A stretch of DNA of 64,000 bases from Sphingopyxis sp. H073 (GTDB lineage Bacteria > Pseudomonadota > Alphaproteobacteria > Sphingomonadales > Sphingomonadaceae): contig NZ_LNSG01000011.1 of the NCBI RefSeq assembly GCF_001468395.1, forward strand, positions 1 through 64,000, given 5' to 3'. A program made the position numbers and the translations under genes. Positions 1 through 64,000 of the stretch are shown here, piece by piece; position 1 is the stretch's first letter; each line of letters begins with the position of its first letter. The notes under the pieces were generated by a model. The model saw only the letters and a program-made list of their open reading frames with translations, searched no databases and was not told the DNA's origin.

Positions 1-93
1 CCTGCTCGTGCTCGTTATTCATCGGGCTGTGATGCCACCAACTCGTTACGTCCGCAATTAGGAAGCCTATTCCTCGGCTTAAACGGCAAAAAA

Positions 94-146
94 CGGTCGT
101 TAGCAGTCATCCGCTCCAGATCGGCACGAATGGCGGCTAACGACCG
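94..146. repeat. Inverted repeat with 11-bp perfect arms
   Basis: CGGTCGTTAGC (94-104) is matched by its exact reverse complement at 136-146, with about 31 bases between. The arms lie in non-coding sequence just left of a second palindromic element, so this looks like one unit of a dispersed repeat cluster. There is no T-tract, so it is not an obvious terminator. The first 93 bases show nothing else I can name. Confidence 0.55.
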
Positions 147-166
147 GAAGCTGCCCTATCCATCAT

Positions 167-239
167 CGTCACCCCGGACTTGATCCGGGGTCCATGACTT
201 CAGCGCTGCGGTGGATCCCGGATCAAGTCCGGGATGACG
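167..239. repeat. REP-like palindromic repeat, 27-bp arms
   Basis: The arms 167-193 and 213-239 are reverse complements with two transitions among 27 positions. Both changes would leave G-U pairs in RNA. The core is CCCGGACTTGATCCGGG. Motifs of this shape are widely dispersed between genes in sphingomonads (general knowledge, not checked here). It lies downstream of the stop of the leftward hypothetical gene at 271-786. Confidence 0.7.
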
Positions 240-270
240 AATGACAGCATACGGCCGAAAGCGGACGTAG

Positions 271-786
271 CTACTCCGTGCCTGCAATGGGTTTGAAATC
301 GTAAACTTGGCAGCTGAGGCCCCGGCTCTTGAGAGGCAGAGGCGGGGTTGCCCGCTTTATCCACTTGTTCCGAAACCAGAAATCGAGCGTGCAACTATCC
401 ACGAAATCAATGACCGGAAGATTGCCTCGGAAGGCCAACACTCCATACTCTCCTGCCTCGGGGAAGACAGCACGATAGATCGGACAATTTGCTCTATGGA
501 TCGCGAAATAGTCGACGGCCCAAGCATCCAACTGCTCGTCGACCTTCAATGAACCTGCATAAACATGGATCACCCTAAATTGTGCTTTCCCGCCGTTTTT
601 TGGCGCGTCGGTGATGACACCGTAGACAATGTTATATGAGTTTTTGAACCGCTCGGTCGCCGCTTCGCGCGCTTCCGCTCCAAGGTTACGATCGGGCGGA
701 GGAGGCGGTAGCGGGGGGCAAGCTAGGGCCGAAGATGCACGAAACATCAGAATTGCCGTTAAGATCTTTATTCCGAGAATCCTCAT
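271..786 (-). CDS. Secreted hypothetical protein, 171 aa
   Basis: I do not recognise the family. The protein starts with a short basic segment and a hydrophobic stretch ending near an ALA-C site (about residues 1-22), so it is probably exported. The Cys could make it a lipoprotein, but the lipobox is poor. A proline-rich patch follows, then a roughly 120-residue domain with scattered cysteines (positions near 23, 100, 132 and 159) that could form disulfides in the periplasm. The ATG at 786 follows no strong ribosome site. The next gene leftward is outside the window. Base use is less GC-rich than its neighbours, which hints at an acquired or fast-evolving gene. Confidence 0.6.
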   Translation of the reverse strand: MRILGIKILTAILMFRASSALACPPLPPPPPDRNLGAEAREAATERFKNSYNIVYGVITDAPKNGGKAQFRVIHVYAGSLKVDEQLDAWAVDYFAIHRANCPIYRAVFPEAGEYGVLAFRGNLPVIDFVDSCTLDFWFRNKWIKRATPPLPLKSRGLSCQVYDFKPIAGTE

Positions 787-982
787 CGTCCAATTCCCTG
801 CTTGCGGGTCAATCCAATCTTGCCCTTTCCAATAGGCTCTTCTGATTTACCTGCGCCGCCTCCCTGGAATACCGAGCATTGCCGATCCGATTAGTCTCTG
901 TGAACGAAGGAGTTTAACGACGGCTTTCCACCCCATCGCGGTCATCAACGCCGCAGAGCCCCGGTGACGCACTCCGCCACCT

Positions 983-2224
983 TCAGGCCGCAAGCCGCCA
1001 CCCCGTCGCATCACCCTCCCCCGCCGAACCCGCGTCTCCGCCCGGGGCCACCGCCAGCTCGCGCCGCGCGATCCCCGATAGTTGCAGCGCCAGCTTCGCC
1101 TTGAACGGTGGCACCCAGTCGAGTGTCCGCAGCAACAGGTTGCGCACCCCGCGCCGGACCCGCCCGCGAACCAGCGCCAGCTTCGTCAGCCGTCCCGCCA
1201 GCCCCAGCACCGCCTCGGCCGCCGGACGGCGCCGCGCGCCATACGCATCGAGCAGGCTTTCGGGCGCGCCGCGCACGACGCGCGCCAGCAACGGTGCCAG
1301 CAGCATCGCATCGACGATCCCGGTGTTCATCCCCTGCCCGCCCGCGGGGCTGTGGACATGCGCGGCGTCGCCCATGACGAGCAGCCGACCGTCCCGATAG
1401 GTGTCGGCGACGCGGTGGTGGACGCGGAACGCCGAACTCCAGTGGACTTCGGCGACGACCGGGACGACCGCCGGCCCGCCGCGCGCGGGGCCGCGCGTGT
1501 CGAGCAAATGCTGGATCGCGGCACGATCGGGGCGCTCGCCTTCGTGGCGGTGCGTCGCGACGATACGATGGCGTCCGCCGGGCAGCGGTGCGACCACGAC
1601 CATCCCCGCGGGTGAGAAGAACAGCGACACCTCCTGCTCGCGCGGGGGCACCGCGAAGCTCACATCGGCCAGCACGAAGCTCTCTTCGTAGCGTCCGCCC
1701 TCGAAGGCGATGGTCGACGCCTCGCGCACCCTGCTGTGCATCCCGTCGCCGCCGACGACGTAGCGGGCGCGGATCGTCCGCTCGCCACTGCCGGTCGTCA
1801 CGCGCACCGTCACGCCGTCCGCATCCTGCGCGAGGTCCAGCGCCTCGACGCCGCGATGCACCCGGCCGCCGAGCGCGGCGAGCCGCTCGGTCAGGATGCG
1901 TTCGGTGACGTCCTGCGGCAGCATCAGCACGAAGGGATAGCGCGACGGCAGCCGGTCGAAATCGATCGACAGCAGCCGGTGGCGCCGGTCGCGCACCGCA
2001 AAGCGCGTCATCTTCAGGCCCGCGGCCAGCATCTGCGGCACGACGCCCAGCGGTTCGAGCATTTCCAGCGTGTGCGCATGGATCACCCCGGCGCGCGACA
2101 GATTGAGGCCCGCTTCCAGCCGGTCGATCAGCAGATGGTCGATCCCCGCCTGCTGCAGCGCGGTGGCGAGCGCGAGCCCGGTGGGGCCGGCGCCGACGAT
2201 CAGCACGTCGGTCTTCGTCTTCAT
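983..2224 (-). CDS. FAD-dependent aromatic-type monooxygenase (PHBH fold), 413 aa
   Basis: This is a group A flavin monooxygenase, expected to hydroxylate an aromatic or quinone-like substrate with NAD(P)H and O2. The dinucleotide motif GAGPTG is at residues 11-16, the second FAD fingerprint GGDGMHSR at about 158-165, and the GDAAHVHSPAGGQGMN motif at 285-300. It lacks the thioredoxin-like C-terminal domain of phenol hydroxylases and resembles the shorter MhpA/PheA-like enzymes. The start is chosen because AAAAGGAG lies 8 bases before the ATG; upstream open sequence extends the frame but has no site. It is divergent from a TetR gene, with two palindromic operators between them, so it is probably repressed by that regulator. 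The substrate is unknown. Confidence 0.85.
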   Translation of the reverse strand: MKTKTDVLIVGAGPTGLALATALQQAGIDHLLIDRLEAGLNLSRAGVIHAHTLEMLEPLGVVPQMLAAGLKMTRFAVRDRRHRLLSIDFDRLPSRYPFVLMLPQDVTERILTERLAALGGRVHRGVEALDLAQDADGVTVRVTTGSGERTIRARYVVGGDGMHSRVREASTIAFEGGRYEESFVLADVSFAVPPREQEVSLFFSPAGMVVVAPLPGGRHRIVATHRHEGERPDRAAIQHLLDTRGPARGGPAVVPVVAEVHWSSAFRVHHRVADTYRDGRLLVMGDAAHVHSPAGGQGMNTGIVDAMLLAPLLARVVRGAPESLLDAYGARRRPAAEAVLGLAGRLTKLALVRGRVRRGVRNLLLRTLDWVPPFKAKLALQLSGIARRELAVAPGGDAGSAGEGDATGWRLAA

Positions 2225-2240
2225 CGTCTCGACTCCTTTT

Positions 2241-2256
2241 GTCAACATTTGTTGAC
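2241..2256. promoter_or_regulatory. TetR operator site 1, GTCAAC-N4-GTTGAC
   Basis: GTCAACATTTGTTGAC is a perfect 7+2+7 palindrome. It abuts the Shine-Dalgarno of the flavin monooxygenase (2233-2240) in the divergent intergenic region. A second copy of the same motif lies 39 bp away centre to centre. Position and symmetry fit a binding site for the TetR protein encoded next door. Confidence 0.7.
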
Positions 2257-2279
2257 TTTTCTCACATGGTCTTGTTTTT

Positions 2280-2295
2280 GTCAACAGTCGTTGAT
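2280..2295. promoter_or_regulatory. TetR operator site 2, GTCAAC-N4-GTTGAT
   Basis: GTCAACAGTCGTTGAT repeats the GTCAAC-N4-GTTGAY pattern of the site at 2241-2256, with one asymmetric base. It ends 12 bases before the ATG of the TetR gene. The pair suggests that one repressor controls both divergent genes and its own expression. Confidence 0.65.
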
Positions 2296-2307
2296 AAATG
2301 TTGCGCC

Positions 2308-2880
2308 ATGGTCGACAAGCCGTTGAAAATGAAGAAATCGGAACGCACGCGCGCGGCGATCGAAGCGGCCGCGCGGCGGCTGTTCGCCGAGCATGGCTAT
2401 GAGCGGACGGGGATTCGCGACATTGCCGCGGCGGCGGCGATCGATCCCGCGATGGTGATCCGCTATTTCGGCAGCAAGGACCGCCTGTTTGCCGAGGTCG
2501 CCGATTTCGACCTGGGCCTGCCCGATGTCGCCAGCATCGATCCCGCGCATGTCGGGCGGACGCTCGTCGCGCATTTCCTCGCGCTGTGGGAGGGCGACAG
2601 CGCGAACGGCGGCCTGCCGGTCCTGCTCCGTTCGGCGGCGTCGAACGAATTCGCGGCGTCGCGAATCCAGCAATTGTTCGCGGCCCAGGTGCTGCCCGTG
2701 CTGCTGTCGCTCGGTCCGCCCGCAACCGCGTCGCAACGCGCCGGGCTCGTCGCCAGCCAGATCCTCGGCCTCGCGCTCACGCGCTACGTCCTCGCGCTGC
2801 CTCCCGTCGTCGCGCTCGACCGCGAAACGATCCTCGCCGAGGTCGGCGCGACGGTCCAGCGTTACGCAATCGGCGGCTAG
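2308..2880 (+). CDS. TetR/AcrR family transcriptional regulator, 190 aa
   Basis: The N-terminal helix-turn-helix is typical of TetR: KSERTRAAIEAAARRLF, then the recognition region around IRDIAAAAAIDPAMVIRYFGSK (residues about 35-57), then LFAEV. The C-terminal ligand domain is not one I can assign to an effector. The ATG at 2308 is preferred over an in-frame ATG at 2239, which would place the start inside the operator region and add residues absent from TetR proteins. It is divergent from the flavin monooxygenase at 983-2224 and probably represses it through the GTCAAC palindromes. Its TAG stop shares four bases with the stop of the convergent regulator at 2877. Confidence 0.88.
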   Translation: MVDKPLKMKKSERTRAAIEAAARRLFAEHGYERTGIRDIAAAAAIDPAMVIRYFGSKDRLFAEVADFDLGLPDVASIDPAHVGRTLVAHFLALWEGDSANGGLPVLLRSAASNEFAASRIQQLFAAQVLPVLLSLGPPATASQRAGLVASQILGLALTRYVLALPPVVALDRETILAEVGATVQRYAIGG

Positions 2881-3470
2881 GGCAGCAGCGCGGCCAGCGC
2901 GCGTTCGACCATCTGCGCCGCGGCGTCGGCGCCGAAGCTCGCGGCGTCGAGCGACAGTTCGAGCCACAGGCCGTCGACCATCGCGGTCAGCATGATCGCC
3001 AGACGGTCGGGATCGCGCGCGCCGCACGCGACGAGCAATTCGCCGAGGCGCGCGCGATAGCCGGCGTAGCTCGTCGCGTGGATCGCTGCCATCCGCGCGT
3101 CACTCCGCGCCAGCGCCCAGAAGGCGGTCCATGCGCCGAGCAGTTCGGGATCGGTCACCGGCGCGCGGAAGCTCGCGGTGAGGTAAGCCGACAACCGCGC
3201 GCGCGGATCGGCGCCGGCCCCTTCCACCGCGCCCGCGAAGATCGCGTCCATCCGGTCGCTCGTCGCCTGATAGGTCGCGGCGACCAGGTCGTCGATTCCC
3301 TCGAAATAGTGGCGCAGCAGCCCGGGCGACACCCCCGCCTGCGCGCAGATCGCGCGGACGCTCGTCCCCGCGAGGCCATGTGCGGCCAGCACCGCCGCGG
3401 TCGCCTCGATCAGGTCCGCCCGGCGGGCATCGGCGCTTTCGCGCGTAAAGGCTTGGCGAGCGGCGGTCAT
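2877..3470 (-). CDS. TetR-family regulator, BetI-like, 197 aa
   Basis: The HTH segment reads GTSVRAICAQAGVSPGLLRHYF (about residues 36-57). The GVSPGLLRHYF form and the C-terminal domain resemble BetI-type repressors, whose best-known member senses choline. The gene is divergent from the Rieske oxygenase at 3504 with only 33 bases between the start codons. Those bases hold a 22-bp imperfect palindrome. It therefore probably represses the Rieske oxygenase operon and itself. Its stop overlaps the stop of the other TetR gene (CTAG at 2877-2880). The ligand is unknown; BetI similarity alone does not prove a choline-type ligand. Confidence 0.87.
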   Translation of the reverse strand: MTAARQAFTRESADARRADLIEATAAVLAAHGLAGTSVRAICAQAGVSPGLLRHYFEGIDDLVAATYQATSDRMDAIFAGAVEGAGADPRARLSAYLTASFRAPVTDPELLGAWTAFWALARSDARMAAIHATSYAGYRARLGELLVACGARDPDRLAIMLTAMVDGLWLELSLDAASFGADAAAQMVERALAALLP

Positions 3471-3471
3471 G

Positions 3472-3493
3472 TTGTTATACAATCGTACAACAA
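3472..3493. promoter_or_regulatory. 22-bp palindromic operator between BetI-like gene and Rieske gene
   Basis: The stretch beginning TTGTTATACAATC and ending GTACAACAA is symmetric at 18 of 22 positions (consensus TTGTTRTACRATYGTAYAACAA). It fills the 33-bp divergent intergenic gap almost completely, so binding there would block both genes. I infer it is the operator of the BetI-like TetR protein. Confidence 0.65.
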
Positions 3494-3503
3494 GGAACGA
3501 ACC

Positions 3504-4685
3504 ATGGCAACGCTGCGCGACACCTTCGACACCATCGACCCGCTCCCCACCGATTCGCTGGACGGCTGGTCGCTCCCCGCCTGGACCTACAGCGACCCCG
3601 ACTTCTACGCCGCCGAAATGGACCGCATCTTCCGCCCGAGCTGGCAGGTCGTCTGCCACGACAGCGACATCCCGAACACCGGCGACTGGCATAGCATCGA
3701 CTATTGCGGCGAGAGCGTGATTCTCGCGCGCGGCACCGACCGCGTCGTGCGCGCCTTCACCAACGTCTGCCGCCACCGCGGCTCCCGCCTCGTCGATGGC
3801 GCGACGGGCTGCGCGAAGAAGCTCGTCTGTCCCTATCATGCCTGGACCTACGAACTCGACGGGCGGCTCTCTGGCGTACCCGACAGCGCGAGCTATCCGA
3901 CCCTTGACAAGGACAAGGCCGGACTCGTGCCCGTCGGGCTCGAACAATGGCGCGGCTTCTGGTTCGTTCGGCTGGAGGACGATGGCGGCCCGTCGGTTTC
4001 TGGCATGATGGCGCCCTATGAGGCGATGATCGACCCGTACCGTTTCGAGGAACTCGGCGCGCTGGGCCGGGTCACCATGCGCCCGCGCGCGGTGAACTGG
4101 AAAAATGTCGGCGACAATTATTCCGACGGTCTCCACATCCCGGTCGCGCATCCCGGCCTCACCCGCCTGTTCGGCAAGAGCTATGGCGTCGAGGCCGAGG
4201 ATCGTGTCGACCGCATGTGGGGCGATCTGATCGACCGCCCGTCGGTCAACTGGTCCGAACGCATGTACCAGCGGCTGCTGCCGCCGGTGCCGCACCTACC
4301 CGAAACCCGTCAGCGTCACTGGCTCTATTTCAAGCTGTGGCCGAATGTCGCTTTCGACATCTATCCCGACCAGGTCGATTTCATGCAATGGCTGCCGACC
4401 GGACCGACGAGCTGCCTGATCCGCGAAATTTCCTATGTGCTCCCCGATGAGCGCCGCGAGATGAAGGCCGCGCGCTATCTCAACTGGCGGATCAATCGCC
4501 AGGTCAATGCCGAGGACACCGAACTGATCACGCGCGTCCAGATGGGCATGCAGTCGAAAAGCTTCTCGATGGGCCCGCTCAGCGACAAGGAAGTGTGCCT
4601 CAAGCATTTCTGCTCGCGGATGCGCGACCTGATCCCCGAAGCGCGGCACGAGCAGGCTCCGCCGCCGGGGTGGAGCCGGGCATGA
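3504..4685 (+). CDS. Rieske non-heme iron oxygenase, catalytic (alpha) subunit, 393 aa
   Basis: The Rieske 2Fe-2S ligands are C89-x-H91 and C109-x2-H112 (CRHRG and CPYHAW). The mononuclear iron site is NVGDNYSDGLHIPVAHPG with H211 and H216, and D338 in EDTELITRVQ is the likely third ligand. This layout matches ring-hydroxylating oxygenases and the related quaternary-amine monooxygenases (GbcA/CntA type). The BetI-like neighbour makes an amine substrate conceivable, but the sequence does not settle it. The start follows AAGGAACGAACC. No ferredoxin or reductase partner is encoded nearby. It leads a rightward group with a flavin monooxygenase and a CrtI-like oxidoreductase. Confidence 0.9.
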   Translation: MATLRDTFDTIDPLPTDSLDGWSLPAWTYSDPDFYAAEMDRIFRPSWQVVCHDSDIPNTGDWHSIDYCGESVILARGTDRVVRAFTNVCRHRGSRLVDGATGCAKKLVCPYHAWTYELDGRLSGVPDSASYPTLDKDKAGLVPVGLEQWRGFWFVRLEDDGGPSVSGMMAPYEAMIDPYRFEELGALGRVTMRPRAVNWKNVGDNYSDGLHIPVAHPGLTRLFGKSYGVEAEDRVDRMWGDLIDRPSVNWSERMYQRLLPPVPHLPETRQRHWLYFKLWPNVAFDIYPDQVDFMQWLPTGPTSCLIREISYVLPDERREMKAARYLNWRINRQVNAEDTELITRVQMGMQSKSFSMGPLSDKEVCLKHFCSRMRDLIPEARHEQAPPPGWSRA

Positions 4686-4696
4686 CGATAATTTTC

Positions 4697-4776
4697 CCGT
4701 TCGCATCGAGCGAAGTCGAGATGCCCATCGGGAGTGCGCTGCCTCACGGTGTCTCGACTTCGCTCGACACGAACGG
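4697..4776. repeat. Palindromic intergenic repeat, 29-bp arms
   Basis: The arms 4697-4725 and 4748-4776 are near-perfect reverse complements around the core CGAGCGAAGTCGAGA, a motif common in sphingomonad intergenic regions (general knowledge). It fills the 99-bp gap between the Rieske gene and the next flavin monooxygenase. Its right edge supplies part of the GGAG ribosome site at about 4775-4778. Confidence 0.7.
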
Positions 4777-4784
4777 AGACTGAT

Positions 4785-6005
4785 ATGGCTGACGTTCGCC
4801 GGGTCATCATCGTCGGCGGCGGACCCGCCGGCATGGTCGCGGGGCTGCTCTTTGCCCGCGCCGGCGTTCCCGTCACCATCCTCGAAAAACATGCCGATTT
4901 CCTCCGCGATTTCCGCGGCGACACCGTACACCCCTCGACGCTCGAGCTATTCAACGAGATCGGGCTGCTCGAAGAGTTGCTGAAGGAACCGCACGCTGCG
5001 ATCGACACGATGACGCTCGATCTGCTCGGCGGTCAATATACGATCGCGACGATGAAGCATCTTCCCGTCGCGGCACGCTTCGTCGCGATGATGCCGCAAT
5101 GGGATCTGCTCGATTTCATCGCCGGACAGGGCAAGCGCTACCCGACCTTCGACCTGCGCATGTCGACCGAGGCCACCGGGCTGACTAGTGATGCCGCGGG
5201 TCGGGTCAGCGGCGTGACGCTCGCGACCGGGGAGACGCTGCCCGCTCGCCTCGTCATTGCCGCCGACGGCCGCCGCTCGGTGCTGCGCGACGCCGCCGAG
5301 CTGCCGCGGGAGGATCTCGGCGCGCCAATGGACGTGCTGTGGTTCCGCGTCCCCGTTCCCGCGGGCATGGATATGTCCGAGGTCGCGCTCGGCACGATCG
5401 ACAAGGGCGGCATGGTCGTCGCGATCCCGCGCGGCGACTATTGGCAATGCGCGCAGATTATCGAAAAGGGAGGCTTCGCGCCGATCGAGGCGCGCGGGAT
5501 CGCCGCCTTTCGCGATCGTATCGTCGAGATTGCGCCGGGCCTCGCCGCCGGCATCGATGCGATCCAGAGCTTCGATGATGTAAAATTGCTCTCGGTTGCG
5601 CTCGACCGGCTGACGCGCTGGTCGCGTCCCGGCCTGCTCGCGATCGGCGATGCGGCGCATGCGATGTCGCCGGTCGGCGGCGTCGGGATCAACCTCGCGG
5701 TACAGGATGCCGTCGCGGCGGCGAACATGCTCGCCGCACCGCTCGCCGCAAACGCCGATCCCGATCCGCTGCTCGCGACGGTGCAGGCGCGCCGCTGGAC
5801 GCCGACCACGCGGATGCAGGCGATCCAGCGTTTCGCGCACCAGCGCGTCATCGAACCGATGCTGCGCGGCGAAATCACCCGCGTGCCCTTCGCCGTCCGC
5901 CTGCTCGATGCCATCCCCCTGCTCCGCCGCATTCCGGGCCGTATCCTCGGCCTCGGCTTCGGCCGCCAGCATGTCCAATCCCCGCTTGCGAAAGAATTTT
6001 CATGA
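4785..6005 (+). CDS. FAD-dependent monooxygenase/oxidoreductase, 406 aa
   Basis: This is a PHBH-fold flavoprotein with the FAD fingerprints GGGPAG (residues 11-16), IAADGRRS (about 158-165) and IGDAAHAMSPVGGVGINLA (287-305). The GVGIN motif with a conserved Ala/Leu after it is usual for UbiH-like and aromatic hydroxylases. The start follows GGAG, which lies at the edge of the palindromic repeat. It overlaps the next gene by ATGA, so the two are translationally coupled. It probably acts after or beside the Rieske oxygenase in one oxidative pathway. The substrate is unknown. Confidence 0.85.
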   Translation: MADVRRVIIVGGGPAGMVAGLLFARAGVPVTILEKHADFLRDFRGDTVHPSTLELFNEIGLLEELLKEPHAAIDTMTLDLLGGQYTIATMKHLPVAARFVAMMPQWDLLDFIAGQGKRYPTFDLRMSTEATGLTSDAAGRVSGVTLATGETLPARLVIAADGRRSVLRDAAELPREDLGAPMDVLWFRVPVPAGMDMSEVALGTIDKGGMVVAIPRGDYWQCAQIIEKGGFAPIEARGIAAFRDRIVEIAPGLAAGIDAIQSFDDVKLLSVALDRLTRWSRPGLLAIGDAAHAMSPVGGVGINLAVQDAVAAANMLAAPLAANADPDPLLATVQARRWTPTTRMQAIQRFAHQRVIEPMLRGEITRVPFAVRLLDAIPLLRRIPGRILGLGFGRQHVQSPLAKEFS

Positions 6006-7606
6006 CCAAAGCCTATGACGCCCTGATTATCGGTGCCGGCCACAACGGCCTCGTCTGCGCCTTCTATCTCGCGAAGGCGGGGCTCAAGGTCCGCATCGTC
6101 GAGGCGCGCGACGTCGTCGGCGGCGCCGCGGTGACCGAGGAATTTGCGCCGGGGTTCCGCAATTCGGTCGCGAGCTACACGGTCAGCCTGCTCCAGCCGA
6201 AGGTGATCGCGGACATGAAGCTCGCCGATCATGGCTATCGCGTCATCGAACGCCCGATCAGCAATTTCTTGCCGCAGGAGGATGGCGGCTATCTGAAGCT
6301 CGGCGGCGGGCTCGAACGCACGCAAAAGGAATTTGCGCGCTTCTCGGCGCATGATGCCGCGCGCCTGCCCGAATATTATGACATGCTCGAGGGCGTCGCC
6401 GACGTGCTGCGTGACCTCGCGCTCAAATCGCCGCCGAATGTCGGGGATGGGTTCAAGACATTGCTCGACGCCGCACGGCAGGGGCGCGGGCTCACCAAAC
6501 TCAGCCTCTCGCAGCAGCGCGACGTGCTCGAACTGTTCACCAAGTCGGCGCGCACCTTCCTCGACAGCTGGTTCGAAAGCGAAGCGGTCAAGGCCGCCTT
6601 CGGCTTTGACGCGGTCGTCGGCAACTACGCCAGCCCCGATACGCCCGGCAGCGCCTATGTCCTCCTCCATCACGTCTTCGGCGAGGTGAACGGCAAGAAG
6701 GGCGCGTGGGGCCACAGCGTCGGCGGCATGGGCGCGATCACCCAGATGATGGCGAAGGTGTGCACCCAGCTCGGCGTCGAGATCAGCCTCGAAAGCCCGG
6801 TCGACAAGGTGCTGGTCGACGGCGGCAAGGCGGTCGGGGTCAAGCTGGTTGGCGGCGAGGAAATCGCCGCCACGCGCGTAATAGCCAATGTCGGGCCGAA
6901 ATTGCTCTACGAACGGATGTTCGACGAAGGCGATATCGCCCCCGAGTTCCGCCGCCGCATCAAGGCGTTCAAGGCGGGCAGTGGCACCTTCCGGATGAAT
7001 GTCGCACTCAGCGAGCTGCCGAAATTTACCTGCCTGCCCGAGCCCGGCGAGCATCACCAGTCGGGGATCATCATCGCCCCGACGCTCGACTATATGGACA
7101 AGGCCTTCCTCGACGCGAAAGAGCGTGGCTGGTCGAAGAAGCCGATCGTCGAAATGCTCATCCCCTCGACCGTCGACGACAGCTTGGCGCCTCCGGGCCA
7201 GCATGTCGCGAGCCTTTTCTGCCAGCAATTCGCGCCCGAGCTTCCGGGCGGCCGCGACTGGGACGCCGAGGAGGGCAAGGCCGCCGATACGATCATCGAC
7301 ACCGTCGAGGCGCATGCTCCCGGCTTCCGCGCGTCGATCGTCGGGCGCCAGATCCTCAGCCCCAAGGGGCTCGAACGCAAGTTCGGCCTCGTCGGCGGCG
7401 ACATCATGCACGGCAATATGAGCCTCGACCAGCTCTGGGCCGCGCGCCCGGTGCTGGGCAACGGCGGCTATCGCGGACCGGTCAAAGGACTCTATATGTG
7501 CGGTGCGGGCACGCACCCGGGCGGCGGCGTGACCGGCGCACCGGGGCACAACGCCGCGCAGGTGATCCTACGCGATCGGGGCTTCTTCGCGCCACGCTGG
7601 CGCTGA
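6002..7606 (+). CDS. CrtI/PYROXD2-like NAD(P)/FAD-dependent oxidoreductase, 534 aa
   Basis: The N-terminus carries the FAD motif IIGAGHNGLVCAFYLAKAG (about residues 10-28) followed by VVGGAAVTEEFAPGF. The C-terminus has the CrtI-type FAD signature GLYMCGAGTHPGGGVTGAPG (about 500-519). These are features of phytoene-desaturase-like amine or carotenoid oxidoreductases. No carotenoid genes surround it, so a carotenoid role is not supported. It is coupled by ATGA to the flavin monooxygenase upstream. Its last 39 bases overlap the end of the convergent permease gene. Confidence 0.83.
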   Translation: MTKAYDALIIGAGHNGLVCAFYLAKAGLKVRIVEARDVVGGAAVTEEFAPGFRNSVASYTVSLLQPKVIADMKLADHGYRVIERPISNFLPQEDGGYLKLGGGLERTQKEFARFSAHDAARLPEYYDMLEGVADVLRDLALKSPPNVGDGFKTLLDAARQGRGLTKLSLSQQRDVLELFTKSARTFLDSWFESEAVKAAFGFDAVVGNYASPDTPGSAYVLLHHVFGEVNGKKGAWGHSVGGMGAITQMMAKVCTQLGVEISLESPVDKVLVDGGKAVGVKLVGGEEIAATRVIANVGPKLLYERMFDEGDIAPEFRRRIKAFKAGSGTFRMNVALSELPKFTCLPEPGEHHQSGIIIAPTLDYMDKAFLDAKERGWSKKPIVEMLIPSTVDDSLAPPGQHVASLFCQQFAPELPGGRDWDAEEGKAADTIIDTVEAHAPGFRASIVGRQILSPKGLERKFGLVGGDIMHGNMSLDQLWAARPVLGNGGYRGPVKGLYMCGAGTHPGGGVTGAPGHNAAQVILRDRGFFAPRWR

Positions 7607-8911
7607 GCGACGCATCAGGAAATAGATGGGAAGCCCCGCCGCGGTCATCGCCAGGCTCCACAAGCTCGCCTCCAGCCCGGCGCCGTAAAAAGCCCAGCAG
7701 CTATAGGCTGCACCGACGAGCGTGACCGCCGCGAAGCCCGGCGACACGCGCAGCTCGCCGCGATGTTCGAGCTTCAGTGCGGCGAGGCTGCCGACGACAT
7801 AGAGGATGATCGCCGTCGAGGTCGTTACCAGCACCATGAAGGTGAAGAGCCCGGCCAGTCCGCGCGAATAATTGGCGTAAACGACGAAGCTCGCGAGCGC
7901 GCTCGACAGGATCTGTGCGGCGAGGGGCGAGCCGAACCGGTTGTCGTGGCCGAGCAGCGACGGGAGAAGACGGCGGTGCGCCAGTTCGCGGGGAATCTCG
8001 CCCTGTAGCAGGACGAAGCCGTTGAGCGCGCCGAGCGCGGCGATCGCAGCGAAGATCGCGACGACGTCACCCGCCGTCGGGCTTACAAAGGCGCCGAAGA
8101 AGGTCGCATAGGCCGCGTTGGACTGCTGGAGCGTGTCGACCGGCAGCAGCAAGGTCACCGCGGTGCAGGAGAGGAGGTAAAGCAGGCCGGTCGCCGCCGC
8201 CGCGATTAATGTCGCGCGCGGGATCGTGCGTTCGGGATCCCTTACGCGATCGCCGACAATTGCCGCGCTTTCGAAGCCGAGCAGCGCGAACAATGTCAGC
8301 GTCGCGGCGCCGCTGATCGCCGACAGGCTGACCGGCGCGGTGTGTGCCATCCCCTCGACGCGCGCCTCACCCGTACCGAGCAGCCATAGCGCGACGCCGA
8401 TGGCTCCGATAACCGGCACCAGCTTTAGCAGGAGCGTGATTACCTGCGTATTCCCCGCACGCCGCACGCCGGTGAGGTTGATCAGCGTAAAGAACCACAA
8501 AAAGCCGATCGCAAGCAGCGCCGCGAGTGGCCCCTTCTCCCCCAGCCGCGGGGCAACGACGGACAGGTTGCTGATCGCCGCAACCGCCAGCGTCGCGTTG
8601 GCGGTCCAGCAGCTGATCCAGTAGCTCCACGCGACGATGAAACCGACCCCGGGACCGAAGGCCGCATTGGCATAGGTGAAGGCCGCACTGCCGCCCGGCA
8701 GGCGGCGCGACAGGCGCGCAAAGATCAGCGCGAGGCACAGCGTTCCGGTGATCGTCACGCCCCAGCCGATCACGGCGTTCCACCCGAGCGGGGCAAGGTC
8801 GCGCGGGAGCAGGAACACCCCCGACCCGATCATATTGCCCATGCCGAGCGCGATGCACATCAAAAGGCCGAGCTTTTGGCCCGGCCTTTCGATTGGGTTG
8901 GCGGTTTGCAC
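7568..8911 (-). CDS. APC-superfamily amino acid/polyamine permease, about 447 aa
   Basis: The protein has about twelve hydrophobic segments. The first ends in GNMIGSGVFLLP, the unwound helix 1 motif of AdiC/YjeH-type amino acid transporters. I place the start at the GTG at 8911, five bases after the TonB receptor stop. An ATG far upstream would lie deep inside the receptor gene. No good ribosome site is visible, so translation may depend on coupling to the receptor. The pairing of an outer-membrane receptor with an inner-membrane permease suggests one uptake route for an amine- or amino-acid-like compound. Its 3' end overlaps the CrtI-like gene. Confidence 0.82.
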   Translation of the reverse strand: MQTANPIERPGQKLGLLMCIALGMGNMIGSGVFLLPRDLAPLGWNAVIGWGVTITGTLCLALIFARLSRRLPGGSAAFTYANAAFGPGVGFIVAWSYWISCWTANATLAVAAISNLSVVAPRLGEKGPLAALLAIGFLWFFTLINLTGVRRAGNTQVITLLLKLVPVIGAIGVALWLLGTGEARVEGMAHTAPVSLSAISGAATLTLFALLGFESAAIVGDRVRDPERTIPRATLIAAAATGLLYLLSCTAVTLLLPVDTLQQSNAAYATFFGAFVSPTAGDVVAIFAAIAALGALNGFVLLQGEIPRELAHRRLLPSLLGHDNRFGSPLAAQILSSALASFVVYANYSRGLAGLFTFMVLVTTSTAIILYVVGSLAALKLEHRGELRVSPGFAAVTLVGAAYSCWAFYGAGLEASLWSLAMTAAGLPIYFLMRRSAPAWREEAPIA

Positions 8912-8916
8912 GGCGA

Positions 8917-11304
8917 TCAGAACTTGGCGCCAGCCTTCAATCCGAAAATTCTCGGCTTCGTAGGATAGAGCCTGGCGTAGGAACCGCAGATGCTTGGCGC
9001 GCAGGTGACGTTTTTGCTGAGAATTCCCCGTTCGTCGAAGATGTTCTGAACATAGGCGCCGATCGAATAGTTGCCCCATTCGTAGCCGAGAGAGAAGTCG
9101 GCGGTCACGAAGCCCTCCGTCGGTCCGATCGCCGTTGCGTCGGCGGGCACCAGGGATGAGATCGTCCCGCTTTGATAATTGACCCCGGCCTGGACATAAG
9201 CCTCGTTCTGGCCGAACCGGAAGACATAGCGGGCACTGCCGTTAACCTTCACCTTCGGCGTAACCGGCAAGCGCGAACCCGACGCCGCGATGATCGAACC
9301 ACCATTCGCGGGATCGCACCCGTTGATGACATCGCAGAACGGCTTGGTGAGTTTCGCGTCGACATAGGTGCCGGATGCGGCAAGCGTCAGGTCCCCGAGC
9401 CGCCAGTTGATATCGGCTTCGATCCCGCGCGATCGTGCCGCCCCCGCGTTGACGGTGTAGAAAATCCCCAGAAGACCGGGAAGGCTATATTGAACATCCT
9501 TCCACTCTTCCCAGAAGAGCGCACCGTTGATTCGGAGTTTCCGGTCAAAAAATTGCGTTTTCCAACCGATTTCATAGTTGGTCAGCGTGTCGGCCTGGTA
9601 AGGCGGGATGCTTTGAAGCTGCCCCAGTGCGAAGGCGTCGCGGTTGTTGCCGCCGGGCCTGAAACCGGTCGAATAGGTCGCATAGAGCATACGGTCGTCG
9701 TCGACCTTCCACGTCAGGTTGACCTTGTGGGTCTCGCCGCTTTCGACATATTTCTTGTCGATGTTGGGGCATTCCTGCGCCGTCGTGCCGGTGCATCCAA
9801 AGACGGTGATCTGGCGGTCGACGGCGCCCGCACCGCCCGAAAACCCTTCGAGCGTATTGTGCGCGATGAAACCGCGGATACCGCCGAGCAGGGTGAGGTT
9901 GGGCAGAATGTCGAAAGCCGCCTCGCCGAACACCGCATAGTCGCGGTCGACGCGGTGAATTTCGGTGTAGAAGACATCGTTTGGACCGCCGCCGGGGACT
10001 GGCGGGCTGAACGGGGCAACGGCGTCGCTGAGCCCCTCCGTAATATATTCGGCGATGCGATCGTCGACCTGGCGCTGCATGAAGATGCCGGCCGTCATGC
10101 GGAAACGATCCGCGGCGGGCGAGCTTACGCGCAGTTCATGCGCCATTTTCTCATATTTGTCGAAGCCGCGAACCGTCTGGGTCGGATCAATGTCGTTGCC
10201 CTGGCTGTCGACCAGATAATTATAGTCGACATAACTGTCATAGGCGACGTTGAAGTAGGAATAGTCGGCGAAGCTGTCGAACTTGCGGTTGAAATAGGAC
10301 CCCGAATAGGTCACGTCCCAGTCGCTGAGCTTGCCCTGGATCGTGAGCGACGCGAGATACCATTTGTCGAGCGTCCGGCTGGGCACGAAGTCGTGGTTTT
10401 CGAGATCGCCCGCGCGCGGATCGAACAGGAACTGGCCGTTCGTCTTTTGATGCTGATAGATCAAGGCCGGCGTCACCGTCCAGTCATCGTCGAGCTCGAT
10501 TCCCAGAGCGGCGCGGCCGCCATAGGTTTCGACATCATTGTAATCATCCTCGGCCAAGTCGGCGTTGGAAATGGTCAGGGGCGCGTCGCCGCCGGTCGTC
10601 GTGTTGGGGCGCAAATAGGTTCGGGTGGCGAGGGTGTTGTCGATATAGCCGCCCTCGCGTTCGTAGAAGCCCATCACGCGCAGCGCCATGCGGTCATTGA
10701 GTGGCAGGTTTACATAGCCTTCGAGCGAGCCGCCGAAGTCGCCATCGCCATATTTGTTGACTTCGGCGTCGACCGAACCCGAGAAGCCGCTTGTATCGGG
10801 CTTGTTGGTGATGAGCCGCAGCGTACCGGACAGCGAACTGGCGCCATAAAGCGTACCTTGTGGGCCAGCGAGCGCTTCGACGCGCGCCATGTCATACGCG
10901 TGGATGTCGACCGAGCTGAAGATGGTCGTGACGGGAATTTCGTCGATGTAGAGACCGCTGCCGGGAAGTGGTCCCGAAGCGAGGCCGTCGCCGCCGGTTG
11001 CAATGCCGCGGAAATAAAGCTGCGACTGTCCGGGGCCGAAGGACTGATAGCTAACGCTGGGAAGCAGCTTCACATAGTCGTCGAAGCGCGAAACCTGATT
11101 TTGCTCAAGCGCGTCGGACGTCAGCGCCGTGATGCTGATCGGTACGTCCTGAATATTCTGTTCGCGCTTGTTCGCGGTGACGACAATTTCGTTGCCGTCG
11201 TCGGCATTGGCCTGCTGGGCCATGGCGACGCCCGATGTGCAAAGCATCGTCGTAGCCAGCAGCATGCCGCCGGCTTTTGTAATAGTCTTGTTGGACAATC
11301 GCAT
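8917..11304 (-). CDS. TonB-dependent outer-membrane receptor, 795 aa
   Basis: A signal peptide ends at about AMA/QQ (residues 29/30). The TonB box region is NEIVVTANKREQ (38-49), followed by the plug domain (NIQDVPISITALTSDAL onward) and a 22-strand-type barrel ending in a C-terminal Phe (AGAKF). Such receptors import siderophores, vitamins, glycans or aromatic compounds; the plug does not tell which. The start is supported by GAGGGGG seven bases upstream of the ATG. Two palindromes lie 47-126 bp upstream, so it is probably regulated. It is followed by the permease in the same direction and preceded by a TPR-sulfotransferase gene, a common neighbour of such receptors in sphingomonads. Confidence 0.93.
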   Translation of the reverse strand: MRLSNKTITKAGGMLLATTMLCTSGVAMAQQANADDGNEIVVTANKREQNIQDVPISITALTSDALEQNQVSRFDDYVKLLPSVSYQSFGPGQSQLYFRGIATGGDGLASGPLPGSGLYIDEIPVTTIFSSVDIHAYDMARVEALAGPQGTLYGASSLSGTLRLITNKPDTSGFSGSVDAEVNKYGDGDFGGSLEGYVNLPLNDRMALRVMGFYEREGGYIDNTLATRTYLRPNTTTGGDAPLTISNADLAEDDYNDVETYGGRAALGIELDDDWTVTPALIYQHQKTNGQFLFDPRAGDLENHDFVPSRTLDKWYLASLTIQGKLSDWDVTYSGSYFNRKFDSFADYSYFNVAYDSYVDYNYLVDSQGNDIDPTQTVRGFDKYEKMAHELRVSSPAADRFRMTAGIFMQRQVDDRIAEYITEGLSDAVAPFSPPVPGGGPNDVFYTEIHRVDRDYAVFGEAAFDILPNLTLLGGIRGFIAHNTLEGFSGGAGAVDRQITVFGCTGTTAQECPNIDKKYVESGETHKVNLTWKVDDDRMLYATYSTGFRPGGNNRDAFALGQLQSIPPYQADTLTNYEIGWKTQFFDRKLRINGALFWEEWKDVQYSLPGLLGIFYTVNAGAARSRGIEADINWRLGDLTLAASGTYVDAKLTKPFCDVINGCDPANGGSIIAASGSRLPVTPKVKVNGSARYVFRFGQNEAYVQAGVNYQSGTISSLVPADATAIGPTEGFVTADFSLGYEWGNYSIGAYVQNIFDERGILSKNVTCAPSICGSYARLYPTKPRIFGLKAGAKF

Positions 11305-11350
11305 ATCAGACCCCCTCGCATACGCCGATGCGTCATTAGCCGCGAGGTCT

Positions 11351-11377
11351 TGATCGAACGCAAGGATTGTTCGATCA
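11351..11377. promoter_or_regulatory. Palindrome with 9-bp perfect arms upstream of the TonB receptor
   Basis: TGATCGAAC (11351-11359) is exactly inverted at 11369-11377 with a 9-base spacer, placing the half-sites about 1.7 helical turns apart. It lies 47 bases upstream of the receptor ATG, where an operator or activator site would sit. No regulator gene is adjacent, so the binding protein is unknown. Confidence 0.5.
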
Positions 11378-11408
11378 GCAACTTATGGTGCGGCGCGAAA
11401 TAATATGC

Positions 11409-11430
11409 ATTGTTGCCGAATAGCAACAAT
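11409..11430. promoter_or_regulatory. Palindrome with 8-bp arms, distal upstream site of the TonB receptor
   Basis: ATTGTTGC (11409-11416) and GCAACAAT (11423-11430) flank six bases. It lies between the end of the sulfotransferase gene (11463) and the receptor. It could be a second operator or a weak terminator of the sulfotransferase transcript. The short A/T run beside it is not a convincing terminator tract. Confidence 0.4.
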
Positions 11431-11462
11431 TTTGCGGCGCACTTGTGACCGGAAGAAACGGC

Positions 11463-13058
11463 TCAGGCGGGATAATCGTCGACCACGTCGCCCAGCGCAT
11501 CGCGAAGGGGCTGAAGGTAGGCTCGGTACCGTTTCCAGGCACCGACGCCTTCGCGGTTGATCGGCCGCCGCACCTGTTCGGAACTGGCCGTCTGGACGGC
11601 ACGGCCATTTTCGTGGAACCGCAGGCATGCAGGGTCGTAATCGAGCCCGATGTGGGCAAGCAGCGACCGCACTTCCGCCTCCGGATCGTCGAGCAGCCGT
11701 TCGTGAAAAACGCGATGGATACGCCCCGGAAGCACCGCGTCGAAATGATCCATCAGCGCGACATAGTCGGCATAGTAACGGCCAAGATCAACGAGGTCGT
11801 AGGAGAAGCCCTGGCCGCGCGCGAAATGCTGCCGAAAGTTGGAGAAGCAGCAGTCGAGCGGGTTACGGCGCGCGTCGATGATTCGCGCGTTCGGCAGGAT
11901 GAGATGAATGAAGCCGGCATGAAGCCAGTTGTTCGGCAGCTTGTCGATGAACAGCGGCTTGTCCGATTTGCGATGGACACGCGTGCGATCGAGATATTCC
12001 GAGCCGAGAGCGGCCAGCGTCGCCGCATCCATGCCGACGATCCCGCCATGCGCGGCCTTTGCGCGCGCTGCGATGACGGGGAGGTCGGGCAACTCCATGG
12101 TGCCTTCGATCGCCGGGTGGCTCGCCAGTATCTGTTCGATCAACGTCGATCCCGCGCGCGGCATGCCAAGCACGAAGATCGGATCAGACGCGGGCGTCCC
12201 GACGCCCGCGCGGGCCGACAGAAATTCGGGTGTGAACAGGCCGATCGCCCGATCGACCTGTGCGCGCGTATCATCGCGATCATAGTCGACCAGCGGTCGG
12301 CGGAGACGGTTGCCTTCGGCATAGTGGGCAAAAGCTGCGGCGACATCGTCCGCATCGTCATGGGCCTTGCCCAGCGCGAAATGGAGATGGAAGCGATCTT
12401 CGTCGGTCAGGGTGGAGCCAGCGAGGGCGTCGGTCATGGCCGCGATGTCCGCCGCGCTGAATCGCACCGTCTTCAGATTGGCCAAGCTCCACCACGCTTC
12501 ACCAAGGCCGGGTTGCAGGTCGATCGCGCGGCGATAGGCCGATATGGACTCCGGCTGGCGACCGACGGTTTTGAGCATGTGTCCGTAAGACATCCAGATC
12601 TTCGGATGGTCGGCGCGCTTTTCGAGCACCGATGCATAGATTTCCAACGCCTCGTCATATTCGCCGATCCGGCCGAGTGCCGCGGCGCGCAGATTGGCAT
12701 TTGCCATCCGGCCCGGGTCGGCGGCCGCGATTTCGTCGAGGATGGGGATCGCTTCCGCCGACCGCGCCTGTTTGTGCAGGACCATCGCGAGGTTCGACTT
12801 GGCGGTCAGGAAATCGGGTGCTAGCTCGACGGCCCGGCGAAGCAGCTTCTCCGCGTCCTGCATGCGGCCGATTCGCCCTGCCAGTTCAGCCAGCATGCGC
12901 ATGGCGACGACGTCAAACGGATTCTGCCTGAGCCGGCCCTTGAGAAGCGGCTCGGCATCGTGGAGGCGGTTTTCGGCGAGCGCCTCGGCGGCCGAAAGCA
13001 TCGCCGGGTTGCGCATCGCGGCGTCAATGGCTTGCTGCGCGGTGGTCGCGCCGATCAT
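11463..13058 (-). CDS. TPR-repeat sulfotransferase-domain protein, 531 aa
   Basis: The N-terminal half (about residues 20-250) is a series of tetratricopeptide repeats. The C-terminal half is a sulfotransferase domain with the PAPS-binding loop VLGMPRAGSTLIEQIL (296-311) and the downstream DARRNPLDCCFSNF segment typical of the 3'-phosphate site. It should transfer a sulfo group from PAPS to an unknown acceptor, with the repeats recruiting it. It has no signal peptide, so it is probably cytoplasmic. Its ATG overlaps the stop of the DsbA-like gene (TCAT at 13055-13058), and it precedes the TonB receptor in the same direction. No cys or PAPS genes are near. Confidence 0.88.
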   Translation of the reverse strand: MIGATTAQQAIDAAMRNPAMLSAAEALAENRLHDAEPLLKGRLRQNPFDVVAMRMLAELAGRIGRMQDAEKLLRRAVELAPDFLTAKSNLAMVLHKQARSAEAIPILDEIAAADPGRMANANLRAAALGRIGEYDEALEIYASVLEKRADHPKIWMSYGHMLKTVGRQPESISAYRRAIDLQPGLGEAWWSLANLKTVRFSAADIAAMTDALAGSTLTDEDRFHLHFALGKAHDDADDVAAAFAHYAEGNRLRRPLVDYDRDDTRAQVDRAIGLFTPEFLSARAGVGTPASDPIFVLGMPRAGSTLIEQILASHPAIEGTMELPDLPVIAARAKAAHGGIVGMDAATLAALGSEYLDRTRVHRKSDKPLFIDKLPNNWLHAGFIHLILPNARIIDARRNPLDCCFSNFRQHFARGQGFSYDLVDLGRYYADYVALMDHFDAVLPGRIHRVFHERLLDDPEAEVRSLLAHIGLDYDPACLRFHENGRAVQTASSEQVRRPINREGVGAWKRYRAYLQPLRDALGDVVDDYPA

Positions 13059-14659
13059 GCCTTCGATCGCGCCTTGGCGATCGCGCGGCGCAGCGCGTCA
13101 TAACCGACCTGGCCCTGGAACAGCTGGTCGCCGACGATCCAGGTCGGGGTCGCGTTTAGCTGCAACTGCGTCGCGAGCGCGAGGTTCGAATCGATCTCGC
13201 GCTGGAACAAGGCCTCGTTCGCGGTCGCGTCGGCGCTGCCGTCGGTGACTACGCCGGCGCGCGAGGCGGCGGACGCGATCGCCGACGGGTCGAGCGACGA
13301 CGCCTGGAACATTGCGTGGTGGAAGGCGTCATATTTGCCTTGCCGCGCGGCGGCGAGCGCCATGATCGCGGCGTCGCGGCTCTGCGGCGAGATGATCGGC
13401 AGTTCGCGAAACACGACCTTCAGCCGCTTGTCTTCGCGGATCAGCCGGTCAACGTCGGGAACGCTCGCGCGGCAGAAGCCGCAGGCATAGTCGGTGAAGA
13501 CGACGAGGGTAACGTCGCCGTCGGCATTGCCAGCCCAGGCACCGGCATAGGGCTTCTCGAGCGCCGGACGCACCGCGTCGACGGCCTTCGCCATTTCCTT
13601 GTTCCGCTGCGCCTCGAAGGCTTCGGGCACGATCTCGGGGTGCGCGCGAATATAGTCGGCGACGATCGTCTCGACCTCGCTCTTGCTCATGCCTCCGCCG
13701 AAGCGGCCGCCGAGCCAGAAGGTCGCGCCAAGCAGCAACAGCGCGCCGAGCGCAACTGCCCAGAGCGGCGCAGGCAGAGTGGGCGCCGCGGAGGCGGGAC
13801 GCGACGCTGCCGGACGATAGGGCGTGCGCTCGTCATCGGCCGGCCCCGAAACCGACGGCGGCGGCGCTGCCGAAGCAGCCTTGGTCCTCGCTGATTTCGC
13901 GGGACGCCGCGCAGCTGCCTCAATCGATTCGCCAGCGAACAGCGGCAGATCGGGAGCCGCTGCCGGCGCCTCGGCGATGCGAGCCCCGGCTTCTTCGCGG
14001 GCGAGCAGTTGCTCGAGCCCCGACGGCGGCGGTGCCAGTTCCTCGCGCGGTGCGGGCCGCAGCTTGGTCGCGGCGCCGCCGATCCCGTCGCGGATCGTTT
14101 CGCCGCCGGCCCGCGCGGCGTTGCCGATGCCGGCCTTCGCCTTGTCGGCAACCTCGCCGAGCCCGCGCCCGGCCTCTCGCGACAATCGCGAAACCTTGTC
14201 GCCGATCGCCATCTTGTCCCACGCCTCGCCGCTCGCGCGGGCGGCGGCACGGCTCGCTTTCGCCGATCCGCGCCCCACCGCGCGGGCGGCGCGGGCGGTC
14301 AGTTCACCGGTTTTCGCGGCAAGTTCGCGCGAACGGCGCGGGATTTCCATCGCTTCGACACGTGCAGGAATGTCGGCCCGCTCGCCGACGTCGATCGTCC
14401 AGTCGGCGAAGGCTTCGGCGCCGTCGCGGATGCGGTCCCACAGGTTCGCGGCCCCTGCCTTGATCGCTTCGGGTTTGACCAGCGGGTCGCGCGGCTTGTC
14501 GCCCGCCCTGTAGCGCGCGAGGTCGATGCCGACCGGCGGTTCGTCCTTCGGCTTTGCCAATCCGCCCTGGTCAAGCGTGTCGCGCATGGGTGCGCTCCCG
14601 GGCGTCGGGGCCGGGTCGCGCAGCCACGGCTGGTAATAATCGTCTTTCCTGTCAGTCAC
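13055..14659 (-). CDS. DsbA-family thiol oxidoreductase with long N-terminal extension, 534 aa
   Basis: The C-terminal 200 residues form a DsbA-like thioredoxin domain with active site CGFC (393-396) and a cis-Pro in NATPTWIVG. Before it come a transmembrane helix (about 298-319) and a helical stalk (324-370) resembling the oligomerising region of ScsC-type proteins. The first 297 residues precede the membrane helix and have no signal peptide, so they should be cytoplasmic. They are Ala/Arg/Gly-rich with repeated amphipathic helices (about 110-200), then a Pro/Ala linker. The start is GTG at 14659, with AAGGG upstream. It sits between the M48 protease and the sulfotransferase. The fusion is unusual for DsbA. 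Confidence 0.8.
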   Translation of the reverse strand: MTDRKDDYYQPWLRDPAPTPGSAPMRDTLDQGGLAKPKDEPPVGIDLARYRAGDKPRDPLVKPEAIKAGAANLWDRIRDGAEAFADWTIDVGERADIPARVEAMEIPRRSRELAAKTGELTARAARAVGRGSAKASRAAARASGEAWDKMAIGDKVSRLSREAGRGLGEVADKAKAGIGNAARAGGETIRDGIGGAATKLRPAPREELAPPPSGLEQLLAREEAGARIAEAPAAAPDLPLFAGESIEAAARRPAKSARTKAASAAPPPSVSGPADDERTPYRPAASRPASAAPTLPAPLWAVALGALLLLGATFWLGGRFGGGMSKSEVETIVADYIRAHPEIVPEAFEAQRNKEMAKAVDAVRPALEKPYAGAWAGNADGDVTLVVFTDYACGFCRASVPDVDRLIREDKRLKVVFRELPIISPQSRDAAIMALAAARQGKYDAFHHAMFQASSLDPSAIASAASRAGVVTDGSADATANEALFQREIDSNLALATQLQLNATPTWIVGDQLFQGQVGYDALRRAIAKARSKA

Positions 14660-14715
14660 TTGTCGCCCTTGTGCATCGCCGACGGCGATGCGTCCCCATC
14701 GTATCTCGTTCGAAT

Positions 14716-16119
14716 CTAGCGTCTTTTGCGCGCCTGTTCCACCTCGGCGCGCGACACCAGCGCAATATCCTGTGCACGGATCCAGTCGGGCGACCCTTCG
14801 GCCAACCCCTGCATCGCGGTTTCGGCATTACGCAGCGCCAGCGCCGACTGTCCACCCTCAAGGCTGTAACGCTCGGCCGAAGCGAGAGCCGCGCGCGGCT
14901 GATCGCCCTTGCTCGCGTAGACGATGCCGAGTTGGTACCAAGCGAAAGGATTCTGGTTGTCGAGCGCAACCGCGGTCTTGAGCACCTTTTCCGCTTCCGC
15001 GAAATTGCCGGGATCTTCGGTCGCGATAAGTGCGTGGCCGAGCGTTGCGGCGATCAGCGGTTGCGAGCGCGAGTTGGCCACCGCCTCGCGCAACGGCGGA
15101 ATCGCGTCCTTCGGCCGCCCCGATTCAAGCAGGACCTGTCCTTCGAGCTCGAGGAAATAGGGGTCGTGCGGGTTGCTTTTCAGCAACCCTTTGACCTCGC
15201 CGAGCGCCTTATCCGGGTAAGCGGTCTTGTGCCAGGCATAGGCGCGGGCGTAGCGCGCCGGGATGCTCGTGTCGCTTTCAGGATATTTGCGCAAGGTACG
15301 GTCGGGGTCGGCGATATAGCCCGACAGTTTCGCCTTGATCCGCTGGAAACGCGCCTCGATCGCCGGGTCGGCGGGTTTGCTCCACGCCGGGTCGACGACA
15401 TAGACTTCGCGTAGCGCCTGGATGCGATCGCCCGACATCGGGTGGGTACGACCATAGGCCTGATCGTCGTCCTGCTTGATGCCATAGCGGAACTCGAGAT
15501 TCTGAAGCTTCTTGAAGAAGGCGAGGCTGCCGCGACCGCTGATCCCGGCCTTCGACAGATATTGCGCGCCCGCCGCGTCGGCGGTCGATTCCTGGACGCG
15601 GGTGAAGGCGAGATATTTGCCGAGCGCGGCCTGCTGGCCCGCCATCAAGATACCCATGCCGGCCTCGCCGCCGCCCGCCGCCATCGCCGCTGCGCCGAGC
15701 AGCAGGCTGAGAAGCGAAATGCCGGTCGCGGTTTTGGCCCCCTCGCTCGCGCGGATCGCGTGGCCGCCCATGATGTGCCCGAGTTCGTGCGCGAGCACGC
15801 CCTGCACTTCTTCGGCACTGTCGGCAGCCTCGATCAGTCCGCTGAAGACATAAATGTCCTGGCTGCCCGCGACGAAGGCGTTGATGCTGCGGTCGCCGAG
15901 CAGGTGAACACGCACCTGCCCCGGCTGAAGCCCCGCCGCGACGAGCAGCGGATCCATCATGTCCTGGAACAGCGCCTCGGTCTCGGCATCGCGCAGGATC
16001 GACTGCGCCATTGCGGGCCGCACGGCAACGGCGACCATCGCCACCAAGGTCAAGAGGATGCGCGGCAACGCACGAAGGCCATGCGCCCGGAGCGCCTTGT
16101 ACGACGGGGAAGCGGTCAT
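14716..16119 (-). CDS. M48-family zinc metalloprotease with TPR region (BepA-like), about 467 aa
   Basis: A signal peptide (about residues 1-40, ending AMAQS) precedes a peptidase M48 domain with the zinc motif HELGH (111-115) and the downstream glutamate region ESTADAAGAQYLS. Tetratricopeptide-like repeats make up the C-terminal third. This layout matches BepA/YfgC, a periplasmic protease-chaperone that monitors LptD and BAM assembly. I chose the ATG at 16119, which gives a normal signal peptide. An in-frame ATG at 16164 would add 15 residues and cannot be excluded, since neither has a clear ribosome site. It lies downstream of rne on the same strand and upstream of the DsbA-like gene, so an envelope quality-control role fits. 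Confidence 0.85.
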   Translation of the reverse strand: MTASPSYKALRAHGLRALPRILLTLVAMVAVAVRPAMAQSILRDAETEALFQDMMDPLLVAAGLQPGQVRVHLLGDRSINAFVAGSQDIYVFSGLIEAADSAEEVQGVLAHELGHIMGGHAIRASEGAKTATGISLLSLLLGAAAMAAGGGEAGMGILMAGQQAALGKYLAFTRVQESTADAAGAQYLSKAGISGRGSLAFFKKLQNLEFRYGIKQDDDQAYGRTHPMSGDRIQALREVYVVDPAWSKPADPAIEARFQRIKAKLSGYIADPDRTLRKYPESDTSIPARYARAYAWHKTAYPDKALGEVKGLLKSNPHDPYFLELEGQVLLESGRPKDAIPPLREAVANSRSQPLIAATLGHALIATEDPGNFAEAEKVLKTAVALDNQNPFAWYQLGIVYASKGDQPRAALASAERYSLEGGQSALALRNAETAMQGLAEGSPDWIRAQDIALVSRAEVEQARKRR

Positions 16120-16235
16120 CGCCGACTGTCTCGCGCCGCGCGCCTGAACCTCGAGTGAAGCCATGGAAGGCTTATTGGGGTTCAGCGCGCGCGGACGCAA
16201 GGTCAGCGTGTCGTTTCTGCGGTCAACCGCGTCGA

Positions 16236-18845
16236 TCAGTTGCCAAAGGTGCGCTGCCACCAACCGCGACGAGGTTCGCCGTCGGGGCCTGTGCCGTCCT
16301 CTTGACCATCTGCGGCAACCGTTTCCCGGTCGCTCGTCGTCGCTTCCTCGGGCGCAGCCTCGACCGCGACGGCCTTCTTCGCGCGGCTCGCACGCTTTTT
16401 GGGCGCGGGCTTGACGATTTCGGCATCATCCTCGGGTTCGACCGCCGGTGCTTCGGCAGCGGGCGCCTCGACGGCTTCGGGCACCTCGGCCTCGGCAGCC
16501 GCAGCAGCCTTGGTCTTGCGCGGCGCGCGCTTGCGTTTCGGCTTCTCCTCGGCGGCGGGCGATTCCTCGACAACCGGCTCGGGCGCAGCTTCGGTGGGAG
16601 CAGCTTCTTCTTCGGTCACTGGCTCGGCTTCGGCTTCTTCGACCTTCTTGCGACCGCGTCCGCCGCGGCGGCGCTTGGGCTTCGCCTCTTCCGCTTCGTC
16701 CGCTACCGGAGCAGCCTCTTCGGCGGCCGCTTCGCGGGGATCTTCGCCAATGTCCTCGCCGTCGGCAGCCTCACCCTCGGGCGCTTCGCTGCCTTCCTCA
16801 TCGCGGCGACCGCGACGTCCACGGCGACGGCGGCGGCGGCGCTTGCGGCCCTCGCCATCCTCGCCCTCCGGGCGTTCCTGTCGTTCGCGGCGTGCGGGGC
16901 GCTCCTCGGCTTCGGCCTCCCCGGGCTCTTCCTCTTCTTCCTCGTCCTCATCGACGAAATCGTCGTCGTCATCCTCGATCGGGGCGATCGGCGCGAAGCT
17001 GCGGCGGGCGACGGGCGGCGGCCCGCCAACCTCGATCGCCATGCGCGCGCCCTCGGTCTCGCCATCGGGCAGGATTTCGACGCTGACGCCATAGAGTTCC
17101 TCGATCTCGCGCAGCTCGCGACGCTTTTCGTTGAGGAGGTAGAAGGTCGCCTCCTGGCTGGCGCGCAGGATGATCTTGCTGCCCTTGCCGCGTGCGGCTT
17201 CCTCTTCGATCAGGCGCAGCGCACTGAGGCCAGCCGAGCTGGCGGTCCGGACGAGGCCCGTGCCCTCGCAATGCGGGCAGGGGCGGGTCGAGGCTTCGAG
17301 CACGCCGGTTCGCAGGCGCTGGCGGCTCATCTCCATCAGGCCGAAGCCCGAAATGCGGCCGACCTGGATGCGCGCGCGGTCGTTCTTCAGCGCATCCTTC
17401 ATCGCCCGTTCGACCTTTCGGACGTTCGAACCATGATCCATGTCGATGAAGTCGATGACGATCAGCCCGGCCATGTCGCGCAGGCGGAGCTGGCGCGCGA
17501 TCTCGTGCGCGGCCTCGAGGTTGGTGTTGAGCGCGGTCTGCTCGATATTATGCTCGCGCGTCGACCGCCCCGAGTTGATGTCGATCGACACCAGTGCCTC
17601 GGTCGGGTTGATCACCAGATAACCACCCGACTTGAGCTGGACGACGGGATTGAGCATTCCCGCGAGCTGGTCCTCGACGCCGTAGCGCTGATAGAGCGAG
17701 ACCGGGTCGGCATATTGCTTCACGCGCCGCGCGTGGCTCGGCATCAGCAGTTTCATGAACTGCTTGGCCGCCTTGTAACCCTCGTCGCCCTCGACGAGCA
17801 CTTCCTCGATATCCTTGTGATAGATGTCGCGGATCGCGCGCTTGACGAGGTCGCTGTCGGAGTGGATCAGCGCCGGAGCGCTCGACCCCAAGGTCTTTTC
17901 GCGGATCTCGTCCCACAGGCGCGCGAGATAGTCGAAGTCGCGCTTGATCTCGACCTTGGTGCGGCTCATCCCCGCGGTGCGGACGATGCAGCCCATCGTC
18001 GGAGGCAGGTTGAGTTCGTCGATCATCGCCTTCAGCTTGCGGCGATCAGCGCCGTTCGAAATCTTGCGGCTGATCCCGCCGCCGTGCATCGTGTTCGGCA
18101 TCAACACGCAATAGCGCCCGGCAAGCGACAGATAGGTGGTGAGGGCGGCGCCCTTGTTACCGCGTTCTTCCTTCACGACCTGGACCAGCATCACCTGACG
18201 GCGGCGGATGACGTCCTGGATCTTGTAGCGGCGGCGCAGCGACATGCGATTTTCGCCGTCTTCGTCGTCGCCCCGGCGGCCACGGCCACCCTTGCGGCCA
18301 TTGCGTCCGCCTTTGCTCCGCCCGCGGCGGCGATCGCCGCGGCCGTCCCTGGCCTCTTCGCCCCCGTCGTCGCCGTCGGCCTCGCCATTGTCTTCGGCGT
18401 CGTCATGCTCATCGTCGCCGTCTTCGCCCACCGTTTCGGGCGCGCGCGGGGCGTCGCCATTATCGTCACCGTTATCGTCGTCATGATATTCGACATCGGC
18501 GACGTCGCCTTCGAGCTCGTCGAGGTCATCCTCGGCGCGCTGCGCCGCCGCGGCGGCATGTTCAGCCTCTTCGCGAAGCAGCGCCTCGCGATCTTCCTTC
18601 GGAATCTGGTAATAGTCGGGGTGGATTTCGCTGAAGGCCAGGAAACCGTGGCGATTGCCGCCATATTCGACGAACGCCGCCTGCAGGGACGGTTCGACGC
18701 GGGTAACCTTGGCCAGATAGATATTGCCCTTGAGCTGCTTGTGCTCGGCGGACTCGAAATCAAACTCCTCGATGCGGTTTCCCTTGGTGACGGCGACCCG
18801 GGTCTCTTCCCGGTGCCGCGCGTCGATCAACATGCGCGTGGTCAT
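16236..18845 (-). CDS. rne: Ribonuclease E/G, 869 aa
   Basis: This is the endoribonuclease of RNA decay and rRNA processing. The S1 domain starts at about residue 36 (GNIYLAKVTRVEPSLQAAF). It is interrupted by an acidic then basic insertion (about 85-205) and resumes at KIQDVIRRRQVMLVQ. The catalytic aspartates are visible in ALVSIDINSGRST (D422) and LIVIDFIDM (D465). The zinc-link cysteines are CPHC (523-526). The C-terminal 270 residues are low-complexity acidic, Arg- and Ala/Glu-rich sequence, the expected unstructured degradosome scaffold. The ATG at 18845 has GGAG upstream. A 600-bp intergenic region separates it from the divergent amidase, and long 5' leaders are known for autoregulated rne genes. 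Confidence 0.95.
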   Translation of the reverse strand: MTTRMLIDARHREETRVAVTKGNRIEEFDFESAEHKQLKGNIYLAKVTRVEPSLQAAFVEYGGNRHGFLAFSEIHPDYYQIPKEDREALLREEAEHAAAAAQRAEDDLDELEGDVADVEYHDDDNGDDNGDAPRAPETVGEDGDDEHDDAEDNGEADGDDGGEEARDGRGDRRRGRSKGGRNGRKGGRGRRGDDEDGENRMSLRRRYKIQDVIRRRQVMLVQVVKEERGNKGAALTTYLSLAGRYCVLMPNTMHGGGISRKISNGADRRKLKAMIDELNLPPTMGCIVRTAGMSRTKVEIKRDFDYLARLWDEIREKTLGSSAPALIHSDSDLVKRAIRDIYHKDIEEVLVEGDEGYKAAKQFMKLLMPSHARRVKQYADPVSLYQRYGVEDQLAGMLNPVVQLKSGGYLVINPTEALVSIDINSGRSTREHNIEQTALNTNLEAAHEIARQLRLRDMAGLIVIDFIDMDHGSNVRKVERAMKDALKNDRARIQVGRISGFGLMEMSRQRLRTGVLEASTRPCPHCEGTGLVRTASSAGLSALRLIEEEAARGKGSKIILRASQEATFYLLNEKRRELREIEELYGVSVEILPDGETEGARMAIEVGGPPPVARRSFAPIAPIEDDDDDFVDEDEEEEEEPGEAEAEERPARRERQERPEGEDGEGRKRRRRRRRGRRGRRDEEGSEAPEGEAADGEDIGEDPREAAAEEAAPVADEAEEAKPKRRRGGRGRKKVEEAEAEPVTEEEAAPTEAAPEPVVEESPAAEEKPKRKRAPRKTKAAAAAEAEVPEAVEAPAAEAPAVEPEDDAEIVKPAPKKRASRAKKAVAVEAAPEEATTSDRETVAADGQEDGTGPDGEPRRGWWQRTFGN

Positions 18846-19455
18846 TAGTATCACTCCAGGCGCGCAGTGGCGCGCCAAACAAAAAGGCCGCGACCATCCT
18901 TGGCGGACGGCGGCGGTCGATAGGGTTCAAAGAAAAAAAGACGTTATTGCCGCGCGGGGCCCGCGTCCGGTCGTGGACGCGCATGCGGTCTTTCGCCGCG
19001 ACACATGCGGAAGCAAAAGCCTCCGCGTCGCGATCGAAAGAGGGCATGGCAAGCCTCATACGGCATCAACCTGTTTCGGGGCGGACGGGAAGCCGGGGCA
19101 ATTTTCCGTCGGAAAAATCGCGTCAGCCGCCCGATCAGCCGGGTGGATCGACGGAGCGAGATTTTCGGCAGGTCCGGCACCGGGGCGGCCATGATCCGCG
19201 ATTCGCGAGATCAGGCCTCTTCCCCTCAAAAGGCCGGACGGAGCCGGAAAGTCCTCCGTCGTGGCAGGGTGCTAGCATCGGCATGGGCCGACGGCAACCT
19301 CCACCACCCGATAAAGATGGGAGAGTGTGACCACATTGCAACCATCTCGCCGCATTCTCCCGTCTTTGCCGCATGCGTCCGGCGTGGTTAACCGCCGTTT
19401 GACACAGGCTGGCTAATAAGGGATTTGCCCTGTTGGATTGCCCCGGCGCCATGGA
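18846..19455. promoter_or_regulatory. Divergent rne / amidase intergenic region (rne leader)
   Basis: About 600 bases without a convincing gene. It should contain the rne promoter and 5' leader (leftward) and the amidase promoter (rightward). Visible features are a small hairpin TTTTCC-GTC-GGAAAA at 19102-19116, a TTGACA at 19399-19404, and TTAA-N7-TTGA at 19388-19402, which is one base from a CtrA-type box. Open frames exist on both strands but lack start sites and plausible composition. Confidence 0.45.
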
Positions 19456-20364
19456 ATGACGATGATCCTGCCCTTTCTCCTCGTGGCAATCGCACCGGCC
19501 CCGGCGCTTCCGGTCGAAGCCGCGCTGCATCCTCGCCGGAGCGAAGCGGCGCGACACGCCGGTTTCTTGCGCGCCGATCGCCCGAAAAAGCGCTACAGCG
19601 TCACTGTTCCGATCGGCAAGCCCAAGCCCGCAGTGGCCCTGCCGCGGATCGAAGGCCCCGACAATCCGCGCCTGCCGCTCGTGGTGATCGACGCCGGGCA
19701 CGGCGGACACGATCCGGGCGCGACTTCTCCCTACAGCGGCAAGCGCGAAAAGGATCTGACGCTGGAGCTCGCGCGCGCGATCCGCGACGATCTGGTCGCC
19801 GGGGGCCGCGTCCGCGTCGCGCTTACGCGGTCCGACGACCGCTACCTCGTGCTAGAGGAGCGTTACGGCATCGCCCGGCGGCTGAAAGCCGACCTGTTCC
19901 TTTCGATCCACGCCGACGCGGCAGAGAATGAGCAGGCAAACGGCGCGTCGGTCTATACGCTCTCCGAGGTCGCATCCGACCGTGAAGCCGCGCGGCTCGC
20001 GGCGCGCGAGAACAAGGCGAACATCATCAACGGCGTAGACCTTGGCGCGCACAGCAACGACGTATCGTCTATCCTGCTCGACCTCACGCAACGCGAGACG
20101 ATGAATGTCGCGTCGGATTTCGCGAGGCTGCTGCAGCGCGAGGCATCGGACGAGATGACCTTCCGGACGACCGCGCACCGTTTCGCGTCGTTCGTCGTGC
20201 TCAAGGCGCCCGATACGCCCTCGGTGCTGTTCGAGACGGGCTTCATCTCGAACAAGGGCGATTCCGAGTTTCTGACGTCGAAGGGTGGGCAGAAAAAGGT
20301 CGCGCGCGGAGTACGCGACGCGGTGCAGATTCATTTCGCACGGAAGATCGCCGCCGCGCGCTGA
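19456..20364 (+). CDS. amiC: N-acetylmuramoyl-L-alanine amidase (Amidase_3), 302 aa
   Basis: This zinc amidase cleaves the stem peptide from MurNAc during cell division. A hydrophobic signal peptide is followed by a short linker and the amidase domain: VVIDAGHGGHDPGA (zinc His), then the glutamate and histidine sites in DLFLSIHADA and SVLFETGFISNKGDSEFL (catalytic Glu). There is no separate AMIN domain. The start is the first of two close ATGs (19456, 19462); neither has a strong site. It is divergent from rne. In related alphaproteobacteria this amidase directly precedes mrcA and prfB, but here two unrelated genes intervene. The upstream near-CtrA box could make it cell-cycle regulated (inference). 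Confidence 0.9.
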   Translation: MTMILPFLLVAIAPAPALPVEAALHPRRSEAARHAGFLRADRPKKRYSVTVPIGKPKPAVALPRIEGPDNPRLPLVVIDAGHGGHDPGATSPYSGKREKDLTLELARAIRDDLVAGGRVRVALTRSDDRYLVLEERYGIARRLKADLFLSIHADAAENEQANGASVYTLSEVASDREAARLAARENKANIINGVDLGAHSNDVSSILLDLTQRETMNVASDFARLLQREASDEMTFRTTAHRFASFVVLKAPDTPSVLFETGFISNKGDSEFLTSKGGQKKVARGVRDAVQIHFARKIAAAR

Positions 20365-20419
20365 AACGCCTTGACCATCGCCCGGCGCGCCGACAGCTTG
20401 CCGGCGACGGGAGAGATCG

Positions 20420-21673
20420 ATGGGGTGGAGCAACTGGTCGGGCAGCGTGACCGCGCCCGCCGAGGTCGCAAGGCCGCAAAGCGAAGACGAATTGGCCGCG
20501 CTCGTACGCCGCGCGGGCAAGGTCCGCGCGACCGGCGCCGGGCACAGCTTCATGCCGCTCTGCCAGTCGGACGAACTGATCCTCGGCCTCGACCGGCTGG
20601 CCGGAGAGATGCGGATAGCCGCCGACCGGACCACCGCGCACATTCCGGCGGGCTGGAGCATCAGGAAGCTGACCGCAGCGCTTTGGGAGGCGGGCCTGTC
20701 GCTCGCCAATCAGGGCGACGTCAATCCGCAGTCGCTTGCAGGCGCGATGGCGACCGGCACACACGGCACCGGCATCGACCTTGGTTCGCTGGCGACGATG
20801 GCGCGCGGTTTTCGTCTGGTTGGCGCCGACGGTGCGACGCGGTGGTGCGACGCCGCGACCGAAGCGGACCTCTATCAGGCGCAGCGGCTGTCGCTCGGGA
20901 TGTTCGGGATCGCGACAGAAATCGAGGTCGCCGTCGTTCCCGCCTATCATCTCGAGGAGCGGATCGAGAAGCGGCGCTGGAGCGAGGTGCGCGAAAGCTA
21001 TGACGAGCTTGCTTCGCAGCACCGCCACATCGAATTCTGGCTCTTTCCGCACGCCGACGACGTGATCCTGAAGACGCTCACGCCGTGCGACCCTTGCGAT
21101 CCGCCGCCCTCGACGACCGACATGGAGGAGAGCGCCTTTCGCCGCGTGCTCGATATCGCCGCGAAACTGCCCTTCCTCACCCCCTTCCTGCAGCGCGCGA
21201 TCATGCGGACGCGGTTCGACGGACATCGCCACGGCCCCGCCCATGCGATCTTTCCGTCCGACCGGACGATCCGCTTCGAGGAAATGGAATATGAACTGCC
21301 GCGCGCGGCGGGTCTGGCGGCGCTGGACGAAGTCGTTGGCTGGATTCGCAAGAAGCGGCTGCCGGTGACCTTCCCCTTCGAATATCGCACCGTCGCGGCC
21401 GATGATATCTGGATGAGCCCGATGAACGCCGGACCCGTCGCGGCGATTTCGATGCACCAATATGCCAGGATGCCGTGGCAAAGCCATTTTGCGGGCGCCG
21501 AGGCGATCTTCCGCAGCTTCGGCGGACGGCCGCACTGGGCGAAGCGCCACACGCTGACGCGCGATGACGTCGACGCGCTTTACCCGATGGCCGAGCACTA
21601 TCGCACCGCACGCCGCGCCGCCGACCCGCACGGCAAATTTCTCAACGCGCATCTGGAGAGCCTGTTTTCATGA
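20420..21673 (+). CDS. FAD-linked sugar-lactone oxidase (ALO/gulonolactone oxidase family), 417 aa
   Basis: The N-terminal FAD-binding PP-loop domain includes VRATGAGHSFMPL (about residues 35-47), whose His is the usual covalent FAD attachment point. NQGDVNPQSLAGAMATGTHG follows. The C-terminal ALO domain ends in GGRPHWAKRHT and DPHGKFLNAHLESLF, the family signature. Members oxidise L-gulono-, L-galactono- or D-arabinono-1,4-lactone or related polyols with O2. The gene overlaps the next by ATGA. Both are interposed between the amidase and mrcA, so the pair may be an acquired two-gene unit. The true substrate is not decidable here. Confidence 0.88.
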   Translation: MGWSNWSGSVTAPAEVARPQSEDELAALVRRAGKVRATGAGHSFMPLCQSDELILGLDRLAGEMRIAADRTTAHIPAGWSIRKLTAALWEAGLSLANQGDVNPQSLAGAMATGTHGTGIDLGSLATMARGFRLVGADGATRWCDAATEADLYQAQRLSLGMFGIATEIEVAVVPAYHLEERIEKRRWSEVRESYDELASQHRHIEFWLFPHADDVILKTLTPCDPCDPPPSTTDMEESAFRRVLDIAAKLPFLTPFLQRAIMRTRFDGHRHGPAHAIFPSDRTIRFEEMEYELPRAAGLAALDEVVGWIRKKRLPVTFPFEYRTVAADDIWMSPMNAGPVAAISMHQYARMPWQSHFAGAEAIFRSFGGRPHWAKRHTLTRDDVDALYPMAEHYRTARRAADPHGKFLNAHLESLFS

Positions 21674-22815
21674 GCGACGATTTGACCCTGCACGCGCATC
21701 TGATCGGTCGGCAGGGGTCGCGCGCCGATCTCAACACGCCCGTGCTCGTGCTCGACCGGGGAGCGCTCGACCGCAATATCGCCGCGATGGCCGAACTGGC
21801 GGCGCGGCATGGCGTGGGGCTCCGTCCGCACGCGAAGACGCACAAGAGCGTCGACATCGCGCTGCGCCAGATCGGCGCGGGCGCGCTCGGCGTGTGCTGC
21901 GCGAAGATCGGCGAGGCCGAAGTCCTGTGCGATGGCGGGATAACCGGCATCCTGATCACCTCACCCGTCGCGGCGCCGCGTGCGATCGAACGGCTTGCCG
22001 CGCTCGCGGCGCGTGCCGTGGGGCTGATGGCGGTGGTCGATCATCCCGCCGTCGCCCGGCGAATCGACGCAGCGCTTGCGACGGCGGGGACGACGCTCGA
22101 CGTCATCATCGACATCGATCCCGGTATCGCACGCACCGGTGTGGCGTCGGCGGAGGCAGCGGTCGCACTGGCGGAGACGATTGAGGGGCTGCCGAACCTC
22201 AATGGGCGCGGCGTGCAATTCTACTGCGGTTCACAGCAGCATATCGAGAATTATGCCGAACGCCGCGCGGCGATCGTCGAACGCACCGGCTATCTAAAGT
22301 CGGTGATGGCGGCGCTGACCGAGGCCGGATTCAAGCCCGAGATCGTCACCGGATCGGGCACCGGCACGCACCGGATCGATCTCGACCTCGGCGTCTTCAC
22401 CGAGTTGCAGGCCGGCTCCTATGTCTTCATGGACCAGCAATATCTAGACTGCGATCTGACCGGCAACGACAGCACTCCGTTCGAAACCGCGCTCGGCGTC
22501 GACGCGCGCGTGGTCAGCGCCAATCATTCGGGGCTCGTGACGATCGATGCCGGATTCAAGTCGCTTTCGACCGACGGCGGCGTCGCGGTGGTGCGGCACG
22601 GCGCACCCGAAACCGCGTTCTTCGTCTTCATGGGCGACGAACATGCGGCGCTGATCGCGCCGGGCATCGGCGAGCAGCTCATACCCGGCGATCCGGTGAC
22701 GCTGACAGTGCCGCACTGCGACCCGACCGTGAACCTCTACGATCATTATCATGTCGTCGAGGGCGACACGCTGGTTGCCATATGGCCCGTGAGCGCTCGC
22801 GGCAGAGCGCGGTAA
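21670..22815 (+). CDS. DSD1-family PLP enzyme (D-serine dehydratase / D-threonine aldolase-like), 381 aa
   Basis: This is a fold-type III (alanine racemase-like) PLP enzyme. RPHAKTHKS (about residues 53-61) carries the PLP lysine. The C-terminal metal site is PHCDPTVNLYD, with the His and Cys that bind zinc in eukaryotic-type D-serine dehydratase. Substrates in the family are D-serine, D-threonine and 3-hydroxyaspartate. Its ATG overlaps the stop of the lactone oxidase (21670-21673), so the two proteins are made together. How a lactone oxidase and a D-hydroxyamino-acid lyase cooperate is unclear; they might act on a shared sugar- or hydroxyamino-derived compound. Confidence 0.88.
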   Translation: MSDDLTLHAHLIGRQGSRADLNTPVLVLDRGALDRNIAAMAELAARHGVGLRPHAKTHKSVDIALRQIGAGALGVCCAKIGEAEVLCDGGITGILITSPVAAPRAIERLAALAARAVGLMAVVDHPAVARRIDAALATAGTTLDVIIDIDPGIARTGVASAEAAVALAETIEGLPNLNGRGVQFYCGSQQHIENYAERRAAIVERTGYLKSVMAALTEAGFKPEIVTGSGTGTHRIDLDLGVFTELQAGSYVFMDQQYLDCDLTGNDSTPFETALGVDARVVSANHSGLVTIDAGFKSLSTDGGVAVVRHGAPETAFFVFMGDEHAALIAPGIGEQLIPGDPVTLTVPHCDPTVNLYDHYHVVEGDTLVAIWPVSARGRAR

Positions 22816-22875
22816 GGCAAACCGCCGCAACGCAGCTTCCCTTTCGTTCACGCAGGCTTTAGAGGCTCTTCGCAT

Positions 22876-25392
22876 ATGGCTTCCGAGACCGCGTCCCATT
22901 TCCGCCTGCGCCTGCGCCGCGACAGCAATGCCGTCATCGCCTGGTTCCGCGAGATGTGGACACGGCGCTGGTTCCGCATCCTCGGCTATCTGGCGGGCGC
23001 GGGGCTGCTCGCCATGCTGCTGATCTGGGTGGCCTTCGCGCGCAACCTGCCGTCGGTCGACCAACTGCGCGATTATCAGCCGCCGCTGCCGACGATGGTC
23101 CGCGACGCCGAGGGCAAGCCGGTGCACAGCTATGCGCGCGAGCGGCGCGTCCAGCTCGAATATGCGGAATATCCGCAACTGCTGGTCCGCGCCTATCTCG
23201 CGGCCGAGGATCGCACCTTCTTCGAACATGGCGGGATCGACTATCCGGGCATCGTCACCGCGATCATCACCAACCTCACCAACAGCGGCCGCCCCGTAGG
23301 CGCCTCGACGATCACGCAGCAGGTCGCGAAGAACCTGCTGCTGACCAATGAGGTCAGCTACACGCGCAAGATTCGAGAGGCGATCCTCGCCAAGCGCATC
23401 GAGGCAGCGCTGACCAAGGAGCAGATTCTCGAACTCTATCTGAACGAAATCCCGCTCGGCCGTCGCAGCTTCGGCGTACAGGCCGCGGCGCGCGCCTATT
23501 TCGACAAGGATGTCGACCAGCTCGCGCTCCATGAAATGGCGTTTCTCGCGATCCTGCCGAAGGCACCTGAAACCTATGGCCGCGCGCGCAACGCCGACAA
23601 GGCGATGGCGCGACGCAATTTCGTGCTGTCCGAAATGTACCGCAACGGATGGATCACGGCGGCGCAGCGCGACGCCGCGCAGGCGCAGCCGCTCGGCCTC
23701 ACCAACAGCGGCAACACCGCGATCGCGCAGGTCGGCGGCTATTACATGGAAGAGGTGCGGCGACAGCTGATCGACCAGTTCGGCGAAACCCCCGAAGACG
23801 GTCCGCTGTCGGTCTATGGCGGCGGTCTGTGGGTGCGCACCGCCTACGACGGCAAGATGCAGCAGGCGACGACCAAAGCGCTGCGCCGCGGCCTTATCCG
23901 TTACGACACAGGCAAGGGCTGGTCGGGGCCGATCGCGACGATCGAAGCCGACGACCAGTGGCAGAGCCGCCTCGCGTCGAGCTTCATCGGCATTGATTAC
24001 GACCAGTGGCGGATCGCGGCAGTGTTGTCGAAATCGGCGAGCGCCGCGCGGATCGGTTTCGCCAATGGCGACACGGGCAGCCTGCCCGCGAGCGCGGCGC
24101 AGCTCGGCTATCGCAAGAGCGGCGGCCCGGCCTTCTCGGCGCTGCGCCCCGGCGACCTGATCGCGGTCAGGGCGACCGCACCCGGCGTCTATCAGCTCAA
24201 GAATATCCCTGAAGTGTCGGGCGGGATGGTCGTCGAAAGCCCGCATTCGGGGCGCATCTATGCGATGCAGGGCGGCTTCGACGTCCGCCTGTCGCCCTTC
24301 AACCGCGCGACGCAGGCCGAGCGCCAGCCGGGTTCGACGATCAAGCCCTTCGTCTATGCCGCCGCACTCGACAACGGGATGACCCCCGCGACGATGATCG
24401 TCGACGGGCCTTTCTGCGTCTATCAGGGCGCGCGTTTCGGCAATAAATGCTTTCGCAACTTCGGCGGCAGCGCGGGGTCGGGCGAGCATACGATGCGCTG
24501 GGGCCTCGAACAGTCGCGCAACCTGATGACGGTGCGGACCGCGAGCCAGATCGGCATGGAACCGGTCGTCGAGACGATCCAGACGATGGGCATCGGCAAG
24601 CACGAACCCTATCTCTCGACCGCGCTCGGCGCCGGGTCGACTACGGTCGAGAAGATCACCAATGCCTATGCGATGCTCGCGAACCATGGCCGCGAACTCA
24701 AGCCGCGCCTGATCGACTATGCGCAGGACCGCCGCGGCAAGGTCATCTTCCCGAAGAATTGGCGGCCCTGCCAGGGCTGCAACATGAAGGACTGGGACGG
24801 CAAGCCGATGCCGCGCTTTGCCAAGACCGGCAAGCAGCTGATGGACCCGATGACGGCCTATCAGGTCGTCCACATGCTCGAGGGCGTCGTCCAGCGCGGC
24901 ACCGCGGTGCGCCTTCGCGACCTCGGCGTCCCGCTGTTCGGCAAGACGGGGACGACCTCGGGGCCGAAGGACGTCTGGTTCGTCGGCGGGTCGCCCGACG
25001 TGATCGCGGGCGTCTATATCGGCTTCGACCAGCCGCGAAACATGGGCGGCTATGCGCAGGGCGGCAGCCTTGCGGCGCCGATCTTCAAGGAATTCTTCCA
25101 GGGGTCGCTGATGGATGCGCCGCCGGTGCCCTTCACTGCGCCGAAGGGCATTCGCATGGTGCGTATCGACCGCCAGTCGGGCCGCCGCGTCTATGGCAGC
25201 TGGCCGGGCACCGACCCCAAGGCCGCGATCATCTGGGAAGCCTTCAAGCCCGAAAGCGAACCGCGCCGCACGATCCGTGAGGACGAGATCAAACCGATCA
25301 AGACGCCGAAACGGTCGAACGGCCCGGCGCAGAAGGGATCGTCGGGCCGCACCGACACCGACTTCCTCGACGACCGCGGCGGGATTATCTGA
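22876..25392 (+). CDS. mrcA: Penicillin-binding protein 1A (bifunctional), 838 aa
   Basis: It polymerises and cross-links peptidoglycan at the inner membrane. A cytoplasmic N-terminus and one transmembrane helix (about 35-57) precede the GT51 glycosyltransferase domain with AAEDRTFFEHGGID and GASTITQQVAKNLLL. An OB-like insert follows, then the transpeptidase: SxxK in QPGSTIKPFVY (Ser near 486), SxN in EQSRNLMT, and KTG in FGKTGTTSGPKDVWFVG. The length is normal for PBP1A. It starts 60 bases after the DSD1-like gene and precedes prfB, the usual alphaproteobacterial order. Confidence 0.95.
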   Translation: MASETASHFRLRLRRDSNAVIAWFREMWTRRWFRILGYLAGAGLLAMLLIWVAFARNLPSVDQLRDYQPPLPTMVRDAEGKPVHSYARERRVQLEYAEYPQLLVRAYLAAEDRTFFEHGGIDYPGIVTAIITNLTNSGRPVGASTITQQVAKNLLLTNEVSYTRKIREAILAKRIEAALTKEQILELYLNEIPLGRRSFGVQAAARAYFDKDVDQLALHEMAFLAILPKAPETYGRARNADKAMARRNFVLSEMYRNGWITAAQRDAAQAQPLGLTNSGNTAIAQVGGYYMEEVRRQLIDQFGETPEDGPLSVYGGGLWVRTAYDGKMQQATTKALRRGLIRYDTGKGWSGPIATIEADDQWQSRLASSFIGIDYDQWRIAAVLSKSASAARIGFANGDTGSLPASAAQLGYRKSGGPAFSALRPGDLIAVRATAPGVYQLKNIPEVSGGMVVESPHSGRIYAMQGGFDVRLSPFNRATQAERQPGSTIKPFVYAAALDNGMTPATMIVDGPFCVYQGARFGNKCFRNFGGSAGSGEHTMRWGLEQSRNLMTVRTASQIGMEPVVETIQTMGIGKHEPYLSTALGAGSTTVEKITNAYAMLANHGRELKPRLIDYAQDRRGKVIFPKNWRPCQGCNMKDWDGKPMPRFAKTGKQLMDPMTAYQVVHMLEGVVQRGTAVRLRDLGVPLFGKTGTTSGPKDVWFVGGSPDVIAGVYIGFDQPRNMGGYAQGGSLAAPIFKEFFQGSLMDAPPVPFTAPKGIRMVRIDRQSGRRVYGSWPGTDPKAAIIWEAFKPESEPRRTIREDEIKPIKTPKRSNGPAQKGSSGRTDTDFLDDRGGII

Positions 25393-25465
25393 CGCCAGTA
25401 ATCTGGCTTGTCACCGGCGCCCGAGCCTCTATGGCCGGTCGCATCGGATTTCAGGAGCAAAGACC

Positions 25466-26593
25466 ATGCGCGCCGAAGCGCAGGATCATGTCGATACCAT
25501 CAAGGCCGCCCTCGCGTTGCTGCGCCGCTTCCTCGACTGGGACCGCGCGGTGCGCCGCCTCGACGAACTCAACGCGAAGGTCGAGGACCCGACGCTGTGG
25601 GACAATCCCAAGGCGGCACAGGACGTCATGCGCGAACGCCGCCGCCTCGATGAGGCGATCACCGCGACGCGCGCGATCGAAAGGGAGATGGGCGACACGG
25701 TCGAACTGATCGAACTCGCCGAGATGGAAGGCGACGAGGCGCTGGTCGACGATGCCGTCGCCGCGCTGGCGACGCTCGCCGCGCGCGCCGAAGACGACAA
25801 GATCAAGGCGTTGCTCGCGGGCGAGGCCGACAGTTACGACTGCTATATCGAGGTCCACGCCGGCGCCGGCGGCACCGAAAGCCAGGACTGGGCCGAAATG
25901 CTCCAGCGGATGTACAGCCGCTGGGCCGAGAAGCGCGGCATGAAGGTCGAGCTGATCGAATATCAGGCGGGCGAGCAAGCGGGGATCAAATCGGCGACGA
26001 TGCTGGTCAAGGGCGAGAATGCCTATGGCTATGCCAAGACCGAAAGCGGGGTCCACCGCCTCGTCCGCATCTCGCCCTACGACAGCTCGGCGCGGCGCCA
26101 TACCAGCTTCTCGTCGGTGTGGGTCTATCCGGTGATCGACGACAATATCGAGATCGAGATCAAGGAAAGCGACCTCAAGATCGACACTTATCGCGCCTCG
26201 GGCGCCGGCGGCCAGCACGTCAACACGACCGATTCGGCGGTGCGCATCACCCACATGCCGACCGGTATCGTCGTCGCGTCGCAGATCGACCGTTCGCAGC
26301 ACAAGAATCGCGCGACCGCGATGGGGATGCTGAAGGCGCGCCTTTATGAAGCCGAGCTGCAGAAGCGCGAGGCCGAAGCATCGGGCGAATATCAGGCGAA
26401 GACCGAGATCGGTTGGGGCCACCAGATCCGCTCCTACGTCCTTCAGCCCTATCAGCTGGTGAAGGACCTGCGCACCGGGGTTACCTCGACCGCGCCGGGC
26501 GACGTCCTCGACGGTGCGCTCGATCCGTTCATGGCGGCGGCGCTGTCGCAGAAGGTGACGGGCGAAAAGGTCGAGGTGGAGGACATCGACTGA
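25466..26593 (+). CDS. prfB: Peptide chain release factor 2, 375 aa
   Basis: RF2 terminates translation at UAA and UGA. The GGQ motif is at residues 248-250 (SGAGGQHVN). The codon-recognition tripeptide, SPF in E. coli, is SPY here (203-205, VRISPYDSSARRHTSF). The frame is continuous from the ATG at 25466, which has TCAGGAGCAAAGACC before it. The early in-frame UGA of the programmed frameshift found in many bacterial prfB genes is absent. It follows mrcA by 73 bases, and its stop overlaps the start of the lipoprotein methyltransferase (TGATG). Confidence 0.96.
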   Translation: MRAEAQDHVDTIKAALALLRRFLDWDRAVRRLDELNAKVEDPTLWDNPKAAQDVMRERRRLDEAITATRAIEREMGDTVELIELAEMEGDEALVDDAVAALATLAARAEDDKIKALLAGEADSYDCYIEVHAGAGGTESQDWAEMLQRMYSRWAEKRGMKVELIEYQAGEQAGIKSATMLVKGENAYGYAKTESGVHRLVRISPYDSSARRHTSFSSVWVYPVIDDNIEIEIKESDLKIDTYRASGAGGQHVNTTDSAVRITHMPTGIVVASQIDRSQHKNRATAMGMLKARLYEAELQKREAEASGEYQAKTEIGWGHQIRSYVLQPYQLVKDLRTGVTSTAPGDVLDGALDPFMAAALSQKVTGEKVEVEDID

Positions 26594-27312
26594 TGATGCG
26601 CGGCGTCCTCGCGGCGCTGGCCCTCGTGCCGCTGCTTGGCGGCTGCGACGGCCCGTGGAACGAGGATAGCGATCGTATCGAGACCGCGCGTGAATTCCCG
26701 CCTGCAGATCGACCGGTTGCGCCGATCACCTCGACCAAATGGTCGACCGAGGAAGCGCGCGACCGCGTCAACGAAGCCGATGACGTGATGGATTCGGCCG
26801 ACGTCCGCCCGGGAATGACCGTCGCCGACATCGGCGCGGGCGATGGCTACTACACCGTGCGCCTCGCCCCTCGCGTCGGTGCAACGGGCCGCGTGCTCGC
26901 GCAGGACATCCAGCCCGAAGTGATCGAGCGCCTCGCCGATCGGGTCGCACGCGAGCGGCTCGACAATGTCTCGCTCAAGCTCGGCGCGGTCGACGATCCG
27001 CGACTGCCGGCGAACAGCTTCGACCGCGTGTTCATGGTCCATATGTATCACGAGATCGGCGAGCCCTATGCCTTCCTCTGGCGATTGCGCCCGGCGCTGC
27101 GGGCCGGCGGGCAGGTGATCGTCGTGGACGGCGACCGTTCGATCGCGCAGCACGGCACCCCCTTCCGCCTGCTCGTCTGCGAGTTCGAGGCGGTGGGCTA
27201 CAAGCTGGTGTCGTACAACGACAAGGCGCACGCCGGCGGCTATCTCGCGCGCTTCGTCCCCGAGGGCGAGCGCCCCGCACCCGACGCGATCACAGTCTGC
27301 AAAAATCCCTAA
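26593..27312 (+). CDS. Class I SAM-methyltransferase-like lipoprotein, 239 aa
   Basis: The N-terminus is a lipoprotein signal peptide with lipobox LLGGC (Cys18). It is followed by a Rossmann methyltransferase domain with motif I VADIGAGDGYYTVRL (77-91), the acidic post-I loop VLAQDIQPEVIE and a motif IV-like DRVFMVHMYHEI. The protein would be exported and lipidated, yet SAM is a cytoplasmic cofactor, so its activity in the periplasm is puzzling. It may bind another ligand, or the signal may act as a membrane anchor. The start overlaps the prfB stop (TGATG). Its TAA stop overlaps the TAG of the convergent DsrE-like gene. Confidence 0.85.
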   Translation: MMRGVLAALALVPLLGGCDGPWNEDSDRIETAREFPPADRPVAPITSTKWSTEEARDRVNEADDVMDSADVRPGMTVADIGAGDGYYTVRLAPRVGATGRVLAQDIQPEVIERLADRVARERLDNVSLKLGAVDDPRLPANSFDRVFMVHMYHEIGEPYAFLWRLRPALRAGGQVIVVDGDRSIAQHGTPFRLLVCEFEAVGYKLVSYNDKAHAGGYLARFVPEGERPAPDAITVCKNP

Positions 27313-27674
27313 TAGGTTAGCAGCTGGTCGTTCGGCCCACTGTCGGCAAGAAAACTGACGAGACCGCCCGCGCGGACCTGCGGCACCAAGTCGCTTGCCG
27401 TCATCCGCACCAGCGCCATGCCCGACTGACAGACGGTCAGCCGCACGTCCATCGCCATCGCCTCGGCGATCAGCGAGACGAGATCGGGTTGTCCCGCGGC
27501 GCGCCGCGCGGGGTCGCCGTCGAACGCGACGGGTGTGCGGAGCAGCGCCGCGGCTTCGCCCTGCAGGAAGATGCGCGCCGATCGGCCGAGCGCCGCCGCC
27601 GCCGCCGCGACTTCGAGCGCGGCATAGAAGCGCTGGCCATCGGCCGAGGCGACGATGATGCTCAGCCCCGGCAT
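27309..27674 (-). CDS. DsrE-like small protein, 121 aa
   Basis: The short alpha/beta protein begins LSIIVASADGQRFYAALEVAAAAAALG, the DsrE/DsrF-fold strand and helix. It has a single conserved-type Cys in VRLTVCQSGMAL (about residue 82), where sulfur-relay members carry a persulfide. The ATG at 27674 lies inside the end of the ThiF-like gene (13-base overlap), so the two are coupled. A sulfur-carrier role with the E1-like neighbour is a reasonable inference, but many DsrE-like proteins have no known role. Confidence 0.75.
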   Translation of the reverse strand: MPGLSIIVASADGQRFYAALEVAAAAAALGRSARIFLQGEAAALLRTPVAFDGDPARRAAGQPDLVSLIAEAMAMDVRLTVCQSGMALVRMTASDLVPQVRAGGLVSFLADSGPNDQLLTY

Positions 27675-28411
27675 ATCGGACACTCGGGATCCTTGGGCAC
27701 CGCCACTTCGCGCCAGCGTCGGTCGAGCATGTCGATGATCGCGAGCTTGCCGGTCAGGGGCTGCCCCCATCCGGTGAGCGCGCGCACCGCTTCGAGCGCC
27801 GCCATCGTCCCGATCATCCCCGCAAGCGCGCCCATCACCCCCTGTTCGGCGCAGTTGATTCCGGGCCGGTCGGGGTCGTCGCCGACGAGACAGGCATAGC
27901 AGGGGCTGTCCTCCCGCCAACCTTCATAGAGCGCGACCTGCCCTTCGAACGCGCCGATCGCGGCCGAGAGCAATGGAATTCCGAGCGTAACGGCGGTGCG
28001 GTTGACGGTCAGCCGCGTTTCGAAATTATCGCAGCCATCGAGGATCAGGCCGGCACCGGTCAGCAGAGCATCGGCGTTGCCCGCATCGAGCCGCCGGGGA
28101 ACCGCGACGGCCTCGACATGCGGATTGATCCGCCGCGCGGCGTCGGCGGCGACGTCGGCCTTGGGGGATCCGATATCGGCGTCGGCAAATAGAGGCTGGC
28201 GCTGGAGATTGCTGCGCTCGACGACATCATGGTCGATGATCGTCAGTTGACCGATGCCCGCCGCCGCAAGATAGGTAATCGCCGGACAACCGATGCCGCC
28301 CGCACCGATGACCGCGACATGCGCGGTCTTCAGCTTCGCCTGCCCCGCGCCGCCAAAGGCGGGCAGGATGATCTGGCGTGCATAGCGGTCGAGTTCGGCG
28401 TCTGACAGCAA
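27662..28411 (-). CDS. ThiF/MoeB/HesA-family E1-like adenylyltransferase, 249 aa
   Basis: The nucleotide-binding motif is AVIGAGGIGCPAITYLAAAG (about residues 33-52), and the downstream Arg/Asn/Asp set is in ERSNLQRQPLF. Structural zinc cysteines are CYAC (about 182-185) and CPIC near the C-terminus (about 245-248). These enzymes adenylate the C-terminal Gly of a ubiquitin-like sulfur carrier (ThiS, MoaD) for thiamine, molybdopterin or other sulfur transfer. No ThiS/MoaD gene is adjacent. The start is a TTG at 28411, three bases after the dut stop. An internal start cannot be excluded. It overlaps the DsrE-like gene. Confidence 0.87.
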   Translation of the reverse strand: MLSDAELDRYARQIILPAFGGAGQAKLKTAHVAVIGAGGIGCPAITYLAAAGIGQLTIIDHDVVERSNLQRQPLFADADIGSPKADVAADAARRINPHVEAVAVPRRLDAGNADALLTGAGLILDGCDNFETRLTVNRTAVTLGIPLLSAAIGAFEGQVALYEGWREDSPCYACLVGDDPDRPGINCAEQGVMGALAGMIGTMAALEAVRALTGWGQPLTGKLAIIDMLDRRWREVAVPKDPECPICRG

Positions 28412-28414
28412 CGC

Positions 28415-28975
28415 CTATTCGCCCGGCTGGCGGAGTTTCATCGCGGACAGCGAGCCGACATTTTCGGGGATATTGTCATCTTCGATCGCGTCGTCACCGG
28501 TGCCGCTCGCGACGCCGGTCGACCCAAAGCCTCCGGCCCCGCGGGCGGTTTCATCGAGCGTCTCGACCTCGGCAAAGACGGCGCGCTGGACGGGCGCCGG
28601 GACGAGCTGCGCGATGCGGTCGCCACGCGTGATCTCGAAATTATCCTCCGACAGGTTGGCGAGGATCACCTTCACTTCGCCGCGATAGTCGCTGTCGATC
28701 GTGCCCGGCGTGTTGAGACAGGTGATACCGTGCTTGAGCGCCAGACCCGATCGCGGGCGAACCTGTACCTCATAACCGGGCGGGATCGCCATCGCGAAGC
28801 CGGTCGCGACCGCGTGGCGCGTGCCCGGCCGCAGGGTCAGCGTTTCGGCGGCGACGACGTCCATCCCCGCTGCGCCGCCCGACGCATAAGCGGGAAGCGG
28901 CAGGCCGCCGCCGTTCGGCAGGCGCTGGATGGCGATCTCAATCGGAATTAGCGGGTGCACGGGTTGCGAGTTCAT
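28415..28975 (-). CDS. dut: dUTP diphosphatase with extended C-terminus, 186 aa
   Basis: It hydrolyses dUTP to dUMP, limiting uracil in DNA. All five trimeric dUTPase motifs are present: [29 protein letters not shown] and [10 protein letters not shown]. The usual protein ends soon after motif 5 at about 150 residues. Here about 30 further residues follow, acidic then basic ([15 protein letters not shown]). The ATG at 28975 lies inside the coaBC 3' end (38-base overlap), so it is translated from the same message. Confidence 0.93.
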
Positions 28976-30200
28976 CGGCGATCTTTTCCATCAATTTGCG
29001 GGCGACCGCGTTTTTGGGCAGCCGGTCCCAACTATCTACGCCTGCTTTGCTAACGATATGTACCCGGTTCGTCTCGCCCCCCATCGGGTCGACCGAGACG
29101 TCGTTGGCGACGATCCAGTCGCAGCCCTTGCGTGCGAGCTTGGCCTCGGCATGCGCGATCACATCGTTGGTTTCGGCGGCGAAGCCGATCAGCAGCGGCG
29201 GGCGCTGCGGGCTTTTCGCGACGCTGGCGAGAATATCGGGATTCTCGGCGAGCGCCAGCGGCGGCACGGCGCCGCTGCCGTCTTTCTTGATCTTTTGCGG
29301 CGCGGTGTCTGCCGCACGCCAGTCGGCGACCGCAGCAACCATGATCGCGGCGTCGACCGGCAGGCCCGCTTCGACCTCGGCCGCCATCTCGCGCGCGGTC
29401 TCGACATCGACCCGGATCACTCCGGGGGGCGTCGGCAGATCGACGGGGCCGGCGATCAACAGCACCTCGGCGCCCGCTTCGGCGGCGGCGGCGGCGATCG
29501 CGAAGCCCTGCTTCCCGCTCGAGCGGTTGGCGATGTAGCGCACCGGGTCGATCGGCTCGTGCGTCGGGCCGGCGGTTATCAGGATGCGGCGGCCGAACAG
29601 CGGGCGATGGCTCGCGGGCGCGAAGTCGGGCTGGCCGGCGAGCGGGATCGGGGCGGGCGCGTTGGCGAGCGTCCGGTCGATCGCCGCCTTGATCGCTTCG
29701 GGTTCGGGCAAGCGGCCCGGGCCATATTCGCCGCACGCCATTTCGCCCTCGTCGGGCTCCATCACGGTGACACCGTCGCCGCGCAGCGTCGCGACGTTGC
29801 GGCGCGTGGCGGGGTGCAGCCACATGCGGACGTTCATGGCGGGCGCCGCGAGCACGGGCTTGTCGGTCGCGAGCAAAAGCGTCGTTGCCATATCGTCGGC
29901 GATGCCCGCCGCCATCTTTGCAAGCAGGTCCGCGGTCGCCGGCGCGACGACGACCAGGTCGGCCTCGCGGCTTAGCTGGATATGCCCCATTTCAACCTCG
30001 TCCTTCAGGTCGAAAAGATTTGTATATACTTTATTTTCGGACAGCGCGGCGAGCGTCAGCGGGGTCACGAACTGCTCGCCCGCGCGGGTGAGCACGCAGC
30101 GCACGACATAGCCCGACTTGCGAAGCAGCCGGATGAGTTCGATGCTCTTGTACGCAGCGATACCGCCACCGACGATGAGCAGGATGCGGGGATTGGCCAT
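28938..30200 (-). CDS. coaBC: Bifunctional phosphopantothenoylcysteine decarboxylase/synthetase, 420 aa
   Basis: It makes 4'-phosphopantetheine on the route to coenzyme A. The N-terminal flavoprotein CoaC domain shows GGGIAAYKS, the [20 protein letters not shown] segment and a [11 protein letters not shown] region near its end. The C-terminal CoaB domain has [22 protein letters not shown] (split over strands about 207-228) and AVADWR. Its start lies four bases after the ccdB stop, so on present evidence it is read from a message that includes the toxin-antitoxin genes, or from a promoter inside them. It overlaps dut downstream. Confidence 0.95.
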
Positions 30201-30204
30201 CGTT

Positions 30205-30501
30205 TCAGTATCCCGTCAGCAGGACGTCGAGCGCCCCGACAATCGTGAAATGCTCGCTTTCCAGATTGGCGATCGGACGTTGCAGACGGTCTCGCGGGAT
30301 CGCGAAGATCAATTGGGTGGCCATTATCAGTTCCTCGCCATTGATGGCAAAGGCCGGGTTGAGCCGGGGAACCGGTTCAAAACCCTTGGCCGGCATGAGC
30401 GGCACCACGACACGCGTTACGAGATCGCCAAGCAATTCGCTCTGACAGTCGAGCAGATAGCCCAATCCGCGCGAGCCCGGATAAACGTCGTACCGCGCCA
30501 T
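30205..30501 (-). CDS. ccdB: CcdB-family toxin, 98 aa
   Basis: The N-terminus MARYDVYPG, LLDCQSELLGDL, TRVVVPLMP and the NGEELIMATQ segment match CcdB, a DNA gyrase poison. The length is close to the 101 residues of F-plasmid CcdB. F CcdB ends Trp-Gly-Ile, and that Trp is needed to poison gyrase. This protein ends LLTGY, so the Trp position is Thr. It may be a weakened or retargeted toxin. The ATG at 30501 overlaps the ccdA stop as TGATG. A TTG one codon earlier is not needed. Confidence 0.85.
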   Translation of the reverse strand: MARYDVYPGSRGLGYLLDCQSELLGDLVTRVVVPLMPAKGFEPVPRLNPAFAINGEELIMATQLIFAIPRDRLQRPIANLESEHFTIVGALDVLLTGY

Positions 30502-30752
30502 CAAAACTGCCGGTATTTGTCATAAGGCATGCCATTTTTGCGGATATATTCGTTCCAGCTCTCGATGGCCGCGCGGTTTTCCTCTTTCCACGCGGCGTCT
30601 CGCGCCTTCTTGACCTCGGCGGCAAGGCCGGACTGGCAGGCATCGCTGACGTTGATGCCCAGCTTTTTCGCCTCTTCGACAAGCTCGGCATTCAATGAAA
30701 CATTGGTTGCCTTTTTGGGCCCTTCGAATCGCGCTGGACGGTTCACCACCAT
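30501..30752 (-). CDS. ccdA: CcdA-family antitoxin, 83 aa
   Basis: The N-terminal ribbon-helix-helix region (KKATNVSLNAELVEEAKKLGI, split about residues 13-33) is the DNA-binding part. The acidic/aromatic C-terminal tail (AAWKEENRAAIESWNEYIRKNG) wraps the toxin in CcdA homologues. The ATG at 30752 has AAGGAG directly before it with almost no spacer. GTG codons at 30749 and 30746 are better spaced and may be the real start. A 19-bp perfect palindrome abuts the ribosome site, as expected for autorepression by CcdA-CcdB. Confidence 0.87.
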   Translation of the reverse strand: MVVNRPARFEGPKKATNVSLNAELVEEAKKLGINVSDACQSGLAAEVKKARDAAWKEENRAAIESWNEYIRKNGMPYDKYRQF

Positions 30753-30758
30753 TCTCCT

Positions 30759-30777
30759 TGCGCATAATCTATGCGCA
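30759..30777. promoter_or_regulatory. ccdAB operator, TGCGCATA-N3-TATGCGCA
   Basis: A perfect palindrome with 8-base arms and a 3-base centre lies between the ubiB stop (30791) and the ccdA start. It abuts the AAGGAG ribosome site (30754-30759). Ribbon-helix-helix antitoxins bind such inverted repeats. The gap is too short for a normal promoter without entering ubiB, so the -35 element should lie inside the ubiB 3' end. Confidence 0.7.
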
Positions 30778-30790
30778 GATCGCTCCCCGT

Positions 30791-32344
30791 TCAACCCATC
30801 CAGTTCAGAGCCGCCGCCCCGGCCGCCGCGCCTGCCAGCGCGGTCAGCGCATACCGCCACCAGCGCCGCGTCGCGCGCTTTTCCCACATCAGGGGAATGT
30901 CGGGCAGCGGCGGTGCGGGCGGCGCGGCGCCTTTCTTGGGCAATTGCTGATCGAGGCGGCGAATGATGTCGGGGATCAGCGCCAGCGTCTTGCCCTGTTC
31001 GCGGAGGCCATCGGCGAGCGCGGCTTCGGGGCCGAGTTCGTCGCGGATCCATTCGCTTACAAACGGGCCGGAAACGTCCCACATGTTGATCTTCGGATTG
31101 AGCATCGTCGCGACGCCCTCAACCATCACCATCGTCTTTTGAAGAAGGAGGAGGTGCGGCTGCGTCTGCATGTCGAAATCGCGCGTGATCGCGAACAGCC
31201 CGTCGAGCATCTGACCGACGCTGAGCTCGCTCACCGGCTTGCCACGCATCGGCTCGCCGACCGCGCGCAGCGCCGTCGCGAACTCCTCGACGCTGTGATA
31301 GTCGGGCACATATTGCGCCTCGAAATGAATCTCGGCGACGCGGCGGTAATTGCCCGTTGTCAGGCCATAAAGGATTTCGGCGAGCCAGTAGCGCGCCTGC
31401 CGGTTGATCCGCCCCATGATACCGAAATCGACCGCGGCGATCGTCCCATCGGCCTTCACGAACAAATTGCCCTGGTGCATGTCGGCGTGGAAGAAGCCCT
31501 CGGCGATCGCCTGCCGCAGAAAGGCGTTCACCAGATTGCCCGACAAGGCCTCCATGTCGTGCCCCGCCGCGACCAGCTGATCGCGGTGCGAAATCTTGAT
31601 GCCGTCGATCCAGTCGAGCGTCATCACGCGATTGGCGGTGCGATCCCAGTCGATCGCGGGCACCTCGTAAGTCGGTACGGCCGCCATCGCGTCGGCGAGC
31701 TCCGACGCCGAAGCGGCCTCGCGGCGCAGGTCGAGTTCGCGCAGCGTCCAGCGGCGGAAGTTGGCTATCACCTGCCGCGGGCGGAGGCGGCTCGCCTCGC
31801 CGCCAAGCGCCTCGAGATGCGCGGCGGCCCATTCATAGGTTTCGATGTCGCGCGCGAACTGCTTGTCGATACCGGGGCGGCGGACCTTGACCGCGACCCT
31901 GCGGCCGTCGGTCGTCACCGCCCGGTGGACCTGGGCGATCGAGGCCGAGCCGACGGGTTCGGGATCGAATTCGCTATAGAGGCTTTCGAGCGGAGCTTCG
32001 AACGTCGATTCGATTTCTTGCCGGATGCGGTCGAAAGCGACGGGCGCGAGCGCGTCCTGCAAAGTGAGCAGGTTACGCGCAGCCTCTTCGCCGACGAGAT
32101 CGGGACGCGTTGCGAGCGTCTGGCCAAGCTTGACCGCGGCGGGGCCGATCGCCTGAAAGGCCGCGGCATAGTCGGGCACCGCGGGCTGGATCGTCCCGAA
32201 GCGCGCAATGCGGCACAGGCGCTTGACCCCCGGCGGGGTCTGCGGCGCGCTCTCGATCCCGCGCAGCGCGCCATGGCGCGCGAGGATGCGTCCCCACTTC
32301 AGCAAGCGGGCAATATGGGTGATCGGTCGGGTCAAGCTTTCCAC
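30791..32344 (-). CDS. ubiB: Ubiquinone biosynthesis ADCK/UbiB kinase-like protein, 517 aa
   Basis: This atypical kinase-like ATPase supports ubiquinone synthesis. It shows the KxGQ motif (VKLGQTLATRPDLV, about residues 71-84), the Ala-rich nucleotide loop region (PVGSASIAQVH), VAVKVRRPG, and catalytic FFHADMHQGNLFV with AVDFGIMG. A transmembrane helix lies at the C-terminal end (YALTALAGAAAGAAALNWMG). The start is GTG at 32344, overlapping the end of ubiE by 13 bases. The downstream partner in many alphaproteobacteria is coaBC; here ccdAB comes first. Confidence 0.93.
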   Translation of the reverse strand: MESLTRPITHIARLLKWGRILARHGALRGIESAPQTPPGVKRLCRIARFGTIQPAVPDYAAAFQAIGPAAVKLGQTLATRPDLVGEEAARNLLTLQDALAPVAFDRIRQEIESTFEAPLESLYSEFDPEPVGSASIAQVHRAVTTDGRRVAVKVRRPGIDKQFARDIETYEWAAAHLEALGGEASRLRPRQVIANFRRWTLRELDLRREAASASELADAMAAVPTYEVPAIDWDRTANRVMTLDWIDGIKISHRDQLVAAGHDMEALSGNLVNAFLRQAIAEGFFHADMHQGNLFVKADGTIAAVDFGIMGRINRQARYWLAEILYGLTTGNYRRVAEIHFEAQYVPDYHSVEEFATALRAVGEPMRGKPVSELSVGQMLDGLFAITRDFDMQTQPHLLLLQKTMVMVEGVATMLNPKINMWDVSGPFVSEWIRDELGPEAALADGLREQGKTLALIPDIIRRLDQQLPKKGAAPPAPPLPDIPLMWEKRATRRWWRYALTALAGAAAGAAALNWMG

Positions 32345-33069
32345 CCACTGTGGATCGCGACGAGGCCGCCCATGATCGGCTCGACCTTCACCGCTGTGAA
32401 GCCCGCCTCGCGGATCATCCGCGCGAATTCGGGCATCGGCGGGAAGCGGCGGATCGATTCGATCAGGTAGCGATAGCTGTCCTCGTCGTCGGCGATCAGC
32501 TTGCCGAGCTTCGGCACTAAATGATGCGAATAGGCGTCATAGACCTGTGCGAAGCCCGGCCATTCGTTGGTCGAAAATTCGAGGCAGAAGAAACGCCCGC
32601 CAAAGCGCAGCACGCGGTGCGCTTCCTTCAGCGCCGCAGGGATGTCGGTGACGTTGCGGATACCGAAGGCGATCGTATAGGCGTCGAAAAACTGGTCGGG
32701 AAAGGAGAGCTTCTCGGCATTCTGTTCGGACCAGACGAGCGTGTCGATCCCGCGCTCCGCCGCGCGCTCCATGCCCACGCCGAGCATGTCCGGGTTGATG
32801 TCGGCGACAGTGATGCTGGCGCCCGACCGCTCCATGCGGAAGGCGATGTCGCCGGTGCCACCCGCCATGTCGAGGATCGTCTCGCCCTCGCGCGGTTTGA
32901 CGCGGCGCACGAAGCGATCCTTCCACAGGCGATGCATACCGCCCGACATCGCATCGTTCATGATGTCATACTTGCGCGCGACGCGGCTGAACACTTCGCC
33001 GACCATCGCGGTCTTCTCGCCCGCGGGGACTTGCTCATAGCCGAAGCTGACGGTTTCCGGAGTGGCCAT
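32332..33069 (-). CDS. ubiE: Ubiquinone/menaquinone C-methyltransferase, 245 aa
   Basis: It is the SAM-dependent C-methyltransferase of the ubiquinone pathway. It starts with VGEVFSRVARKYDIMNDAMS, the UbiE signature (about residues 23-42). Motif I is ILDMAGGTGDIAF, and RNVTDIPAALKEAHRVL is the second family signature. It is the first gene of the leftward ubiE-ubiB run and diverges from mutM with a 94-base gap that must contain both promoters. Confidence 0.95.
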   Translation of the reverse strand: MATPETVSFGYEQVPAGEKTAMVGEVFSRVARKYDIMNDAMSGGMHRLWKDRFVRRVKPREGETILDMAGGTGDIAFRMERSGASITVADINPDMLGVGMERAAERGIDTLVWSEQNAEKLSFPDQFFDAYTIAFGIRNVTDIPAALKEAHRVLRFGGRFFCLEFSTNEWPGFAQVYDAYSHHLVPKLGKLIADDEDSYRYLIESIRRFPPMPEFARMIREAGFTAVKVEPIMGGLVAIHSGWKA

Positions 33070-33163
33070 GCAATTGCGCTTTCATGCGGGGAGAAACAAA
33101 GTCTGACCGGCCTTTAGCCAAGGGTTGAAGCGCAAGCAAATGGCGCGTAGCCGGTTCGTCGAT

Positions 33164-33976
33164 ATGCCCGAACTTCCCGAAGTCGAAACCACCGTTCGCG
33201 GCCTGACGCCCTTCCTCGAAGGGCAAAGGCTGGTCGCCGTTACGACCTTCCGCCCCGACCTCCGCCGCCCCTTTCCCGCCGACCTTGCGCAGCGACTGAG
33301 CGGCGCGACGGTCACCAGCCTGTCGCGCCGCGCCAAATATGGCATCGTCTCGACCGACCGCGACGACCATATGATCTTCCACCTCGGCATGTCGGGGCGC
33401 TGGCGGACCGAGGGCGGCGAGGCGGGCAAACATGACCATCTGCTGCTGGAGACGGCCGCGGGACACCGGCTGTTCCTGCACGACCCGCGGCGGTTCGGAT
33501 CGGTCGACCTGGTGAACGGCGACCCGCTCGCGCTGTTCCCGTCCTTCGTGTCATTGGGCCCCGAGCCGCTGTCGGACGATTTCGACGCCGCCTATTTGGC
33601 GCGCGCGCTGGCGGGACGCCGGGCGCCGATCAAGGCGATGCTGCTCGACCAGACAATCGTCGCCGGGCTGGGCAACATCTATGTCTGCGAGGCGCTGAAC
33701 GTGGCGAAGATTTCGCCGCTGAGGCCAGCGGCCGATGTGTCCAGGGCGAAACTGGCCGCGCTCGTGCCGGCAATCAAGGATGTCCTGATCGCGGCGATCG
33801 CCGCGGGCGGATCGACCTTGCGCGATTTCCTGAGCCCCGAGGGCGATCTGGGCTATTTCGCCAAGGACTGGCGCGTCTATGGCCGCGAGGGCGGGACGTG
33901 CGAATGCGGCGGCAAGATCGCGCGCACGGTGCAGAGCGGCCGCTCGACCTTTCATTGCCCGAAATGCCAGCGTTAG
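33164..33976 (+). CDS. mutM: Formamidopyrimidine-DNA glycosylase, 270 aa
   Basis: It excises 8-oxoguanine and FaPy bases. The N-terminus after Met is PELPEVETTVRGL, with the catalytic Pro and Glu. The substrate-binding Lys region and H2TH segment follow (LDQTIVAGLGNIYVCEAL). The C-terminal zinc finger is CECGG...FHCPKCQ. The start at 33164 is fixed by the need for Pro2; upstream in-frame codons would mask it. It precedes rpsT and dnaA. Confidence 0.95.
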   Translation: MPELPEVETTVRGLTPFLEGQRLVAVTTFRPDLRRPFPADLAQRLSGATVTSLSRRAKYGIVSTDRDDHMIFHLGMSGRWRTEGGEAGKHDHLLLETAAGHRLFLHDPRRFGSVDLVNGDPLALFPSFVSLGPEPLSDDFDAAYLARALAGRRAPIKAMLLDQTIVAGLGNIYVCEALNVAKISPLRPAADVSRAKLAALVPAIKDVLIAAIAAGGSTLRDFLSPEGDLGYFAKDWRVYGREGGTCECGGKIARTVQSGRSTFHCPKCQR

Positions 33977-34153
33977 GGGCGTTTCGCGGTTGACCCGAAA
34001 TGACAATCTGGCTATGGGCGCACCCTTCGAGCAGGGTCCGGTCGTCCGGAACCGGCCGCATCCGGACATTGATTCGCTGCTTTCGCGCGATTCGGCTGCT
34101 CCGCTGAGGCTGTGCTCCGACCATGTAGACCGTTTGAAAGACTAGAGGAATTT

Positions 34154-34417
34154 ATGGCCAATACGCCGCAGGCAAAGAAGCGCATCCGCCGCAACCAGGC
34201 GCGTGCCACGATCAACAAGAATCGCGTTTCGCGCATCCGCACGCTGGTTAAGAAGGTCGAGGCCGCCGTCGCTTCGGGCGACAAGGACGCTGCGGCGACC
34301 GCGCTGAAGGCGGCGCAGCCCGAAATGGCGCGCGGCGTTGCCAAGGGCGTGCTCCACAAGAACACGGTCGCCCGCAAATATGCGCGCCTGACCAAGAGCG
34401 TGAACGCGATCGCCTAA
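34154..34417 (+). CDS. rpsT: 30S ribosomal protein S20, 87 aa
   Basis: The sequence is a typical S20: [14 protein letters not shown], then [19 protein letters not shown], ending in [17 protein letters not shown]. It is very basic and helical and binds 16S rRNA. AGAGGAATTT precedes the ATG. Its GC content is lower and its codon use more uniform than its neighbours, as expected for a highly expressed gene. A strong intrinsic terminator follows. It lies between mutM and dnaA, a conserved alphaproteobacterial arrangement. Confidence 0.97.
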
Positions 34418-34455
34418 CCGCGCGATCGCCTGAACCCATTGTCCCGAAAGGGAAC

Positions 34456-34495
34456 AAAAAGGACCCGCCGGCACCCAGTCGGCGGGTCCTTTTTT
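34456..34495. terminator. Intrinsic terminator after rpsT
   Basis: GGACCCGCCG (34461-34470) pairs with 34480-34489 over a 9-base loop and is followed by a run of Ts. The run of As before the stem pairs with the Ts, so it could act in both directions. It ends the rpsT transcript 38 bases after the stop. Confidence 0.92.
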
Positions 34496-34918
34496 ATGGC
34501 CCACTTTGTGACTCGGCGATGGCATTTGTGTTGCAGCGCGGTAAGTCACGGAATTCTCGCGATTCGCTAGCGTCACAAACGATGTCACAAATAATGCATT
34601 GAAATTATTGAATAAAAATTGATCTTGGCGCGATTCCTGACCCCATCGGGAGTCAAGATTTTTATTTCAGTATTTTTACATGAGCGCCCCTTGATCGACT
34701 CGGCACCGCCTGCCTAGACAGGGGTGTCGTCGGCCTTCGCTGGCGGCCGCCACATCGACATGATTCGTTCTTTTTCGGACTGCGTGTCCGGGACAGGATG
34801 CTTGCGCCCTAGGCGTGGGCTGTGACGGACCAGTATGTGCGCAGGCCGCGCGAAGCGTCTGGACGGTGGGGGACTTCAGGGGGCGACAAGGGTGATACAA
34901 AGCAGGAATCGGCATGGG
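34496..34918 (+). promoter_or_regulatory. dnaA upstream control region with GANTC cluster
   Basis: About 420 bases without a gene, with an AT-rich core at 34561-34680. Between the rpsT stop and the dnaA start there are seven GANTC sites, at 34510, 34561, 34632, 34650, 34697, 34762 and 34906. GANTC is the target of the cell-cycle methylase CcrM in alphaproteobacteria. GTCACAAA occurs directly repeated at 34572 and 34584 and inverted at 34505-34512. I see no TTATNCACA DnaA boxes, so an origin is not evident here. Confidence 0.55.
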
Positions 34919-36307
34919 ATGGACGCAAGGGATGGAGCTGTGAGTGGTGGAGACGCCGCTACGCTCTGGCCGCGCGTCGCAGAGGGGCTGCGCCGCGACC
35001 TCGGCGCGCGCACCTTCGACCATTGGCTGAAGCCGGTCCGCTTTGCCGACTATTGCGCGCTTTCGGGCGTCGTGACGCTCGAGACCGCCAGCCGCTTTTC
35101 GGCAAACTGGATCAACGAACGCTTTGGCGAACGGCTCGAACTCGCGTGGCGGCAGCAATTGCCCACGGTGCGCGGGGTAACGGTGCGCGGCGGCGCAGCG
35201 GCCGCCGACCGTGCGACCGCCCTGTCGTCGCAGCCGCTCCCCGCGTTCGAGGCGCCGCAACCGCCCCCCGCCGCGAACCCTGCCCTGCTCGGTTTCGATC
35301 CGCGCCTCTCGTTCGACCGTTTCGTCGTCGCGCGCTCGAACATTCTCGCCGCCAATGCCGCACGGCGCATGGCGATGGCCGAGACACCGCAGTTCAACCC
35401 GCTCTATCTCTGCTCGGGTACCGGTCAGGGCAAGACGCACCTGCTTCAGGCGATCGCGCAGGATTATGCCGCGTCGCACCCGACCGCGAATATCATCCTG
35501 ATGTCGGCCGAGAAGTTCATGCTCGAATTCGTCGGCGCGATGCGCGGCGGCGACATGATGGCGTTCAAGGCGCGGCTGCGCGCCGCCGACCTGCTGCTGC
35601 TCGACGACCTGCAGTTCGTGATCGGAAAGAATTCGACGCAGGAAGAGCTGCTTCACACGATCGACGACCTGATGACCGCGGGCAAGCGCCTCGTCGTCAC
35701 CGCCGACCGGCCGCCGGCGATGCTCGACGGGGTCGAGGCACGGCTCCTGTCGCGGCTGTCGGGCGGGCTCGTCGCCGACATCGAGGCGCCCGAGGATGAT
35801 CTTCGCGAACGGATCATCCGCCAGCGGCTCGCCGCGATGCCGATGGTCGAGGTGCCCGACGCGGTCGTTGCCTATCTGGTCAAGCATTTCACCCGCAACA
35901 TCCGCGAGCTCGAAGGCGCGCTCAACAAGCTGCTCGCCTACGCCGCGCTCACCGGCACGACGGTCGACCTCGCGCTCGCCGAAGACCGGCTGGCGGAGAA
36001 TGTTCGCAGCGCGCGCCCGCGGATCACGATCGACGAGATCCAGCGCGCAGTGTGCGCTCACTACCGTCTCGACAAGTCGGAAATGGCCTCGAAGCGCCGC
36101 GTCCGCGCCGTCGCCCGCCCGCGTCAGGTCGCGATGTATCTCGCAAAGGAACTGACGCCGCGCTCTTATCCCGAGATCGGTCGCCGCTTCGGCGGGCGCG
36201 ACCATTCGACGGTGATTCACGCCGTACGCACGGTCGAGGCGCTGCGCGTCGCCGACAGCGAACTCGACGCCGAAATTGCCGCCATCCGGCGCAGCCTGAA
36301 CAGCTGA
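34919..36307 (+). CDS. dnaA: Chromosomal replication initiator protein DnaA, about 462 aa
   Basis: Domain I is near the N-terminus (TLWPRVAEGLRRDLGARTFDHWL). A short Pro/Ala-rich domain II is followed by the AAA+ domain starting at FDRFVVARSN. Walker A is SGTGQGKTHLL, Walker B LLLLDDLQF, and the arginine/sensor regions include ARLLSRLSGG. The C-terminal DNA-binding domain carries the signature GGRDHSTVIHAVRTVE. The ATG at 34919 is preceded by AGCAGGAATC. A GTG at 34940 with AAGGGATGGAGCT is an equally plausible start, and a more distal start would add residues not seen in DnaA. The Walker A Gly-Val-Gly of most DnaA proteins is Gly-Thr-Gly here. Confidence 0.95.
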   Translation: MDARDGAVSGGDAATLWPRVAEGLRRDLGARTFDHWLKPVRFADYCALSGVVTLETASRFSANWINERFGERLELAWRQQLPTVRGVTVRGGAAAADRATALSSQPLPAFEAPQPPPAANPALLGFDPRLSFDRFVVARSNILAANAARRMAMAETPQFNPLYLCSGTGQGKTHLLQAIAQDYAASHPTANIILMSAEKFMLEFVGAMRGGDMMAFKARLRAADLLLLDDLQFVIGKNSTQEELLHTIDDLMTAGKRLVVTADRPPAMLDGVEARLLSRLSGGLVADIEAPEDDLRERIIRQRLAAMPMVEVPDAVVAYLVKHFTRNIRELEGALNKLLAYAALTGTTVDLALAEDRLAENVRSARPRITIDEIQRAVCAHYRLDKSEMASKRRVRAVARPRQVAMYLAKELTPRSYPEIGRRFGGRDHSTVIHAVRTVEALRVADSELDAEIAAIRRSLNS

Positions 36308-36324
36308 TTGGGTCGCACCAAGGA

Positions 36325-36362
36325 AAAGGCCCGGCTTCCCTGGGGAAGCCGGGCCTTTTTTC
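36325..36362 (+). terminator. Intrinsic terminator after dnaA
   Basis: AAAGGCCCGGCTTCCC is exactly complementary to 36343-36358, forming a long GC-rich hairpin with a very short loop that ends in a T-run. It lies 18 bases after the dnaA stop. The next gene is convergent, so it may also insulate that transcript. Confidence 0.92.
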
Positions 36363-36383
36363 TTGTCGCTTGCCGCTTGGCGA

Positions 36384-37070
36384 TCAGCCCTTTTCGGGCG
36401 GCGCCACGGTGATGCGCACGCGCTCGCCCGAATTGCCGGGGAAGCCCGTGAACATCGCCTCGACGAGGTTCGGGACGATCGCCTGCAGATTATTGTCGCG
36501 CGACTGCGCTTCGGCATGGCCTTCGAACAGGCGATAACCATCGGCGGCGCGGTTGATCTGGAGGTTGAGGCCGCTGGTGTAGACGGTGTAGCTCGACACG
36601 TCGTTATAACCCCAGCCGGGTCCGAAACCGCCCCACAGGAAGGGGTCGCGATAGCCATAGACATAGCGGCGGCCGCCCGAACCGCGGACGATCACGGGGC
36701 GATAATAGGAAGGACCCCAGCCGCCGTACCATGGATCGCCGAAGCCGGGGCTCGAGACGACCTTCTCGCGGCCCTTGTCGACGCCATAGTCCATGCGGAC
36801 GACAAGGTCCGGGCGCTCCCCGCTACTGGCAGGACGATAGCCGTAGCGGGTGAGTTCGCCCGCCACGAGATTGGCATATTGGCCGAACTCGATGCCGCCC
36901 TGCAACGCGGGATTGCTCGCCTCGATCGCAAAACTCTGGCCCTGCGGCGCGGGAAGCTGCGTCTGGAAGCGCGCGACATCGGCCTTGAAAGGCGTCGCGC
37001 AGCTTGCGAGCGCCAGTGCGGCACCCGTCATGGCGGCCAGGCCGAGATGCCGGAAATTGATCTTGCTCAT
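36384..37070 (-). CDS. DUF4136 family lipoprotein, 228 aa
   Basis: The lipoprotein signal has lipobox LASC (MSKINFRHLG to ALALASCAT, Cys at about 24). The body has TPF-KADVARFQTQ, a glycine/tyrosine-rich middle (DPWYGGWGPSYYRP, about 115-150) and an AIVPNLVEAMFTGFPGNSGE end, features of DUF4136 outer-membrane lipoproteins of unknown role. The start at 37070 follows GGAGCAGAGAC; an upstream in-frame ATG is unnecessary. A TTAA-N7-TGAA element lies 67-81 bp upstream. Confidence 0.85.
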   Translation of the reverse strand: MSKINFRHLGLAAMTGAALALASCATPFKADVARFQTQLPAPQGQSFAIEASNPALQGGIEFGQYANLVAGELTRYGYRPASSGERPDLVVRMDYGVDKGREKVVSSPGFGDPWYGGWGPSYYRPVIVRGSGGRRYVYGYRDPFLWGGFGPGWGYNDVSSYTVYTSGLNLQINRAADGYRLFEGHAEAQSRDNNLQAIVPNLVEAMFTGFPGNSGERVRITVAPPEKG

Positions 37071-37169
37071 GTCTCTGCTCCGTGATTCGGATCGGCACAC
37101 ACGGCGCCTTTTATAGCATGACTATATCGATGCGACTTAACCTTGGTTGAACCCGCTTCGTCGCGCGGC

Positions 37170-37202
37170 GGTTCCATCTCCCCGATATGGGGAGGTGGAA
37201 CC
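37170..37202. repeat. Inverted repeat with 14-bp arms between DUF4136 gene and trpS
   Basis: GGTTCCATCTCCCC (37170-37183) pairs with 37189-37202 with one G-U-compatible mismatch and a five-base loop. It has no T-tract on the trpS strand, so it is not a standard terminator for trpS. It resembles a dispersed palindromic repeat. The rest of the 165-bp gap holds the promoter of the DUF4136 gene. Confidence 0.65.
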
Positions 37203-37235
37203 GGCAAACAAGATTTTTCGTAATGAGACGAAGGC

Positions 37236-38234
37236 TTAACGGCAGAGCCCAAGCGCGGCATAGGCGGCATCGAGCGTCGGCTTGGCGAGCGCCGCGGCGC
37301 GCGCCGCGCCGGCTTCCAGCGCCGCGTCGATCGCCGCCGGATCGGCCTTCAATTCGGCAAAGCGCGTCGCGATCGGCCGCAGCGTCTCGACGAGCAATTC
37401 GCCGAGTGCCGGCTTGAACGCCCCGAACCCCTGCCCCGCAAAGCGCGCGAGCACCTGATCGACGCTTTCATCGGCCATCGCGGCATATATCGAAACGAGA
37501 TTGGCCGCCTCGGCCCGACCTTCGAGCCCCGCGGCTTCGGACGGCAGCGGTTCGGGATCGGTCTTCGCCTTCCGGATCTTCGCCATGATCGTATCGGGAT
37601 CGTCGATCAGGTTGATCCGGCTCGCGTCACTCGGGTCCGATTTCGACATCTTCGCCGTCCCGTCGCGCAGGCTCATGATCCGCGCCGCGGTCGGCGGGAT
37701 CGTCGGCTCGGGAAGCGTGAAGGTCTCGGTCCCGGTATCGAGGTTGAACTTGGTCGCTATGTCGCGCGCGAGCTCGAGATGCTGTTTCTGATCGTCGCCG
37801 ACGGGGACATGCGTCGTCTGATAGAGCAGCACGTCAGCCGCCTGCAGTACCGGATAGGCATAGAGGCCGACGCTCGCGCCCTCGCGGTTCTTGCCCGACT
37901 TTTCCTTGAACTGCGTCATCCGGTTGAGCCAGCCGATCCGCGCGGTGCAGAAGAGCAGCCAGGCGAGTTCGGCATGCGCGGGGACGCGCGCCTGGTTGAA
38001 CAGGATCGCCTTGTCGGGGTCGATACCGGCCGCCATCAGCGCCGCCGCCATTTCGCGCGTGTTCGCGGTGAGCTCGGCCGGGTCGTTGTGGACGGTGATC
38101 GCGTGAAGATCCGCGAGGAAGTAAAGCTTTTCCCCCGGCATATCGTCCTGCATCCGCACCCAGTTGCGAATCGCGCCCAGATAATTGCCGAGGTGCAAAT
38201 TTCCGGTGGGCTGGATGCCCGATAGCGTCCGCAT
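37236..38234 (-). CDS. trpS: Tryptophanyl-tRNA synthetase, 332 aa
   Basis: This class I synthetase charges tRNA-Trp. The HIGH-type motif is HLGN (residues 14-17), preceded by GIQPTG. The KMSKS motif is exact at 195-199 ([13 protein letters not shown]). The length is normal. It lies three bases downstream of murJ on the same strand, so trpS is probably in a secB-murJ-trpS transcript, with trpS last. Confidence 0.96.
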
Positions 38235-38237
38235 GCC

Positions 38238-39848
38238 TTATTCCTTCGTGGTCGCCGCGCCATTGCGGCGCCGCCGCGTCAGCATGGCGAGCAGATCCTT
38301 GTCAAGCGCGCCGGTCGCGAAGGCGGCGGCAAAAAAGACCATGCCGCCCGCGGCGACGAGGATGGCGAGCGACCAGACGCGCTCGAAGGCACTGCCGCCG
38401 TAAAAGGGCTCCATCAGCGGCATCATATAGAGGAGCAATGCCGCCATCGCCGCGACCGCAACCAGCTGGCGCGCGATGCGCCCGGCGAGCTTCGCCGTGA
38501 AATGGAACCAACCGCGACGATGAAGCACCGTATAGAGCAACAGGCAATTGACCGACGCCGACACCGCGGTCGCTCCGGCGAGCCCGACGATGCCATAGCG
38601 TTCGACGACATAAAGGTTGATCACGATGTTGACGAGCAGCGAGGCAAGCGCGGTCCACACCGGCGTCTTGGTATCCTCGCGCGCGAAGAAGCCGGGATTG
38701 AGGATTTTCACGATCACATAGGCGGGCAGGCCGCAGATCAGCGCGACGACGATTTGCGCCATGATCACGCCGTCGCCCGCGGTGAACTTGCCGCCGACGA
38801 AGAAGGCGGTGACGAACGCCGGTGCGCAGATCGCGAGCGCCGCCGCAGCGGGGAGCGTCAGCAGCGTGGCAATTTCGAACGCGTTCGCCTGCAACCGCTG
38901 TGCCTCCGATGAGTCGCCGCTGTGGATGTGGCGCGAGAGCATCGGCAGGATCGCGGTGCCCAGCGCGATGCCGACGATCCCGAGCGGCAACTGGTTGAGT
39001 CGGTCGGCAAGCTTGAGCAAAGTCAGCGACCCCTGCGGCAGCGAGGTCGCGAAGAAGGTGTCGACGAACTGGCTGACCTGATAGATGCCGGCGCCGAAGG
39101 TCGCGGGCAGAATCAGCGCCCCAAGCCGCTTCACCTCGGGGGTGAATTTCGGGAAGCGCCAGTGGAGCGTCAGGCCCGCGCGCCGCACCGCCCACACCAT
39201 ATAGGCGAGCTGAACGACGCCCGCGAGGCTCACCGCGATCGCGAGCGCTTCCGCAACGATCCGGTCGTCGCCGCCGGGACCGCGCAGCCACCAGCCGGTG
39301 ACTATCCCGCCGATCAGCACGATATTGAGCAATACCGGCGCAAAGGCGCCGGGCGCGAAGCGCGAGCGCGCGTTGAGCAGGCCCGAGAGCATCGCGACGA
39401 GGCTGATGAGCGCCAGATAGGGAAAGGTCACGCGGCTCAGGAACACCGCGAAGTCGAACTTGCCCGGCACCTGCTGGAAATCGCGCGCGAGCAGCCACAC
39501 GATCCCGGGCATCACAACCATCATGATCGCGGAGAAGCCGAGCAGCACCCAGAGGAAGACCGAGAGCACATCGTCGGCGAATTTCGCCGCCGCTTCCTCA
39601 CCGCCCGCTCCGCCTTGTCCCGTTCCGTGCAGCGCGCGGCTGTACATCGGCACGAAGGCGACCGAAAAGGCCCCTTCCGCAAACAGTCGGCGGAAGGTGT
39701 TGGGCAGGGTGAAGGCCAGCTGGAAGGCGTCGGCGGCGAGCCCGGCGCCGAGGACGCGGGCAAGCAGCATGTCACGCGCAAAGCCGAAAAGGCGGCTGAC
39801 CATCGTCAGGCCGCCGATCGTCCCCACGCTTTTGACGAGGCTGCTCAA
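38238..39848 (-). CDS. murJ: Lipid II flippase MurJ (MviN), 536 aa
   Basis: It moves lipid II across the inner membrane for peptidoglycan synthesis. The start segment GLTMVSRLFGFARDMLLAR and LPNTFRRLFAEGAFSVAFVP (residues about 14-70) are the MviN signature. About fourteen hydrophobic helices follow. The start is a TTG at 39848, since the first ATG lies too deep in helix 1. GGAGCGG precedes it. It is located between secB and trpS. Confidence 0.94.
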   Translation of the reverse strand: MSSLVKSVGTIGGLTMVSRLFGFARDMLLARVLGAGLAADAFQLAFTLPNTFRRLFAEGAFSVAFVPMYSRALHGTGQGGAGGEEAAAKFADDVLSVFLWVLLGFSAIMMVVMPGIVWLLARDFQQVPGKFDFAVFLSRVTFPYLALISLVAMLSGLLNARSRFAPGAFAPVLLNIVLIGGIVTGWWLRGPGGDDRIVAEALAIAVSLAGVVQLAYMVWAVRRAGLTLHWRFPKFTPEVKRLGALILPATFGAGIYQVSQFVDTFFATSLPQGSLTLLKLADRLNQLPLGIVGIALGTAILPMLSRHIHSGDSSEAQRLQANAFEIATLLTLPAAAALAICAPAFVTAFFVGGKFTAGDGVIMAQIVVALICGLPAYVIVKILNPGFFAREDTKTPVWTALASLLVNIVINLYVVERYGIVGLAGATAVSASVNCLLLYTVLHRRGWFHFTAKLAGRIARQLVAVAAMAALLLYMMPLMEPFYGGSAFERVWSLAILVAAGGMVFFAAAFATGALDKDLLAMLTRRRRNGAATTKE

Positions 39849-39874
39849 CCGCTCCGCCTGCCCCGTCGTGGGGT

Positions 39875-40387
39875 TTAGGCCTGACCGACCACGACGTCGC
39901 CGGCCGCTTCGGCCTGCATCGCCTGCGCCTGTTGCATGAACAGGCCGTGAAAATCGATCGGTTCGAGGAGCAAAGGCGCGAAGCCGCCGTCGCGCACGAC
40001 GTCGGCGACGACGCGGCGCGCGAAGGGGAAGAGGATGCGCGGCGCTTCGGCCAGGAAGAAGGGCTGCAGCTGGTCGTCAGGGACGTTGCGGACGCCGAAC
40101 AGGCCGGCATATTTCAGGTCGACGATGAACGACGTGCCCTCGTCGGTCTTCGACGTGATGTCGATCTTCAGCGACACTTCGTACAGATTTTCGCCGACGT
40201 TGTCGGCACCGATGTTGAACTGGACATCGACCTGCGGCGCCGACTGCCATTGGTAGACGGCGGGCGCGTTCGGATTTTCGAACGACAGATCCTTCACATA
40301 TTGCGAGATCAGACCGATCGCGGGCGCGGTATCCTCGCCGTTCGGCTGCAGGGCGGGGTTGAAGTCGCTGCTGGTCTCGTCAGCCAT
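39875..40387 (-). CDS. secB: Protein-export chaperone SecB, 170 aa
   Basis: It is a tetrameric chaperone that hands preproteins to SecA. It has the family core YVKDLSFENPNAP, VSLKIDITSKT, YAGLFGVRNVPDDQLQPFFL and the LFPFARRVVADVVRDGGFAPL segment that binds SecA. The length is typical of alphaproteobacteria. It diverges from timA, and the 207-base gap holds both promoters. It heads the run secB-murJ-trpS. Confidence 0.96.
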   Translation of the reverse strand: MADETSSDFNPALQPNGEDTAPAIGLISQYVKDLSFENPNAPAVYQWQSAPQVDVQFNIGADNVGENLYEVSLKIDITSKTDEGTSFIVDLKYAGLFGVRNVPDDQLQPFFLAEAPRILFPFARRVVADVVRDGGFAPLLLEPIDFHGLFMQQAQAMQAEAAGDVVVGQA

Positions 40388-40594
40388 GATCTTAACGCTT
40401 TCGTTGGAAAAAAATGGGAAGGATCGGCCGCGAAGGCGGCGCGTTGCCGCGGCGCTTAGCAGCGGCGAAGCGTCAGCACAATGGGCGCGAATCGTTGACC
40501 TGCCGCAAGCCTGCGGTCATGGTGATTTGAAACATGGCCGCGGATCGCCTATGTTGAACCAAGATTTTCCATCGTCCGCACTGGATATTTGCCT

Positions 40595-41275
40595 GTGACC
40601 GCTTTTTCGATCGTCCTGCTCGCCATGATCGCTGCCTTTTTGGGTATGCGGCTCTACTCGGTGCTCGGCAAGCGAACGGGGCACGAGCAGGAACCCGTGC
40701 TCCCGCGCCGCGACGACCGTCCAACCTCGCCTTCTGCCTCCGCGCCGGTTCGCCTCGACGACGCCGACACGTTGAGCGCGCCGCAGGCGGCCGCGCCCGG
40801 CGGGACAGGCCTCGTCTATGAACCCGCCGCCGAAGCGGGCCTTCGCCAGCTGCTCGCGAGCGATCGCAATTTCGACGCCGGCCGCTTCATGGAGGGCGCC
40901 GAGGCGGCGTATCGGATGATCCTCGAGGCCTTCTGGACCGGCGACCGCGACACGCTCCGCGACCTCTGCGACGACGACAGCTACGATGGTTTCGTCACCG
41001 CGATCGAAGCGCGCGAGGCGCGCGGCGAGAAACTCGACAACCGCCTGATCGGGATCGATTCGGCAAAGATCACTGCGGTCGAGATCGACCGCCGCGAGGC
41101 GCGCATCACCGTCCGCTACCGGGCCGACATCAGCGCCGTCACCCGCGACGCCGACGGCAAGATGATCGCGGGGTCGATGAGCGACGCGTCGCAGACCGAC
41201 GATTTCTGGACCTTCCGCCGCCAGCTCGGCAGCAGCGATCCGAACTGGTTGCTCGACGAAGTCGAAGCCGCCTGA
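40595..41275 (+). CDS. Tim44/TimA-family membrane adaptor protein, 226 aa
   Basis: One N-terminal transmembrane helix (TAFSIVLLAMIAAFLGM) and a Pro/Ala-rich linker precede a Tim44-like domain (about residues 85-225: FDAGRFMEGAEAAYRMILEAFWTGD and DDSYDGFV). Bacterial relatives bind inner-membrane or periplasmic partners. The start is the GTG at 40595; a TTG two codons earlier is possible. It is next to secB and mltA, as in other alphaproteobacteria. Confidence 0.88.
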   Translation: MTAFSIVLLAMIAAFLGMRLYSVLGKRTGHEQEPVLPRRDDRPTSPSASAPVRLDDADTLSAPQAAAPGGTGLVYEPAAEAGLRQLLASDRNFDAGRFMEGAEAAYRMILEAFWTGDRDTLRDLCDDDSYDGFVTAIEAREARGEKLDNRLIGIDSAKITAVEIDRREARITVRYRADISAVTRDADGKMIAGSMSDASQTDDFWTFRRQLGSSDPNWLLDEVEAA

Positions 41276-41280
41276 TTTCC

Positions 41281-42618
41281 GTGGCTGACGCGAAGACGCA
41301 CCGGGCGCCGCTGGCGCGCCGATCCGGCTTCGCCCTCTTGGCCTTCCTGCCGTTGCTGTCGGCCTGCACTTCGGTGATCCCCGAAGCGGGCCCGCGTCCG
41401 GCCGCTGCGACGCAGGCCCCCACGCCTGCGCCCACGCCCGTCGGTTCCCCGCGCCCCTATACGCCGCGCCCATCGGAAACCGGGAGTGTCGCCGCGCAGC
41501 CGGTCCCTGCGGCACCCAATCCGCCGCTACCGGCACCCGCCCCGTCCGCGACAGCGACGACCGCGGCCGAGGCGGGCGTGATCGTCGGGCCGGAATATAC
41601 CGAGCTGGGGATCGGCGCCGAACAGGCGACCGCCGCGCTGAAGGCGTTTCGCCTGAGCTGTCCATCGCTGCTCCGCCGCACCGACACGAGCGGTCTCACC
41701 CAGAATGCCGAATGGACCGAAAGCTGTGCCGCGGCGAAAAACTGGGCCGACCGCGACGCGACCAATTTCTTCAGCCGCTATTTCGGGACCGTGCAGGTCG
41801 GCGCGGGCACCGCCTTCGTTACCGGCTATTACGAGCCCGAAATCGCCGGATCGCGGACCCCGCGCCCGGGCTATGACGTGCCCATCTATCGCCGTCCCGC
41901 CGACCTGGTCGACGTCGACCTCGGCCAGTTTTCGGGCGACCTCGCGGGCAAGAAGATCCGCGGCCGCGTCGAAGGCGGCAATCTCATTCCCTATTACGAC
42001 CGCACCGCGATCGAGAGCGGCGCGCTCGCGAACCGCGGTCTCGAAATCGCCTGGGCGGCCGACGCCGCCGAATTCTTCTTCCTGCAAGTTCAGGGGTCGG
42101 GGCGCCTCCGCCTGCCCGACGGCGGGATCATGCGGATCGGCTACGACAGTCAGAACGGCCGCGATTATGTCGGCATCGGCAAGCTCCTGCTCGACCGCGG
42201 CGAGTTGCAGCGAGGACAGGCGTCGATGCAGGGCATCCTCGACTATCTGCGCGCCGATCCCGTGCGCGGCGCGGCGGTGATGAACGAGAATCCGAGCTGG
42301 GTCTTCTTTCGCGAAATCACCGGCCCCGGACCGCTCGGCGCGCTCGGCGTCCCGGTGACCGCGCGCTCAAGCCTTGCCGCCGATCCCAAATTTGTGCCGC
42401 TCGGCGCGCCGGTCTTCCTGTCGCTCGACCGCGCCGAACCGAACGGGCTTTGGATCGTACAGGACACCGGCGGCGCGATAAAGGGCGCAAACCGCTTCGA
42501 CAGTTTCTGGGGCGCGGGCGATCAGGCGCGCGCGATCGCCGGCGGCATGGCGGCGCGCGGCGCGGCGCTGCTCCTCCTGCCGCGCGCGAGGGTCGCGCGG
42601 CTCGCCCCGCGACCCTGA
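41281..42618 (+). CDS. mltA: Membrane-bound lytic murein transglycosylase A, 445 aa
   Basis: The lipoprotein signal ends LLSACTS. A Pro/Thr/Ala-rich linker (about residues 45-90) follows, then the MltA domain (RYFGTVQVGAG, FVTGYYEPEI, IPYYDRTAIE) and the C-terminal 3D domain (FLSLDRAEPNGLWIVQDTGGAIKGANRFDSFWG, split near its catalytic Asp). It cleaves glycan strands to anhydro-MurNAc. The start is GTG, five bases after the timA stop, and it precedes smr by one base. Confidence 0.94.
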   Translation: MADAKTHRAPLARRSGFALLAFLPLLSACTSVIPEAGPRPAAATQAPTPAPTPVGSPRPYTPRPSETGSVAAQPVPAAPNPPLPAPAPSATATTAAEAGVIVGPEYTELGIGAEQATAALKAFRLSCPSLLRRTDTSGLTQNAEWTESCAAAKNWADRDATNFFSRYFGTVQVGAGTAFVTGYYEPEIAGSRTPRPGYDVPIYRRPADLVDVDLGQFSGDLAGKKIRGRVEGGNLIPYYDRTAIESGALANRGLEIAWAADAAEFFFLQVQGSGRLRLPDGGIMRIGYDSQNGRDYVGIGKLLLDRGELQRGQASMQGILDYLRADPVRGAAVMNENPSWVFFREITGPGPLGALGVPVTARSSLAADPKFVPLGAPVFLSLDRAEPNGLWIVQDTGGAIKGANRFDSFWGAGDQARAIAGGMAARGAALLLLPRARVARLAPRP

Positions 42619-42619
42619 C

Positions 42620-43192
42620 ATGGCACGCCGGCTCGATCCGCACGAAACGGCGCTCTGGAAAAGGGTCGCGGCGACCGTCGAGCCGATCGTCAAGCGCCCC
42701 GCAGCACCCGAACCCAAGGCCCCGCCGACCGTGCGCCCGCCGAAAGCCACGCCGCGAAGCGCCGCCGTGCCTGCCGCTACACCTGATCCGGTCCGCTTGC
42801 CGCCACGGCGGCGTAGCTGGTCGGGCGCGACCCTCGACGGCCATTGGGACCGGCGCCTGCGCAAGGGGCTCGTGCGCCCCGAGATGACCATCGACCTTCA
42901 CGGGCACAGCCTCGCCTCGGCGCAGGCCCTGCTCGACGAGGCGATCGGGCGCGCCCTGATGCGCGGGGCGCGTGTCCTGCTGGTGGTTGCCGGGCGATTG
43001 CGCCCAGGCGCCGACCGCTTGCCGCTGATGCACGGCGATCCGCGTCCGCGCGGCGCGATCCGCGCCTCGCTGCCCGACTGGCTGTCGGTGTCGCCCTATG
43101 CCGACCGGATCGTCGCGCTGCGCCCCGCGCATATCAGCCACGGCGGCGGCGGCGCGGTCTATGTGATCCTGCGCCGCCCGAGAGAAGACTAG
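42620..43192 (+). CDS. Smr-domain protein, 190 aa
   Basis: A basic, Pro-rich N-terminal half (1-80) leads to an Smr domain: MTIDLHGHSLASAQALLDEAI (about 92-112), then VLLVVAGR and a C-terminal AVYVILRR strand. The usual central glycine loop (TGKG) is replaced by AGRLRP, which may weaken nuclease activity. Smr domains in MutS2 and ribosome-rescue factors nick DNA or RNA. It is last in timA-mltA-smr. The stop shares CTAG with the convergent dapE. Confidence 0.9.
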   Translation: MARRLDPHETALWKRVAATVEPIVKRPAAPEPKAPPTVRPPKATPRSAAVPAATPDPVRLPPRRRSWSGATLDGHWDRRLRKGLVRPEMTIDLHGHSLASAQALLDEAIGRALMRGARVLLVVAGRLRPGADRLPLMHGDPRPRGAIRASLPDWLSVSPYADRIVALRPAHISHGGGGAVYVILRRPRED

Positions 43193-44322
43193 AGGAAGGC
43201 GCGCATCAAAATGCCGCGATAGATGGCGGTCAGCTTGTGCAGGTCGTCGACCGCGACCGCCTCGTCGAGCTTGTGCATCGTCGCGTTGGTGAGGCCGAAT
43301 TCGACCACCGGGCACAGCGCGTGGAGGAAACGCGCGTCGGAGGTGCCGCCGGTCGTCGACATTTCGGGCATCAGGTCGGTCTCGGCATGGATCGCCTCGG
43401 CGACAAGCCCCGACAGTTCGCCCGGCGGGGTCAGAAAGGCTTCGCCCGAAATCCTGCCCACGACCTTCGCCAGCGGCTCGACGTCCTGCGCCAGCCGTTC
43501 GACCATCGCGACGAGATCGGCGCCGCGATGCTGGTCGTTGAAGCGGATCGACAGCCGCGCGCGCGCCGAGGCGGGGATGACGTTGGTCGCGCCATTGCCG
43601 ACCTCGATGTCGGTGAATTCGATGTTCGACGGCTGGAACCAGTCGGTCCCGGCGTCGAGGCTGACCGCGTCGATCGCCGCCAATATCCTGACCAGCTTGG
43701 GGATTGGATTGTCGGCGAGGTGGGGATAGGCGACATGGCCCTGCGTCCCCGGCACGTCGATCCAGATATTGACCGAGCCGCGCCGCCCGATCTTCACCAT
43801 ATCGCCGAGCCGGTTGACCGATGTCGGCTCGCCGACGACGATCATGTCGGGCCTTATGCCGCGCGCGTCCATATGCTCCATCAGCGCACGGGTGCCGAAG
43901 ATCGCGGGCCCCTCCTCATCCCCGGTGATGATCAGGCTGATCGTCCCCGCTTCAGCCGGGGTCGCAGCGGCGGCGGCGGCGAAGGAGGCGATCGCGCCCT
44001 TCATGTCGACCGCCCCGCGCCCGTAGAGCAAATCACCACGGATCTCCGGCACGAAAGCATCGCTCGTCCAACCGACGCCCGGCGGCACCACATCGAGATG
44101 CCCCGCGAAGCCGAAATGCACCGGCCCCTTACCAGCACGCACCGCGAGCAGATTCTCGACCGGCCCGTCGGGTTCGATGCCGTCGATGAACCGCTCGACC
44201 GTGAAACCAAGGGGCGTCAGCGCCTCCTCGAGCACGTCGAAGACACTCCCCGTCGCGGGCGAGATGCTCGGCGCGGCGATCAGCGCCTGCGCGAGGGTGA
44301 CGGGATCGACGGCGTTGTTCAT
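43189..44322 (-). CDS. dapE: Succinyl-diaminopimelate desuccinylase, 377 aa
   Basis: This M20 zinc peptidase makes LL-DAP for lysine and peptidoglycan. The metal site HFGFAGHLDVVPPG (about 67-80), YGRGAVDMKG and GDEEGPA are present. The dimerisation domain follows, and the C-terminal region ends GLTNATMHKLDEAV with a metal ligand in the segment. The start is ATG at 44322. It is read toward smr and shares the stop tetranucleotide CTAG (43189-43192). Confidence 0.95.
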   Translation of the reverse strand: MNNAVDPVTLAQALIAAPSISPATGSVFDVLEEALTPLGFTVERFIDGIEPDGPVENLLAVRAGKGPVHFGFAGHLDVVPPGVGWTSDAFVPEIRGDLLYGRGAVDMKGAIASFAAAAAATPAEAGTISLIITGDEEGPAIFGTRALMEHMDARGIRPDMIVVGEPTSVNRLGDMVKIGRRGSVNIWIDVPGTQGHVAYPHLADNPIPKLVRILAAIDAVSLDAGTDWFQPSNIEFTDIEVGNGATNVIPASARARLSIRFNDQHRGADLVAMVERLAQDVEPLAKVVGRISGEAFLTPPGELSGLVAEAIHAETDLMPEMSTTGGTSDARFLHALCPVVEFGLTNATMHKLDEAVAVDDLHKLTAIYRGILMRAFL

Positions 44323-44416
44323 GCCGCTCCCTTACCCGCTTGCGCCGCACCAAGTCGAGGCTTTGCATCGGACCCGCCTTGTGCGAAACAAAGGAAGAAC
44401 AAGGAAAGGGACTGCC

Positions 44417-44884
44417 ATGCCCAAGCTCGATCTCGACGCCATCCCGCAGACCAATGCCACCGGCTATCCCGCGCCCTATGACGCGCCGGTACAGGGGCGC
44501 TGGTATCGCCGCCTCGCGCCGCCGAGCGGGATCAGCGACTTCGCGGCGAGCCACGTCGTGCTGAAACCCGGCGCCTGGTCGTCGCAGCGCCACTGGCACG
44601 ACGGCGAGGACGAGATGCTGGTGATGATTTCGGGCGAGGCGGTGCTTGTCGAGGATGACGGCCGCTGGCCGATGCGCGCGGGCGATATCGCGGTGTGGCC
44701 GAAAGGCAGCACCAATGGCCATCATCTGATCAATGAATCGGATGCCGATTGCGTGTTCGTCGCGCTGGGCGGCGGCAAGAAATATGATACCGGCGGGGGC
44801 TATTCGGACATCGACATGGTTTTTACGCCCGACGGCTATTTCCACAAGGACGGCACGCCCTATCCGGCGAAGCGGATTCCATGA
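44417..44884 (+). CDS. Cupin-domain protein, 155 aa
   Basis: A single cupin barrel. The metal-binding region is SSQRHWHDGEDEMLVMISG (about 54-72, with two His and Glu), and the second motif is NGHHLINES (about 97-105). Such proteins range from isomerases to dioxygenases to sensors. The ATG at 44417 follows AAGGAAAGGG. It diverges from dapE with a 94-base gap. The 167 bases after it before priA show nothing else. Confidence 0.85.
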   Translation: MPKLDLDAIPQTNATGYPAPYDAPVQGRWYRRLAPPSGISDFAASHVVLKPGAWSSQRHWHDGEDEMLVMISGEAVLVEDDGRWPMRAGDIAVWPKGSTNGHHLINESDADCVFVALGGGKKYDTGGGYSDIDMVFTPDGYFHKDGTPYPAKRIP

Positions 44885-45051
44885 TGCCCAGGCAGCAGCG
44901 ATGGGCCGCTCTGCGGCGGGGAGCCGACAGTGCTTCATCCTCTTCGGTCATCGCGTGCCCAGCCCGGGAGTGACGATGAAACAAGCATCGCCTTCGGCCG
45001 GACCCTAGCCGCTTTCCTATTCTATCCGCCGCCCTATATCCTGCTCGCTTC

Positions 45052-47220
45052 ATGACCCGCGCCCGCGTCCTCCTTTTGACCGCCGCCCTCGGCCCGCTCG
45101 ACTATCGCGTGCCCTATGGCAGCGAAGCCCCGCTCGGCAGCGTCGTCGTCGCGCCGCTCGGCCCGCGGCGGATGGGCGGCGTGGTGTGGGAGGACGCCAG
45201 TTTCGGCGCCCCCGAGCCCGTCGGCGACAACCGCCTGCGCAACCTGTTCGAGGTCGTGCCGGTCCCGCCCGTCGCCGCGCCGCTACGCAAACTGGTCGAA
45301 TGGACGAGCGACTATTATCTCGCACCGCCCGGATCGGTGCTGCGCATGGTGCTGCCCGGCGCGGCCTTTGCCGACGCGCGGCGCCCGATCGTCGAATATC
45401 GCGCCACCGGCGAATTGCCGGCCCGGATGACCCCGCAGCGCACCGTCGCGCTCGAAAAGATCGGCACGCGGCAGGGCATCGTGCGCGAACTCGCCGCCAT
45501 GGCCGAGGTCAGCGAGGCGGTGATCCGCGGGCTCGTCCAGACCGGGGCGCTCGAAGCGGTCAGCGTCTCGGCCGACCAGCCCTATCCCGAGCCCGACAGC
45601 GACTTTGCCCCGCCCGACCTCTCCGACGAGCAATCCGCCGCCGCGCAGCAACTGAGGGACGCGGTCGCCGCGGCGAAATTCGAGACTTTGCTGCTCGACG
45701 GCGTCACGGGATCGGGCAAGACCGAAGTCTATATGGAGGCGATCGCCGCCGCGATCGACGCGGGCAAGCAGGCGCTGGTGCTGCTCCCCGAAATCGCGCT
45801 CACCGAGCCGATGCTGACGCGCTTCGCCGCGCGCTTCGGTTGCGAGCCCGTCGCCTGGCACTCGGGCCTGCGCTCGACCGAGCGCCGTCGCGCCTGGCAC
45901 AGCATCGCCGCGGGCGAGGCGAAGATCGTCGTCGGCGCACGCTCGGCGCTGTTCCTGCCCTATGGCAATCTCGGCGTGATCATCGTCGACGAGGCGCATG
46001 AGACGAGCTTCAAGCAGGAGGACGGCGTCCATTACCACGCGCGCGACGTCGCGGTGATGCGCGGGCATTTCGAGGGGCTGCCGGTCGTCCTCGCGAGCGC
46101 GACCCCGGCGCTCGAAAGCCTCGCGCAGGTCGAGGCGGGCCGCTACCGCCACATCGTCCTCCCTGCGCGCTACGGCGGCGCGACGATGCCCGACCTCGCC
46201 GCGATCGACATGCGGCAAGACCCGCCCGACCGCGGGCGCTGGCTCGCGCCGCCGCTGGTCGAGGCGCTCGCCGACCGGCTCGCGAAGGGTGAGCAGAGCC
46301 TGCTCTTCCTCAACCGCCGCGGCTTCGCGCCGCTGACGCTCTGCCGCACCTGTGGCCACCGCATCCAGTGCCCGAACTGCACCGCGTGGATGGTCGAGCA
46401 CCGCCTCGTCCATCGCCTCGCGTGCCACCATTGCGGGCATGTCATGCCGCCGCCGCGCCTCTGCCCCGAATGCGAGGACGAGGACAGCCTCGTTGCCTGC
46501 GGCCCGGGGGTCGAACGCGTCGCCGACGAGGTGAGCTTACGCTTCCCCGAAGCGCGCACCGCGATCGTCACCTCGGATACCCTGTGGTCACCCGCGAAGG
46601 CGGCCGAATTCGTCGATGCGGTCAAGGCCGGGATGGTCGACATCATCATCGGCACCCAGCTCGTGACCAAGGGCTATCATTTCCCGAACCTCACGCTCGT
46701 CGGCGTCGTCGACGCCGACCTCGGCCTCGACGGCGGCGACCTTCGGGCGTCGGAGCGCACCTTCCAGCAGATCGCGCAGGTCGCGGGACGCGCGGGGCGC
46801 GGGGTCAAGCCCGGCGAAGTGCTGATCCAGACCCGCGTCCCCGACGCCCCTGTCATGGCCGCACTCGTCGCGAACGACCGCGAGGGATTCTACGCCGCCG
46901 AGGCCGCGGCGCGAAGGCAAGCCGGCGCCCCGCCCTATGGCCGCTTCGCTGCGCTCGTCATCTCGTCCGAGGATATCGAGGTCGCCCGCGGCGTTGCCAA
47001 GAGGCTGGGCGAGAAGGCGCCGGTCGCCGACGGACTCGCCATCTACGGCCCTGCCCCCGCGCCGCTCGCGATGCTCCGCGGCCGCCACCGCTTCCGCCTT
47101 TTGCTCCACGCGCCGCGCAGTTTCGACCTGCAAGGGGCGATCCGCGACTGGGTCGGCCGCATCGACTGGCCGGCGAAGGCGCGCCTCGCGATCGATATTG
47201 ATCCATATAGCTTTGTATAG
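45052..47220 (+). CDS. priA: Primosomal replication protein N' (PriA helicase), 722 aa
   Basis: It restarts stalled replication forks. The N-terminal DNA-binding region is followed by the superfamily 2 helicase with Walker A DGVTGSGKTEVY (about residues 216-227) and DEAH (VDEAHE near 313). The zinc cysteines are CRTC, CPNC, CHHC and CPEC (about 437-476). The motif TQLVTKGYHFPNLT and the QVAGRAGRG motif complete it. The length is normal for PriA. Confidence 0.96.
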   Translation: MTRARVLLLTAALGPLDYRVPYGSEAPLGSVVVAPLGPRRMGGVVWEDASFGAPEPVGDNRLRNLFEVVPVPPVAAPLRKLVEWTSDYYLAPPGSVLRMVLPGAAFADARRPIVEYRATGELPARMTPQRTVALEKIGTRQGIVRELAAMAEVSEAVIRGLVQTGALEAVSVSADQPYPEPDSDFAPPDLSDEQSAAAQQLRDAVAAAKFETLLLDGVTGSGKTEVYMEAIAAAIDAGKQALVLLPEIALTEPMLTRFAARFGCEPVAWHSGLRSTERRRAWHSIAAGEAKIVVGARSALFLPYGNLGVIIVDEAHETSFKQEDGVHYHARDVAVMRGHFEGLPVVLASATPALESLAQVEAGRYRHIVLPARYGGATMPDLAAIDMRQDPPDRGRWLAPPLVEALADRLAKGEQSLLFLNRRGFAPLTLCRTCGHRIQCPNCTAWMVEHRLVHRLACHHCGHVMPPPRLCPECEDEDSLVACGPGVERVADEVSLRFPEARTAIVTSDTLWSPAKAAEFVDAVKAGMVDIIIGTQLVTKGYHFPNLTLVGVVDADLGLDGGDLRASERTFQQIAQVAGRAGRGVKPGEVLIQTRVPDAPVMAALVANDREGFYAAEAAARRQAGAPPYGRFAALVISSEDIEVARGVAKRLGEKAPVADGLAIYGPAPAPLAMLRGRHRFRLLLHAPRSFDLQGAIRDWVGRIDWPAKARLAIDIDPYSFV

Positions 47221-47288
47221 TCGTACCAGCCCTTTACACCGTCGGACGGTGCTGGGAGCATTGCGGCATCAGGGGACGGGGGCGCAGA

Positions 47289-48821
47289 ATGAAGAAAGCC
47301 GGTTTGGGCCTGTTGGCCGGAATCGCGATCATGGGCGGGGCAGACAGGGCTGAGGCCAAATGGCTGCGCGCCGATACCGACAATTTCATCATCTACAGCG
47401 AGGGCAGCGAGAAATCGCTGCGCGACTTCGCCGACAAGCTCGAACGCTTCGACGCGACGCTCAGCCTGCGCTTCGGCATTTCGCGCGTGAAGGAACCCAA
47501 CCGCCTCACCATCTATCTGGTCGAGCGCGCCGCCGATGCCGGCAGACTCACCGCGGGCCGGCTGGGGCCATCGATCGCGGGCTTCTACAGCGCCGACCCC
47601 GAGGGTAGCTTCGCGGTGTCGAACCGCGAGAGCACCGTCATCAAGGGCACGCCCGAATGGCAGCAGACGCTGTTCCACGAATATGGGCACCATTTCATGC
47701 GGCGCTATCTGCACGCCGCCTTCCCCGCCTGGTTCATCGAGGGGTTCGCCGAATATTATTCGACCACCGATTTCACCAAGGACGGCAAGGCGGAGATCGG
47801 CAAGCCACCCTACGGACGCGCCTATGGCCTGCTCGAAATGCCCAAGATCCCGGCGGAGACCCTGCTCTTCCAGCGGCCGGGCACGATGCGCAATTCGGGC
47901 CAGATGGACGTCTATTACGGGCGCGCCTGGCTGCTCACCCACATGCTCTACAGCAGTACGACGCGCTCGGGTCAGCTCGGCGCCTATCTGGGCGCGATCA
48001 ACAAGGGGGTCGAGGCGAAGAAGGCCGCGACCGACGCCTTCGGCGACCTGGCTCAGCTCGACCGTGACCTCAACACCTATCTGAAACAGCGCCTATCCTA
48101 TCGCACCACGGGCGAACCGATAGCCGTTTCGGCCACCGTCACGATCACGCCGCTGTCACCCGCCGACGATGCGATGCTGCCGCTGCAACTCGAGCGGAAA
48201 AGCGCGAGCGGCAATGAAGAACGTCTGGTCAAGGTGCGCGACAGTCTGACGAAACTGGCGGCGCAACATGCCGGCGACGCCGACGTCTGGTACGAACTGG
48301 CGATGGCCGAATGGGACCGGGGCAAGGAAAAGCGCGACCCCGCCGCCGCGCGTGCGTCCGTCGACAAGGCGCTGGCGCTCGACCCCAGGCATGTCCGCGC
48401 CAATGTCCTGCTCGGCCGCATCATGCTCGACGCGCTGCGCGAGAAGGACGATCCCTCGGCGGCCGACTGGAACGCCGCGCGCAAGCCGATCATCCTCGCC
48501 AATCAGACCAACCCCGACGATCCGGTGCCGCTGTTGGCCTATTTCCAGAGCTTCGCCCCTCAGGGCCACGAGCCGCCGTCGATCGCAATCGACGGTCTCG
48601 CGCGCGCATTCGAACTTGCGCCCGAAAATGGCGAGGCGCGGATCAACTATGCCTTTGCGCTTGCGAATCGGGGCAAGTTCGACCGCGCCATCGCCCTCGC
48701 CAAGAGCATCGCCTACGATCCGCATGGCAATGGCGATGGCCCGGCGCTGCTCGACCGGCTCGAAGCGATGAAGGCAAAAAGCGAAGGCAAGGCCGCGGCC
48801 GACGACGAAAGCGCCGACTGA
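47289..48821 (+). CDS. Secreted HExxH peptidase-like protein with TPR region, 510 aa
   Basis: A signal peptide (1-23, ADRAEA) precedes a domain with a gluzincin motif HEYGH (H130, E131, H134) and a later E151 in WFIEGFAEYY that could be the third zinc ligand. Residues about 320-490 form tetratricopeptide-like helices. It resembles peptidase MA-like or DUF1570 proteins. The substrate is unknown; a periplasmic protease or an inactive scaffold is possible. The N-terminal half has FSISRVKEPNRLTIYLV-type core strands seen in such domains. Confidence 0.75.
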   Translation: MKKAGLGLLAGIAIMGGADRAEAKWLRADTDNFIIYSEGSEKSLRDFADKLERFDATLSLRFGISRVKEPNRLTIYLVERAADAGRLTAGRLGPSIAGFYSADPEGSFAVSNRESTVIKGTPEWQQTLFHEYGHHFMRRYLHAAFPAWFIEGFAEYYSTTDFTKDGKAEIGKPPYGRAYGLLEMPKIPAETLLFQRPGTMRNSGQMDVYYGRAWLLTHMLYSSTTRSGQLGAYLGAINKGVEAKKAATDAFGDLAQLDRDLNTYLKQRLSYRTTGEPIAVSATVTITPLSPADDAMLPLQLERKSASGNEERLVKVRDSLTKLAAQHAGDADVWYELAMAEWDRGKEKRDPAAARASVDKALALDPRHVRANVLLGRIMLDALREKDDPSAADWNAARKPIILANQTNPDDPVPLLAYFQSFAPQGHEPPSIAIDGLARAFELAPENGEARINYAFALANRGKFDRAIALAKSIAYDPHGNGDGPALLDRLEAMKAKSEGKAAADDESAD

Positions 48822-48828
48822 CCCTGCC

Positions 48829-49587
48829 TCAATAGTCTGGCTCTTCGCCGCCCAGAACCTGCGCGGTTTGCGCAGCGAGCCACGCCATCGCCCCTGCCCA
48901 CGGCTGGTGCCCGTGGCTGATCCGCGCGACGCCGAGCGCGGCCAGTTCCCGGTGCGTCGGGCCGCCCTTGCCGCGCAATATGTTCACCGGCAGCGGCGAG
49001 CCTTCGCAGATCGCGCCGATAGATTTCGGGTCGAGCAGGAAAGGCACGAACAGCGACCCTGCGCCCGCGTCGGCGTAGGCACGCGCGCGTTCGAGCGTCG
49101 CGGCGACCAGCGCCGCGCCGTCCTTTGCGACGTCAGCCCCGCGAAACGTGTCGCAACGCGCATTGACGAAGATGCCGGTGTCGGCCGCGGCGCGATAGCG
49201 CGCCACCGCCTCGGCGACCGGCAGCAGCGCACTCTCGCCGGGCAGCCGGTCCTCCATATTGATCCCCGCCGCGCCCGCCGCCTTCGCGCGGCCGACCGAA
49301 GCGCCGACCGCGGCCGGATCGGCGCCATAGCCCGATTCCATGTCGATCGTGACCGGCAGGTCGGTCACCGACAGGATACGGTCCAGATTTTCGAACACAT
49401 CCTCGAGCGGGAAATCCTCGCCGTCGGCGCGGCCCTGCGCGCCCGCGACACCAAAGCTGCCCGTTGCGATCGCCTTCGCGCCCGCGCCGGCGACCGCGCG
49501 CGCGCTCCCGGCATCCCAGATATTGACGAGGATCAGCGGGTTGCCCGGAACATGCAGCGCGCGGAACTCAGCCACTTTATCGGTCAT
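48829..49587 (-). CDS. Isocitrate lyase/PEP mutase superfamily protein, 252 aa
   Basis: An ICL/PEPM barrel: NPLILVNIWDAGSARAVAGAGAKAIATGS (about residues 17-45), VTIDMESGYGADPAAV and INMEDR, with the catalytic acidic and Arg positions of the family. Members cleave or isomerise 2-methylisocitrate, oxaloacetate or phosphonates. It has no Cys-rich ICL active-site loop, so it is not a classical isocitrate lyase. GAGGGAGAG precedes the ATG. It overlaps ada by ATGA and is third in DUF1203-ada-PEPM. Confidence 0.85.
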   Translation of the reverse strand: MTDKVAEFRALHVPGNPLILVNIWDAGSARAVAGAGAKAIATGSFGVAGAQGRADGEDFPLEDVFENLDRILSVTDLPVTIDMESGYGADPAAVGASVGRAKAAGAAGINMEDRLPGESALLPVAEAVARYRAAADTGIFVNARCDTFRGADVAKDGAALVAATLERARAYADAGAGSLFVPFLLDPKSIGAICEGSPLPVNILRGKGGPTHRELAALGVARISHGHQPWAGAMAWLAAQTAQVLGGEEPDY

Positions 49588-50618
49588 TTGCTCTCCCTCT
49601 TCAGAAGCTCGCGCTTGATCGGCAGGCCATAGGCATAGCCGCCGAGCGACCCGTCGCTGCGTACCACGCGGTGGCACGGGATCAACACCGCCACGTTATT
49701 TGCGCCATTCGCGCTCCCCGCCGCGCGCACCGCCTTGGGCTTGCCGACCGCCGCGGCGATATCGGCATAGCTGCGCGTCTCGCCCGCCGGAATCTTGCGC
49801 AGCTCGCGCCACACCGCCTCCTGGAAAGCGGTGCCCTTCACGTCGATCGGGATATGGTCGAAGCCGGCCGTCGGCGCCTCGACCGCGTCGACGACCTCTT
49901 TCAGCAGCGCCGAAAACTCGTCACCGCCTTCGACCAGCTCGGCCGCGGGAAACCGCTCTTCGAGCGCCTCGCGCCCCTCGTCGAAGCTCAGGCGGCACAC
50001 GCCTTTATCGGTCGCCGCGACGAGCATGTCGCCAAGGCTGGTCGACACGACCGCCCAGTGGATCGTCGCGCCCTTGCCGCCATTCACCCACGCCGAAGCC
50101 GTCATGCCCATGCGTCCCTCCATATTGTCATAGAAACGCGAAGGCCCCGAAAAGCCCGCGTCGTAAATCGCGTCGGTCACCCTCGTCCCGTCGCTCAGCG
50201 CCTGCCGCGCACGCTCCTCGCGCAGCGCGCGCGCGTAAGCGGCGGGCGACAGGCCGGTGTGGCGGGTGAAGACGCGCTGGAAATGCGTCGGCGAATAGCC
50301 GGTGCGCGATGCAAGATCGGCGAGCGCGAGCGGTTCCTCGCTTTCCTTGATCGCCTGGATCGCGGCGAGCACCGCCCCCTCGTCGCGCGCGACGTCGTCG
50401 GGCAGGCAGCGCCTGCACGGACGCAGGCCTGTCTCCCGCGCCGCCGCACCGTCGGCGAAGAAGCGGATATTCTCGCGCAGCGGATGGCGGGCCGCGCAGC
50501 TCGGCCGGCAATAGATGCCGGTCGTGAGCACGCCGGTCACGAAGCGCCCGTCGAGCGCGCGGTCGCGGCGCAGCACCGCCGCCCAGCGATCGTCGTCGGT
50601 CATCAGATCGCCGGTCAT
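49584..50618 (-). CDS. ada: Ada: methylated-DNA repair protein and regulator, 344 aa
   Basis: Domains in order: the AdaA zinc domain with C37 and C41 (GIYCRPSC) and C68/C71 (RPCRRC), where C37 accepts methyl from phosphotriesters; an AraC-type HTH pair (about 90-180, SRTGYSPTHFQRVF); and the O6-alkylguanine domain with IPCHRVVRSDGSLGGYA (Cys315). This is the full-length E. coli-like architecture, so it should sense alkylation and activate its own operon. The first ATG overlaps the DUF1203 stop (TCAT 50615-50618), so I keep it over an internal ATG five codons on. Confidence 0.95.
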   Translation of the reverse strand: MTGDLMTDDDRWAAVLRRDRALDGRFVTGVLTTGIYCRPSCAARHPLRENIRFFADGAAARETGLRPCRRCLPDDVARDEGAVLAAIQAIKESEEPLALADLASRTGYSPTHFQRVFTRHTGLSPAAYARALREERARQALSDGTRVTDAIYDAGFSGPSRFYDNMEGRMGMTASAWVNGGKGATIHWAVVSTSLGDMLVAATDKGVCRLSFDEGREALEERFPAAELVEGGDEFSALLKEVVDAVEAPTAGFDHIPIDVKGTAFQEAVWRELRKIPAGETRSYADIAAAVGKPKAVRAAGSANGANNVAVLIPCHRVVRSDGSLGGYAYGLPIKRELLKRESK

Positions 50619-51085
50619 GCTGCATCCCTTTCGATCCGCGCGGCAAAGCAGCCATACGCAGCGTTGTGAGCGTGAATATAGGCAATGCCATCATCGGCGA
50701 ACAGGTCGCGGATCGCCGTGTCGGCCTCTCCCGGCGCCGCGAGCCGCGCGGTCTGCAGCATCCCCGCAGAGTCGAAGGCGCGCAGCGCGAGCGGGCGGCC
50801 CTCGAACACCGGCGGCGTCCGGGCGCGATAGGTCGCCGCTTCGACGCCGGGCCGGACATAGATCGCATAGGCGCTCCGATAAGGCGTCGCGACGTCGTGG
50901 CTGGTGTGATGCAGCAGGATCAGCTCCTCCCCCGCCCTCGCATCCTCCAGGCTGATGCGGCAGGGAAAGCCGCGGTCGGCGGTCGCGGTGACGCGGCGGG
51001 CGTTCAGGGCATCGAGGCCGGCCTCATCGAGGTCGAACAATCGGGAAAAGGGTTCGGGGTCGAGCCCCCGGATCACATAGGTCAT
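50615..51085 (-). CDS. DUF1203 family protein, 156 aa
   Basis: The N-terminus YVIRGLDPEPFSRLF and the middle GFPCRISLEDARAGEELILL with HHTSHDVATPYRSAYAIYVR are typical of DUF1203. No function is established. It is the first gene of a coupled trio with ada and a PEP-mutase-like gene. Upstream 51086-51247 lies a shared divergent promoter region. Membership suggests induction by alkylation stress if Ada controls the operon (inference). Confidence 0.85.
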   Translation of the reverse strand: MTYVIRGLDPEPFSRLFDLDEAGLDALNARRVTATADRGFPCRISLEDARAGEELILLHHTSHDVATPYRSAYAIYVRPGVEAATYRARTPPVFEGRPLALRAFDSAGMLQTARLAAPGEADTAIRDLFADDGIAYIHAHNAAYGCFAARIERDAA

Positions 51086-51173
51086 GGCTTGTCCTTTCTC
51101 TTGCCTGGACCGCCAATGCCACGCCTCGATCCCGGCCGCGTCCCGATGCTTGCGTTCAAAATATCGCAGCGAA

Positions 51174-51189
51174 CTGTATTACTGTATTA
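51174..51189. repeat. Direct repeat CTGTATTA x2 in a divergent promoter region
   Basis: CTGTATTA occurs twice head to tail (51174-51181 and 51182-51189) between the DUF1203-ada operon and the DUF2306 gene. The surrounding TATATCATTGAC is AT-rich, so this is a likely promoter or binding-site region. The position suits Ada-like activators, but the match is not diagnostic. Confidence 0.4.
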
Positions 51190-51247
51190 TATCATTGACT
51201 CACTTGGGTGACAGCGCCATTCTCCCAACAATTTCGGGGAGTCTGCC

Positions 51248-52069
51248 ATGGCGACAATCGACGCATCCCTCGTATCCGCCCGGCCCGCGCGCCGCGCCGA
51301 CTGGCTGGGCCGCGCCGCGACCTTTTGCTATCTGTCGATCGCGGCGGGACAATTGCTCTTCACAGCTTTCATCCTGCTCTTCTATTACCCCTCGTCGCTG
51401 TCGGGCGATTTCGCCGCATGGAACACGAAGCCGCTGATCAAGGGCTTCGTCGCGGGCGACGCGAGCGGCAATCTTTTCTTCGCGGCCCATGTGCTGATGG
51501 CGGCGGTCATCACCTTCGGCGGGCTGATCCAGCTCGTCCCAGCAATCCGGGGTCGCTGGCCGCAGGTCCATCGCTGGAACGGCCGCCTCTATCTGGCGAG
51601 CGCGCTCATGCTGTCGCTCGGCGGGCTGTGGCTGACATGGGGCCGCGGCACCTGGCTCAACCTGACTGGCGCGGCCGGCATTACGCTTGACGCGCTGCTC
51701 ATCCTGGCATTTGCGGCAATGGCGTATCGCGCCGCCCGCGCACGCCGCTTTGCCGATCATCGCCGCTGGGCGCTGCGCCTGTTCGCGGTCGCTTCCGCCG
51801 TCTGGTTCATGCGGGTCGGCTATATGGCGTGGGGCATCGCGACCGGCGGCGCGGGGATCGGCAAGGCGATGGACGGACCGTTCGACATCTTCCTTGCCTT
51901 CGCCAACTCGCTGCTGCCGCTGGCGGTGACCGAACTCTATCTCCGCGCCGGCGCACGCGGGACGCCTGCCGCCAGGAATGGCGTCGCCGCGCTGCTGGCA
52001 ATCGGCGGCGTCGTCATCCTCGCGGGCAGCGCGGGCGCGTGGATGATGATGTGGAGCCCTTATCTGTAA
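51248..52069 (+). CDS. DUF2306 membrane protein, 273 aa
   Basis: Six or seven predicted transmembrane helices with short loops. Conserved-looking positions are HVLMAAVITFGGLIQLVPAIR, VHRWNGRLYL and ADHRRWALRLF, the His-containing helices of DUF2306 proteins. No function is known; a heme or quinone role has been guessed for such His-rich helices. It begins at the ATG at 51248, 162 bases from the divergent DUF1203 start. A 19-bp tandem duplication overlaps its stop codon. Confidence 0.85.
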   Translation: MATIDASLVSARPARRADWLGRAATFCYLSIAAGQLLFTAFILLFYYPSSLSGDFAAWNTKPLIKGFVAGDASGNLFFAAHVLMAAVITFGGLIQLVPAIRGRWPQVHRWNGRLYLASALMLSLGGLWLTWGRGTWLNLTGAAGITLDALLILAFAAMAYRAARARRFADHRRWALRLFAVASAVWFMRVGYMAWGIATGGAGIGKAMDGPFDIFLAFANSLLPLAVTELYLRAGARGTPAARNGVAALLAIGGVVILAGSAGAWMMMWSPYL

Positions 52070-52100
52070 CTGGCTGACTATTCTGTAACTGGCTGACTAT
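52063..52100. repeat. Exact 19-bp tandem duplication spanning a stop codon
   Basis: TCTGTAACTGGCTGACTAT is present twice without a gap (52063-52081, 52082-52100). The first copy contains the TAA stop of the DUF2306 gene at 52067-52069. It is probably a recent slippage duplication. It does not extend the protein because the stop is within the first copy. Confidence 0.85.
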
Positions 52101-52139
52101 AAAGTCGTGCTCGCGCCATTCCGCTTTGACTCCTCGGGA

Positions 52140-52185
52140 GCTGGATTCCCGCCTTCGCGGGGACGCAGGACATTTCATGTCCAGC
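52140..52185. repeat. REP-like element folding as a three-way junction
   Basis: The outer arms GCTGGA (52140-52145) and TCCAGC (52180-52185) enclose two hairpins: 52147-52163 (TCCCGC with GCGGGGA over CTTC) and 52168-52182 (GGACAT-TTC-ATGTCC). It lies in the 154-bp gap before the serine protease gene. The CCCGCCTTCGCGGG-type core is a frequent sphingomonad intergenic motif (general knowledge). Confidence 0.55.
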
Positions 52186-52223
52186 GGCTTGCCTTCGTGG
52201 CCTCAACGGCTAGGTTCGCCGCC

Positions 52224-53759
52224 ATGACCCGCTTCCTCGCGCTCCTGCTCGCCCTCCTCACCGTCACCCTCCCCGCCCGCGCCGCCGACGATATCAGCGC
52301 CGTTTCGCGCAGCGTCGTGCGCGTCGTCACCGTGGCGATGGTCGATGGCGAGGTCGTCGGCTTCGGCCACGGCAGCGGCATCGCCATTTCGCCGACGCGC
52401 ATCGTCACCAACGCGCACGTCGTCGAATCGGCGGCGCGCTACCCGGGCAATGTCGCCCTGGGCGTCGTCCCGTCGGAGGGGCAGAAAAGCTATGCCGCGA
52501 AACTGATCGCGATCGACACCGAGCGCGACCTCGCGCTGATCGAGATGACCGAGGGGCGCGTTCCCGCCGCCGCGGTCTATTCGGGGCCGATCGATTCGGG
52601 GGTCGACGTCGTCGCCTTGGGCTACCCGGGCAACGTCGATCTCGCGACCGCGCGCAGCGCCGCCGACTATATCACCCCGCGCACCCCGGTGCGCAGCGAG
52701 GGCAATGTCTCGAACCGCCAGCTCGTCGAGGGTGTCGATTCGCTCGTCCATACAGCAAAGATCTCGCGCGGCAATTCGGGCGGGCCGCTCGTCGACCAGT
52801 GCGGCCGCGTCGTCGGCATCAACGCCGCGATCACCCGCGCAGACGAAGGCGATTCGCCTTTCGCCTTCGCGATCTCGACGCGCGAGCTCGCGCGCTTCCT
52901 TGCCGATGCGAACCAGCCCTACAGCTCGATCGGGACGCCCTGCCTGTCGATGGCCGAGGCCGATGCACGCGACCGAGCCGCGCTCGACGCCGATGCACGC
53001 AGGGCGGCCGAAGCCAATGCCGCGAAGGAAGAGGCCGCGGCGCGCGACCGCCAGCTGAGGCAGGAGCGCGCCGATGAGGAAGCGCTTGCCGCGCGCGAGA
53101 ACCGTATCGCGCTGGCCGGAGTGTTGTTCGTCATCGGCGCGCTGTCGGCCGGCGCAGGCCTGATGTTCCATGGCCAGAAGAACGCCCGCAACGCAAAGAT
53201 CGCCGGCGGCGCCGGTGCGGCGCTGATCCTGGCCGCGGCGGTCGTCTTCATCACCCGCCCCGACGCCCATGCCGAGCCGCCCGCGGAGAAAGCGAAACCT
53301 GTCTTCGCCGATGCGCCGACGGTCGCCGAGGGGCAGTTCCTCTGCACAATCCGGGCCGACCGCAGCCGCATCACCGTCTCATCGACCACCGACGTGCCGA
53401 TGAAGGTCGCCGCGAACGGCTGTGTCAACGACCGCACCCAATATGCGCGGGGGGCCGACGGCCATTGGCAGCGCATCCTCGTCCCCAACGACGACGCGAC
53501 CGTCACCGTCGCCTCGCTCGACCCGACGGGGAAGGAGTATCGCGTCGAACGCTTTCTGCTCGACGCCGACACGATGACGCGGGCGCGCGAGATTCGCGCC
53601 GGGGTGACGCTCAAGAGCTGCACCGCCGACCCCGACGCACTCGCGGGCCTCGCGACCCAACAGGAGGCGATCCGCGCCGTCCTGCCCGCGAGCCCGAACG
53701 AGCGCCTCGTCTATCAGTGTCAGAAGGCAGCCGCGAGCGCGGCCGCGCCTGCCCCCTGA
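52224..53759 (+). CDS. Trypsin-like serine protease with internal membrane hairpin, 511 aa
   Basis: A signal peptide (1-20) leads to a trypsin-fold protease with His65 (IVTNAHVV), Asp102 (DTERDLALIEM) and Ser185 (SRGNSGGPLVD). It is followed by a charged coiled coil (about 265-295, AKEEAAARDRQLRQERADEE) and two transmembrane helices (about 296-316 and 328-350). The C-terminal domain (about 365-500) has several Cys but no named fold. No PDZ domain is present, unlike DegP. The start at 52224 gives a normal signal; the frame is open further upstream through the repeat. Confidence 0.87.
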   Translation: MTRFLALLLALLTVTLPARAADDISAVSRSVVRVVTVAMVDGEVVGFGHGSGIAISPTRIVTNAHVVESAARYPGNVALGVVPSEGQKSYAAKLIAIDTERDLALIEMTEGRVPAAAVYSGPIDSGVDVVALGYPGNVDLATARSAADYITPRTPVRSEGNVSNRQLVEGVDSLVHTAKISRGNSGGPLVDQCGRVVGINAAITRADEGDSPFAFAISTRELARFLADANQPYSSIGTPCLSMAEADARDRAALDADARRAAEANAAKEEAAARDRQLRQERADEEALAARENRIALAGVLFVIGALSAGAGLMFHGQKNARNAKIAGGAGAALILAAAVVFITRPDAHAEPPAEKAKPVFADAPTVAEGQFLCTIRADRSRITVSSTTDVPMKVAANGCVNDRTQYARGADGHWQRILVPNDDATVTVASLDPTGKEYRVERFLLDADTMTRAREIRAGVTLKSCTADPDALAGLATQQEAIRAVLPASPNERLVYQCQKAAASAAAPAP

Positions 53760-53802
53760 TCGGGGAAACGACGGCCGGGGAGCGGGCGCGAGCGGCCGCG
53801 CG

Positions 53803-55176
53803 CTATTTCGACAGGTCGCGCAGCAGGCTGTCCCAGTGCGCCAGCGCGGGGGCGATCGCGTCGACGGGCACGCGCTCGTTGAGGCCGTGCGCGTAGCTGT
53901 CGCTGGCTTTCGAGAAGAGCCCCGCGACGCCGTAGCTCGGCACGCCCTGGATGCGGAAATGATAGCTGTCGGTCGCGCCCGCGCTCATCGACGGGATGAT
54001 CGGCAGGCCCGGCGCGCGGGCATGGACCGCCTTCGCCACCGCCGCCATCACGTCTGCGCGCAGCGGCGAGGCGTCGCTGGCGCTGGCGTCGGGATCGGGG
54101 TTCACCATCACGCCGGGGTCGCCGATCACCTTCACCAGTTCGGCGCGCACCTCTTCGACCGGCACGCCCGGGAAGATGCGGCAATTGATGTTCGCGGTCG
54201 CGCGCTGGGGCAGCGCATTTTCGGCATGGCCGCCCTTGACGAGCGTCGGCACGCAAGTCGTACCGATCTGGCCGACATATTCGGGGTCGGCGCGGATCGC
54301 GGCGATCGCCTTCGCATCCGACGGGTTTGCGGCAAAAGCTTTCAGCGCCGCGCCGATGTCGCCGCCGACCTGATCGGCGACGATCGGCATACCGACCCTG
54401 GTCAGCTCGTTCTGCTGCGGCGTAAAGCGATAGGCGCCGATCTTGGCGAGCGCCTCGGACAGCTCGGCGATCGCATTGACTGCGCCGGGACGCGAGCTGT
54501 GGCCGCCGGGATTGGTGACTTCGAGGGTGAAGTCGGCATAGGTCTTCTCGCCCGCCTGCAGCCCGTAATATTTGGGCTTGCCGTCCTCGCCGATCAGCCC
54601 GCCGCCGCCGTCGCCGTTGAGCGCGAACTCGGCGTTCTTGTATTTGGCGGCGAGCGCGCGCGTCGTCGTCATCGAGGTTTCCTCGTCGCCCGACAGGAGC
54701 AGGATGATCGAGCGCTTGGGCTTGAAGCCGTCCTTCTTGAGCTGCGCCATCGTCGCGACCATCATCGAGACGTCGAACTTGTTATCCTCTGACCCGCGGC
54801 CGAAAATATAGCCATTCTCCTCGACCGGAACGAAGGGATCGCGCGTCCAGTCCTTCGGATCGGCCTCGACGACGTCCATATGGCCGAGCAGGACGATCGG
54901 CTTTTGCTTCGTCGTGCCCTGCAGGGTCGCGGCGAAGGTTGCGGTCTCGCCCATAGGGGTGATTTCGATGTCGGCGTCGGTGTAGCCCGCCGCCTTGAGC
55001 ACGCTCGCATAATAGGCCGCCAGCTCGGGAACCTTGCCGCGGCCCATCACCGTCGGGATCGCGATGCTGTCCTTCAGGATCTTTTTCGCCGCGTCGGTGT
55101 CGGCGGGCTTGGCGTGGACGGGCGCGGCGGCGAGCAGGGCGGCGGCGAGGGCGATGGGGGCGGTAAGGTTTCGCAT
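53803..55176 (-). CDS. Secreted M20-family peptidase, 457 aa
   Basis: A signal peptide (about 1-22, AAPVHA) is followed by an M20 metallopeptidase: IVLLGHMDVVEADP (metal His/Asp), YIFGRGSEDNKFD, LLLLSGDEETSM, and the dimerisation region SSRPGAVNAIAEL. C-terminal metal ligands lie near the GLNERVPVDAI segment. It is probably a periplasmic or outer-membrane-associated dipeptidase. The ATG at 55176 begins the signal. It converges on the serine protease with a 43-base gap, and the stops do not overlap. Confidence 0.9.
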   Translation of the reverse strand: MRNLTAPIALAAALLAAAPVHAKPADTDAAKKILKDSIAIPTVMGRGKVPELAAYYASVLKAAGYTDADIEITPMGETATFAATLQGTTKQKPIVLLGHMDVVEADPKDWTRDPFVPVEENGYIFGRGSEDNKFDVSMMVATMAQLKKDGFKPKRSIILLLSGDEETSMTTTRALAAKYKNAEFALNGDGGGGLIGEDGKPKYYGLQAGEKTYADFTLEVTNPGGHSSRPGAVNAIAELSEALAKIGAYRFTPQQNELTRVGMPIVADQVGGDIGAALKAFAANPSDAKAIAAIRADPEYVGQIGTTCVPTLVKGGHAENALPQRATANINCRIFPGVPVEEVRAELVKVIGDPGVMVNPDPDASASDASPLRADVMAAVAKAVHARAPGLPIIPSMSAGATDSYHFRIQGVPSYGVAGLFSKASDSYAHGLNERVPVDAIAPALAHWDSLLRDLSK

Positions 55177-55263
55177 GGAAACCCAACCTAGCCGGCCGGC
55201 GCCGCGGCGCAAGAGATAGAAATGGATCACCATCGCGTCGATGCCGATCCGCATCGCAGCAGC

Positions 55264-56586
55264 CTATTCGCTCGCTTCGGCTTTCGGCTTGCGGAATTCA
55301 CTGACCAGCAATTTGTCGATCTTGCGCCCGTCCATATCGACGATCTCGAACTTCCAGCCGCGATCGGTGAAGCATTCGCCTTCCTTGGGCAGATGTTTCA
55401 GGATCGCAAGCGCATGGCCCGCCGCGGTTGCATAGTCGCGGTCGTCGCCAAGCTCGATCCCAAGCCGCTCGGCCATCTGGTCGGCGGGCATCGATCCCGC
55501 GATCAGCAGGCTGCCATCCTCGCGCTCGACCACGAAGGGCTCGCTGCCGATATCCTGGTCGGACGCGAATTCGCCCGCGATTGCGGAGAGCAGATCGGCG
55601 GGGGTCACCAGCCCGTCGAAATGGCCATATTCGTCGTGGACGAGCAGCATCGGCACCTCGGCCGCGCGCAACCCCTCGAGTGCGTCCATCGCGTCGAGCT
55701 GGTCGTGGATGACCTTTACCGGCCGCATCAGCTGCTCGAGGTCGATCACGTCGCCGCGAAACAGCGCCGCCACTATATCGCGCGCCTGCACGACGCCGAC
55801 GATGTCGTCGACCGACCCGCGTGCGACCGGCAATCGGCTGTGCGGGGTGTCGAGCAGCTTGTCGCGCACTCCGCGCGCGTCGAGCGACGTGTCGATCCAG
55901 TCGACGTCCTTGCGCGGGGTCATCACCTCGCGCACCGGCCGATCGGCGAGCCGCACGACGCCCGAGATGATCGCACGTTCGCTTTCCTCGATCAGGCCCG
56001 ACTTCGACGCCTCGGCGACGATCAGGTGCAACTCCTCGGCGGTCACCCGGTCCTCGGATTCGCGGCTGAGCCCGAGCAGGCGAAAGACGAGCGCCGAGCT
56101 GTTGTCGAGCAGCCAGACGAGCGGCGCCGCGACGCGCGACAGCCAGACCATCGGTCCCGCCATCGCGATCGCGATGCGTTCGGGCGCGCGCAGCGCAAAC
56201 TGCTTCGGGACCAGCTCGCCCGCAATCAACGAGAAATAGGTGGTGATGCCGATGACGACCGCGAACCCCGCAGCCTCGGCATGTTCGGCGTCGAGCCCGA
56301 ACCAGGCGACGAGCCGGTCGGCGACCGGCTGCCCCAGACTCGCGCCCGAATAGGCGCCCGCCAGAATGCCGATCAAGGTGATGCCGACCTGCACGGTCGA
56401 CAGGAAGCGGCCGGGGTCGGCGGCGAGTTGCCGCGCTATCTTCGCGCCGCGGCTCCCGCGCTTTTCTGCCGCCTGCAGCCGCGGGTCGCGCGACGAGACG
56501 ATTGCGAGCTCGGACATGGCGAACAGGCCGTTGAGGAGGATCAGCACCGCGATGATCGCGACGTCGGACCAGGGGAAAGGAGTCAT
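55264..56586 (-). CDS. CorC/HlyC-type CNNM-CBS membrane protein, 440 aa
   Basis: An N-terminal DUF21 (CNNM) domain of four helices (about residues 5-190) precedes a pair of CBS domains (PVREVMTPRKDVDWID, then VVQARDIVAALFRG) and a C-terminal CorC_HlyC domain (DEYGHFDGLVTPADLLSAI). Such proteins are implicated in Mg2+/Co2+ efflux. The start at 56586 gives a helix beginning TPFPWSDVAIIAVLI; an earlier in-frame ATG would add only low-complexity residues. It is read leftward toward the M20 peptidase, 87 bases away. Confidence 0.92.
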   Translation of the reverse strand: MTPFPWSDVAIIAVLILLNGLFAMSELAIVSSRDPRLQAAEKRGSRGAKIARQLAADPGRFLSTVQVGITLIGILAGAYSGASLGQPVADRLVAWFGLDAEHAEAAGFAVVIGITTYFSLIAGELVPKQFALRAPERIAIAMAGPMVWLSRVAAPLVWLLDNSSALVFRLLGLSRESEDRVTAEELHLIVAEASKSGLIEESERAIISGVVRLADRPVREVMTPRKDVDWIDTSLDARGVRDKLLDTPHSRLPVARGSVDDIVGVVQARDIVAALFRGDVIDLEQLMRPVKVIHDQLDAMDALEGLRAAEVPMLLVHDEYGHFDGLVTPADLLSAIAGEFASDQDIGSEPFVVEREDGSLLIAGSMPADQMAERLGIELGDDRDYATAAGHALAILKHLPKEGECFTDRGWKFEIVDMDGRKIDKLLVSEFRKPKAEASE

Positions 56587-56808
56587 CGGGCGTGCGTGCG
56601 GCGCATCGGCGCCCGGCCCCTGTCGGCGTTGGTCATCGCGCACCTATAGGCGAAACAGGACGCGCAGCACAATGGCGCTCGCTGAACGGCCCGGTCAGGG
56701 GGCGTTCAGCGAGATTTTGGAACCAGTTGCCCCGGCCATATGTTATCGACACCGACGGCGGCGATCGCAGGGCCGACAGGCAGCCGCCGCAGACAAGGGA
56801 GCGACAAG

Positions 56809-57498
56809 ATGAACAGCAAGACGATCAAGCTCACCGCCCTCGCCAGCATCGGCGCGCTCGCGCTGACCGGCTGTGTGACCGACCCCGAAACCGGCAAGCA
56901 GACGATCTCGAAGGCCGCGATCGGCGGCATCGGCGGCGCGCTCGGCGGCTATCTGCTCGGCGATCTCGTCGGCGGCCGCAACGATCGCACCGAGAAGATC
57001 CTCGGCGCGGGCATCGGCGCCGTCGCGGGCGCGGGGGTCGGCTATTATATGGACCAGCAGGAAAAGAAGCTGCGCGAACGGACCGCGGGCACCGGCATCG
57101 ACGTCGAGCGCCAGGGCGACCAGCTCGTCCTCAACATGCCCGGCGACGTCACCTTCGACTATAACAGCGCGGTGGTGAAGCCGAACTTCCGCAGCGCGCT
57201 CGACAGCGTCGCCTCGACCCTCGGCGAGTATCCGAGCACCTTCATCGACGTCTACGGCCACACCGATTCGACCGGCAGCGACACCTATAACCAGGGCCTG
57301 TCCGAGCGCCGCGCCGCGTCGGTCGCCGACTATCTCGCCGGCCGCGGGGTCAATCGCGCGCGCATGGCGACGCTCGGCTATGGCGAATCGCAACTGAAGT
57401 GTGCACCCGAGCGCAGCGAGGCGGATTATCAGTGCAACCGCCGCGTCGAAATCCGCATCGCGCCGGTGACGCAGAACGACGTCAACGCCGCGCAGTAA
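56809..57498 (+). CDS. OmpA-family lipoprotein with glycine zipper, 229 aa
   Basis: The lipoprotein signal ends LALTGCV (Cys about 20). A glycine-zipper segment (AIGGIGGALGGYLLGDLVGG and a second AGIGAVAGAGVGYY) could insert in a membrane. The C-terminal OmpA-like domain (about 115-225) has VYGHTDSTGSDTYNQGLSERRA, which contacts peptidoglycan. The layout is that of YiaD/Pal-like proteins. The ATG at 56809 follows AAGGGAGCGACAAG. An inefficient terminator-like hairpin follows. Confidence 0.92.
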   Translation: MNSKTIKLTALASIGALALTGCVTDPETGKQTISKAAIGGIGGALGGYLLGDLVGGRNDRTEKILGAGIGAVAGAGVGYYMDQQEKKLRERTAGTGIDVERQGDQLVLNMPGDVTFDYNSAVVKPNFRSALDSVASTLGEYPSTFIDVYGHTDSTGSDTYNQGLSERRAASVADYLAGRGVNRARMATLGYGESQLKCAPERSEADYQCNRRVEIRIAPVTQNDVNAAQ

Positions 57499-57523
57499 CA
57501 AGCTTCCATTCCCGTGGAAGGAT

Positions 57524-57556
57524 CGGGGCGTCGCCGCAGGGCGGCGCCCCGTTCTT
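57524..57556. terminator. Hairpin between OmpA-lipoprotein and marC genes
   Basis: CGGGGCGTCGCC (57524-57535) pairs with 57540-57551 with one G-U mismatch and a GCAG loop. It is followed by the short pyrimidine stretch GTTCTTATCC. It lies between convergent genes, so it could end either transcript. The weak T-tract makes it a moderate call. Confidence 0.6.
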
Positions 57557-58184
57557 ATCCTAGGCTGGGGAAGCTGGCCTTCAGGCCGTCGATCACGAAC
57601 TGCGCCGCGAGCGCCGCAAGCAGCACGCCGAGCAGGCGGGTGATCACCGCCTCGCCCTTGTTGCCGATCAGCCGCATCAGCGGCCCCGCTGCGAGGAGCG
57701 CTCCCAGCGTGAGAAGCAACACCAGCAGCAGCGCCGCAAAAATCACCACTGCCCGGTCAAGCCCGTTGTTCTGAGCGACGAGCAGCATCACCGAGGCGAT
57801 CGACCCCGGTCCCGCGAGCATCGGCATCGCCATCGGAAAGACCGAGACATCCTCGACCTCGGGCGTCGCCTTCACTTTCTCGGCGCGTTGTTCGCGGCGT
57901 TCGGTGCGCTTTTCGAACACCATATCGATCGCGATGATGAACAGCATGATCCCGCCCGCGATGCGGAAACTGTCGAGGTCGATGTGGAGGAAACTGAGCA
58001 GCGCCTCGCCGAACATCGCGAAAAAGACGAGGATGAACCCCGCGATGACCGTCGCGCGAATCGCCATCGAGCGACGCTGCTGCGCGCTCGCGCCGGTCGT
58101 CAGGCTGGCGTAGATCGGGGCGCAGCCCGGCGGATCGATGACGACGAACAAGGTCACGAACGCCGAGATGAAAAGGTCCATCAT
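57555..58184 (-). CDS. MarC-family membrane protein, 209 aa
   Basis: Six hydrophobic helices. The start MDLFISAFVTLFVVIDPPGCAPIYASL and the PMLAGPGSIASVMLL segment are MarC/UPF0056 hallmarks. Its function remains uncertain; it is not the multiple-antibiotic repressor. The ATG overlaps the stop of the upstream lipoprotein (TCAT, 58181-58184). It is last in the VUT-argB-yggT-folD-lipoprotein-marC run. Confidence 0.9.
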   Translation of the reverse strand: MMDLFISAFVTLFVVIDPPGCAPIYASLTTGASAQQRRSMAIRATVIAGFILVFFAMFGEALLSFLHIDLDSFRIAGGIMLFIIAIDMVFEKRTERREQRAEKVKATPEVEDVSVFPMAMPMLAGPGSIASVMLLVAQNNGLDRAVVIFAALLLVLLLTLGALLAAGPLMRLIGNKGEAVITRLLGVLLAALAAQFVIDGLKASFPSLG

Positions 58185-58846
58185 TTCGGCGGCGCGGCCA
58201 CTTTATCGTCGATCACCGTCGCCATCGTCTTGCCGTCCCAGAGGCGGATGACGAGGCGGCGCGACTGGTCGGGGTGAACGGTCGAGGTCCAGCTGAGCGT
58301 CTGGTCAGGCGACAGGCCGACCGCCATGTCGTCGCCCTCGTCGCCGGCCTCGATCGGCACCGCGGGACGCGAGCCGCATTTCGCCTGTTTCGTTTCGATG
58401 AAATCGGGCGCGGCACGCGGCGCCGTCAGCGCGTCGCCATGATCGAGCACCCAGTTGATCTTGCCGCTGATCGGGTCGCGCAGCCAGACGGTGGTGAAAT
58501 AGCCGTTGCCGCCCCCCTTTTGCCAGGCGCCGGTGGTTGCGCCGGCGTTTCCGTCGCAGCTCACATAGACGGCGTGCGGCTGCCACTTCACCGCTTCGGC
58601 GGGGTTCGCCTGCGCCTTCAGCCAGTCGCGCGCTTTCACCCGTTGCGGCACGAACATCACCGCATCGGGCGCCGAGGTCTCGCGGAACGCCGTCCACTGG
58701 CCTTTCTCCTGCGCCAGCCGCGCGAAGGCGATTTCGGCGGCGACATAAGCACTCGGGTTCGCGGCGAGCGGCCGCTTGCGCGGATCGGGCCCCTGCGCGC
58801 AGCCGGCAACCAGCGAAAGCGTGACGGCAGCAAGCACAAGGCGCAT
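58181..58846 (-). CDS. Hypothetical lipoprotein, 221 aa
   Basis: The signal has lipobox VAGC (Cys16). The mature part begins RKRPLAANPSAYVAAEIAFARLAQEKGQWTAFRETSAPDAV (about residues 23-63), a helical start like an NTF2-type small domain, and ends in beta-rich segments (SRRLVIRLWDGKTMATVI). I do not recognise a named family. It overlaps folD by one base and marC by four, so it is co-translated. Confidence 0.75.
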   Translation of the reverse strand: MRLVLAAVTLSLVAGCAQGPDPRKRPLAANPSAYVAAEIAFARLAQEKGQWTAFRETSAPDAVMFVPQRVKARDWLKAQANPAEAVKWQPHAVYVSCDGNAGATTGAWQKGGGNGYFTTVWLRDPISGKINWVLDHGDALTAPRAAPDFIETKQAKCGSRPAVPIEAGDEGDDMAVGLSPDQTLSWTSTVHPDQSRRLVIRLWDGKTMATVIDDKVAAPPK

Positions 58847-59760
58847 CAGAAACCCTCCGGGTCGGCGAGCCCGGCGCGGCGATGCGCCGCGACAAGCGTG
58901 TTGCGAAGCAGGCAGGCAATCGTCATCGGCCCGACGCCGCCGGGGACCGGGGTGATCGCCGAGGCGACCGCAGCCACATCGGCATAATCGACGTCGCCCA
59001 CGAGCCGCCCCTTCGGCGCGCCGTCGGCGGGCGGCAGGCGGTTGATCCCGACGTCGATGACGACCGCGCCGGGCTTGATCCAGTCACCCTTGACCATCTC
59101 CGCCCTGCCCACCGCCGCGACGACGATATCGGCGCGGCGGACAAGGTCGGGCAGGTCGCGAGTGCGGCTGTGCGCCATGGTGACGGTCGCGTTGGCGCCG
59201 AGCAGCAGCGCCGCCATCGGCTTGCCGACGAGGATCGAGCGACCGATCACGACCGCGTCCTTGCCCGACAGGTCGCCAAGTCGGTCCTGTAGCAGCAACA
59301 GGCAGCCATAGGGCGTGCAGGGTACCATGCCGGGGATACCGAGCGCGAGCCGCCCGGCGCTGACCGGCGTCAGCCCGTCGACATCCTTGTCGGGGTCGAT
59401 CGTCGCCACCGCGCGCTGTTCGTCGAGATGGCCCGGCAGCGGGAGCTGGAGGAGAATGCCGTCGACGGCTTCTTCGGTATTCAGCGCCGCAAGCAGCGCC
59501 TCGACCTCGTCCTGCGTTGCCGTTGCCGGCAGGCGGTGCTCGAAGCTTTCCATGCCGGCGGCGAGGGTCGCCTTGCCCTTGGACCCGACATAGACCGCGC
59601 TCGCCGGATCGTCGCCGACTAGGACGACCGCGAGCCCTGGCACGCGGCCGGTCGCGGCCTTGAACGCGGGTACGGCCGCCGCAATGCGGTCGCGCAGCCC
59701 GGCCGCGAAGGCCTTGCCGTCGATTGCATCGGCAAGATTGTCGGCACGCATGGCGGTCAC
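58846..59760 (-). CDS. folD: Methylenetetrahydrofolate dehydrogenase/cyclohydrolase, 304 aa
   Basis: It supplies 10-formyl-THF. It has [15 protein letters not shown] (catalytic Lys in the folate site), [11 protein letters not shown], the PCTPYG segment, and the NADP motif [18 protein letters not shown]. The second signature [15 protein letters not shown] is near the end. The start is GTG at 59760, which overlaps the yggT TGA (TCAC 59757-59760); an ATG three codons on is the alternative. It lies in the leftward argB operon. Confidence 0.94.
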
Positions 59761-60056
59761 GCGATCCCCGCACTCATGCCGAGGCGATAGAGATATGGCA
59801 TCACCGCCTGCTGCATGATGATGAGCAGAATCAGGACCAGCATCGGCGTCAGATCGAGCCCGCCGAAATCGGGCATGATCCGGCGGAACGGCCGGTAAAG
59901 CGGCTCGGTGATCCGGTCGAGTACATGCCAGAGTTGGCCGACGAAATCATTGTGCGTATTGATGACGTTGAAGGCGATGAGCCACGACATCACCGCCTGT
60001 ACGATGATGATCCACCACAGGATGTTGAGCAGGATCATCACGATATCGAGAAGCAT
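59757..60056 (-). CDS. YggT-family membrane protein, 99 aa
   Basis: Two hydrophobic segments (about 5-25 and 70-90) with the family core [35 protein letters not shown]. YggT proteins are small inner-membrane proteins, in some species tied to osmotic stress or division. The ATG at 60056 gives [11 protein letters not shown]; the upstream open sequence is not family-like. It is coupled to folD by GTGA. Confidence 0.88.
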
Positions 60057-60102
60057 GAAGTACAAGGAAATATCTCCGGCCGAAAAGGTCGAGGCGTTGA
60101 CT

Positions 60103-61011
60103 TTAGCGATGAATGAGCGTGCCCGCACCCCGTGCGGTGAAAATTTCGAGCAGCATCGCGTGCGGGATGCGCCCGTCGAGGATGACCGCCGCCTCGACTC
60201 CGGCATCGACCGCGGCGACGCAGGTTTCGACCTTCGGGATCATCCCGCCGGTGATCGTCTCATCGGCCTTCAGCGCATCGATCGCTTCGCGATCGAGATC
60301 GGTCAGCAGCGAACCCGATTTGTCGAGCACGCCGGCAACGTCGGTGAGCAGGAAGAAGCGCTTGGCGCCGAGCGCCCCGGCGATCGCCCCCGCCATCGTG
60401 TCGGCGTTGATATTATAGGTCGCTCCGTCGGCGCCAAGCGCCACCGGCGCCACCACGGGAATGAAATTGTCGCTCGCGAGATTGGTCAGGATCGTCGGGT
60501 CGACCGCGACCGGTTCGCCGACGAAGCCCAGGTCGACGTGGCGCTCGATCCCCGAATTCGGGTCGGGCTCGGTGCGGCTGATCTTTTCGGCGAGCACCAG
60601 ATTGGCATCCTTGCCCGAAATGCCGACCGCGCGGCCGCCGAGCCCGGCGATCCAGCCGACGATTTCCTTGTTGATCTTGCCCGCCAGCACCATCTCGGCG
60701 ACCTCGGCGGTCGCGGCGTCGGTGACGCGCAGCCCGCCGACGAAGGTCGATTCGATCCCGAGCTGTTTCAGCATCCGGCCGATCTGCGGCCCGCCGCCGT
60801 GCACGACGACGGGGTTGATGCCGACCGCTTTCAGGAGGACGACATCCTCGGCGAAGTCGCGCTGCGCCTCGGGATCGCCCATCGCGTGGCCGCCATATTT
60901 GATCACAAAGGTCTGGCCGGCATAGCGCTGAAGATAGGGCAGCGCCTCGACGAGCGTCTCGGCCTTTGCGAGCAGGTCGGGCATTTTCGAAGGGTCGGTC
61001 ACGGGCGTCAT
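60103..61011 (-). CDS. argB: Acetylglutamate kinase, 302 aa
   Basis: It phosphorylates N-acetylglutamate in arginine synthesis. It begins with [12 protein letters not shown] (about 36-47), has [15 protein letters not shown], an internal EEV-like substrate region, and ends [17 protein letters not shown]. The length is normal. The ATG at 61011 overlaps the VUT stop (TCAT, 61008-61011), so the first gene of this operon is the VUT transporter. Confidence 0.95.
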
Positions 61012-61655
61012 CCAGCGTTGTTCGCGTCGAGTTTGCGGCCGATGGCGACCACCGCCATCACGAGCAGCGGGACCATGACCGCCGACAGCACGACCTTTGC
61101 CAGCATCTGGCCAAGCATCAGGTTCAGGATCGGGCGCTCACCGTAAAAGCTGATGGTAATGAAGATCAGCGTGTCGACAATCTGGCTCAGAGCCGCCGCG
61201 ACAAAACCGCGGACCGGAAGCAGGCGACCGTTATTGGCCGTCATGCGCGAGAAGAGCCAGACGTTGAGACTGACCGATACGCCATAGGCGAAGATGCCAG
61301 CCACCATCATGCGCCAGCTCTGTCCGATAATGATCGGGAAGGCAGCCTTCGCGGGCTCGAACATCTCTTCGTCCGTCGGGAGTTGCAGGACGAAAACAGC
61401 CAGGATGATCGCGACGATCAGCGGAATAAAACCGAACCTTACCAGCCGGTCGGCGATGTCGCGCCCGTGCAGTTCGGCGATGCCACTCGAAATCGCGATC
61501 AGGGTCAGAAAAGGAAAAATTCCCGCCTCGACCGCGAGCGGGCCGAGCGCGACCTGCTTCGCGCCCAGAAAGCCGCCGAGCGGGACCATGCCGCCATAAA
61601 GGATTGCGAACAGCAGCAAAGAGGGCGCGATCAGGCGCGAGGAGCTATTTTCCAT
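61008..61655 (-). CDS. VUT-family transporter (YhhQ-like, queuosine precursor type), 215 aa
   Basis: A membrane protein with about six helices: [23 protein letters not shown], then [15 protein letters not shown] loops and [28 protein letters not shown]. This resembles the vitamin uptake transporter family, in which YhhQ takes up queuosine precursors. Substrate is not shown. It is the first gene of the six-gene leftward run. I saw no clear preQ1 riboswitch in its leader. Confidence 0.8.
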
Positions 61656-61703
61656 CGAGGCCGCTTAATCGCTTTTGCAAGCGCTGGAAAGATGCTGCAT
61701 CGG

Positions 61704-61742
61704 CACGGGCTTGCCCCGTGAGGAAACCCCGTTAGACACGGG
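61704..61742 (+). promoter_or_regulatory. Leader with mutually exclusive hairpins upstream of the CNT transporter
   Basis: CCCGTG (61715-61720) can pair with CACGGG at 61704-61709 (loop CTTGC) or with CACGGG at 61737-61742. The two pairings exclude each other. This lies 31 to 69 bases before the nucleoside transporter ATG, in a 117-bp divergent gap with the VUT gene, so it could be an attenuator or translational switch. A functional role is unproven. Confidence 0.4.
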
Positions 61743-61772
61743 TAACAATCTTGCGGGGGACGCACAGGAATT

Positions 61773-63098
61773 ATGGAACGGCTCATCGGGTTGCTCGGCA
61801 TCGTCGCATTGCTTGCGATTGCCGTGCTCTTTTCATCGAACCGGCGCTGGATCCGCCCGCGCGTCGTCATTCCCGCCTTCCTGCTGCAGGCCGGTTTCGC
61901 GCTGTTGGTGCTCGGCACCCCGTGGGGCCGATCGATCATCGGCGGCATGTCGGCCGGCGTGTCGAACCTGCTTGGCTATGCAAAGGCAGGCACCGACTTC
62001 ATCTTCGGCCCGCTCGCAAGCCCCGAAATGGGCGGGCACAGCTTCGCGATCGCCGCGCTCCCCGTCATCATCTTCTTCGCCTCGATGATCTCGATCCTCT
62101 ATTATCTCGGCATCATGCAACTGGTGATCAAATGGGTCGGCGGCGCGATCCAGAAGATCACCGGTATCACCAAGGTCGAAAGCCTGGGCGCGGCGGCGAA
62201 TATTTTCGTCGGGCAGAGCGAAAGTCCGCTCGTCATCCGCCCCTATCTCGCCGCGCTGACGCCGTCGCAGCTCTTCACCGTGATGACGGTCGGCATGGCG
62301 GGCGTCGCGGGGACGATCCTCGGCGCTTATGCCAGCATGATCGGGGAGCAATTGCTGCCCTATCTGCTCGCCGCGAGCTTCATGTCGGCGCCGGGGGGGA
62401 TCCTGATGGCGAAGATCATGATGCCCGACGACCCAAAGGATCTCGGCATCGAACCGGTGATCATGCCCGAGGCGAGCCATGACGAGGAAAAGCCCGCGAA
62501 CATCATCATGGCGGCGGCCCAAGGCGCGCAGACCGGCGTGAAGCTCGCGGTCGCGGTCGGCGCGATGGTGCTCGCCTTCGTCGCGCTCGTCGCGCTCGCC
62601 AACGGCCTGCTCGCCGGGATCGGCAGTTGGCTCGGCTACCCCGATCTGTCGTTCCAGGCGGTGATCGGAACGATCTTCCGCCCCGTGATGTGGTTGATGG
62701 GCGTACCGTGGGACGAAAGCGCCGCTGTCGGCGGACTGTTCGGCACCAAGATCGTCCTCAACGAATTCGTCGCTTTCATCGACCTTGGCAAGGTGCAGGG
62801 CGCCATGTCGCCCGCGTCGATCGCGATCGCGACCTTTGCGCTATGCGGCTTCGCCAATTTCAGCTCGATTGCGATCCAGATGGCGGTGACCGGCGGCCTC
62901 GCACCCAACCAGCGCCCGATGATCGCGAAACTCGGTCTGAAAGCCCTGCTCGCGGGCAGCCTGTCGAACCTGATGTCGGCGGCGCTTGCCGGGCTGATGC
63001 TCGGCATCGCGCCGCCGGCCGCACCCCCTCCCGCCAAGACCGTCGCGGCGCCCGCCGCGCCCGCCCCAACGACAGCACCGGCGCCCGTCCATCCCTGA
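61773..63098 (+). CDS. Concentrative nucleoside transporter (NupC/CNT family), 441 aa
   Basis: The CNT signature motifs are GQSESPLVI (about 148-156), LNEFVAFIDL and FALCGFANFSSIAIQ (about 365-379), with roughly ten helices in between. It couples nucleoside uptake to Na+ or H+. The C-terminal 30 residues are a Pro/Ala tail (APPAAPPPAKTV). The ATG at 61773 follows ACAGGAATT. It diverges from the VUT operon, sharing the leader described separately. Confidence 0.93.
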   Translation: MERLIGLLGIVALLAIAVLFSSNRRWIRPRVVIPAFLLQAGFALLVLGTPWGRSIIGGMSAGVSNLLGYAKAGTDFIFGPLASPEMGGHSFAIAALPVIIFFASMISILYYLGIMQLVIKWVGGAIQKITGITKVESLGAAANIFVGQSESPLVIRPYLAALTPSQLFTVMTVGMAGVAGTILGAYASMIGEQLLPYLLAASFMSAPGGILMAKIMMPDDPKDLGIEPVIMPEASHDEEKPANIIMAAAQGAQTGVKLAVAVGAMVLAFVALVALANGLLAGIGSWLGYPDLSFQAVIGTIFRPVMWLMGVPWDESAAVGGLFGTKIVLNEFVAFIDLGKVQGAMSPASIAIATFALCGFANFSSIAIQMAVTGGLAPNQRPMIAKLGLKALLAGSLSNLMSAALAGLMLGIAPPAAPPPAKTVAAPAAPAPTTAPAPVHP

Positions 63099-63191
63099 CG
63101 ACAGGGAGAATTTGCAAGCCGCTCGAGCTTGGCTTAAGCTTTCAGAATATAACGAATCCCGGGTCGCATTTCGCTGAAATGGGAGGCTGTC

Positions 63192-63806
63192 ATGAAAAGC
63201 GCATATCGTTTGTCGATCGTTGCCGCCGTGGTCGCGGTTTCGGGGGCGGGACTTTTCGCAACTTCGAGCGCCCAGCCGCCCGAAGACAAGATGCTGCGTC
63301 CGCCCGAAGCGACCATCTATCGCGACGCGGCCTATAAGGGGCCAGCGATCTTCATCGGCGAGGAAAAGTCCAATCTCGGCCTCGCCTGGCCGGTCAATTC
63401 GATCCGGGTCGCGAGCGGCCGCTGGGAATTGTGCGAAAGGACACGCTTCCGCGGCCAGTGCCGCACCGTCGACCGCGACACCCCGATGATGGGCAATATC
63501 CTGCGCGGCATCACCGTCCAGTCGATCCGGCCCGTCGGTTCGGGCGGGGGCGGCTGGAACCCCAACCCGCCCGCCAACGACCAGGTCGCGCGCGGCAATT
63601 TCGCCGAATTTCACACCCAGCCTTCGCAAGGCAATTACCGTGTTCTCGCCTGCACACGAGGGTCGGCGACGGCCAATTGCGCGGCGCAGACCGCCGACAC
63701 CTGGTGCCGCTCGATCGGCTGGAACGGGTCGGCGCGCGAACATATGGAGACGGTCGCGGGGCGGATCTATCTCGCCGACGTGCTGTGCGTACGCTCGGGC
63801 TATTAA
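63192..63806 (+). CDS. Secreted beta/gamma-crystallin-like protein, 204 aa
   Basis: A signal peptide (about 1-27, ATSSA) precedes a beta/gamma-crystallin-like domain (about 37-115): ATIYRDAAYKGPAIFI, LGLAWPVNSIRVASGRWELCERTRFRGQCRTV (the Tyr/Phe-Trp and Cys pattern), LRGITVQSIRPV. A glycine-rich linker leads to a C-terminal domain with paired Cys (CTRG, NCAAQ, WCRS, LCVRS). Family members are often calcium-binding and periplasmic. GGGAGGC precedes the ATG. It is followed closely by the MliC-like gene. Confidence 0.85.
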   Translation: MKSAYRLSIVAAVVAVSGAGLFATSSAQPPEDKMLRPPEATIYRDAAYKGPAIFIGEEKSNLGLAWPVNSIRVASGRWELCERTRFRGQCRTVDRDTPMMGNILRGITVQSIRPVGSGGGGWNPNPPANDQVARGNFAEFHTQPSQGNYRVLACTRGSATANCAAQTADTWCRSIGWNGSAREHMETVAGRIYLADVLCVRSGY

Positions 63807-63819
63807 GGGGAGAGACATC

Positions 63820-64000
63820 ATGAAAAAGACGGTGGCAATCCTCGCCGCAGCGATTGCGCTTGCCGGCTGCTCGTCGGTCCCGCGCAATACGGGGACCAGC
63901 TATGAGTGCAGCGGCGGTACGAAGCTCAAGGTCGACTATGTCAGCAACGGTGCGATCGTTCGCGTCAACGGGATGCGGACGATGGTCCTGAAGGCGACGC
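63820..64000 (+). CDS. MliC-like lysozyme-inhibitor lipoprotein, truncated by window edge
   Basis: The ATG at 63820 follows GGGGAGAGACATC. The lipoprotein signal has lipobox LAGC (Cys about 17), and the mature part starts TSYECSGGTKLKVDYVSNGAI, the first strands of MliC (membrane-bound lysozyme inhibitor of C-type lysozyme). Only about 60 residues are inside the window, so the rest of the fold is not seen. It probably protects peptidoglycan in the periplasm. Confidence 0.75.
   Translation, partial: MKKTVAILAAAIALAGCSSVPRNTGTSYECSGGTKLKVDYVSNGAIVRVNGMRTMVLKAT

Follow-up and report, generated by a model that had tools for sequence, protein, structure and literature searches.

A chromosomal ccdAB toxin-antitoxin module at a recurrently used ubiB-coaBC seam in Sphingopyxis, and its possible co-transcription with coaBC and dut

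Toxin-antitoxin (TA) pairs have been described within the relA-mazG, dinB-yafP and folA-apaH gaps, which are presented, in the parts of a review drawn on here, as conserved yet plastic places where decay also occurs (PMC7167474). The relA-mazEF-mazG and dinB-yafNO-yafP arrangements of E. coli are like the locus studied here in that a TA pair lies inside a larger operon of unrelated genes; they are like it also in that the pair is absent from many strains, where the flanking genes then adjoin, and in that the site can hold different elements (same parts of PMC7167474). The E. coli ccdO157 module, between folA and apaH, shares with our locus a ccdAB pair in a housekeeping gap, a conserved place, and loss or replacement in other strains (same parts of PMC7167474).

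The locus lies in a stretch of 64,000 nucleotides from Sphingopyxis sp. H073 (contig NZ_LNSG01000011.1, positions 1 to 64,000), which we refer to as the window, and its features in window coordinates are the following.

30791..32344, minus strand: ubiB, the upstream neighbour (PF03109; TIGR01982, 526.6 bits); its TGA stop codon (30793-30791) lies within the putative -35 element of the ccd promoter.
30789..30794, minus strand: putative -35 element of the ccd promoter, TTGAAC, recognized by conservation across ccd loci.
30766..30771, minus strand: putative -10 element of the ccd promoter, TAGATT, the TA of which is kept in 39 of 39 aligned promoters.
30759..30777, minus strand: operator-like palindrome of 19 bp, TGCGCATA-GAT-TATGCGCA, covering the -10 element; predicted site for CcdA or CcdA-CcdB.
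30753..30758, minus strand: ribosome-binding site of ccdA, AGGAGA, from the sequence.
30501..30752, minus strand: ccdA, antitoxin gene, 83 amino acids (PF07362, 103.5 bits against a cut-off of 22.4, E 7.6e-30).
30205..30501, minus strand: ccdB, gene for a toxin of the gyrase-poison family, 98 amino acids, type I (PF01845, 88.1 bits against a cut-off of 28.6, E 5.1e-25).
30323..30350, minus strand: candidate promoter inside ccdB, TTGCCA-16-GATAAT, with 10 of 12 consensus bases and poorly conserved.
30201..30204, minus strand: four-base gap between ccdB and coaBC, from the sequence.
28938..30200, minus strand: coaBC, the downstream gene, 420 amino acids (TIGR00521, 414 bits).
28415..28975, minus strand: dut, dUTPase gene, overlapping coaBC by 38 bases (PF00692, NF001862).

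These profile matches bear out the original prediction that ccdA and ccdB sit between ubiB, which ends at 30791, and coaBC, which starts four bases after ccdB; the outer limit of the feature then proposed, 30777, is the first base of the palindrome. The gene order on the minus strand is ubiE, ubiB, ccdA, ccdB, coaBC, dut and a ThiF-family gene, and the ccdA stop codon and the ccdB start codon overlap by one base in the sequence TGATG. Judged by sequence, CcdB is a CcdB-type toxin of about 100 residues, with the PF01845 match and one solved relative found, the CcdB of PDB entry 2kmt (E 1.4e-9), which we take to be from Vibrio fischeri. Its antitoxin gene lies upstream and adjoins it, as in the CcdA family; the encoded protein reaches 25.7 bits against an NCBIfam cut-off of 100, and its match to the solved CcdA 2adl is no better than E 0.07. 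No second CcdB was found in a search of the strain's own genome. DnaA is encoded at 34835-36307, some 4 kb away from ccdAB, and the module is therefore probably close to the replication origin; the contig end lies no more than a few kb from the locus in several closed relatives.

We consider it likely that this is an intact chromosomal CcdAB module of the type II TA class, placed at an old and recurrently used seam and served by its own promoter, with transcripts that extend into coaBC and dut, and that its CcdB types are swapped and lost over time. A sigma70-type promoter, TTGAAC-17-TAGATT, with its -10 element in the palindrome, would drive ccdA-ccdB, and CcdA, alone or with CcdB, would bind the palindrome and bring about repression. 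Transcripts from this promoter, and read-through from ubiB, would pass through ccdA-ccdB into coaBC and dut, and the supply of CoaBC would be set in part by the module's promoter. Between close relatives the slot would exchange CcdB types, the module would move between species at the seam and at times be lost, and such a loss would leave the promoter in front of coaBC, which would then use it. The module itself may be kept by selfish addiction, by anti-addiction against incoming ccd, or by phage defence.

The distribution of the module within the genus indicates how the seam is used. A CcdB match was obtained in 39 of 80 Sphingopyxis genomes, and a coaBC match in 79; all 39 CcdB genes lie directly before coaBC, each with a ccdA, and because the same seam is occupied in 39 of the 80 genomes the pair is not a product of chance. 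The slot was read in 78 genomes, leaving out G044 (no coaBC match) and G075 (second half of coaBC only). Besides the 39 loci with ccdAB, 28 ccd-less loci hold one or both of a glycosyltransferase gene and a membrane-protein-like gene, four hold a truncated CcdA-like gene, four are direct junctions with no more than 9 bases between ubiB and coaBC, two hold ccd remains and one holds other sequence. In L063, the one locus tested, the first gene of the glycosyltransferase/membrane-protein pair matches Glycos_transf_2 and GtrA and the second has no Pfam match; the pair occurs together with ccdAB in three genomes (G014, G017 and G036). The remains consist, in G066, of only the last seven ccdB codons before coaBC and, in G021, of a promoter, palindrome, ribosome-binding site and start resembling those of ccdA; ccdAB is lost over time. 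These contents mark the ubiB-coaBC seam as a variable slot. In 28 of the 39 ccd loci ubiB lies immediately upstream; among the other 11, three have the glycosyltransferase pair in between, one runs off the contig, and seven have at least 0.5 kb of sequence before ccdA (L068, L083, L086, L090, L093, L094 and L122).

The truncated CcdA-like genes at the same seam are without the toxin-binding half (54 amino acids in G041; frame interrupted in G055). The places concerned are L101:1998-2618 (minus strand) with 2679-2843 (minus strand) and L114 (G055), with tails in L080 and L123. In two of these four genomes there is an adjoining protein of about 206 amino acids, from a rare family (eight database proteins, no Pfam match) with an invariant QPDPPD...G...E pattern; this protein is possibly nuclease-like, and is a candidate for a new partner of a CcdA-type antitoxin. 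In a genome of another genus (G135; L332:2781-4151, minus strand) the seam is occupied by an RlaP-family gene (RNA repair pathway DNA polymerase beta family, PF10127), followed, directly before coaBC, by an open frame of 57 amino acids that matches only the C-terminal half of CcdA.

Beyond the genus, CcdB was found in 57 of 397 genomes of a family sample, seven of them Sphingopyxis. Ten of the 50 CcdB loci of other family genera, in five genera, lie beside coaBC, and nine of these have ubiB on the other side. In a class sample CcdB was found in 32 of 385 genomes, and none of 29 loci (of 39 places listed; one of the 29, L214, is from the family itself) lies beside coaBC; use of the seam is therefore not a general feature of the class. 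Among the best 28 of the 104 outside-genus genomes with a coaBC match, ubiB and coaBC are at most 12 bases apart in six, 30-106 in four and 557-1214 in 12, one of the latter being ccdAB; ubiB was not found in the flank in a further six. The locus is thus a co-directional TA pair between unrelated genes that adjoin in relatives (4 of 78 genus loci; 6 of 28 elsewhere). The premise that ubiE-ubiB-coaBC runs directly in many alphaproteobacteria is borne out in part, by these junctions; 28 of the 39 Sphingopyxis loci without ccd hold the glycosyltransferase and membrane-protein genes at the seam. The original prediction spoke of an insertion, and as a recent event this is not supported, the site being common to 39 of 80 Sphingopyxis genomes and to five other genera; the pattern it had named as counting against an insertion, the same TA position in all relatives, is seen in part, as this shared seam. 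This distribution indicates that the ccd site is old and recurrently used.

A CcdB tree (84 rows, 99 columns) divides the proteins of the genus into four groups, of which types II, III and IV are well supported and type I is weaker, above all for G012; G063 and the outside rows L159, L185, L186 and L187, which are partial or doubtful, were left out. The tree needs five changes for the genus CcdB, but a single origin is compatible with its well-supported branches. A second tree was made from the gyrA DNA of 77 genomes (G044, G054 and G075 left out): to account for the nine states of the slot it requires 32 changes or more, where shuffled states gave a mean of 45.3, and it requires 16 or more when only the presence of ccd is scored. 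Since this is a tree of one gene, made by a quick method and with no bootstrap, error in the gene tree may have produced some of these 32 changes. The types differ between the close relatives G014 (II) and G015 (III), G030 (III) and G033 (II), and G011 (III) and G067 (I), where coaBC pieces are 86-95% identical and ccdB 55-57%. For G049 and G069, and for G040 and G049, ccdA and ccdB are 95-100% alike, with coaBC pieces at 79-90% (gapped alignments) and gyrA at 89 and 93%. In these few pairs, from 16 picked by hand, the module is more alike than its flanks, and it appears to have passed from species to species at this seam.

The C-terminal motif of CcdA follows the CcdB type in 39 of 39 modules. 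The tail is GMPYD with type I (9/9) and GLPLA with types II-IV (30/30), and a residue near the tail is Trp in type II (15/15) and Ser in types III and IV (15/15). Within types the median dN/dS is 0.10-0.16 in ccdB, 0.05-0.10 in ccdA and 0.12-0.19 in coaBC, of which the first 840 bases were used, and between types it is 0.39 for ccdB against 0.13 for ccdA; pairs with dS outside 0.05-2 were dropped and G063 left out, and the ratios for ccdA and ccdB are rough because their dS is near or above 1 in many pairs. Selection within types reads as purifying. ccdB is unbroken in 38 of 39 genomes; the exception, G063, has an early stop, likely an assembly error, since its GyrA stretch contains stops as well. 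Decay of the module, of the kind seen at ccdO157, was rejected given unbroken genes and purifying selection; deletions are still seen in G066 and G021.

Features of the toxin and its target were also compared. The last residues of F CcdB are important; our CcdB ends in TGY, and when it is aligned with 2kmt the match stops at TG, one residue short of the end. Replacement of GyrA Arg462 by Cys protects from F CcdB, according to the part of the source used here (PMC10886550). The equivalent position, counted by eye on the alignment, is the Arg of ILDLRL (72) or ILELRL (5) in 77 of 77 GyrA sequences read, out of 80 genomes. Against 14 named loci, the CcdB of this strain is 65-99% identical in five (S. 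soli, S. granuli, S. panaciterrulae and two Sphingopyxis sp.) and 39-51% in the remaining nine, from other genera. Its plasmid relatives number 288 records, the best 51% identical, with no Sphingopyxis plasmid among the matches listed (25 of 288). No CcdB of a PLSDB plasmid with at least 60% identity was found with types I and II as queries, and a phage collection held one distant CcdB record; on these grounds a recent plasmid origin was rejected.

The putative promoter upstream of ccdA, with the ubiB stop codon in its -35 element, has 8 of 12 bases of the E. coli consensus (counted by eye) and was unlisted by the promoter scanner; the case for it rests on conservation among related genomes. 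The palindrome pattern, loosened to allow mismatches, matched in all 39 ccd loci; with the loci anchored on it, 37 have TTG at a distance of exactly 17 bases ahead of the -10 TA, and in 35 GGAGA occurs close to the ccdA start. The TTG-17-TA spacing is kept in 10 of the 11 ccd loci without a visible adjoining ubiB (one, G065, runs off the contig), and in the same 11 the columns beside TTG are variable. Because TTG is kept where ubiB is not seen next door, the ubiB stop codon cannot explain it there. A similar palindrome lies near ccdA, the starts of which are uncurated, in 17 of the 38 ccd loci from other parts of the family and in 9 of the 28 from the class sample, against 71 and 50, respectively, of 4000 random windows of the same loci. 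The palindrome was rejected as a terminator, there being no T run after it. We read TTGAAC-17-TAGATT and the palindrome as the module's own autoregulated promoter, and CcdA, alone or with CcdB, probably binds the palindrome and represses it.

The gap between ccdB and coaBC is two to five bases in 38 of the 39 ccd loci of the genus, the exception being G063 with its early stop, and a scan of this locus found no terminator-like site on the module's strand between ubiB and coaBC. Together with the conserved promoter, these observations favour a transcript shared by ccdAB with coaBC; the one-base overlap and the four-base gap of this locus likewise suggest read-through into coaBC and dut, and read-through from ubiB is also expected. 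For a strain of the genus, S. granuli TFA, dRNA-seq is mentioned in two papers (PMC7713065, PMC7083833). That autorepression by CcdA in turn tunes coaBC we regard as an evenly balanced question. The four loci in which ubiB is joined to coaBC show that coaBC can work without a ccd promoter. A strong promoter inside ccdB, named in the original prediction as evidence against such coupling, is present only in the sense that a 10 of 12 match exists at 30350-30323; it is weak and, among the 39 ccdB genes, attains that score only in this genome, where it could drive coaBC, and in G019. Some promoter-like match of at least 9/12 is held by 11 of the 39 ccdB genes, seven of them type II with the match in the same place; at the internal site itself, seven of the nine type I genes are without a match of at least 9/12.

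Where ccdAB is absent, a ccd-like promoter is commonly found. The pattern TTGAA[CT]-17-TAA[CG][TC], drawn from the same sequences, was looked for in the 30 loci of the glycosyltransferase class and remnants, and in 27 it lies no more than 180 bases ahead of coaBC. These 27 include many close relatives and are not independent events, and the match in G079 is weak; the pattern is missing in G066, G076 and G077. In the other 382,650 bases of these loci (same strand) the pattern occurs once, as the ccd promoter of G078. Both palindrome arms are present at ccd spacing in 9 of the 27. In 20 loci the promoter is followed by AAGGAGA, resembling the ribosome-binding site of ccdA, and a start, then by an open frame of 17 codons whose TGA overlaps the coaBC ATG. 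This frame, of constant length and lying between the second slot gene and coaBC (L063, L082, L091 and others), reads, for example, MNQTQSIAARSRQACHR, and may be a leader peptide or a by-product. The ccd-like element is absent from the 130 bases upstream of coaBC in 28 loci of other genera, three of which have a TTGA-17-spaced match that lacks GCGCATA. Most simply read, the promoters before ccd-less coaBC genes were left there by ccdAB and are now used by coaBC, and their presence in most ccd-less loci hints at such use. We advance as tentative the stronger proposal that ccdAB supplied the promoter of coaBC; deletion of the whole unit would then cost coaBC expression, lineages that lost the genes would tend to keep a scar promoter, often with the 17-codon leader, and the coding part would be swapped between types.

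Several other explanations were weighed against this account. The module may only occupy a permissive gap, with coaBC driven by read-through from ubiE-ubiB or by a promoter within ccdB, and with autorepression sparing CoA synthesis; we give this somewhat less than even weight. The four direct junctions and the 10/12 site at 30350-30323 agree with it, as do, in the parts of the review drawn on, the undisturbed relA-mazG and dinB-yafP operons of strains that lack the TA pair and the judgement that TA insertion is independent of the neighbours' function (PMC7167474). Pure neutrality is, however, disfavoured by the ccd-like promoter that stands ahead of coaBC in 27 of the 30 loci that lack ccdAB, and a role for the internal promoter by the seven of nine type I genes without a comparable match. 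It is unlikely, in our estimation, that the promoter is coaBC's own in Sphingopyxis and that ccdAB slipped between the two, even with TTGAAC-17-TAACT standing before coaBC in ccd-less loci, six of which have only 28-54 bases from the -10 element to the coaBC start. We set this reading aside, while keeping it as a rival, since no such element precedes coaBC in the 28 loci of other genera and a similar palindrome accompanies ccd modules elsewhere at the frequencies given above; that nine of the 27 loci keep both palindrome arms and 20 a ccdA-like ribosome-binding site and start also speaks against it.

The sporadic presence of the module (39 of 80 Sphingopyxis genomes and 57 of 397 in the family sample) and the abundance of CcdB relatives on plasmids (288 records) would suit a single recent event in which a ccd module from a plasmid entered this lineage's operon, an explanation we hold to be very improbable. 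A single recent event is contradicted by the placement of all 39 genus CcdB at the same seam, by the remains in other genomes and by the use of the seam in other genera, and the best plasmid CcdB is only 51% identical, with no Sphingopyxis among the matches listed (25 of 288); repeated exchange between relatives may have taken place. Compatible with the preferred reading, and possible at less than an even chance, is that the seam serves as an exchange site for competing ccd alleles, in an anti-addiction arms race that selects new CcdA-CcdB types. The four types, the close relatives that differ in type (G014/G015, G030/G033 and G011/G067), the CcdA tail motif that tracks CcdB type in 39 of 39 and the between-type dN/dS of ccdB as against ccdA are in line with this, and a chromosomal CcdA that protects against F CcdB is reported in the review, within the parts drawn on (PMC7167474). 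The lack of a PLSDB plasmid with a CcdB at least 60% identical to types I or II counts against it.

Taken together, the preferred reading of an intact module that shares its transcripts with coaBC and dut would, if true, suggest that chromosomal TA modules persist at fixed sites also by holding the promoter of an important neighbour, and not by poison and antidote alone. The ccd-bearing, promoter-only and direct-junction states within one genus make coaBC expression comparable across natural strains, and the four toxin types that alternate at one seam form a natural set for antitoxin specificity.

By our comparison, ccdAB-coaBC is of the same kind as the known TA pairs in housekeeping operons. 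With plasmid F CcdAB and the CcdB of 2kmt it shares CcdA and CcdB domains, the antitoxin-first order, overlapping genes and an equivalent of GyrA Arg462 in the host; it differs from them in its distant sequence, as the scores against 2kmt, the NCBIfam model and 2adl indicate. relA-mazEF-mazG and dinB-yafNO-yafP involve other TA families, and the parts of the review drawn on describe neither an allele series nor a retained TA promoter for them (PMC7167474). Unlike ccdO157, the Sphingopyxis pair is co-directional with the downstream gene and two to five bases from it, its within-type dN/dS indicates function and not decay, several toxin types alternate at the seam, and a ccd-like promoter precedes the downstream gene where ccdAB is absent. 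No paper on this arrangement was found by title or abstract opening among the matches listed from the openly licensed literature. Relative to those parts of the review (PMC7167474), what appears to be new is the alternation of toxin types at a single seam and the TA promoter probably left on a neighbouring gene.
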